Source: a virus
Length of the DNA stretch: 28,309 bases
Virus record (IMG/VR): IMGVR_UViG_3300037585_000348
Location: 1-28,309 of that record
Strand: one strand, 5' to 3'
Below, piece by piece: positions 1 to 28,309 of this stretch. Position 1 is the stretch's first letter; each line of letters opens with the position of its first letter. The position numbers and the translations under genes are program-made. The notes beneath the pieces are model-generated. The model was not told the origin of the DNA. It was given only the letters and a program-made list of their open reading frames with translations, and did not search any database.

Positions 1-61
1 ACTTAATTGTTTCTTCTTTGTTAAGACCTAGAGCTACTAAGATTTGTTCTTTAATGTCCAT
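1..61 (-). CDS. 5' end of scaffold-like gene (partial; duplicate of 28245-28305)
   Basis: This is the start of the acidic scaffold-like gene that is complete at 27595-28305. The ATG is at 61-59 and about 20 codons are present before the window edge. It is not an extra gene: once the ends are joined it is the same gene. Its value is that it shows the true upstream region at 62-110, which is missing from the right-end copy. Confidence 0.9.
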   Translation of the reverse strand, partial: MDIKEQILVALGLNKEETIK

Positions 62-65
62 AATT
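1..65. repeat. 65-bp direct terminal repeat, left copy
   Basis: Bases 1-65 are identical to 28245-28309. The same sequence at both ends of a linear assembly is the usual sign of a circular or circularly permuted phage genome. The repeat lies in the 5' end of the scaffold-like gene and shows no att-site or cos-site character, so I read it as assembly overlap and not as a biological terminal repeat. Confidence 0.95.
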
Positions 66-92
66 TCTTTTTGATTTTATTAGTGTTTGTAA

Positions 93-103
93 TATATAAT
101 AGA
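93..103 (-). promoter_or_regulatory. TCTATTATATA motif upstream of scaffold/capsid genes
   Basis: On the minus strand this reads TCTATTATATA. It sits in the 49-nt gap between the protease stop (111) and the scaffold-like start (61). Exact copies occur at 10179-10189, 13315-13325 and 25903-25913, always in an intergenic gap before a gene on the same strand. Here about 30 nt separate it from the ATG, which would suit a -10-like promoter element. Function is inferred only. Confidence 0.45.
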
Positions 104-110
104 TAAACTA

Positions 111-824
111 TTACTTTGTTTGATTTTCGTTTATTATTTCATTTAAAGCAGATAAGATTTCCTCAGTCGTAGGTGCTTTTTCTGACATCTGTTCCATCTT
201 GTCCGTAAAGTAGCCTTCTATTGACAATCCTTTTAGTTCGCCATCTTTGATTTTATTCCAAAGCTCATCATTTTCTATCTTCATTTTAACGAACCAAGTG
301 CCGTTAGGTAAGTCATAGCCGTATAACTTAGACTTATCTTGGTCTCCTTCCTTAATCCAAGACTCTACTGTTAGAACGCCTGAAACTCTATCTTGATGTT
401 GGTATGTAGCTTTATGATGATTGTTATGTTTTAAATATAATTCAGAAGCCTTACGTACTGTATCAGGACTGAAGTAAACATAATAGTCACTATCAGTATT
501 CGGATTATGTCTGAATATTTGCTTGTTAGGAATAAGAGCTGGACTAACCAACATTCTTTTCTCCTCATCTACCTTAGCGAAAGTCAAGTTATTCTTTTCT
601 TTCCCAAAATAAACAAAGTCTTGTTCTATTGCAGGTGAAGTAACTAAGCTGATTGCATCAATAGCTAGTTCTTGACTATCATCTGCTATTACTAATTCTA
701 CAATAGATGTAGTCTTTTCGTAATAATCTTTATTGGCTTCTTCACATTCAGCAATTGAGTCATATTGACAATCTCCTGTCTTTCCCCATTTTACTTTTCC
801 GTTTTCACATTCTTCGCAAGGCAT
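111..824 (-). CDS. XkdF-type prohead serine protease
   Basis: This 237-aa protein resembles the phage XkdF putative serine protease family, which matures the capsid by cutting scaffold and capsid proteins. Family-like blocks are a His-rich stretch ending at H143, VSGVLTVESWI (148-157), a DKSKLYGYDLPNGTW block (163-177) and GELKGLSIEGYF (195-206). H143 with S155 or S201 are candidate catalytic residues; I cannot tell which serine acts. The N-terminus carries four cysteines (3, 6, 19, 27) that could form a small zinc knuckle. It follows the tape measure gene by 35 nt and, once the circle is closed, directly precedes the scaffold-like and capsid genes, which fits the role. The ATG at 824 is the only good start. 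Confidence 0.75.
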   Translation of the reverse strand: MPCEECENGKVKWGKTGDCQYDSIAECEEANKDYYEKTTSIVELVIADDSQELAIDAISLVTSPAIEQDFVYFGKEKNNLTFAKVDEEKRMLVSPALIPNKQIFRHNPNTDSDYYVYFSPDTVRKASELYLKHNNHHKATYQHQDRVSGVLTVESWIKEGDQDKSKLYGYDLPNGTWFVKMKIENDELWNKIKDGELKGLSIEGYFTDKMEQMSEKAPTTEEILSALNEIINENQTK

Positions 825-826
825 AG

Positions 827-837
827 TATATAATATA
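827..837 (-). promoter_or_regulatory. Degenerate copy of the intergenic TCTATTATATA motif
   Basis: The minus strand reads TATATTATATA here, one base different from the four exact copies, just before the protease ATG in the 35-nt gap after the tape measure gene. It is AT-rich enough to arise by chance, so it is weaker evidence than the exact copies. Confidence 0.25.
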
Positions 838-859
838 TTTAATTAATTTTTATTTGATT

Positions 860-2431
860 TTAGATTGTAGCTCTCCTTCTAATGTTGGCTAATTGGTTTT
901 GACTGTTAGTCATTTCGTCTGTTACTACATAAGCTTTAGCTGCTTCAGGTTCTATTCCGCCTGATATATCAAAAGCTCCTGACATCATTTGTGGTGCTGG
1001 TGGTGCAGATGCTGCTCCTGCTCCGCCACCTCCGCCACCTCCACCCCCTCCAGGAACATCTTGTTGCATAATTGTTCTTACATTTGCTAAACCCCCTGCA
1101 ATTACTGCTGCTGCCATTACAAAGTTTAGTGGTGGTGGTGCTGCACCCATAGCTTTATTTGCTCCAACAAAAGTATCTATTACTGCAGTTGCTATAGCTA
1201 ATTCTTTACTCTCTCCTGCTAAACCTATTAAAGCATTAGCTAAAGTTGCATAAGCGTCAATTTGTTCTTCTACATTAGCTTTAACAAGAGCCTTTTTTTG
1301 ATTTTCATATTTTGCAGTAATTTTTGCAGTATCACTTCCATCCTTTTCAGCCATCTTTTTCTTTAACTCGTAAGCGTCTTTAAGTTCTTGTAATTCTCTT
1401 TCTAACCCTGACATTCCTTCAAGTCTTAACTCCCTTTGACTTTCTAAAAGTTCTTTTTCTAAAGCGTTTTTGTTTTGTAATTGCTCTGACATCTGACCAT
1501 TAATAGCTTCTTCGACTTGAAGCAAAGCTATTTTTTCTTGTTCTAAAGCTATAAAATTTGCGTCACTATCATTAATATCGTATTGAGCTTGAGCTGCATT
1601 TACTTTAATTTGTATTTGTTTTTTTTGTTCTTCTCCTTGTTCTTTTAATATTCTACTTAGTTCTTCATTAGCTGCAATTCGCTTAGCAAAACTCTTTGTT
1701 TCATCATCTCTAATTTGTCTTTGGTCTTCAGCATCTTTTAAGTATTGAGCGTTTAACTTTTCAAATTGTACTGCTGCTTTTTCTGCTGCTTTGTTTTGTT
1801 CTGTTATTGCTTTTGCGTTTGTAATGACTTTTTTAGAATAATCAACAATAGCTCCTGCTGCTTTAGTAACTGTTTCAACTGTTTTATCAAATGAGTCATC
1901 TACTCCTGTTGCTACATCTACCATTTCCTTTCCTGCCATTTTAGCAAATCCTGCTGCTTCTTTAAATTTCCCTTTGAACAAAGATGATAAAGCACTTCCT
2001 ACATATCCGAAAGTATCTAAAAGACTATTAAACCTTTCTATAAGGTTGTTTTTTATCATATCACCAAAATCCTTTAAAGCTTGTTGAGGGTTTTCAAATA
2101 TATCTTTAAAGAAACCTACAAAAGCTCCAATATTATTATTTAGAAAATCAAACAAATCATTAAACGCAATATTTAAAGCTGTCATTCCTGTATCAAAAGC
2201 GTCTAGTACTTTTTGATTACCACTAAAGACTTCCATTAGTTTTGCAAGTAAACCAACTATAAGTCCTATCCCTGCTGCTTTCATAGCCGCACCTACACCT
2301 TTAATAGCAGTTCCAAGTGTCTTAAAACCCTTCTTACCTTTTTTAGCAGCACCTTCAAGCTTTGCAGTTTGGGTTACTACCTTGCCTATATCTGATTTTA
2401 CATTTAATACTAATTCTTCTGATTGTGCCAT
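860..2431 (-). CDS. Tail tape measure protein
   Basis: This 523-aa protein has the build of a siphovirus tape measure protein, which sets tail length and is packed inside the tail tube. Residues 40-70 are a hydrophobic, Gly/Ala-rich segment (GVGAAMKAAGIGLIVGLLAKL). The middle (about 210-390) is a long charged, coiled-coil-like stretch rich in Lys, Glu, Gln and Ala. A second hydrophobic stretch (about 395-450) is followed by a run of ten glycines and a Pro/Ala-rich linker. The end, with AYVVTDEMTNSQNQ, recalls Bacteroidetes phage tape measure proteins. At roughly 0.15 nm per residue the tail would be near 80 nm, an estimate only. Oddly, it lies at the far end of the tail genes and not right after the tail chaperone. 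Confidence 0.75.
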   Translation of the reverse strand: MAQSEELVLNVKSDIGKVVTQTAKLEGAAKKGKKGFKTLGTAIKGVGAAMKAAGIGLIVGLLAKLMEVFSGNQKVLDAFDTGMTALNIAFNDLFDFLNNNIGAFVGFFKDIFENPQQALKDFGDMIKNNLIERFNSLLDTFGYVGSALSSLFKGKFKEAAGFAKMAGKEMVDVATGVDDSFDKTVETVTKAAGAIVDYSKKVITNAKAITEQNKAAEKAAVQFEKLNAQYLKDAEDQRQIRDDETKSFAKRIAANEELSRILKEQGEEQKKQIQIKVNAAQAQYDINDSDANFIALEQEKIALLQVEEAINGQMSEQLQNKNALEKELLESQRELRLEGMSGLERELQELKDAYELKKKMAEKDGSDTAKITAKYENQKKALVKANVEEQIDAYATLANALIGLAGESKELAIATAVIDTFVGANKAMGAAPPPLNFVMAAAVIAGGLANVRTIMQQDVPGGGGGGGGGGAGAASAPPAPQMMSGAFDISGGIEPEAAKAYVVTDEMTNSQNQLANIRRRATI

Positions 2432-2442
2432 ATCTTTATTTT

Positions 2443-3297
2443 TTAAAGTGCTACTCCTGTTTTAATTTGTGTTATTACCATATCACTACACCATTCTATT
2501 GTCATATCTGTTGCTCCTTTTACATTTACTTTAAGCAGCCCACCTGTAGTTAAAGAAACAGTAGGAGCCCAACCTGTTACTGTTCCTGAATTTTTAATTG
2601 CGTCTCGTTCTCTTGTTATACTTACAGTACCTGATTTATTTATTGCTACACCTCTTTCAACCCAACTTGCAAAATCACCTGTAGAACCTGCTGCTGTTCC
2701 ACCTACCCTTACCGCTATAATATTAGCGTGAAAATACATTACTGTATTCTCAGGGATATCAAAAAAACTTTCTGTAGTATTATTTAAATAACTAGACTTC
2801 ACAACTCCTTGTGTTGTTGTAAGCCCGAACATTAAATGAATAGATTGTCTTTCGCCTAAATTATCTGTAGGAGCATTACCCCCTAAGACTATAGAGTTAT
2901 CTGCTGTAGCTTCTCCTAAAGTACCATAGACATTCGCATTGTTTACACTATTAGTTATTTCATTTTGATTTCCTACAATAATATTGTTTCTTGATAAACC
3001 TCTTATAGTATTGTTTTCTCCTATTACTGTACTATTATCAGTTCCTAATTCAAATGTATTCCCATTCCCTTTGGCTGTATTATTTACATTATTTCTATCT
3101 ATTCCAACTGTAAAAGATTGTGCCCTACAAACTCCTTCAGCTCTATCATAAGTATATCCATAAGCTTCGCACTGTGCTTGGTTAGGAGTTATATTAGAAG
3201 TACTACCATTAGTAAATGTTACTATTCCTATTGGACTTATTTCATAAGGGGCTAGGTCAAAGCCATTTCTAAATGGTATTGTTGTTAATTTTGTCAT
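2443..3297 (-). CDS. Tail fibre / receptor-binding protein with beta-helix-like repeats
   Basis: This is a 284-aa protein. Residues 60-140 carry short Asn/Gly-rich repeats such as GNGNTFELG, NSTVIGENNTIRG and NNIIVGNQNEI, spaced like the left-handed beta-roll of YadA-type adhesin heads or phage fibres. The last 130 residues are beta-rich and end in a compact domain with W and C residues. I infer a trimeric fibre or spike tip. Its ATG overlaps the stop of the preceding large tail gene as TAATG, so the two are probably translated as a coupled pair. It could also be a minor tail-tip protein; no enzymatic motif is visible. Confidence 0.55.
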   Translation of the reverse strand: MTKLTTIPFRNGFDLAPYEISPIGIVTFTNGSTSNITPNQAQCEAYGYTYDRAEGVCRAQSFTVGIDRNNVNNTAKGNGNTFELGTDNSTVIGENNTIRGLSRNNIIVGNQNEITNSVNNANVYGTLGEATADNSIVLGGNAPTDNLGERQSIHLMFGLTTTQGVVKSSYLNNTTESFFDIPENTVMYFHANIIAVRVGGTAAGSTGDFASWVERGVAINKSGTVSITRERDAIKNSGTVTGWAPTVSLTTGGLLKVNVKGATDMTIEWCSDMVITQIKTGVAL

Positions 3298-6200
3298 TAA
3301 GGTATAAGTATAAATTCAACTGTTGCTAAGTCGTTTGGTTTGTAATCTATTTTGTTTACTCTGTATTCTCTGTTTTTAATCATTACAGTATCAAAGAAAT
3401 TAAATGAGTTAATGTCAGAAGGACTTAAATTAACTTTCAAAGTCATAATTCTTGTGTCAGCATTATATAGTTCATAATAATAAGGAGACCAATATTTATT
3501 AAACAAATTATTCATAGCTGTACTCCCAAGTCCAGGCATATATTGACATTCCCCAAAATGAAAATCTGCTGTTGTAGCTGAAACACTTGGTACTTGTGAT
3601 AAGTGGCTAAATTGTAAAAATGTACTTGCGTCTTCAGCAGTACCACCATTTTGTGCAGGAATATAATAAGTGCAAGATGATAAAGTCTTTATTCCATTAT
3701 TATACATTATTCTAGGTGAATTATCAAAACCTTCAGTAGTTTGTGCATCAGCATTATAAGAATAAATAGCAGGGGTAATTAAATCAGGATATTGTGTCAT
3801 TAAAGGTTTAGGAACTGTTGCTGCAAAAGGTTCTGCTACAATTTCATCTTCTCCTGTTAATACTGTAAACGCTGTAGCGTCAAACTCTTTACTTCCATAT
3901 AAATGACCACCTACTGAGTTTTTATAGTTCATAAAAGGATAATCATCTTCATCTTCAACAAACTTGAAAATTGTATCTTTCTTTAAGTCTGTCAGGGGTT
4001 TTAATTTTATAGCTGTAATATCTATCTTATCTGTCCAATCGTAAGCAATACCTCTTGAAGCTAAACTTAAATCTGAAGTTGTACCACTTGATGTATTATG
4101 AATAAAAACATTTGAATAGGGTTCAAACAAAATATTATTAGGATTATCTTTATCAGGAATGGAAATCAAGTTAAACATTGTGATAATTCCTTTTAAAAAA
4201 TCCCATTGTCCTGTTTCACCTCGTAAGCTTTGAAATATTGCATTCCTAAGAACCCCTTGTATATTCAAAGACACATAAATTCTTACAGGAGTAGCTATTC
4301 CAACATCTTGACCACTTGGATAAGGATAAGTATTTAACCTAGCACGACCTGCAATAGTACTTTTCCATTGTAATTCTAAAGTGTCTCCTGCATTCATTAC
4401 TTGTGATAAATTTCCACTATAATAGTCATTTTGACCAATTGATTGAGGTAATCCGTTAATTAATATAGTATCAAAAACATCACTATAATTAGTTCCTCCA
4501 TTTGTTATTGTTATACCTGTAATTGCAGTTCCTGTCATTGTTACACTAAAAGTAGCTCCTGTTCCTGAATTTATACCACTTGATGCTATTGTAAGAGTAG
4601 GTGCTGAAGTATAATACCCACCTTCTACAATATTTGTTCCTGTTACTACACCATTTGTTTCAGTAAATTGTATAATAGCACTTCCTGTTGCAACCTGATT
4701 TTGATAAGCTAACGGTTGTGGAGTACCACCAGAAGGAGTATAAAGCCATCTAAACTGTAATGCTGATGGTGCTGAAGAAAATGTAGTTATATAACCTGAG
4801 AAGTCAAAATTTGCATTAGATTGACCTGAAGGACTAGTAAACCTATAGGTACTGTCATCATAACCAAAATCTGCACTAAAGTCGTCTTGTGATACAGGTA
4901 CATTTACCCAAGATGTAGTAGATAAAATAGTAGGCTGTCCTGATGTATATAAAGCAAACCCTGAAGTGTCTAATGTATTAGGATTAACATCACCACCACT
5001 AGACCAATTAAAATCCATATAAAGCTTTTCAAAATCAAAATCACCACCTGTAGCAATAGATGTGTTAAAAAAATCACTTTCATAAGTAAAAGGGATTTCA
5101 TCAAATATTCTATCTATAAGATACTTAATACTTATAAAAGGTCTGAAAGTACTTTCTAAATTTGGTATTACAGGGTAAGCTGTGGATGGGTTTACTGTAT
5201 ATTGATGTGTCCAATCTACAAAAGGAAATTTTATAGTGTTATTATCATCTCTGAAGCCTGAAGTATTAGGGAATGTAAATGTTGGTCCTGTTCCTGATCC
5301 ATTCCAACTATTTTGTATATTTGTTCTATTATATTCTAGCTCTAATTCACCAAAAGAAATATCTGCAAAAGTTTTATTTTCTAATATATCTTTTAAAGCT
5401 ACAACTTCAGAATAAAGATTTACATTGTAACTTATTTCTCCTTCTTTGTCAGACATATCTATAAGCCTTAAATATCCTTCAAATAATAAAAAACCATCTT
5501 GTTTTAAAATGCATTGTGTTTTAACATACGGGTTAAAGTTAAGCCCTGTATCTGTTCTTGTTACTTCAAAAATATTATCAAAGATTTGATTGTTTCTTTT
5601 TGTTGCAGGAAGTTTAAAAGCTTTTGAATAAGACTGAACTTTCTCAGCTACATTTTTAAAATCATCAACACTTAATGTTAAAGGGATATCTTCATCTTCA
5701 TAAAGGTCGCATATAACTTGACCATCTGCAAGGTCTGTAAAGACTAGATTTTGAGGATTAAGCGTATCAATTATTTTAATACTATTTACAATACAACTTT
5801 TACCTAATGCAGAGCCATCCCAATCAAAACTTGCAGTAGCACCCCCACCTGTATAAGTAAAGTTTTCTGTCATACTTCCAAGTGCAGGCGACCACAATTG
5901 AGACTTAAAAGCAAACCCTGTATCATCATACATATTAAACTGAAAATCCCCTGCATCTGAACTTCCAAAGTCTACAGTAATAGTATAATTCACTCCTACT
6001 GTAAGGTTAGATAGTTTCTGATATATTCCTGAATGATTTGGGGTTGTTACATAAGCACCACTAAATAAAACATTTCCACCTACAACCTGTGGTTGGGTAA
6101 TATTATAATAATAAGAACCCCCTGAAGTGTGGTATCTATACCAAGTATTTGGAATAGAAACAGGTTGATTAATTACTGCTAATTGCTGCACATCAGCTTG

Positions 6201-6344
6201 GACACCATTATAACTATATAAAGATGTAGAATTTAAATCTGTAAAAAGTCCACCATTTACCAAATATTGAATAGTAAGAGGGTAAGATGTAGAGTTATAA
6301 ACTCCATTATAACTTTGTGGAAATACTATTAATTGTACGCTCAT
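3297..6344 (-). CDS. Large tail tip / baseplate-like protein with inserted adhesion domains
   Basis: This 1015-aa protein is the largest in the genome. Residues about 60-190 look like a jelly-roll carbohydrate-binding insert (GIYQKLSNLTVGVNYTITVD). Residues 200-330 contain a block rich in charged residues (DLYEDEDIPLTLSVDDF) that I associate with Bacteroidetes phage tail proteins. Around 545-640 there is a Gly-rich repeat unit (EGGYYTSAPTLTI, GTGATFSVTMTG, ITGITITNGGTNYSD) of the kind often inserted in virion adhesins. The C-terminus (about 690-1015) is again tail-protein-like. Start and stop both form TAATG overlaps with neighbours. The role in baseplate and host attachment is inferred from size, position and inserts. 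Confidence 0.6.
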   Translation of the reverse strand: MSVQLIVFPQSYNGVYNSTSYPLTIQYLVNGGLFTDLNSTSLYSYNGVQADVQQLAVINQPVSIPNTWYRYHTSGGSYYYNITQPQVVGGNVLFSGAYVTTPNHSGIYQKLSNLTVGVNYTITVDFGSSDAGDFQFNMYDDTGFAFKSQLWSPALGSMTENFTYTGGGATASFDWDGSALGKSCIVNSIKIIDTLNPQNLVFTDLADGQVICDLYEDEDIPLTLSVDDFKNVAEKVQSYSKAFKLPATKRNNQIFDNIFEVTRTDTGLNFNPYVKTQCILKQDGFLLFEGYLRLIDMSDKEGEISYNVNLYSEVVALKDILENKTFADISFGELELEYNRTNIQNSWNGSGTGPTFTFPNTSGFRDDNNTIKFPFVDWTHQYTVNPSTAYPVIPNLESTFRPFISIKYLIDRIFDEIPFTYESDFFNTSIATGGDFDFEKLYMDFNWSSGGDVNPNTLDTSGFALYTSGQPTILSTTSWVNVPVSQDDFSADFGYDDSTYRFTSPSGQSNANFDFSGYITTFSSAPSALQFRWLYTPSGGTPQPLAYQNQVATGSAIIQFTETNGVVTGTNIVEGGYYTSAPTLTIASSGINSGTGATFSVTMTGTAITGITITNGGTNYSDVFDTILINGLPQSIGQNDYYSGNLSQVMNAGDTLELQWKSTIAGRARLNTYPYPSGQDVGIATPVRIYVSLNIQGVLRNAIFQSLRGETGQWDFLKGIITMFNLISIPDKDNPNNILFEPYSNVFIHNTSSGTTSDLSLASRGIAYDWTDKIDITAIKLKPLTDLKKDTIFKFVEDEDDYPFMNYKNSVGGHLYGSKEFDATAFTVLTGEDEIVAEPFAATVPKPLMTQYPDLITPAIYSYNADAQTTEGFDNSPRIMYNNGIKTLSSCTYYIPAQNGGTAEDASTFLQFSHLSQVPSVSATTADFHFGECQYMPGLGSTAMNNLFNKYWSPYYYELYNADTRIMTLKVNLSPSDINSFNFFDTVMIKNREYRVNKIDYKPNDLATVEFILIP

Positions 6345-7780
6345 TATACTGATTGTGTTCTTAGGGTTTTCGTTTTTTCTACTTCAAAAGTGTATTGTAT
6401 AAGTTTATCATTAGCTACTGTCTTTGTTGTAAAGTTCTTACTTTCAATTCTAACAGGTGTTACATATTGATTGAGTGCTGAATTAGCTGCGTCTGTCTGA
6501 AAGCCATCTAATATATAAACCTCAGGGCTGTTCATTAATTCTTCAAACATTGTATTGTGGTCTTCATTTAAAAAGTCTGTATTTATTTTTATTTTCTCAG
6601 TAGCATTAACTCTGAAAGATTTTTTACCACCTTTATAGCTATCAACTCTGTAAGTGCTTTCATTCCAAGTTCCTGCTAACTGATTATATGTAGAACCTTT
6701 AGTTGATATGCTCCTTGTAGATTTTTTATTAAATGTAAAGTAATCCCAAACACCATATTGATTTAACCAACAAAGTCTGATAGGTTCATAACCCCTACCA
6801 TCAGGACAATTTACATTTATTCTATAATCTTGTGCTCTATAAGAACCTGCGTCCTGAATACGAACTATATAATGACCGCCCTGAATAGTTCCTGCTGCAA
6901 CTAATCCTGCAAACATTGTAGTACCATCACCTCGTAAGTTAGCAGGGAAACAACCAAAGTACAATAACTGATAGCTAGTTTGTGAATTAAATGTGTTAAA
7001 AGCACCATTATCCCAAGTTCTCATTATAGACTCAGCATTAAGGTAACCTCCATTACTGTCATAATACCATAAGTCAACTCTGTCTATACTTGTAACTGGG
7101 GATAGTGTTTCAGGATATATAAAAGCAAGTGTTCCATAATCTTCTAAGTTTGCTGATTGAGTAGTAGGTGCATTTGTTAGAAACTTTTTTGTATTGTTAT
7201 CTAAGAAAAAATCAGTCATCCAATTCCAACCAAAATTCTGATTTGCATTTCCACCATATTCTAATAAGTCTGTTTCTTTTAAGTACCCATTAAAAAGAGT
7301 AAAAGTGTCTGTATTTACTTCTTCACCACACGCTTCTCTAACAACATTATCGTTTTGTTCATTACTACAATCAGTTGCTCCTATATATTCTATCTTGAAT
7401 TGAATTGCTAGGTATCTGACATTGTTAGTGTTCCTAGAGTATTTATCTACTAAATGAATAGGAAATGGTATAACTTCAGCACTTGCCCCTTTATATTCAG
7501 CAGGTTCTAAACTCATATTATCTGCTTTAACATAATTCTCTACAATATTACTGAAGTTAAATATACCTACTCCTTTATTATTAGGTGTGGTCTTAAAAGT
7601 TCCTATTAGATTAGTACTTGTATTTAAGTTAGGTGGTGTTCCTGAGCTTATGTGTACCTCTGCAACAAACTTTACTTTTAATTGTTGTGCTACAATAGTC
7701 ATATTTGAAACTGCAAAAATTATATCTTGTCCTACAGGTAGTAATTCAAACTTAGGTTGTTGTTCTATTATATTTGGCAT
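6344..7780 (-). CDS. Tail structural protein (distal tail-like)
   Basis: This 478-aa protein lies between a gp10-like tail completion gene and the large tail-tip gene. It is mostly beta-strand with many aromatic and Asn residues, and has a Cys pair near residues 140-155 (ATDCSNE, REACGEE). Its C-terminal third (GGKKSFRVNATEKIKINTDF, then a region ending VRIESKNFTTKTV) resembles distal tail or baseplate hub proteins that connect tube and tip. I do not recognise the family firmly. Position and size suggest a Dit-like or baseplate component. It overlaps the next gene by one base (TAATG at 6344). Confidence 0.45.
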   Translation of the reverse strand: MPNIIEQQPKFELLPVGQDIIFAVSNMTIVAQQLKVKFVAEVHISSGTPPNLNTSTNLIGTFKTTPNNKGVGIFNFSNIVENYVKADNMSLEPAEYKGASAEVIPFPIHLVDKYSRNTNNVRYLAIQFKIEYIGATDCSNEQNDNVVREACGEEVNTDTFTLFNGYLKETDLLEYGGNANQNFGWNWMTDFFLDNNTKKFLTNAPTTQSANLEDYGTLAFIYPETLSPVTSIDRVDLWYYDSNGGYLNAESIMRTWDNGAFNTFNSQTSYQLLYFGCFPANLRGDGTTMFAGLVAAGTIQGGHYIVRIQDAGSYRAQDYRINVNCPDGRGYEPIRLCWLNQYGVWDYFTFNKKSTRSISTKGSTYNQLAGTWNESTYRVDSYKGGKKSFRVNATEKIKINTDFLNEDHNTMFEELMNSPEVYILDGFQTDAANSALNQYVTPVRIESKNFTTKTVANDKLIQYTFEVEKTKTLRTQSV

Positions 7781-7790
7781 TGTTCTTTTT

Positions 7791-8333
7791 TTAACTAATT
7801 ATTTTTTGATGTTTTAAATTGTCTATTATGCTTTCTTTTAAAGACGCTCCGAACTTTCCACTAAACTCTTTCATACCTAACATTAAAGGTTTCTGAAAGA
7901 AGCTTATCCCTTGTATTCCTTTTTTACCGATACTTCTAGCAATTAAAAACTTTAGAGTTTTTCTCGACATAAACTTTCCTGCTTTATCTCTTGGAGCTAT
8001 GCCTTTTTTTACTACCCACTTGTCAAGTGCCTTAGTAGGTGGCTGTGAATGTCCTTTAGAGTTTTTATATCGGAAAGGACTTACAAGAGTTTTACCTTTG
8101 TAATTTGTATAACTTCTTTCTTGTTCTGTTCCTGAAACTCCCTTATCTACAAATTTACCATAAGGAAGCATTTTAAATTTTACAGTAATTAAACCCTTAT
8201 CAGCAGTAATAAAAAAACCAATAGACTTTTCTAATTTTTCACCTTTATCAGCTTCAGCTAAGTTCGCTTTTGCTTGGTTTATTACTTGCCTTCCAAAGCT
8301 ATTAAGATATCTTTCAAGAGCATCTAATTTCAT
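7791..8333 (-). CDS. HK97 gp10-like tail completion protein
   Basis: This is a 180-aa basic protein. The block MLPYGKFVDKGVSGTEQ (residues about 55-72) matches the YgxfvdkGtsg signature typical of HK97 gp10-type neck or tail completion proteins, which join head and tail. A second conserved-looking part is the Lys/Arg-rich segment ending KFLIARSIGKKGIQG with phage-typical FFQKPL after it. The ATG at 8333 overlaps the stop of the gene before it (TAATG). Position in the tail block agrees with the call. Confidence 0.6.
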   Translation of the reverse strand: MKLDALERYLNSFGRQVINQAKANLAEADKGEKLEKSIGFFITADKGLITVKFKMLPYGKFVDKGVSGTEQERSYTNYKGKTLVSPFRYKNSKGHSQPPTKALDKWVVKKGIAPRDKAGKFMSRKTLKFLIARSIGKKGIQGISFFQKPLMLGMKEFSGKFGASLKESIIDNLKHQKIIS

Positions 8334-8782
8334 TACACTAAACCTGCAAAAATTTCTACCTGAATATCAGTTGATGCTGAAGGTCTTACTTCTACAGTAA
8401 CTAAGTCTTCTAATGTAGGAAAAGCAGGACTTGCATCTTCTTCTCCAATTAACACTTCTTCAGTTTGGAATAATAGATGAGAACCTCCTGCTCTTACAGT
8501 TATTTGGTAGTTTGTAGCTGCTGTTACAAAAGCCACTTTCATATCTTGGTCTGTACTTAAATTAGTTATCCTTAAGTATTTACAATTCTCTACATCTAAA
8601 GCACCATCAGCACCATAAGGAGTAGAATTAAATACTGCAACTGTTGTAGTCTGTGAATGAGTACAAGTTAATATTCTTTCAAATACATCTACTATTCCTG
8701 TAGTTGTAAGCGTGTTTGTTGTTCCTCTGACAGCTCCGTTTAAGGTAACTCCTTCTGAGATTGTTGTGATTAAGTTTGCCAT
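8333..8782 (-). CDS. Virion structural protein, unknown
   Basis: This 149-aa, Thr/Val/Ala-rich protein is mostly beta-strand and low in charge (RITNLSTDQDMKVAFVTAA, YQITVRAGGSHLLFQ). Composition and the site between the tail terminator-like and gp10-like genes point to a virion component. I do not recognise the family; a minor tail or neck protein is possible. It is coupled to the next gene by a TAATG overlap at 8333. The 81-nt gap before it (8783-8863) shows no gene, no clear hairpin and no copy of the intergenic motif. Confidence 0.4.
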   Translation of the reverse strand: MANLITTISEGVTLNGAVRGTTNTLTTTGIVDVFERILTCTHSQTTTVAVFNSTPYGADGALDVENCKYLRITNLSTDQDMKVAFVTAATNYQITVRAGGSHLLFQTEEVLIGEEDASPAFPTLEDLVTVEVRPSASTDIQVEIFAGLV

Positions 8783-8863
8783 TTTATTTTTATAATTTTA
8801 TTGTTATTTTAAATTTCTTCCATCCTATGTGTACTATTAATCTTCCTATCTTAAATTTTAGCA

Positions 8864-9409
8864 TTAGTAACCCGCACCTGTATCAGTAACAGGAATATTA
8901 CAAGTTTCAAAATCGTTCTGAACCAATACGCCTAATGTAAATACATATCCACAACATAAGTTATCAAACCTTTCCTGAAACGGCTCTATTGTAAATTGAT
9001 CTTGTGTAAAATAGATAGGTTCATTTATATCATCAACTCCTGCTATTGATTGTCTTGAACTATGCCTTAACATACCTATAATGTCTGTGCATATTTCTAA
9101 AGTCTGATTGAATACTTCCTGTTCGTTATTCTCTCTATCTATTAGCTTAGTTAAAAGCTCGTGCTGTTTAGTTTGCCAATCTGACTTTTCAGATACCATA
9201 TCCATTATAAAGATTTGAAAATTGTAAGTTAATTGACTGTCTCCTGTAGTTACTGATGTTGGATTTATGTGCATTAAAGGAAACTTCTCCATCTTTTCCA
9301 GATTGATGTCATACACATCTCCAACTGAAGTAGTACTTATTTGTTCGTGATACTCACCTAATCTAAGTAAAGTATTGACTACATTATTATATGTCTTATT
9401 ATTTACCAT
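8864..9409 (-). CDS. Tail terminator / neck-like protein
   Basis: This 181-aa protein begins MVNNKTYNNVVNTLLRLGEYHEQI, with a helical start, then beta-strands (LTYNFQIFIMDMV), a helix rich in Glu/Gln (QTKQHELLTKLIDRENNEQEVF) and a C-terminal beta part (CCGYVFTLGVLVQND). This pattern and length fit phage tail terminator or neck proteins in Bacteroidetes phages; that is recollection, not a search. The ATG at 9409 overlaps the end of the frameshifted chaperone reading frame (stop 9401-9399) by 11 nt, which ties its translation to that product. Confidence 0.45.
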   Translation of the reverse strand: MVNNKTYNNVVNTLLRLGEYHEQISTTSVGDVYDINLEKMEKFPLMHINPTSVTTGDSQLTYNFQIFIMDMVSEKSDWQTKQHELLTKLIDRENNEQEVFNQTLEICTDIIGMLRHSSRQSIAGVDDINEPIYFTQDQFTIEPFQERFDNLCCGYVFTLGVLVQNDFETCNIPVTDTGAGY

Positions 9410-10174
9410 TTCTTTTTACTTTATTTTGTGAGTTTAAGTCTGTTTCATAACTTAACCAAGTCAAGCATTCTAACAATCCTAAATTCGTTATTCTTTCTAA
9501 GTTTACTATCTCAGCATTACACAAGCGATAAAAAACACCGAACCACGACCACTTCTCTGCAAAGCTTTCAGAAGCTATTGCGTCTTCGTTGCCTTCAGCT
9601 GCTCCATCAAATACAATGGCAAAATCTCTGATAATTCTTTCCCTAAATTGTAGAAAAAAAAAAGAGCTGCCTGTACTTGCTGAGCTGACATCTTTTTCAT
9701 TTCTTCCGTCCTAAGCCGAATATCTCCATCATAAGCGTCAATAATATAAATATCATTCTTCTTTTCTTTTATCGGTCTATAAAGAACAGCACATATTTCA
9801 GGTAAATGCTTTTCCATTCCATTCTTCATAAATGTTTCTAAGTCGGCATACTCCCCTAATGTTATACTATCCAAATCAGGATGAAAGCCGTACTCAATAC
9901 CATCTATTTCAATAATCCTTTTTAGCTTTGTATCTTGCTTTTGCTGTAAAGCTGCTATCCTGTTCATTATAACTGCTACATCTGACAAAGCTAATTCCTT
10001 TACCAACTGCTTAGGAATATTAGATAACGCTGCTATTGTTTCAGTTGCTTCTTCTGTTTTAGTTCCTGTTTCAAAATCAACAAGTTGCAACCACTTCTCA
10101 AGAGTTACTTCTTCCCAACTGTTAATCAATTTGAACTCTTTTACTTTACCTTTCTTTTTGACTTTTACTTTCAT
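9399..10174 (-). CDS. Tail assembly chaperone, long form made by -1 frameshift
   Basis: After the T10 run at 9663-9654, the -1 frame is open to the TAA at 9401-9399. It encodes about 85 residues of convincing protein: DFAIVFDGAAEGNEDAIASE, then FAEKWSWFGVFYRLCNAEIV and NLGLLECLTWLSYETDL. The spacing (776 nt in all) fits a single -1 slip and gives 258 aa. Many siphoviruses make their tail chaperone as a short form and a frameshifted long form (lambda gpG/gpGT), and the gene sits at the right place, first in the tail block. The segment 9402-9574 would otherwise be a gap. Slippage by the RNA polymerase, or an assembly error in the run, are alternatives. Confidence 0.7.
9575..10174 (-). CDS. Tail assembly chaperone, short form
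   Basis: This is the 199-aa zero-frame product of the first tail gene after the large terminase. It starts with a Lys/Val-rich strand (MKVKVKKKGKVKEFKLINSW), followed by a helical part (EEVTLEKWLQLVDFETGTKT) and a central domain with GIEYGFHPDLDSITLGEYADLE (93-113). That last block strongly recalls Bacteroidetes phage proteins at this locus. It ends 25 codons after the T10 run. As in other siphoviruses, it probably coats the tape measure protein during tail assembly together with the frameshifted long form. The upstream gap holds a TCTATTATATA motif 4 nt before the ATG. Confidence 0.6.
   Translation of the reverse strand: MKVKVKKKGKVKEFKLINSWEEVTLEKWLQLVDFETGTKTEEATETIAALSNIPKQLVKELALSDVAVIMNRIAALQQKQDTKLKRIIEIDGIEYGFHPDLDSITLGEYADLETFMKNGMEKHLPEICAVLYRPIKEKKNDIYIIDAYDGDIRLRTEEMKKMSAQQVQAALFFFYNLGKELSEILPLYLMEQLKATKTQ
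9654..9664 (-). other. T10 slippery run for -1 frameshift
   Basis: On the coding strand the sequence is C followed by ten T and then C, read CTT TTT TTT TTC in the zero frame (residues 171-174). It contains T TTT TTT, which allows tandem slippage by one base. It is the only long homopolymer in this gene and lies exactly where the downstream -1 frame becomes open and protein-like. Confidence 0.6.
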
Positions 10175-10178
10175 CTGT

Positions 10179-10189
10179 TATATAATAGA
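10179..10189 (-). promoter_or_regulatory. TCTATTATATA motif upstream of tail operon
   Basis: This is an exact copy of the recurring intergenic motif, in the 32-nt gap between the large terminase stop and the tail chaperone ATG. The identity with the copy at 25903-25913 extends to TTTCTATTATATAACAG. Here it ends only 4 nt before the ATG, so as a promoter it would give an almost leaderless mRNA; a translation or RNA-processing signal is an alternative. Confidence 0.45.
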
Positions 10190-10206
10190 AATTTGTTGTT
10201 TTTAGT

Positions 10207-11418
10207 TTACTGTACATAATACTTCCCTGCATTAGGGTTATCTAAGTGATAAATAACATTATATCTAACACCATCAATTGCGTGGTTATAGTTGTCTACA
10301 TAAAGTTTAGAACCTTTGTCAGCGTATATATAATTGTTCAATTCTTTAGCTATGTTAGTACTCTCAGGAGTTATAATTAATTCATAGTCTTGCATACGAG
10401 TTATTCCACTTTCAATAGTTCCTTTTTTTACAGGTTTGATGTTTACTCCTAAATGTCTAAGGTCTGCTATTAGTCTAGGTTCTGCACTATCAGCAATGAT
10501 AAGTTTATTATCTACTTTGTCTAATATTATTTGAGCCAATTCGTTTGACTTCAATCCATTCTTATAGATATGTTCTTTTAAATATATCTTACGCTTTCTT
10601 TTATCTATAGCTACTTCAGTAAGGCTATCAGGATCAACACTAAAACCAAAGTCCATACCACAAGAAGTTTGTAAGCCATCAGGATTAAATTCTCCTATGC
10701 TCCAATTCTCAAATACAACTCCTTCTGCTTTATCTAACCAGCCGCCTAAGATTTTGTGCTGATACTTTTTAAAGTTTCTATGCTTTATGCTCTTAATACG
10801 CTCTAGGAAGCTCTGTGAGAGGTTTGTGATATTATCTAGGTAGTTGGTATGGATATAACATACATTGTCCTTAGAGCCATTAAAACCACCTTCTACACCT
10901 TTGTCCTCAAAAAACCTTTTATATATCCAATGTTCTTTAGTTACAGGGTTTAGTATTAATACAACTCTATTGTGTATGTTCTTTTCTCTTATACTTAAAT
11001 CAATAGTATCAAAGATATTCTCATCAACTAATTCTTCTGCCTCATCAAGTACCCAAGTACTTATTCCTTGTAAAGATTTTAGACTAGCTGTCTGATTACC
11101 TGCCGAGGTTTTAATACCTCTAAATAGAATATCTGAATTATTTTTTGTATTGACTACTTCTGCTTTATTAATACTAAAGACTTCATCAAACCCTAGCAGC
11201 CCTATCTTTTCTAAGAATTCAGGAATGATTGATAAGTGAGCTGATGTCATTGTAAAACGAGTAAAAAGAATTCTAATCCCTTTAGTCATTGTAAGTAAAG
11301 TCAAAAAAACTGTTACAGCAAAAGACTTGCCTGAACCTCTACCGCCTGTAATTATAAAGTAACGAGCATCAGAAGAAAATAATGGATTATATTTCTTATT
11401 CAGTATCAGTTTCAACAA
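10207..11418 (-). CDS. terL: Terminase large subunit
   Basis: This is a 403-aa packaging motor with nuclease (PBSX/Terminase_3-like). The ATPase domain has Walker A GGRGSGKS (25-32) and Walker B WVLDEAEEL (122-130). The RNase H-like nuclease domain shows the expected acidic residues in GMDFGFSVDP (D256), LIIADSAEPRLIADL (D310) and NHAIDGVRY (D382). Length fits the family, so it looks intact. The enzyme pumps DNA into proheads through the portal. Its ATG lies 23 nt inside the end of the small subunit gene. The portal gene, often next door in other phages, is far away on this map. Confidence 0.95.
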   Translation of the reverse strand: MLKLILNKKYNPLFSSDARYFIITGGRGSGKSFAVTVFLTLLTMTKGIRILFTRFTMTSAHLSIIPEFLEKIGLLGFDEVFSINKAEVVNTKNNSDILFRGIKTSAGNQTASLKSLQGISTWVLDEAEELVDENIFDTIDLSIREKNIHNRVVLILNPVTKEHWIYKRFFEDKGVEGGFNGSKDNVCYIHTNYLDNITNLSQSFLERIKSIKHRNFKKYQHKILGGWLDKAEGVVFENWSIGEFNPDGLQTSCGMDFGFSVDPDSLTEVAIDKRKRKIYLKEHIYKNGLKSNELAQIILDKVDNKLIIADSAEPRLIADLRHLGVNIKPVKKGTIESGITRMQDYELIITPESTNIAKELNNYIYADKGSKLYVDNYNHAIDGVRYNVIYHLDNPNAGKYYVQ

Positions 11419-11749
11419 ATGTTATTACAGGCATATTAATTGCTTTATCACCTGAAGTTATATCTACCTTATTTGTTTCATTCCAACCAAGCCTAGTCTT
11501 AGCTGCGTGTATTACAACTGATGGCACTTTATCCTTTACACATTCATAATACTTTGACTTAATAAAGTCCTGCTGTATGTTTTCTATTTCTTCAACCTTT
11601 GCTGCAAATTCTTCATCTTCTTTTAGCCACTTATAAAAGTTTGTTCTGCTTAGGTCAGTTGCCTTCAAAGCTGTAGTTATTACTCCTAGTGAACTTTCTA
11701 AAGCTTTGAGTAATCTCTCTTTGTTAATCTTTGTTCTATTTTGTTCCAT
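11396..11749 (-). CDS. terS: Terminase small subunit
   Basis: This 117-aa protein has an N-terminal helix-turn-helix (ERLLKALESSLGVITTALKA, then TDLSRTNFYKWLKEDEEF) as expected for the DNA-recognition subunit of terminase. A following helical region (KVEEIENIQQDFIKSKYYECV) could be the oligomerisation core. It directly precedes terL with overlap and follows the ABC-GNAT gene with a 14-nt overlap (ATGGAACAAAATAG). Motif plus position make the call good. Confidence 0.8.
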   Translation of the reverse strand: MEQNRTKINKERLLKALESSLGVITTALKATDLSRTNFYKWLKEDEEFAAKVEEIENIQQDFIKSKYYECVKDKVPSVVIHAAKTRLGWNETNKVDITSGDKAINMPVITFVETDTE

Positions 11750-12815
11750 TTTTAAAATATCTAAATGCTGCTGTTATTCTATTTTTAGTACTTGTTTTAT
11801 TGAATTCTACCATTTTTTGTTTACCTGTATTTCTACCAAAAAAATAACATTTCCAATTTTTATGTTTTTTGAGTGAAAATATTAAACTTGGCGCTGATGT
11901 TGTTATACCAAATACAAAATTATTATCAGTATATTTCTTTGCTATATAGTCTAAAAGTCTTCCTCCTATTCCTATTCCTTGATAATCAGGCAATACTACT
12001 AATCTATGAACTTTTTTCAAATTAGGTTTTTTATTAGGTAGATGTAATATACTTATAAAACCTGCTATTTGTTCATTTACATAAGCAACATATGTATGTG
12101 CTGCATTATTATGACTATGACTTAAATAGTGGTGTTTAGCAAATATTCTCCAAATTGACTTATCTCTTGTTTTGAATATTTCAAATTTAACTTTAGGTCT
12201 ATTTTTTTTTTGCCCTTCAAGTATTTGAAAGGTCATACTGTCAGTATTAAACACCCAATCAGGCAATAGCCAATCTTGTACGTCGTGATGACAAGTTACT
12301 GCAATAAATTGCTTGTTTGATTTTCTAATTGCTTTTTGCATTGCATAAGAACCTATTTTAGCAACATTACGGTCAACTACTGAAGTAAATTCATCAAATA
12401 CTATTAGTTTATCTTCTTTTAAAAGGGCATTAGCTAAATCAACCCTCATTTTTTGACCATTAGATAATACTGAATATGGCTTTAACCAACTAGGTGGTGA
12501 ACTGAACCCTACACTATTAAATATTTTTGTTATATCATCTACTGACGCCGAATCGGGCATATCATCTAAAATAGTTTCTGCTTGATAGTTAAAATTAGTT
12601 ACATAAGCATCTTCAAATAATTCTTTTGCTATCGTAGTTTTACCTGTACCACTATTACCGACTATTAAACCAATTTTCCAATCTTTAGGCATATCTATAT
12701 TGCCTTCAAAATGTTCTTTTATATGTTCTGTTTGTAAGTCAAATTTGCCCATTACTGAAGCAACTCTAAATGTTTTTTTTGGCTTACTCTCTCTTAAAAT
12801 GTTAAAATTCGGCAT
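11736..12815 (-). CDS. ABC-type ATPase fused to GNAT (Mom-like) acyltransferase domain
   Basis: This is a 359-aa two-domain protein. Residues 1-200 are an ABC-family ATPase: Walker A GNSGTGKT (53-60), signature LSNGQ (117-121), Walker B LIVFDE (137-142) and an H-loop at HH 176-177. There are no membrane segments, so it is not a transporter. Residues about 210-359 are a GNAT fold: HHYL (228-231), HRLVVLPDYQGIGIGGRLL (270-288; acyl-CoA binding loop QGIGIG). The HHYL start recalls the Mom branch of GNATs; phage Mu Mom modifies adenine in DNA. With a ParB-like gene before it (22-nt overlap) and terminase after it, I infer a DNA-modifying or DNA-scanning enzyme that protects phage DNA. A protein-modifying role is the alternative. 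Confidence 0.8.
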   Translation of the reverse strand: MPNFNILRESKPKKTFRVASVMGKFDLQTEHIKEHFEGNIDMPKDWKIGLIVGNSGTGKTTIAKELFEDAYVTNFNYQAETILDDMPDSASVDDITKIFNSVGFSSPPSWLKPYSVLSNGQKMRVDLANALLKEDKLIVFDEFTSVVDRNVAKIGSYAMQKAIRKSNKQFIAVTCHHDVQDWLLPDWVFNTDSMTFQILEGQKKNRPKVKFEIFKTRDKSIWRIFAKHHYLSHSHNNAAHTYVAYVNEQIAGFISILHLPNKKPNLKKVHRLVVLPDYQGIGIGGRLLDYIAKKYTDNNFVFGITTSAPSLIFSLKKHKNWKCYFFGRNTGKQKMVEFNKTSTKNRITAAFRYFKNGTK

Positions 12816-13312
12816 TTATATCCTTTTTGTGTTAATTCATTAAATACTTGTTCTTGTTCTCTTTCTGAATTTAGTTCTATTTCAACTCTATATTCTTCTG
12901 ATATATTATTTGAAATATCATTGACTTCATTATTTTGTTCATCATCTTCATTTTGCCATACATCTAAACCCCACTCAGCAAGTTGAACGCTATCCCATTC
13001 ATTACCTAGCATATCCCATTCCCACTCTCCAAAACCTACATTATCTTTAACTATAAACTCTTTCTTTTGTTCTTCAGTAAGTCCTTCTGCTACTTCTATC
13101 CATACTTCTTTTAGTCCTGCGTCTTTACTTGCCTTTAATCTCATATTGCCACCAAGCACCATCATATCTTCATCAACTACAATTGGTCTAAGCTTTAACA
13201 TCTCAGGAAATTCCTGTATTGACTTAACTAGCTTTTTAAACTTATCGTTCTTAATTATTCTAGGATTGTCAGGGTTTCCCTTTACTTTACTTATCTTAAC
13301 TTGTTGTTTCAT
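12794..13312 (-). CDS. ParB-like nuclease-domain protein
   Basis: This 172-aa protein carries a ParB/Srx-type N-terminal domain: NPDNPR (13-18), KKLVKSIQEFPEMLKLRPIV (26-45) and VLGGNMR (52-58), followed by LTEEQKKEFIVKDN (78-91). FGEWEWDML (94-102) and WDSVQLAEWGLDVW are typical of the phage/MTase-linked ParB group. The C-terminus is acidic and then ends in a small strand-rich part. Such domains bind DNA or CTP and in phages often sit beside DNA methylases or terminases. Here it overlaps the ABC-GNAT gene, so the two are likely made together. No HTH domain is present, so plasmid-type partition is unlikely. Confidence 0.8.
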   Translation of the reverse strand: MKQQVKISKVKGNPDNPRIIKNDKFKKLVKSIQEFPEMLKLRPIVVDEDMMVLGGNMRLKASKDAGLKEVWIEVAEGLTEEQKKEFIVKDNVGFGEWEWDMLGNEWDSVQLAEWGLDVWQNEDDEQNNEVNDISNNISEEYRVEIELNSEREQEQVFNELTQKGYKCRILTF

Positions 13313-13314
13313 AA

Positions 13315-13325
13315 TATATAATAGA
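13315..13325 (-). promoter_or_regulatory. TCTATTATATA motif upstream of ParB-like gene
   Basis: This is an exact copy of the intergenic motif in the 30-nt gap before the ParB-like ATG; the motif ends 2 nt before the ATG. That distance is very short for a promoter -10 box, so a leaderless transcript or a translation/processing signal has to be considered. It marks the border between the early genes and the ParB-terminase block. Confidence 0.4.
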
Positions 13326-13342
13326 ATTTTTGTTTATTTGTT

Positions 13343-13576
13343 TTACTCAGCTTTACTTCTTATCTTTTCTGTTGCTCCTTCCCATAGATTATCTCGTTTC
13401 ATACTTAGAGTAGGCTCTGTTCTTTTAAGGCTAGGCATTCCGTCTGTTGGTTTGCTATCCATATATTTACCGCAACTACACTGAGCTTCCTTAGTTACCC
13501 ATTTCTTGTCTCTTAGAACTATTGTAGCCTTACCTATTTCCATAGTGTTTCCACATTCGCAACTATATAGCGTCAT
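13343..13576 (-). CDS. Small Cys-rich (zinc-ribbon-like) protein
   Basis: This is a 77-aa protein. Two CxC pairs (C6/C8 in YSCECGN and C33/C35 in AQCSCGKYM) are spaced like a small zinc ribbon. The rest is polar and basic. I do not recognise a specific family; many phages carry such proteins in early regions. The start overlaps the upstream DUF3310-like gene by exactly 14 nt (ATGACGCTATATAG). Confidence 0.55.
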   Translation of the reverse strand: MTLYSCECGNTMEIGKATIVLRDKKWVTKEAQCSCGKYMDSKPTDGMPSLKRTEPTLSMKRDNLWEGATEKIRSKAE

Positions 13577-13853
13577 TGTGTAATCTTTCTAATTCAAAGT
13601 GTAGGTGGTTAATTGCTTTCTGTATATCTTGTTCAGCAGGGTTACCTTCCTTTTTCCCCGCTCTTAATAAATAACTGATTGCAGTTCCTAAGTTGTAGCT
13701 ATCAGGTTGAAAGTCCTCTACTACTTTTCTTGCTGAGTAACCATACTTCTTTCCTGAGTAGTAACTTGGTTCAGGTGTTTTTTTATAATCACTATCTAAT
13801 TCAATTGGCGGCATATTTTCTAGGTTTTTAATTAATTTATTATTTTGTTTCAT
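13563..13853 (-). CDS. DUF3310 family protein
   Basis: This 96-aa protein contains a DUF3310 core: YGYSARKVVEDFQPDSYNLG (37-56), then AISYLLRAGKKEGNPAEQDI (58-77) and KAINHLHFELERL (79-91). The family is common in phages and is sometimes described as SaV-like or nucleotide-kinase linked, but its reaction is not established here. Length is near the normal minimum for the domain. Both ends overlap neighbours by 14 nt, so it belongs to a coupled early operon. Confidence 0.75.
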   Translation of the reverse strand: MKQNNKLIKNLENMPPIELDSDYKKTPEPSYYSGKKYGYSARKVVEDFQPDSYNLGTAISYLLRAGKKEGNPAEQDIQKAINHLHFELERLHNDAI

Positions 13854-14025
13854 TATCTAAAAGTTTTAATAATTGGTGCGGTGTATATATTCTGCTATCA
13901 CCGTCATAGTTTTCAAAGATACAAGTAAAGTTATCTTTCTCCCAAGTCCATAGACTTCTGACATTCTTTTTAATGTGGCTGTTTAACACCCATTTAATTG
14001 TTTTGTAAGTTCTATTTGTATTCAT
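13840..14025 (-). CDS. Small hypothetical protein
   Basis: This is a 61-aa polar protein rich in Asn, Lys and Trp (WVLNSHIKKN, WTWEKDNF, YTPHQLLKLLDNE). No membrane segment or known motif is visible. It is accepted because it fits exactly between two genes with 14-nt overlaps at each end (ATGAATACAAATAG and ATGAAACAAAATAA). The C-terminal HQLLKLL helix might mediate protein contact; function unknown. Confidence 0.5.
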   Translation of the reverse strand: MNTNRTYKTIKWVLNSHIKKNVRSLWTWEKDNFTCIFENYDGDSRIYTPHQLLKLLDNETK

Positions 14026-14410
14026 TATATAGTTTTTTTATTCCGTCAAAGCAAGTTGATATACAAGAACCACAATTTGTTCTAGGACTGTAGTTAGTAT
14101 TGTATATAGTATTGTATGTTTCAATCATTCTTTTTTTAGCTGCTTGATCTTTTGCTCTACCTGTTTTTAAATCTTTCCACATATCTAAAATTTCATCTAC
14201 TATTTCCTGAGGTAAAGTATCAGGGGTTTCTACTTCTGTTGTTTTATCCCAATACTTCTGAGGACAATGTTGAGTAGCAATTCTTGCCTTCACTTTCATA
14301 AAACAGGTACAAATTTTACAATTCCCTGTAGGTTTAAAATAATAAACACAACTCCTACAGATAGTTATTCTATCTTCATAAATTTCGTTAGGCACAAAAA
14401 ACTTGTTCAT
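14012..14410 (-). CDS. Cys-rich zinc-binding-like phage protein
   Basis: This is a 132-aa protein with an N-terminal cysteine cluster: ICRSC (C18, C21), NCKICTC (C31, C34, C36) and HCPQKYW (C49). This looks like a compact zinc-binding module. The middle is helical (IVDEILDMWKDLKTG) and the C-terminus has a second Cys group (NCGSCISTC). I have seen similar Cys patterns in early genes of Bacteroidetes phages, but cannot name a function; nucleic-acid binding is a guess. It starts one base after the stop of the 48-aa gene. Confidence 0.6.
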   Translation of the reverse strand: MNKFFVPNEIYEDRITICRSCVYYFKPTGNCKICTCFMKVKARIATQHCPQKYWDKTTEVETPDTLPQEIVDEILDMWKDLKTGRAKDQAAKKRMIETYNTIYNTNYSPRTNCGSCISTCFDGIKKLYNEYK

Positions 14411-14411
14411 C

Positions 14412-14558
14412 TTATGAAGGAAATATTGCTACTAGTTTTTCATTCTTTTGCTTTTTTTCATCTGCTTTTTTTGGCTTCCTTTTTTTAACAATTATTGTCT
14501 GAGAAAACCCAAACATCATTTCAAAAGAAGAACACTTGTCAGGGTCATACATTTTCAT
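14412..14558 (-). CDS. Small basic protein (48 aa), overlaps sigma-like gene
   Basis: This is a short gene reading MKMYDPDKCSSFEMMFGFSQ, then a Lys-rich stretch (VKKRKPKKADEKKQKNEK) and VAIFPS at the end. It begins 14 nt inside the sigma-like gene and ends just before the Cys-rich gene start, filling the gap exactly, and the other minus-strand frames are not better. The second ATG (14552) is an alternative start. The Lys-rich part may bind nucleic acid; function unknown. Confidence 0.5.
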   Translation of the reverse strand: MKMYDPDKCSSFEMMFGFSQTIIVKKRKPKKADEKKQKNEKLVAIFPS

Positions 14559-15096
14559 TCAATTCTTTTTTTAATATTTCTCTTACTTTATCTATTGTAG
14601 TAAATAAACTGTTTCTACTTATTCCTGTTTTCTTTGCTAAACTATCTAATGTTTCTCCTGAGTAGTAAAGCTCAAATATCTTTTTATCGTACCAAGTTTG
14701 CTTATCTAATACCTTATCAATTTCTTCTAACTTTTCCCATTTATAGTTATCTTCTTTTTGTTCAGGTAAATTATAGATACTATTATGAAAAGCGTTCTGA
14801 GTATAGCTTGGTGTATATACTCCTACTAAATTAGTGTAGTACTTCTTATACTTATAATAAAAAGGACTTCTTACGCTTGTTAAACTTCTTCTTAGTACTA
14901 CTGCACCGTAACCTTTAATTCCTTTTACACCATCTTTTTCATAAATGTCTTTTAAAGTAGTAGGGTTCATTTGTAGAAAATAAATCATAAGTTCCTGAAC
15001 AGCGTCATTAATTGCTTCTTCATCTTGCGTTATACCATAACACATCTTTCTAAAGAAAGAACTTAGCTTTGATATTTCTGCATATATCTCAGTCAT
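14545..15096 (-). CDS. RNA polymerase sigma-factor-like regulator
   Basis: This 183-aa protein is built like a small (ECF-type) sigma factor. Residues about 10-50 (FFRKMCYGITQDEEAINDAV, QELMIYFLQM) resemble region 2, which contacts core polymerase and the -10 element. Residues about 138-178 (WYDKKIFELYYSGETLDSLA, KKTGISRNSLFTTIDKVREI) form a region 4-like helix-turn-helix. I infer a late-gene regulator that redirects host RNA polymerase, possibly to the recurring TCTATTATATA motif. The link to that motif is a hypothesis. A non-sigma HTH protein is the alternative. It starts 8 nt inside the preceding gene. Confidence 0.65.
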   Translation of the reverse strand: MTEIYAEISKLSSFFRKMCYGITQDEEAINDAVQELMIYFLQMNPTTLKDIYEKDGVKGIKGYGAVVLRRSLTSVRSPFYYKYKKYYTNLVGVYTPSYTQNAFHNSIYNLPEQKEDNYKWEKLEEIDKVLDKQTWYDKKIFELYYSGETLDSLAKKTGISRNSLFTTIDKVREILKKELNENV

Positions 15097-15445
15097 TTAT
15101 TTGTTCTAAAGCGTCAATCTTATCTGTTACGTCGTGTACCATTTCATCAAGTACAGTTTTATAAGCTCTAAGTGTAGCTGAATTACTTTTTGTTTCAAGC
15201 CCTGCAAAGAACCCATTTGTAGCAACTGATAAATTTATAGGAATTATCATCAGCCAATCGTACCAATTATTCTCTTTAACTCCTTTCCCATAGTTGTTGT
15301 GATATTCAAGTATTATATCTACTACATCTAAGTAGTTGTTGTATTTTGATTTTGTACTTACTTCTTTTGAGAACTCAGTACACATTAAAATGTAGGTTTC
15401 TATTATTGTTCTGTGTTCCTCACTTGCATAAATCGGTTCTCTCAT
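15089..15445 (-). CDS. Hypothetical early protein
   Basis: This is a 118-aa, mostly helical protein: EEHRTIIETYILMCTEFSKE, YLDVVDIILEYHNNYG and AYKTVLDEMVHDVTDKIDAL. No motif or membrane segment that I recognise. It lies between the ninG and sigma-like genes and overlaps the latter by 8 nt, so it should be expressed with them. The codon pattern and absence of a competing frame support it as a real gene; function unknown. Confidence 0.5.
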   Translation of the reverse strand: MREPIYASEEHRTIIETYILMCTEFSKEVSTKSKYNNYLDVVDIILEYHNNYGKGVKENNWYDWLMIIPINLSVATNGFFAGLETKSNSATLRAYKTVLDEMVHDVTDKIDALEQIND

Positions 15446-15467
15446 ACGCCAAACTTAGTAAAAATGT

Positions 15468-15878
15468 TTACTCAATTCCTTTTTCTTTTTTTAACTTATC
15501 AACAAGTGATTTGTAATAACTTATCTTTTCTTCATATTCTACCCTAGAAATCTTTAAAGTTGTTCTGGCTAAGAATTGTAATTCTTCAGCTACACCTTCT
15601 CCATACTTTGCGTCTAAAGCTAAAGCAAATTTATACTGTTCTCCCCACGCATAGACATTACATTTTACACATTGTACTTGGCAATTCTCCTCATCAAATC
15701 TTGTAGACAAGTGTTTCCTACTTTGAAAATGTCCGTTTTGCATACCATCTTTGTAGTGCCTAACTACTCCACAAGTGAAGCATTGACACATTCCGTATTC
15801 GTTAGCTTCTCTTAGTCTGATATAAATACTAAACCATTTGTCAAGCTCCTTTTTTAATTTACTGACTGTCTTTTTCAT
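15468..15878 (-). CDS. ninG: NinG-like recombination nuclease
   Basis: This 136-aa protein matches phage NinG (lambda Rap), a nuclease that acts on branched DNA in recombination. Metal-binding and core residues are visible: CFTCG (C33, C36), MQNGHFQSRKHLSTRFDEEN (46-65, with NGHF H50), CQVQCVKCN (C66, C70, C73) and the following WGEQYKFALAL. Length is shorter than lambda NinG but includes the whole core. It fits the early recombination set with the annealing-type and SSB-like proteins upstream. Its ATG overlaps the previous stop as ATGA. Confidence 0.85.
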   Translation of the reverse strand: MKKTVSKLKKELDKWFSIYIRLREANEYGMCQCFTCGVVRHYKDGMQNGHFQSRKHLSTRFDEENCQVQCVKCNVYAWGEQYKFALALDAKYGEGVAEELQFLARTTLKISRVEYEEKISYYKSLVDKLKKEKGIE

Positions 15879-16198
15879 AGTTTATTAATCCCCTTAATAT
15901 GATAGCCAAGTTCTTCACGCCACTTATCTTGTTCTTTACCTTGCCTTAGTTTATATATCTCACCTCTCAGTTCAGGGTATTCCTGCTGTAGTTTAGCTCT
16001 ATTTCTTCTAATTGTTTCTGCATTAGTTAATTTAGCTTTAGAATACATATTTAAAAATTCAGCTGCTTTCATTTCTTTAATATCAAAACCTTTTTCTTTA
16101 AGTTCTTCATTCCAAAAGTTAGCAATTAGTCTACTATCACTATCTTTTAAAGTAGGGTACTTAACTAATAACATCTTTACTGTTTCTTTAGCGTTCAT
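15875..16198 (-). CDS. Conserved phage early protein (possible helicase-loader type)
   Basis: This is a 107-aa protein starting MNAKETVKMLLVKYPTLKDS. I chose the ATG at 16198 over a TTG three codons upstream because it is a normal codon and overlaps the preceding 30-aa gene by only 11 nt. The C-terminal part ETIRRNRAKLQQEYPELRGE is a block I associate with Bacteroidetes phage replication-region proteins. The protein is helical and charged. A role near replication is inferred from position only. Confidence 0.55.
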   Translation of the reverse strand: MNAKETVKMLLVKYPTLKDSDSRLIANFWNEELKEKGFDIKEMKAAEFLNMYSKAKLTNAETIRRNRAKLQQEYPELRGEIYKLRQGKEQDKWREELGYHIKGINKL

Positions 16199-16280
16199 AG
16201 TCGTCAAATTTAGTACAGAAATAAGCTTCTAAAACACAATACACAATTAATATTCCCCATACGATTGTTAATATCTTCAT
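16188..16280 (-). CDS. 30-aa membrane peptide
   Basis: This is a tiny gene: MKILTIVWGILIVYCVLEAY followed by a polar tail (FCTKFDDYER). Residues 3-20 form one membrane-spanning segment. Its ATG overlaps the stop of the gene before it (ATGA at 16280-16277) and its end overlaps the next start. It fills the only gap here. It could be a small membrane peptide acting on the host, but this is guesswork. Confidence 0.5.
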   Translation of the reverse strand: MKILTIVWGILIVYCVLEAYFCTKFDDYER

Positions 16281-16645
16281 CTTAATAATTTTATTGGTTC
16301 TTGATACCATAAGGTTTGTTCCTTTGGTTGTCCTAATTCGTGTACTTGATAGTAAGCGTTATCTACTAACTTCTTTTGAGCATACACCCATTTGTAAAAA
16401 GTTCTGATATTTAAAAAAGGCTCATCTTTACCAAACCTTACACCCTGTCTAAAAGCGTCCTGAACTTGATTAAAAGTCATATTGCCAAAACGCTTTTCTT
16501 TTATTAAGTCTTCAGCAAATATTTTAGATAGTGAAGCTAAAGTCTGAGCGTCTGACCTATGTCCTATTTCTACTGCGGTTTTAGCAACTAAGTCTAAAAC
16601 TTTTTCAGTTAGCTCTTTTAGATTTTCTTGTTTTAAAGGTTTCAT
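16277..16645 (-). CDS. Hypothetical replication-region protein
   Basis: This is a 122-aa helical protein. The block FNQVQDAFRQGVRFGKDEPF, then LNIRTFYKWVYAQKKLVDNA, is the part that looks conserved among Bacteroidetes phages in my recollection; it resembles helicase-loader or replication accessory proteins but I cannot assign one. It follows the 93-aa protein without gap and is coupled by ATGA to the membrane peptide. No enzymatic motif seen. Confidence 0.5.
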   Translation of the reverse strand: MKPLKQENLKELTEKVLDLVAKTAVEIGHRSDAQTLASLSKIFAEDLIKEKRFGNMTFNQVQDAFRQGVRFGKDEPFLNIRTFYKWVYAQKKLVDNAYYQVHELGQPKEQTLWYQEPIKLLR

Positions 16646-16927
16646 TTAATTGTATTTATGCTTATATCCTGTTCTTGCTAATATGTATAAATCTACAACT
16701 TTTACATTATCTATATATTGTGCGTTTTTTTTATCTAATTTATTTATAAACATAGAATATTTAATAACATCTAAATTAGGAAAATCAATACAATCATAAA
16801 ATCTAGAAAAAATTATATTATTTAATGTTTTTTTAATTGGAAATTTCGACTTTAATTTATTGTTAATATATTCAATTACAATATTACAATAAACAATTTC
16901 TCCTTTTTCTACTTTATTTATATTCAT
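16646..16927 (-). CDS. Hypothetical early protein
   Basis: This is a 93-aa protein from the ATG at 16927, which forms an ATGA overlap with the DnaD-like stop. An upstream start at 16951 would add 8 residues but overlap more. It is Ile/Asn/Lys-rich (KKTLNNIIFSRFYDCIDFPN, KYSMFINKLDKKNAQYIDNV), even more AT-rich in codon use than its neighbours, which could mark recent arrival. No known motif. Confidence 0.5.
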   Translation of the reverse strand: MNINKVEKGEIVYCNIVIEYINNKLKSKFPIKKTLNNIIFSRFYDCIDFPNLDVIKYSMFINKLDKKNAQYIDNVKVVDLYILARTGYKHKYN

Positions 16928-17595
16928 AATAATTTTTTTGCTTTTTGCCATTCATTAATTTGAGCGTCTAACTTACTCATTGTTTTTGGAGCGTAAGTTT
17001 TTTTATTTTTAGCTCTCATCTCCCAAGTTCTTATACAAGCTCTCCAATCTTTCATTTTGTTTTTACCTACCATCCAACCCTTACTTTCATAAAAATTAAC
17101 AAAAGAAATAGCATCTATTTTATTATTTCTTTCAATACAATAAAGTTCAACATCATTAACACTTGGCTTTTTAAAGAGTTTATTAGTTATTTTTATTTCT
17201 TTATTCTTATTAATAGTCGTTGATTTTGTTTCTGACAAGTTATTAAGTTTCTTGACAACTAGTTCTTTATTTTCTTCACCATTTAATATATTTAATAAAT
17301 TAATTTCATTAATTTTGAAGTATTGTTTAGCAGGTATTCCTTTACGTTTAGTTTCTATTATTTTATGTTTTTTAAGAATTTTAAGTATTTTTCTTTGCTG
17401 ATAAGAAGTTAGTGTAGTATCTTTTTCTATATTATCTTCAGTATTAAAGAACCAACCATCAATCATTCCATTAGCTATAAAATATTCTTCTTTGCTAATT
17501 AAATCAGCAAGTAGGACTGCCCCTTTCAATCCTACCTGCTTCGCCAATTGCTTGTTCACTATTAAAAAAGCTGAACTACTTAGTAAATGTTTCAT
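16924..17595 (-). CDS. DnaD-like / winged-helix replication protein
   Basis: This 223-aa protein has an N-terminal winged-helix-like part (QVGLKGAVLLADLISKEEYF, then TLTSYQQRKILKILKKHKII), a polar linker (about 125-150) and a C-terminal segment PSVNDVELYCIERNNKIDAI ... FYESKGWMVGKNKMKDWRAC, which matches the end of DnaD-like phage replisome organisers. I infer that it binds the phage origin and recruits the host helicase. The N-terminal ATG overlaps the preceding stop (ATGA). The gene follows a DnaA-like protein, which supports a replication role. Which host protein it recruits is unknown. Confidence 0.7.
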   Translation of the reverse strand: MKHLLSSSAFLIVNKQLAKQVGLKGAVLLADLISKEEYFIANGMIDGWFFNTEDNIEKDTTLTSYQQRKILKILKKHKIIETKRKGIPAKQYFKINEINLLNILNGEENKELVVKKLNNLSETKSTTINKNKEIKITNKLFKKPSVNDVELYCIERNNKIDAISFVNFYESKGWMVGKNKMKDWRACIRTWEMRAKNKKTYAPKTMSKLDAQINEWQKAKKLL

Positions 17596-18101
17596 ATTAC
17601 TTCTATTTCGTATTTATAATTTTGAAGTGCTAACTTACATAATTCAAATTTATTATAGAATTCTCTGTAAGAAACTTTTATATCAGCTCCAAACTTGCCA
17701 CAACTAATACGAATAGTTGTTTGATGTTTATCACTATCAAATAAGTCATTATCCCTTAAATATTGCTTTAAATGATGCATATCTTTAAAAGTATATTTTG
17801 CATCTTTAATGTCCGAATAAGCATTATAGATTAGATTAAATGTATCTCTATATTTAGGGAATGAAGCATAGTTAAAAGCGTGTCTAACTTCATAATGATT
17901 AATACTTGTTCTATCTCTATCCAATACTTTAGCAATTATATCTCTATGAGTTCCATCTTCAATTCTTGAAATCATAGCAGCAATCATTCTAGGTACTTGA
18001 TATTCTGTCTTTCTAGTTTTTAAAGCTAGAGAGCCTTTAGGCAACCCTACTAAACTTGTAGTAAGGTCGCAAAGGTTTTTAAAGTTATCTTCTGTATTCA
18101 T
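17592..18101 (-). CDS. DnaA domain IV-like DNA-binding protein
   Basis: This is a 169-aa protein. A longer frame begins at 18185, but that start would overlap the SSB-like gene by 83 nt, while the ATG at 18101 lies one base after its stop. Residues 35-75 (YQVPRMIAAMISRIEDGTHR, DIIAKVLDRDRTSINHYEVR) look like the DnaA C-terminal helix-turn-helix, where RDRTTVLHA-type residues read the DnaA box. The AAA+ part of DnaA is absent. The rest is helical and beta mixed. I infer an origin-binding or host-DnaA-mimicking protein; a transcription regulator is possible. Confidence 0.65.
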   Translation of the reverse strand: MNTEDNFKNLCDLTTSLVGLPKGSLALKTRKTEYQVPRMIAAMISRIEDGTHRDIIAKVLDRDRTSINHYEVRHAFNYASFPKYRDTFNLIYNAYSDIKDAKYTFKDMHHLKQYLRDNDLFDSDKHQTTIRISCGKFGADIKVSYREFYNKFELCKLALQNYKYEIEVI

Positions 18102-18102
18102 C

Positions 18103-18429
18103 TTAGAAAGGCATATCTTCTTCAGCTTCTCCATTCTGTATTTTGTCTGAAGATTTATTACTCTGATTAGTGAAAAAGTAGCCATCTATATTGTGAAAAT
18201 ATCTTCCGTTGTATTCTCTTGAATAAACATTACAAAGAACTGATACCTCCATACCTACTTCTAGCTTGTTCATTTGACCTACTTTATCACCAAAGGCACT
18301 AATACAGACTTCATTATTAAAGTCTCCACCTGTGTCAATTAAGATAGATTGCTTCTTCCATTCTTTTCCTGCTTTAGATACTCCTGTTTCTAAGTCAAGT
18401 ATCTTTACTAGTTTTCCTTTTACTTCCAT
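18103..18429 (-). CDS. ssb: DUF3127-type single-stranded DNA-binding protein
   Basis: This 108-aa OB-fold-like protein starts MEVKGKLVKILDLETGVSKA and has the beta-rich core GKEWKKQSILIDTGGDFNNE ... VGMEVSVLCNVYSREYNGRY, as in DUF3127 SSB-like proteins of Bacteroidetes. The end EAEEDMPF is acidic with a final Phe, like the SSB tail (DDDIPF) that binds partner proteins. It would coat single-stranded DNA in replication and recombination. The annealing-type protein precedes it and the DnaA-like gene follows after one base. Confidence 0.8.
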   Translation of the reverse strand: MEVKGKLVKILDLETGVSKAGKEWKKQSILIDTGGDFNNEVCISAFGDKVGQMNKLEVGMEVSVLCNVYSREYNGRYFHNIDGYFFTNQSNKSSDKIQNGEAEEDMPF

Positions 18430-18459
18430 TTTTATTGTGCCTGTTTTAGCAGGTCTTTA

Positions 18460-18852
18460 TTAATTATTACTCTTTTTAAAATCTTCTGCTTCGTCTTCTC
18501 CTTTAACACCAATTTCATATAGTCCTAAAATTTCTAAAGTCGCTCTTGCATAAGCTCGTTTTTGAGCCATTTCTAATACATACCAACTATTAGTGTTTCC
18601 GTCTTTAAATGTATTCCCTTTTAATGCAGAACCCATTGTCCTGATTGTCTTATTATCTTTTGTTGCTATTGCTTTTACTGATGCAAAATTAGGTTCAGAC
18701 TTTATAATATCATAATCAATATCTATGTCTTCCTGAGCTTGGATTTTTGCAATAGCACTTCTAGTTAGGATAACATAGTGTTGATGTTTAAAAACATCTT
18801 CTTTTTCTAGTCCGTACTTAAAGTACATTTCTTTAATTTTTTCTGTTTTCAT
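18460..18852 (-). CDS. Putative single-strand annealing / recombination protein
   Basis: This 130-aa protein has YGLEKEDVFKHQHYVILTRS (13-32), AIAKIQAQEDIDIDYDII and, near the end, LEMAQKRAYARATLEILGLY followed by EIGVKGEDEAEDF. The EMAxKRAxxRAxL block occurs in a group of phage and Bacteroidetes proteins that I relate to Rad52/Erf-like annealing factors; this relation is from memory and should be tested. It sits right before the SSB-like gene, as annealing proteins often do. No nuclease partner is adjacent. If the assignment fails, it is still a conserved DNA-metabolism protein by context. Confidence 0.55.
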   Translation of the reverse strand: MKTEKIKEMYFKYGLEKEDVFKHQHYVILTRSAIAKIQAQEDIDIDYDIIKSEPNFASVKAIATKDNKTIRTMGSALKGNTFKDGNTNSWYVLEMAQKRAYARATLEILGLYEIGVKGEDEAEDFKKSNN

Positions 18853-18918
18853 ATATTTCTACCTATTTTAGTTGGCTAGGATTTTTGCCTGTTAATAATT
18901 TCGTTAAAAATAATAAAT

Positions 18919-19302
18919 TTAATTTAATTCATTCCACTTCCTCTGATAAACCTTTATAATATCTTTTTGTGTTATTTCAGGATAGTCCTTTAGAGCTTCT
19001 GTAACAGTGTCTAAATCATTAGTATAATAAACTTCGTAATTTTCTAATTCTCTTTGTATTACACCTTCTATTCCATTATCTTTTAAATCTTCTTTAATTG
19101 CTTTTTTGTGTATTTTATGTAATGTTTCAATTACTTTATTTGCATTTTCTTTAGGTGTTATCATCCCTGAACCTAAACTTACATACTTAATTCCTTCTAT
19201 ATATTGCTCCTTAAATTGTTTATCTGAAAAAGCAAAGAATGTTCCTGTTTCATTAAAAAGTGCAGTTTGCTTTGCTTCCATATAATCGCTTAAATATTTC
19301 AT
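18919..19302 (-). CDS. Conserved phage protein (possibly DUF7659-like)
   Basis: This 127-aa protein begins MKYLSDYMEAKQTALFNETG and continues TFFAFSDKQFKEQYIEGIKY with a Gly-rich SLGSGMITPKEN turn, then helices (IHKKAIKEDLKDNGIEGVIQ) and PEITQKDIIKVYQRKW. I have seen near-identical patterns in many phages of Bacteroidetes; the name DUF7659 is a recollection. No enzymatic residues stand out. It overlaps the 65-aa gene by 4 nt (ATGA). Between it and the next gene lies a 66-nt AT-rich gap without obvious signal. Confidence 0.55.
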   Translation of the reverse strand: MKYLSDYMEAKQTALFNETGTFFAFSDKQFKEQYIEGIKYVSLGSGMITPKENANKVIETLHKIHKKAIKEDLKDNGIEGVIQRELENYEVYYTNDLDTVTEALKDYPEITQKDIIKVYQRKWNELN

Positions 19303-19496
19303 TTCTTTTGTATGTATTTAATTGTTTGTTCTTTAATGTATTCTAGTTGTTTTTTGTCTATCCATTCTAAGAAGTTAAAAGCATCAAAGCATAATGTAAA
19401 GTCTTCTCCCATTTCATCTTTACCTCTTAGGTATAGTTCGTTATCTACACATTGAAATGTATTTATTTCGTGTAGTCTTTTGTGTATTTCGCTCAT
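19299..19496 (-). CDS. Small hypothetical protein
   Basis: This is a 65-aa protein with a start of the type MSEIHKRLHEINTFQ, then CVDNELYLRGKDEMGEDFTL and a helical, Lys-rich end (EWIDKKQLEYIKEQTIKYIQ). No family recognised. Both ends form 4-nt overlaps (ATGA-type) with neighbours, so it is part of the early operon. Confidence 0.5.
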   Translation of the reverse strand: MSEIHKRLHEINTFQCVDNELYLRGKDEMGEDFTLCFDAFNFLEWIDKKQLEYIKEQTIKYIQKK

Positions 19497-19870
19497 ATTA
19501 AGTTAATTATTATTGGTGAATTATTATTTGATTTATAATGTATTAAATATTCAGGCTTTAGTTCTCTATCCCAACTATCCTGAAGTTGCCATCCGTGTTT
19601 CTCTATCATCTCACAAAACTTGTTATAGATTTGTAATTCTGTTCCTACAACTATTACTGATCGTCTGTTGTAAGATAAGTCATTATTAAAATGACCTGAA
19701 GCCCTATCATATGAATGAAAGCTTAACTGCTCGTACATAGGCTTTAAATACCATTCATCAGCTCTTACTTTAGTATTGTCTAAATCTCTTTCTAAAAGAT
19801 TTGAGAACTTAGATTTGTTGTAATCTACATAAGTAGAATATTCTAAATATTCTGCGTCTAGTATTGTCAT
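19493..19870 (-). CDS. Hypothetical early protein
   Basis: This is a 125-aa polar protein with many Tyr, Asn and Asp residues (DAEYLEYSTYVDYNKSKFSN, SYDRASGHFNNDLSYNRRSV). A central strand (VIVVGTELQIY) is followed by a helix and WQLQDSWDRELKPEYLIHYK. It ends with hydrophobic PIIINLI. No known motif. It is the second gene after the candidate early promoter, one base after the membrane protein stop. An anti-host role would fit its place, but there is no direct evidence. Confidence 0.45.
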   Translation of the reverse strand: MTILDAEYLEYSTYVDYNKSKFSNLLERDLDNTKVRADEWYLKPMYEQLSFHSYDRASGHFNNDLSYNRRSVIVVGTELQIYNKFCEMIEKHGWQLQDSWDRELKPEYLIHYKSNNNSPIIINLI

Positions 19871-19871
19871 C

Positions 19872-20093
19872 TTAGTAGTTTTGAATGTAAAGTAAAGTAG
19901 CCAACATTGAAGCGCCTATTAAACAGAAGTAAACAACTACATCTAATATCTTATTTATTCTTCTTGTTTTCGCTTTAGTTAAATTTATCTCATTATAATT
20001 TTGCAATTTGTTTTTAATAAAAAAGTTTGTCTTTTCTTTTTCATTTAAGAAGTAAGTAGCTCCTGTATTCCTGTTTACGATTTTGTAGTTCAT
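19872..20093 (-). CDS. Small C-tail-anchored membrane protein, first early gene
   Basis: This 73-aa protein has a basic cytoplasmic part (NLTKAKTRRINKIL) and one membrane helix near the end (VVVYFCLIGASMLATLLYI). It is the first gene after the large intergenic region, so it should be among the earliest expressed. Such small membrane proteins may act in superinfection exclusion or host takeover; that is inference. The ATG at 20093 lies about 30 nt from the expected start of transcription. Confidence 0.55.
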   Translation of the reverse strand: MNYKIVNRNTGATYFLNEKEKTNFFIKNKLQNYNEINLTKAKTRRINKILDVVVYFCLIGASMLATLLYIQNY

Positions 20094-20128
20094 TTCTTGA
20101 TTATTTAATTAGTTTAATTTTGATAGAA

Positions 20129-20136
20129 CAAAAATA
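20129..20136 (-). promoter_or_regulatory. Candidate Bacteroidetes-type promoter (-7 element)
   Basis: The minus strand reads TATTTTTG, a full match to the TAnnTTTG -7 element of Bacteroidetes primary-sigma promoters. Transcription would begin near 20122 and give a leader of about 30 nt before the ATG at 20093. A matching -33 TTG at ideal spacing is not seen (nearest copies are about 12 and 31 nt upstream), so confidence is moderate. Confidence 0.45.
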
Positions 20137-20168
20137 CAAGAAATAACCCAATTAACATACTTTTTAAC

Positions 20169-20206
20169 AAAGTTATTATTAAAGTTATTAACAATTAAAG
20201 TGTTAA
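20169..20206. repeat. AT-rich spaced direct repeats (iteron-like)
   Basis: AAAGTTATTA occurs at 20169-20178 and again at 20181-20190, a 12-bp spacing, and a third weaker unit (TAAAGTGTTAA) lies near 20196-20206. About one helical turn between units would place bound proteins on the same face of the DNA. They lie beside the hairpin and early promoter, so binding by the phage DnaA-like or DnaD-like protein is possible. Confidence 0.4.
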
Positions 20207-20214
20207 GAGTGTTT

Positions 20215-20249
20215 TTACTAGATAAGCAACTTAAACTGCTGTCTAGTAA
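20215..20249. repeat. Inverted repeat / hairpin in the main intergenic region
   Basis: TTACTAGA (20215-20222) and TCTAGTAA (20242-20249) are perfect 8-bp inverted arms; inside, AGCA (20225-20228) pairs with TGCT. No T-run follows on the minus strand, where five A residues come instead, so it is not a standard terminator. It may be an operator, origin structure or small RNA element. Confidence 0.5.
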
Positions 20250-20297
20250 TTACCATTAAAAAGATGTGAAAGTGCCTTAGAGTGTAAACGGGTGTGT

Positions 20298-21023
20298 CTA
20301 TAAAGGCATTAAAAGGTTGATAGGTGTTTGACCATTGTTTAGTACGACTGCACAGCCAACAGCAGGTCTTTTACCATACTTAGCATATGCCATAGCATAA
20401 GATTTGTGATTGATACCACAACCGACTTGAGTTCCATATACTCTGAACTTCTTACCTACATAGTGTTCTGTATAACATTGGGTGTGTAAATGTCCTTGAA
20501 CAGTATTCATCATATCAGCACGGCATTTGGTTCTAGCCGTACCACCTTCTCCGTGAATATACTGAACTCCATCTGTTTCGTATCGTTCTACAAAGTTCCA
20601 ATCAGGAGTTTCTAAGACTTCTTTAAAAGACTTAATCCATTTAGAAGGTATTGAGGAAGTCTGAGCTTTTCGCATTATTATTCTGTCGTGATTTCCAATG
20701 ATTACAGTAGCCATAGGAAAAGCATCACGCCATCTTCCTATTTTCTTAATAGCCAATTCAAGCTCATCTAAGCCACCCATTCCATCAGCACTAGCTTCGT
20801 GGTAGCTTGAGTAGTGATTATCTATTACATCACCTATAAATACAACCTCTGTGCAATTGTAGGTATAGTATTGTTCTATGCAGAAGTCTAAGTAACCATC
20901 TAAACAGAATGGTTCGTGCAAGTCGCCAATAACTAGAACATTTCTAGTCTCGGCTTCTCGCATTTTTTCTAGTGCCACTATTTCGTGTGGCTTTAATCTG
21001 TATCTGTTACTTTTTAGCAACAT
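20298..21023 (-). CDS. Calcineurin-like metallophosphoesterase
   Basis: This 241-aa enzyme has all main metal-binding motifs of the family: GDLH (33-36), GDVIDNH (64-70), GNHDR (110-114), H157 in YIHGEGG, and GHLH (177-180). It should cleave phosphoester bonds with two metal ions. Substrate is not shown; phage relatives include protein phosphatases and nucleic-acid-processing enzymes of the Mre11/SbcD type, and this one lacks the extra domains of those. It is the last gene before the main intergenic region and overlaps the holin-like gene by 17 nt, so it is expressed late, which is uncommon for a DNA-metabolism enzyme. Confidence 0.85.
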   Translation of the reverse strand: MLLKSNRYRLKPHEIVALEKMREAETRNVLVIGDLHEPFCLDGYLDFCIEQYYTYNCTEVVFIGDVIDNHYSSYHEASADGMGGLDELELAIKKIGRWRDAFPMATVIIGNHDRIIMRKAQTSSIPSKWIKSFKEVLETPDWNFVERYETDGVQYIHGEGGTARTKCRADMMNTVQGHLHTQCYTEHYVGKKFRVYGTQVGCGINHKSYAMAYAKYGKRPAVGCAVVLNNGQTPINLLMPL

Positions 21024-21201
21024 CCGCTATTCCCTGACCTACAATAAGAACCAAGATTGCGTGATATAATTCTGTTGCAGTAGCTTCATCTACCCCTAAG
21101 TAAGTAACTAAAGCAGGAACTACTACTGAACCGATTGCGTACCAAAATTTCTTACTCTTTAACATTTGACCGATAAGGTACTTTTCTAAAAACTTTTTCA
21201 T
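21007..21201 (-). CDS. Holin-like membrane protein
   Basis: This 64-aa protein has a basic N-terminus (MKKFLEKYLIGQMLKSKKF), a membrane helix (WYAIGSVVVPALVTYLGV) and a second hydrophobic helix (LYHAILVLIVGQGIADV) with the charged end KK. Size and two-helix build are those of small holins, which open the inner membrane at lysis. It follows the DUF5675 gene by 2 nt. The same sequence type is frequent beside lysis genes of Bacteroidetes phages as I recall. A non-lytic membrane role is possible. Confidence 0.6.
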   Translation of the reverse strand: MKKFLEKYLIGQMLKSKKFWYAIGSVVVPALVTYLGVDEATATELYHAILVLIVGQGIADVAKK

Positions 21202-21203
21202 AA

Positions 21204-21743
21204 TTATTTATTTTTGATTATTAAATTAATATTTTCACCGCCTAAATTAAGTATTTCTTTGATTACTAAGTCCATAGCCAAACGAGAGTTATTAACAATG
21301 TCTTGTTCACGACCATTCCCCACTAGAATACAGCCGCTTGTATCTTTAGCTGTATTTCCCCTGTGAAATAATATCCAATCTCTATTTGGTACATCTTGAA
21401 CTAATAAGTGTAAGTAATCTCTTGTTGCACTTTCTCTTGCTAGTCTAAGTCTTACTTTGTATTGCCCTTCAGGAATACAACTTATGTTTCTTTGATTATC
21501 TAACCAAGGATTTTCTAAGGTATCACAAAAACTTTCGCCATTGATAAACAGTTTACCAACAGTGCTTTCTTTCGTAAAAGTATCTCTAATGATTAAAAGA
21601 TTAACGCCCTTGACCTCTGTAGGCTTGTTTGTAAGCGTTCTGTCCTTTACTTGCGTTTTTGGAGTGTACTCCCTTTCGTTTCTTTTTAACGCTCTTAAAA
21701 CCGCTTGAAATAACTTTACGAGCCATCTATTTAGATTTTTCAA
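21204..21743 (-). CDS. DUF5675-type protein, candidate lysis enzyme (start uncertain)
   Basis: The open frame begins with TTG at 21743 (179 aa). From residue 47 it is a DUF5675-like domain: NLLIIRDTFTKESTVGKLFI (48-67), GESFCDTLENPW, ISCIPEGQYKVRL, VPNRDWILFHRGNTAKDTSG and CILVG. The HRGN...GCILVG residues look like an active site comparable to cell-wall amidating/cleaving folds, but activity is unproven. No ATG or GTG exists in this frame before the domain. The first 46 codons overlap, in another frame, a 41-aa gene whose protein looks more conserved. Translation may therefore start at TTG, at a rare ATT near 21590, or by frameshift or re-initiation after the 41-aa gene. With a holin-like gene next, a lysis role is inferred. 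Confidence 0.6.
   Translation of the reverse strand: MKNLNRWLVKLFQAVLRALKRNEREYTPKTQVKDRTLTNKPTEVKGVNLLIIRDTFTKESTVGKLFINGESFCDTLENPWLDNQRNISCIPEGQYKVRLRLARESATRDYLHLLVQDVPNRDWILFHRGNTAKDTSGCILVGNGREQDIVNNSRLAMDLVIKEILNLGGENINLIIKNK
21601..21726 (-). CDS. 41-aa very basic protein ending YRGQGR
   Basis: This small gene starts MARKVISSGFKSVKKKRKGV and ends KQAYRGQGR, with many Lys and Arg. I recall similar short proteins (KKRxGVHSK...YKKxYRGQGR) in many Bacteroidetes phages, usually near portal or lysis genes; packaged DNA-binding peptides are one possibility. Its ATG follows the stop of the 52-aa gene with no spacing (TAGATG). It lies fully inside the N-terminal part of the DUF5675 open frame, in a different frame. 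Between the two, this reading looks the more protein-like. Confidence 0.6.
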   Translation of the reverse strand: MARKVISSGFKSVKKKRKGVHSKNASKGQNAYKQAYRGQGR

Positions 21744-21885
21744 ATTGAATGAATTTATATATAGTAAAACTAATTGCTAGTGTAAGTGAAACTAGCGTTA
21801 GTATTTCGTTACAGTCTGTTATGCTGAAAGCTATTGCTGAACTATTAGCTAACCCTACTTGTAGAGTGTCTTTTACTTCTGTCAT
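21727..21885 (-). CDS. 52-aa membrane protein
   Basis: This small gene begins MTEVKDTLQVGLANSSAIAF and has one membrane helix (ILTLVSLTLAISFTIYKFI, residues 28-46) with a short charged end (QFEKSK). Its stop TAG directly touches the ATG of the 41-aa gene. It could be a second holin, an antiholin or a small spanin-like factor in the lysis set; nothing more specific is visible. Its start overlaps the 38-aa gene by 41 nt. Confidence 0.55.
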   Translation of the reverse strand: MTEVKDTLQVGLANSSAIAFSITDCNEILTLVSLTLAISFTIYKFIQFEKSK

Positions 21886-21961
21886 TTTGTTTAGTTTTTT
21901 TATCTAAGTAGGACTTTAACTTAGTAATATTCTTAGTTTTCGGTTTATAGTGTTTCTTCAT
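21845..21961 (-). CDS. 38-aa basic peptide coupled to connector gene
   Basis: This small gene starts at ATG 21961 within TAATG, overlapping the stop of the connector gene. It reads MKKHYKPKTKNITKLKSYLD followed by KKTKQNDRSK and a short tail. It fills the gap before the 52-aa gene. It is basic and without membrane segment. Support is the coupling and the absence of any other explanation for this stretch; the Lys-rich content could also arise from AT-rich sequence. Confidence 0.4.
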   Translation of the reverse strand: MKKHYKPKTKNITKLKSYLDKKTKQNDRSKRHSTSRVS

Positions 21962-22533
21962 TAATCAGAAGCATTTAAAAAGTTTCTCAATGTAAGTTTA
22001 GTTCCCTGTCTCATTGGTCTTTCAAGGTTCATTCCGTTATAGTAAGCATTTTGGTCAGGACTTATGTCTGCTCCTGAGTTAGTGTTGTATTCAGGAAAGC
22101 TAGATATATTGTTAGTGATATATTTAATCATTCTTTCCGTAAAATATTCAGCATTGTTTCTCACCTCTTCTCTAAGGTGTTGAGCTTCTTCTGTGCTTAA
22201 AGCATTTCCTGTTTCAGAAGTCTTAGAATAGATATTACCATTTTCCGTTTTAAAGCGTAAATAAGGTATACACATATGAAACGCCCAAGAAGGTAAACAA
22301 TCCCCAATATATTCATCTACTAAAGTCTTGTAAGCTTCATTTCCTACATTACCTATAGTACCTGCTGTAATTAAACTTTCTAATTTTTCGTAAAGTGTAG
22401 TTCCAAGTTTTGTTTCTATATAAATACGCTGTGCCTGTAACACATAAGGTAGCAATATTTCAGGATCTACATTTAAGTTGATTGCTGTGCTGTCTTTCAG
22501 CTTTGCTTCTGATATAAATAATACGTATGCCAT
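21961..22533 (-). CDS. Head-tail connector-like protein (DUF6712-like)
   Basis: This 190-aa protein begins MAYVLFISEAKLKDSTAINL and continues NVDPEILLPYVLQAQRIYIE with TKLGTTLYEKLESLI. This helical pattern matches a Bacteroidetes phage group that I relate to DUF6712 and to gp6-type head completion adaptors. The gene directly follows portal with a 2-nt gap, the usual site for adaptors that sit below the portal ring. The C-terminal part (LERPMRQGTKLTLRNFL) is less defined. Confidence 0.6.
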   Translation of the reverse strand: MAYVLFISEAKLKDSTAINLNVDPEILLPYVLQAQRIYIETKLGTTLYEKLESLITAGTIGNVGNEAYKTLVDEYIGDCLPSWAFHMCIPYLRFKTENGNIYSKTSETGNALSTEEAQHLREEVRNNAEYFTERMIKYITNNISSFPEYNTNSGADISPDQNAYYNGMNLERPMRQGTKLTLRNFLNASD

Positions 22534-22535
22534 AA

Positions 22536-24428
22536 TTATCTTGGTTCTAAAAATCCGTTATTCTTCATTCTCTTAGGTGCTTTTGCAACTAGCCCACTAT
22601 TTCTTCTTAAAGTAAATCCTTCACTAATAGCTTTTACATCTGATATAATTTGACTGCTTTTAATATTAGACTTAGCATTTCTTAATGATGTCTTGTACAC
22701 AATTCTTTTGAAATAGTGATGACAGTTACCACCGCCTTTAAAAAGCCAGATTGAGTAAGTTGCACTTCTTCCTTTAGGTCCCCAACCTTTATTTACAGGC
22801 TTATTTGTTAAAGCTAATAAATCTTCCTTCCTGTAAACTTTTGAAGCCGACATCATTAATCTGCAAAAATCTCTTGTTTCACCTTCTTGACTTAGAGCAT
22901 TGTCTTTAGTGTACATATACCTAACTTTATAGTAGTCGTTATAGTCTTTATTTACTCCATCTTGAGCACTTCTTGCGTTAGGTCTAGCAGTTCCTGTAGA
23001 TGCTAGTTCTGTTTTACCATTAGCAATATTATTAAGTTCTGCTTCAAAGTCAAAATCTTCGTGTTCATCATTTGCATTTTCTTCATCTACTATTTCCCAA
23101 TCTTCAGGAATATCTTCACCAAAGTCTGCAATAAAACTTTCTAATTCAGTAAAGTCATTATCTGAATTTTTACATTCACATTTTTCTACTTCAGAAAGCT
23201 TCACATCTTGTTCTACTGTATCTTCATCTCCTAGAGGTTCAAGTCCTAAGTCAGCTCTTATTTCGTCAATCGTCATAACTTCTCTAATAGTTTTACTATC
23301 AAATTGAACTGTAATAGGTTTTAATTGCACAAACTCAACAGGCAAGTCCATATTGTTTACTGAGAATATAGTTTGTAAAGTGTTTAAGATGTTTAATTGG
23401 AAACCTCTTACTACTGTATTTTGGTAGAAATTAGCAGCGTTTATAAGTTCATCAGCATTACTAGAAAAACCATTGTTTGTATCAATACCCATTAAAGTTT
23501 TAGATGTAATTCTGTGAGCTGCACAAATATTAGAAACTAAAAGCTCTTGTAAAGCTAAGTATTGTTTGTCAGCATCAGAAACACTTATAGGAGTTATTTC
23601 AGGAGTTCTAGTCTTATCGTCTGAGAATGTTAAAATAAACTTCCCTGAGTTAGAAGCTCCTGTGAACTTCTCTACTAAACTTTGTTCTATCTGTCTTCTC
23701 TCCTCTTGCGTAGGGATACCATTAGCAAAAGAAACAAAATAGCTCCCACTAAATCCATTTTCTATATTGTTTAAATGAAACTCTGCAACTTTTTGGTCTA
23801 CTAAAGCCCAATTGCAACCTGCTATATAATCAGGAGTATGGTAGATATCCATATTAGGACTGTAAGCACCTGAGTAAAGTAATTGACTCCCTGAAGTTCT
23901 ATCATTAACATTGAAAGCAGCAATAGGATAAGGTTTATTTGTTCTAGTGTTTCCCCAATCAGCACTTATAAAGAAAGTATCAACCTTACCCATTTCATTA
24001 GGTCTTCCTGCTCTTACACGTTCTACAGGGATGTGATACACCTCAGCTATTTCTGTTCTATCTCTGTTCCATACAATATGTAAAGCATATGCTCCTTGAA
24101 GTTTAAAATCAAAAGCAACCTTTTTAATTACTTGGTGTAAACTTTCATTTGAATTTGCGTGTCTAAGAAACTTCTTTAATTTTACATAAGCTTCTAAATT
24201 AATAGCGTCTTCTTCTTCACAAACTAAGTCTTCACCTGCTATCATTTCTGCAGTCTGATTAACGATTGCAGCGTGTGTAGAACTGTTGTAGTAAAGGTCA
24301 ATTAAGAACTGAGGATATAAGTTTCTCCAATCTTCAGTTCCGTACTCTATGTAATCACGACCTCTTACTTCTTGTACTATTGGTGCAGTTGAAGTTTCTA
24401 AGTTAATGCTTAATATTGTATCTTTCAT
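22536..24428 (-). CDS. Portal protein with C-terminal MuF-like Cys/His domain
   Basis: This is a 630-aa protein. Residues 1-410 look like a phage portal: an N-terminal part with NSSTHAAIVNQTAEMIAGED, a central region with YHIPVERVRAG (131-141) and FANGIPTQEERRQIEQSLVE (234-253), and the wing/stem ISVSDADKQYLALQELLVSN ... ICAAHRITSKTLMGI (281-315). An acidic linker (about 410-470; CECKNSDND) is followed by a separate domain at 500-580: TRDFCRLMMSASKVYRKEDL, VNKGWGPKG and IWLFKGGGNCHHYFKR, with C522, C569, H570 and H571. This recalls MuF-type minor head proteins fused to portal. The portal is the DNA entry gate; the extra domain may be internal or bind metal. Confidence 0.85.
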   Translation of the reverse strand: MKDTILSINLETSTAPIVQEVRGRDYIEYGTEDWRNLYPQFLIDLYYNSSTHAAIVNQTAEMIAGEDLVCEEEDAINLEAYVKLKKFLRHANSNESLHQVIKKVAFDFKLQGAYALHIVWNRDRTEIAEVYHIPVERVRAGRPNEMGKVDTFFISADWGNTRTNKPYPIAAFNVNDRTSGSQLLYSGAYSPNMDIYHTPDYIAGCNWALVDQKVAEFHLNNIENGFSGSYFVSFANGIPTQEERRQIEQSLVEKFTGASNSGKFILTFSDDKTRTPEITPISVSDADKQYLALQELLVSNICAAHRITSKTLMGIDTNNGFSSNADELINAANFYQNTVVRGFQLNILNTLQTIFSVNNMDLPVEFVQLKPITVQFDSKTIREVMTIDEIRADLGLEPLGDEDTVEQDVKLSEVEKCECKNSDNDFTELESFIADFGEDIPEDWEIVDEENANDEHEDFDFEAELNNIANGKTELASTGTARPNARSAQDGVNKDYNDYYKVRYMYTKDNALSQEGETRDFCRLMMSASKVYRKEDLLALTNKPVNKGWGPKGRSATYSIWLFKGGGNCHHYFKRIVYKTSLRNAKSNIKSSQIISDVKAISEGFTLRRNSGLVAKAPKRMKNNGFLEPR

Positions 24429-24431
24429 ATT

Positions 24432-25109
24432 TTATAAGTTTGATAAATAAGTATTTACATTAGCTGTTAATGCTGTACTTTCTGTATCATATATTTGTAC
24501 TTCGCTAATTGTTCCATCATAAGGATTAGCATCTGGTGATCTTACTCCTATTGCATCAATATTTACTGTTCCTGCTAAAGTTTCTGTATCAGTTTGAGCT
24601 ACTCCATTTACATAAAGTGTTACTAAGTCAGATGAGTTTCTTGTAATAACTAAATAATTGTCTGCTATTAAATCTCCATCATTAACAGTAATATCAACAT
24701 AAGAACCATCAGTTTTGAACCTTAGTGATGTGCTATTAGTTATTTTAAAAAATTCGTTTGTTGTAGTGTTATCACCTAAGACAATTACCATACTTGCTGA
24801 GGGAAATAGCCTTACACCTACAGTAAACACACCTGACAAAAGTATGTCAGAAGCAGCCTGTAAACTCTGTGAAGCAGAAGCGTCAAAATCAATAGCTCCA
24901 GAATTATATGCAGGTTGTTCACTTGCTGTAGCTTGAAGCATATTAAAACTATTTGTAGAACTATCAGCCCAAGCAGAAACATCTGAACCATTTAATGTAA
25001 TTCCTGTTTGGAATTTGTACCACGCTTCTAGACCTGTTTCATCAGATGGCTGCCAACCCCCTAAAGTATTAGTGCTTACTAAACTTAATGCTTGTTTGAG
25101 TGCTAACAT
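24432..25109 (-). CDS. LamG / concanavalin A-like virion protein
   Basis: This 225-aa protein has a laminin G-like jelly roll: EAWYKFQTGITLNGSDVSAW with ADSSTNSFNMLQATASEQPA, FTVGVRLFPSASMVIVLGDN, SLRFKTDGSYVDITVND, LVTLYVNGVAQTDT and DGTISEVQIYDTE. These are the usual landmarks of phage LamG domains that bind sugars. The first 20 residues (MLALKQALSLVSTNTLGGW) may anchor it to the capsid. It lies between two small structural genes and portal, so I infer a head decoration or fibre that sticks to polysaccharide or host surface. The ATG overlaps no other gene; the stop precedes the portal ATG by 3 nt. Confidence 0.7.
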   Translation of the reverse strand: MLALKQALSLVSTNTLGGWQPSDETGLEAWYKFQTGITLNGSDVSAWADSSTNSFNMLQATASEQPAYNSGAIDFDASASQSLQAASDILLSGVFTVGVRLFPSASMVIVLGDNTTTNEFFKITNSTSLRFKTDGSYVDITVNDGDLIADNYLVITRNSSDLVTLYVNGVAQTDTETLAGTVNIDAIGVRSPDANPYDGTISEVQIYDTESTALTANVNTYLSNL

Positions 25110-25393
25110 TATATAACTTGCTCATAGTAACAAATAGCTAAACCACTTGTCAAAGTGATAGCAGTACATTGAAGGAATAAAGTCGTTCCTGCAGGTATAG
25201 TCGTGTGAAGACTAGCTGCTGCTGAACCTGTGCCTGTTTGAATATTAGAAGCTGCTATTGAAGCTATTACACTTTCAGTAACAAAGTGAATTGCATAATA
25301 GTCTTTACCTGTCATTGCTGTTGTAGTTATAACATCACATCTATTTTTACCTAGTTGCTCAGTTAATAATTGTTGTACATTTTCTATTGCCAT
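25109..25393 (-). CDS. Small virion protein, unknown
   Basis: This 94-aa protein is Ala/Thr-rich and of low charge (ESVIASIAASNIQTGTGSAA, TIPAGTTLFLQCTAITLTSG). It ends in CYYEQVI and overlaps the LamG gene by one base (TAATG). It has the feel of a capsid decoration or minor structural protein and sits in the head region, but I do not recognise a family. Confidence 0.45.
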   Translation of the reverse strand: MAIENVQQLLTEQLGKNRCDVITTTAMTGKDYYAIHFVTESVIASIAASNIQTGTGSAAASLHTTIPAGTTLFLQCTAITLTSGLAICYYEQVI

Positions 25394-25404
25394 TTTATTT
25401 TATT

Positions 25405-25887
25405 TTATTGTCCGTAATATATGTAATTTGTTTCTGTCGGTGCTACTCTTTGTGTATATTGAACTTGTTCTGTTCCATCTTTTTCTGCTAGATACATCTT
25501 CCCTTTAGTAACTAACCCCTGTACTATTCCTTTGTTATCAGAAGCAGGACTTAAAACATCATCTTCTGTTGCAGGAGCATTTCCTGAACTAATTGTTACT
25601 GTTCCTAGCCAACTAACTTCATAAACTTCATATTTCCAATATCCTGCAGGAAATAGTTTTGTTGCTCCCGTATAAATATTAGGAACAGCATTATAGGTAT
25701 ATCGTATTTGAGTGTATCTATCTTTTATCATTTCAGATTGTGGGTAAGCATAATGAACAGACTTATCTAGGTCATTAGTAAACTTTACTAAGTGTCTTAT
25801 TTGAGTAGAAGCCACAGAAGTATTTATACGATTATCCTCAGTTTGTACAAAGATATTAAAACCTGTTTCTGTTATTGCTTGTATCAT
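25405..25887 (-). CDS. Virion structural protein, unknown
   Basis: This 160-aa, mostly beta protein has many Tyr/Thr residues: MIQAITETGFNIFVQTEDNR, IRHLVKFTNDLDKSVHYAYP, YWKYEVYEVSWLGTVTIS, then KGIVQGLVTKGKMYLAEKDG and a QYTQRVAPTETNYIYYGQ end. It is the first gene after the terminator at 25948-25976 and has an exact TCTATTATATA motif 15 nt before its ATG, so it probably starts a new transcript. Family not recognised; a capsid or neck component by position. Confidence 0.5.
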   Translation of the reverse strand: MIQAITETGFNIFVQTEDNRINTSVASTQIRHLVKFTNDLDKSVHYAYPQSEMIKDRYTQIRYTYNAVPNIYTGATKLFPAGYWKYEVYEVSWLGTVTISSGNAPATEDDVLSPASDNKGIVQGLVTKGKMYLAEKDGTEQVQYTQRVAPTETNYIYYGQ

Positions 25888-25902
25888 AGTTAGTTTGTCT
25901 GT

Positions 25903-25913
25903 TATATAATAGA
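25903..25913 (-). promoter_or_regulatory. TCTATTATATA motif upstream of second head operon
   Basis: This is an exact copy of the recurring motif (extended TTTCTATTATATAACAG as at 10179). It lies between a rho-independent terminator (25948-25976) and the ATG at 25887. This placement just after a terminator is the best support that the motif belongs to a promoter. Confidence 0.5.
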
Positions 25914-25947
25914 AATAAGCTGAATTTATTTGTATTGAGTTAGTAAT

Positions 25948-25976
25948 AAAAAGAAAAAGGTGAGCCTAAGCCCACC
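25948..25976 (-). terminator. Rho-independent terminator after the capsid/tube genes
   Basis: On the minus strand GGTGGGC, loop TTAG and GCTCACC form a 7-bp stem with one G-U pair (25976-25959), directly followed by T5 C T5. It stands 28 nt after the stop of the probable tail tube gene. This is a textbook intrinsic terminator and would end the highly expressed capsid transcript. Confidence 0.85.
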
Positions 25977-26003
25977 CTAATCAAGAAATATATAAGAAAA
26001 CTA

Positions 26004-26588
26004 CTAAGATGTAGTGATTGATACATTCGTAAATGCTGAATTATCAAAAGGATTTGTAGTGTAATCTGCTACCATTGGGAATGGTTCTGCTTCCATTCCG
26101 TCAAATGTAAGAGTATATCCGTTTTTGTCTCCCCAAGCAGCGCCTGTGTCCATAGTACCTGCATTTAATTCCATTCCATTTACTCTACCTAAACAGATGA
26201 TAACGTCGTGTCCGTTAGCTAATTGTTGATTTAATTGAGCAAAGATAACTGTTTTAGTTGCTCCTAGCAATTTAATCTGATTTTGGTCTTCTTTCGTTAG
26301 TCTGTTGAATAATACCTGAGCTGTTGGTGTATAGTAGATAGTTCCATTTTCTCTACTTCCAACAATTGTGTCAGTAACAGAAGCAACCCCCATAGGCATA
26401 GCATATCTGTAAAGTCCTGTTCCTGCTCCCATTTCAATATCAGTAACTTCTCCTGAAGCTTCAACTATTCCTACTGTTTCTATTGGTGCTGTAAATTGGT
26501 CGTAAACTCCGAAATAAATAAATTTTACTCCTCCACTGATCCTATTACAGTCGAGTCCCCTACCTTTTGTTAGTGCTGTACAAGCCAT
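26004..26588 (-). CDS. Probable major tail tube protein
   Basis: This 194-aa protein begins MACTALTKGRGLDCNRISGG and continues VKFIYFGVYDQFTAPIETVG. A C-terminal block (GRVNGMELNAGTMDTGAAWG, then DKNGYTLTFDGMEAEPFPMV) matches my recollection of tail tube proteins in Bacteroidetes phages, where NGYTLTFxGxExEP is frequent. It follows the capsid gene after a hairpin and is followed by a strong terminator, as expected of an abundant virion protein. A head decoration protein is the main alternative because the gene is far from the other tail genes. The start is clear; the gap before it is 65 nt. Confidence 0.5.
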   Translation of the reverse strand: MACTALTKGRGLDCNRISGGVKFIYFGVYDQFTAPIETVGIVEASGEVTDIEMGAGTGLYRYAMPMGVASVTDTIVGSRENGTIYYTPTAQVLFNRLTKEDQNQIKLLGATKTVIFAQLNQQLANGHDVIICLGRVNGMELNAGTMDTGAAWGDKNGYTLTFDGMEAEPFPMVADYTTNPFDNSAFTNVSITTS

Positions 26589-26610
26589 TTTATTTTATTT
26601 TTTAGGTTAA

Positions 26611-26638
26611 GGGAGTGAGTGCCTAAGCACCCACTTCC
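26611..26638 (-). promoter_or_regulatory. Intergenic hairpin between capsid and next gene
   Basis: On the minus strand AGTGGGTGC, loop TTAG and GCACTCACT form a 9-bp stem with one G-U pair (arms 26635-26627 and 26622-26614). GG/CC outside can extend it past one mismatch. It has no T-run, so it may partially stop transcription or protect the 3' end of capsid mRNA. The design (same TTAG loop, same G-U step) is like that of the terminator at 25948-25976. Confidence 0.55.
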
Positions 26639-26653
26639 GTATTATTTATTTTA

Positions 26654-27565
26654 TTATGATTGGTGAACGATATCAGCTCCAACTCCTAACTGAACACCCC
26701 CTGAGTAACGAGCAACTAATCTCATATTATCACTCCCGTCAAGAGCAGCCATATCCATCAAAGAAATTCTTGTCGTATCGCTTAATAGGTCAGTTCCAAA
26801 AAATAAGTTAGACTTCTCTGCTGCTACTAATTGGTCGTTAGCCATTCCATTACAAACAGCGATTTTGTACCCTTCAAATACAGGTGCATAGTCTCCATTC
26901 ATATTGTAAGCATTAACATATCCTAAAGTAGATACTGCTGATACATATAAAGCGTAAGTCTTAGGACTCATATAGATATGTAAGTCATCTTTTCTTAATA
27001 CAGCAGAAATCTTAGTTGCCATATCAGAAGTTAAAGTTTGTAAGTTAGCAATAATGTTAGCTGCTGTATAAGCACCTGAAGCAGATGAAGTTTGAACTGT
27101 TCCATCTACTGCAAAGATACCTGTAGTTCCTGTTAAGAAACCTTCAAATTCTCCTGCTGTTGCTCCTGTTCCTGACCATACTGAAGCTTCAACTCCATTA
27201 GCGATAATTTCTCCCATATAAGAGATTACATAGTCATCAAAGCTTACAGGTGGTGGTGCTCCTGCTCCTGCTCTCATTTGTAATGCTTCCCAAGAGTCTA
27301 AAAGTGTAGACTTGCATAAGTCAAGGTTGATTTGTAAGTTCTTAGGCGTAAGTACATTTTCAGTAAGTGCTAAAGTACCTGCATCAGTAAAATCGCACGA
27401 AGCATCTTTTACCAATCCTGATCCCGCCATTTTCTGGATATTGCTCTTATACTTGATATTTTCGATCATAGTTAAGAATTCTAGTGAATTTGCTTGGTTT
27501 AAAGCTGCTGATACATAAAATCCTGCTGCCTTACCTGCAAAGTTGCTTGTCGTTGTGAAAGCCAT
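26654..27565 (-). CDS. Major capsid protein (HK97-fold type)
   Basis: This 303-aa protein is the likely capsid shell subunit. Typical parts are an N-terminal segment with LEFLTMIENIKYKSNIQKMA, a domain with VSFDDYVISYMGEIIANGVE that resembles the spine helix region, and a C-terminal A/P-domain part: KDDLHIYMSPKTYALYVSAV, APVFEGYKIAVCNGMANDQL and LVARYSGGVQLGVGADIVHQ. The IYMSPKTY and GGVQLGVGADI blocks are common in Bacteroidetes phage capsid proteins. It follows the scaffold-like gene by 29 nt. Length is normal for a small head. The exact cleavage site by the XkdF-type protease is not visible. Confidence 0.85.
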   Translation of the reverse strand: MAFTTTSNFAGKAAGFYVSAALNQANSLEFLTMIENIKYKSNIQKMAGSGLVKDASCDFTDAGTLALTENVLTPKNLQINLDLCKSTLLDSWEALQMRAGAGAPPPVSFDDYVISYMGEIIANGVEASVWSGTGATAGEFEGFLTGTTGIFAVDGTVQTSSASGAYTAANIIANLQTLTSDMATKISAVLRKDDLHIYMSPKTYALYVSAVSTLGYVNAYNMNGDYAPVFEGYKIAVCNGMANDQLVAAEKSNLFFGTDLLSDTTRISLMDMAALDGSDNMRLVARYSGGVQLGVGADIVHQS

Positions 27566-27594
27566 AGTGTTTGTTTTTTTTAGTTTATATTATT

Positions 27595-28305
27595 TTATTT
27601 ATTTAAATCTTGTAAGAATTTTTCTCTTTTAGATAACTTAGCATATTCTTTTCTTGATATTGGTTTTCTGTCTGAACTGAACTTGTTAGTATCTAATGGT
27701 GCTGAAGCAGGTTGTGCTGCTAACTCAGTCTTTAGTTTTTCGTTTTCTTCTTTTAATTTAGTCAATTCATCTTCTGCTGAAAATTCAACTACTTCTGTAG
27801 TTTTAATAGACTTAGGGTTTGTAGAAGGCTCAACTGTTTCTTCAGCTAATTCTTCAACTTCATCATCACCACCAACCTTAGCTTCTTTAAGTTTAGCTAC
27901 AGCGATTTCTAAGTTTTCAATTCTTTTCTCCATTCCTGCCCAATCAGCTACATCAGCTTCTTCTTCATAGTCTTCTTTTTCATCTTCTTCAGCTAATACT
28001 GTTTCTTCTGATAAATCTTCTTCTTCAACTGTATCTACTTCTTCAGTTTCTGACTCGATAACTTCAGCAACAATACCTTCTTCCTCAATTCTGAAAGATA
28101 CTCCTGTGTCAGTCTTGTAAGTTCCAACAGGTAATAAAATTGTAGTTCCGTCTTCAGTCAATACTGAAATATCCACTCCTGCTTCTAATTCTTCAGCAGT
28201 TGAAACAAAGATTGTTCCATCTTCTGATTTTGCTTGCCACTCTAACTTAATTGTTTCTTCTTTGTTAAGACCTAGAGCTACTAAGATTTGTTCTTTAATG
28301 TCCAT
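27595..28305 (-). CDS. Acidic scaffold-like protein upstream of capsid
   Basis: This 236-aa protein has a beta-rich N-terminus (EWQAKSEDGTIFVSTAEELE; about 1-85), a very acidic middle (about 85-160; long runs of Glu and Asp), a heptad-like helix (MEKRIENLEIAVAKLKEAKV), a second coiled coil (ELTKLKEENEKLKTELAAQP) and a basic end (ISRKEYAKLSKREKFLQDLN). This build and the place between protease and capsid genes fit a scaffolding protein that shapes the prohead and is then removed. The ATG (28305; also 61 at the other end) has an AT-rich leader with a copy of the TCTATTATATA motif 30 nt upstream once the circle is closed. Confidence 0.6.
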   Translation of the reverse strand: MDIKEQILVALGLNKEETIKLEWQAKSEDGTIFVSTAEELEAGVDISVLTEDGTTILLPVGTYKTDTGVSFRIEEEGIVAEVIESETEEVDTVEEEDLSEETVLAEEDEKEDYEEEADVADWAGMEKRIENLEIAVAKLKEAKVGGDDEVEELAEETVEPSTNPKSIKTTEVVEFSAEDELTKLKEENEKLKTELAAQPASAPLDTNKFSSDRKPISRKEYAKLSKREKFLQDLNK

Positions 28306-28309
28306 AATT
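28245..28309. repeat. 65-bp direct terminal repeat, right copy
   Basis: This is the exact copy of bases 1-65. The match breaks to the left of 28245 only because the window begins there. It closes the circle at 28,244 bp and joins the scaffold-like gene to its true upstream region at 62-110. Confidence 0.95.

Follow-up and report, generated by a model that had tools for sequence, protein, structure and literature searches.

Recoding signals at the domain junction of a phage ABC ATPase-GNAT gene suggest a dnaX-like gene with two products beside the terminase genes

An acetyltransferase-fold (GNAT) domain coupled to an ABC ATPase is predicted to acylate a DNA base in the consulted part of one article, which names phage pT24 (PMC7824862, citing 2013 work of Iyer, Aravind and co-workers). 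The consulted part of another describes the 'ParB-Tls locus', composed of a ParB-like gene, a modification gene and TerL, in which ParB is thought to direct modification at packaging (PMC6536676, on Iyer 2013). Two isoforms of one ATPase, tau and gamma, are made from dnaX by slippage on A9/A10 or by -1 frameshifting, with the mechanism differing by bacterium (PMC5009743, PMC3711429). Both the locus type and the DNA-acylation prediction have already been published, and the new element is the set of recoding signals at the ABC|GNAT join; our literature searches on frameshifting in the ABC-GNAT family returned nothing, which is not proof of absence, and found no test of the DNA-modification prediction. 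From sequence comparison, we consider it about 75% probable that this gene resembles dnaX in encoding two programmed products, ABC by itself and the ABC-GNAT fusion, that act as part of a DNA-modifying machine.

The window, i.e., the whole stretch of DNA analysed, corresponds to an entire IMG/VR virus record of 28,309 bases, the record itself being incomplete. The module lies on the minus strand, where overlapping genes follow the order ParB-like, ABC-GNAT, TerS and TerL, and its features are as follows.

12794..13312, minus strand: ParB-like gene (ParB/Srx N-terminal domain), 172 aa, first in the module; ParB_N at 26.5 bits, above the cut-off
11736..12815, minus strand: ABC ATPase-GNAT gene, predicted long isoform of 359 aa when A10 is read faithfully; Pfam and PHROG matches, AlphaFold2 model
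12216..12815, minus strand: soluble ABC ATPase domain, residues 1-200, common to both predicted isoforms; ABC_tran, Foldseek matches to ABC nucleotide-binding domains
12202..12211, minus strand: A10 slippery tract at the ABC|GNAT junction, CAA AAA AAA AAT (then AGA); conserved in homologs
12199..12201, minus strand: -1-frame stop TAG directly after the tract; an A11 transcript would give a 205-aa product (computed)
12122..12211, minus strand: dual-coded stretch in which the GNAT+1 frame is open, giving a short-isoform tail of ~26 codons (...GQKKIDLKLNLKYSKQEISQFGEYLLNTTI); frame scan
12122..12124, minus strand: TAA in the +1 frame, a conserved stop that overlaps the HYL Leu codon of GNAT; stop-position count
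12122..12815, minus strand: predicted short isoform, ABC plus tail, 230 aa, one A lost (computed product)
11739..12200, minus strand: GNAT domain, residues 206-359, with an intact acyl-CoA loop QGIGIG; Acetyltransf_1 E 9e-11, domain model, PDB matches
11396..11749, minus strand: terminase small subunit (TerS), a weak match; PHROG 4044 E 2e-5
10207..11418, minus strand: terminase large subunit (TerL); Terminase_3 E 1.4e-30

The ParB-like and ABC-GNAT genes overlap by 22 nt, and the end of ABC-GNAT overlaps TerS by 14 nt; the first-pass annotation had described an overlap with the ParB-like gene followed by terminase genes with a 14-nt overlap, and the coordinates agree. The ParB-like protein also matched PHROG 940, 498 and 620 (ParB and ParB-methylase families) at E 1e-23 or better, and PHROG 11143 spanned the entire ABC-GNAT protein (E 3e-99). 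More than 300 relatives were found in IMG/VR. Among 287 loci, a ParB-like ORF lay directly upstream of ABC-GNAT in 282, with an overlap of exactly 22 nt in 274, and TerL was matched downstream in 163 of the 241 loci with enough sequence. Given the PHROG match, the number of relatives and the near-constant ParB overlap, the gene and its arrangement are not a chance occurrence. Elsewhere in the window, head maturation protease-like and portal genes (111-824 and 22536-24428) lie at opposite ends of the record, distant from the terminase genes, and a weak sigma-factor-like match (PHROG 36/1740) was observed at 14545-15096, a few genes upstream of the ParB module.

The domain architecture read earlier from the letters was recovered in full, with Walker A at G53-T60 (GNSGTGKT), LSNGQ at 117-121, a Walker B VFDE ending at E142, HHYL at 228-231 and QGIGIG at 279-284, and both Pfam ABC_tran and GNAT scored above their curated cut-offs in the 359-aa protein. 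The AlphaFold2 model had a mean pLDDT of 84.8. An ABC transporter was rejected as an identity for the protein, since the best NCBIfam model reached 39.3 bits against a cut-off of 380, no permease was present and the neighbours are ParB and terminase genes. PADLOC returned weak matches of the ParB-like and ABC-GNAT proteins to parts of the mad3/mad8 and methylase models (best E 8e-11), and tblastn matched ABC-GNAT to a protein of phage pT24 (E 2e-43). In Tenacibaculum phage pT24 (L100), two ABC ORFs are annotated within 3360-4532 (3360-4121 and 4191-4532), the first of which already passes HHYL; from its sequence, the gene appears to be interrupted within the GNAT domain.

The GNAT part had been labelled Mom-like, and this label did not hold. 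Its profile aligned to Mu Mom in hhalign with a probability of 1.2% over 14 columns, and PHROG 1384, which Mu Mom matched at 8e-84, was not matched by the window GNAT. With the GNAT model alone, the fold matches were ordinary GNATs, including RimI, Ard1 and Naa50; the modelled GNAT part looks generic, a general fold that leaves the substrate unspecified. Grouping with N-terminal protein acetylases, together with normal bases in virion DNA, had been named beforehand as the outcome that would count against Mom. The outcome observed corresponds to half of that pair. The RimI-type NCBIfam TIGR01575 scored 25.6 bits, under its cut-off of 86.4. The broader proposal, a ParB-associated ABC-GNAT modification enzyme next to the terminase, is close to the published prediction (PMC7824862, PMC6536676).

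The A10 run at the junction, the -1-frame TAG behind it and the open +1 frame had not been part of the first-pass annotation. The run was exactly A10 at the same codon position in all 80 close homologs (67-100% identical), and among 131 distinct A-tract sequences it was A10 in frame in 119. The out-of-frame natural variants were A11 (four sequences), A12 (one), and A9 or A10 with GNAT in the -1 frame (six); homopolymer lengths taken from single assemblies may be wrong, and lone A11 or A12 alleles could be errors. The window tract has the form required for transcriptional slippage, i.e., a homopolymer of about nine or more A or T with no need for RNA structure. No conserved RNA structure was predicted around A10 in the window clade, which disfavours a structure-stimulated -1 site there, and a release-factor-2-type site (Shine-Dalgarno element, 3-nt spacer and CTT) was absent from the window junction. 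Directly after the tract, TAG or TAA was found in the -1 frame in 117 of the 119 A10 sequences. One relative (L222) carries an in-frame TAA shortly before A10 (GTT TAA GCG CAA AAA AAA AAT), where the Muribaculum relative (L318) has GAA; judged from the sequence, this is either a broken copy or a stop-codon reassignment.

The few A9, A11 and A12 alleles, and the fact that homopolymers are typical contingency loci, would also suit phase variation, in which the DNA length of the run mutates and switches GNAT on or off between virions. We keep this as a rival reading but consider it very unlikely, given that 119 of the 131 relatives keep exactly A10 in frame and that the same short frame is maintained elsewhere by stem-assisted -1 and Shine-Dalgarno (SD)-CTT signals, which would not be expected to switch in this manner.

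The GNAT+1 frame was open for at least 24 codons from the junction in 71 of 71 A-tract representatives, compared with a mean of 7% over all gene positions, and the junction was the sole place in the gene where this frame was open in nearly all of them. Resampling of synonymous codons, with amino acids and codon use kept as observed, predicted 33 open cases against the 71 found. The +1 stop at the HYL Leu codon was likewise found in 71 of 71, against 31.8 expected under the amino-acid-conditioned null. The sequences are related, so significance values calculated as if they were independent are inflated.

These counts also bear on the simplest alternative, a plain in-frame ABC-GNAT fusion with one product, whose A run or motif would result merely from the use of A-rich codons and from constraint on the protein (QKKN and LRRP linkers). 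The window gene is indeed in frame, and AAA, AAT and CAA are common codons (85-89%). However, codons 202-205 (Q-K-K-N) showed no synonymous change in 36 of 36 representatives (<90% identity), while other conserved K/N/Q/E/R columns varied, and the +1 frame and its stop lie well above the synonymous null. Relatives whose frames require a shift, and relatives that retain an SD motif over changing amino acids, both described below, likewise argue against a single product, and we regard this alternative as highly improbable. Two conserved reading frames and recoding-type signals meet at the join, and, judged from these sequences, it is very probable that slippage occurs and that both proteins are made.

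The +1 site of prfB, the gene for release factor 2, consists of an SD-like element, a 3-nt spacer and a CTT shift codon. A similar arrangement characterized relatives around Pseudoalteromonas phage SL25, in which the gene is in frame and the junction read NGG-RGG-NNN-CTT/GTT/CAT in 45 of 46 viral representatives; the exception (L231) has the same elements shifted by one codon. The junction Leu codon was CTT in 42 of the 46, with other Leu columns being mixed, and the SD motif was kept while the amino acids beneath it varied (RG, RR and WR). The +1 frame was open in all 46, compared with a mean of 16%, and the +1 stop fell at HYL in 44 of 45 (15.6 expected under the amino-acid-conditioned null). 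Loci from bacterial genomes (L319-L397) gave a similar picture, with the SD motif and CTT or GTT in 64 of 79 and the stop at HYL in 64 of 65 (18.7 expected under the same null). The genomes with such sites included actinobacterial, planctomycete and proteobacterial ones, and GC-rich actinobacteria have the form TGG AGG TCG GTT CAA CCC. A +1 shift at the SD/CTT site would yield the short form, and continued reading in frame 0 the long one. The A site holds a sense codon (mostly CGG, AGG or CAA) instead of a stop, so the efficiency of the shift may be low. In Spirosoma sp. 48-14 (L328), GNAT lies in another frame and the CGGAGGTCACTG element is present outside the ABC frame; this locus is possibly an intermediate between recoding designs.

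A third design was found in Streptococcus and Lactococcus phages and related viral contigs, where the ABC frame itself enters the short tail and stops at HYL, and GNAT lies in the -1 frame. Among the sequences already matching the slippery pattern, 14 of 14 had a slippery heptamer (G_GTT_TTT, A_AAT_TTT, A_GTT_TTT or G_GTC_CCC), a spacer of exactly 6 nt and a perfect 6-bp stem, in which CCCCAC or GCCCAC pairs with GTGGGG or GTGGGC 30 or 43 nt further. The default product here would be the short form, with a -1 shift giving the fusion. An independent start of the GNAT part was rejected, since no ATG, GTG or TTG preceded HYL in 17 of the 18 -1-frame ORFs listed (L110 has one ATG). Sequencing error was rejected as a general cause of the shifted frames, as many records share the shift at an identical position and the stem covaries. 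The two-frame pattern recurs across independent designs, also where GC content exceeds 60%, and 18 of 19 additional members, many being divergent, likewise have the +1 stop on HYL. The members fitting poorly were PX29 (stop position), L222 (the in-frame TAA) and Oenococcus phage vB_OeS_unk162 (L084, slip site); in the last (3565-3700), GNAT lies a -1 shift away from the ABC frame, but the GTT_TTT-spacer-stem signal of its relatives is absent.

Relatives were widely distributed, with 79 GenBank phage records among the matches listed and hosts ranging from Lactococcus and Streptococcus to Gordonia, Leptospira and Porphyromonas; all counts of relatives refer to sampled best matches of the collection scans. 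Many of the relatives in bacterial genomes were planctomycete and actinobacterial. Two of them (L352 and L337), read gene by gene, have downstream ORFs that look like terminase and are thus likely prophages. In Pseudomonas phage Komp_PAO1_1 and a Porphyromonas phage (L098 4574-5191 and L092 4628-5101), a gene annotated as phosphoribosylglycinamide formyltransferase directly follows ABC-GNAT, and no ParB-like neighbour is annotated; this gene is possibly a second modification-pathway enzyme.

The signal type appeared to track Shine-Dalgarno use. A GGAG or GAGG motif within 20 nt upstream was found for none of the 33 window genes (111-28305), which, from the sequence, would be expected for a phage of hosts without Shine-Dalgarno initiation. 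They were rare in A-tract loci (5% of ORFs) and commoner in the SD-CTT and -1 clades, at 27% and 46%, respectively. A shift driven by an SD element would fail where ribosomes ignore that element, and an A tract would work there; the rarity of SD sites in A-tract loci fits the use of an A tract in place of an SD-driven site. In a quick tree, SD-CTT forms were widespread and included early-branching lineages, the -1 design was confined to one clade, and the A tracts shared a large group with the -1 clade and some SD-CTT members. Tentatively, and with somewhat less than an even chance, we propose a second dnaX-like family, in which phages of several bacterial phyla need the ABC ATPase both alone and joined to GNAT and swap at least three unrelated recoding signals but keep the short frame and its stop, the isoform ratio sets the composition of a ParB-bound DNA-acylating machine at packaging, and the signal type follows host Shine-Dalgarno use.

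In the window, RNA-polymerase slippage on A10 would switch the product, with ribosome slippage being less likely: A10 transcripts would encode the 359-aa fusion, A9 transcripts the 230-aa short form and A11 transcripts the 205-aa form ending at TAG. The retention of the same two predicted products in very different phages, by unlike signals, suggests a machine of two parts that works next to DNA packaging. ABC domains act in pairs, and mixed short/long dimers are proposed on this basis; by analogy with dnaX tau/gamma, we give roughly even odds to the formation of mixed oligomers. Contacts between ABC domains would join short and long subunits in an ATP-driven, ParB-associated machine on DNA, in which motors outnumber GNATs. 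The simplest use of two products would be mixed dimers that carry a single GNAT, or more motor than enzyme. ParB would provide the DNA contact.

The GNAT frame that overlaps the short tail largely determines the amino acids of the tail, which may do no more than terminate the protein. With no obvious independent conservation of this tail, the recoding could be purely regulatory, limiting a costly or toxic GNAT, with a short protein that has no role of its own. We find this unlikely: with its stop position conserved and its ABC domain intact, the short product looks like a stable ATPase, and a weaker start signal would serve equally to limit GNAT.

For the two-product machine favoured here, the GNAT would acylate a base of the phage DNA just before packaging. 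The assignment of a DNA base as the substrate draws on the gene neighbourhood and is plausible, its chance falling just short of even. Two products could also be made with the GNAT acetylating a host or phage protein, e.g., RNA polymerase or terminase. The fold and sequence matches to RimI/Ard1-type GNATs and the absent relation to Mom are in line with a protein substrate, as is the phage GNAT Rac, which targets RNA polymerase according to the consulted part of PMC7824862. The near-constant ParB partner, the ParB-Tls position that is common to DNA methylases in the consulted part of PMC6536676, and the presence of TmcA, a nucleobase-acetylating ATPase-GNAT, among the full-length fold matches (TM 0.30) argue the other way, and a protein substrate seems to us a serious but doubtful alternative.

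If the main reading is correct, ABC-GNAT would join dnaX as a second widespread gene whose requirement for two isoforms persists while the signals producing them change, and the family would offer a natural comparison of interchangeable frameshift mechanisms, including an RF2-like site on a sense codon. It would also account for the GenBank annotation of several of these genes as an 'ABC transporter' ORF plus a separate 'hypothetical' or 'GNAT' ORF. The DNA-modification prediction would become directly testable, and experiments that express only the fusion could lack the short form as a required partner.

Among known systems, the predicted ABC-GNAT acylation system shares the same two domains and the phage setting, with pT24 as a detected relative; frameshifting is not mentioned in the consulted part of that description (PMC7824862), and the conserved junction signals, the predicted short isoform and the nearly fixed 22-nt ParB overlap are added here. 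The window shares with the ParB-Tls locus the order of ParB, modification gene and TerL, but its modification gene is ABC-GNAT rather than a methylase, and no ParB-fused methylase is present in the window. Mu Mom also belongs to the GNAT superfamily and acts just before packaging, whereas its profile has no detectable similarity to the window GNAT and no ABC partner is annotated beside it. TmcA, the tRNA(Met) cytidine acetyltransferase (2zpa), likewise joins an ATPase to a GNAT and acetylates a nucleobase; however, its ATPase is helicase-type rather than ABC, it acts on tRNA, and the superposition is weak (TM 0.30). The RF2-like relatives share with prfB the SD element, the 3-nt spacer and CTT (AGGGGG-TAT-CTT in L299), but their A site holds a sense codon, the long product comes from frame 0, and the window itself carries a different signal. 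The closest parallel in gene design is dnaX, likewise one ATPase gene with long and short isoforms and interchangeable mechanisms, and the present gene resembles it in that selection at the nucleotide level acts on a slippery signal between two domains and that an alternative frame stays open to a conserved stop. ABC-GNAT differs from dnaX in belonging to another protein family and adds the SD-CTT +1 design and a tail of ~26 codons with a conserved stop.
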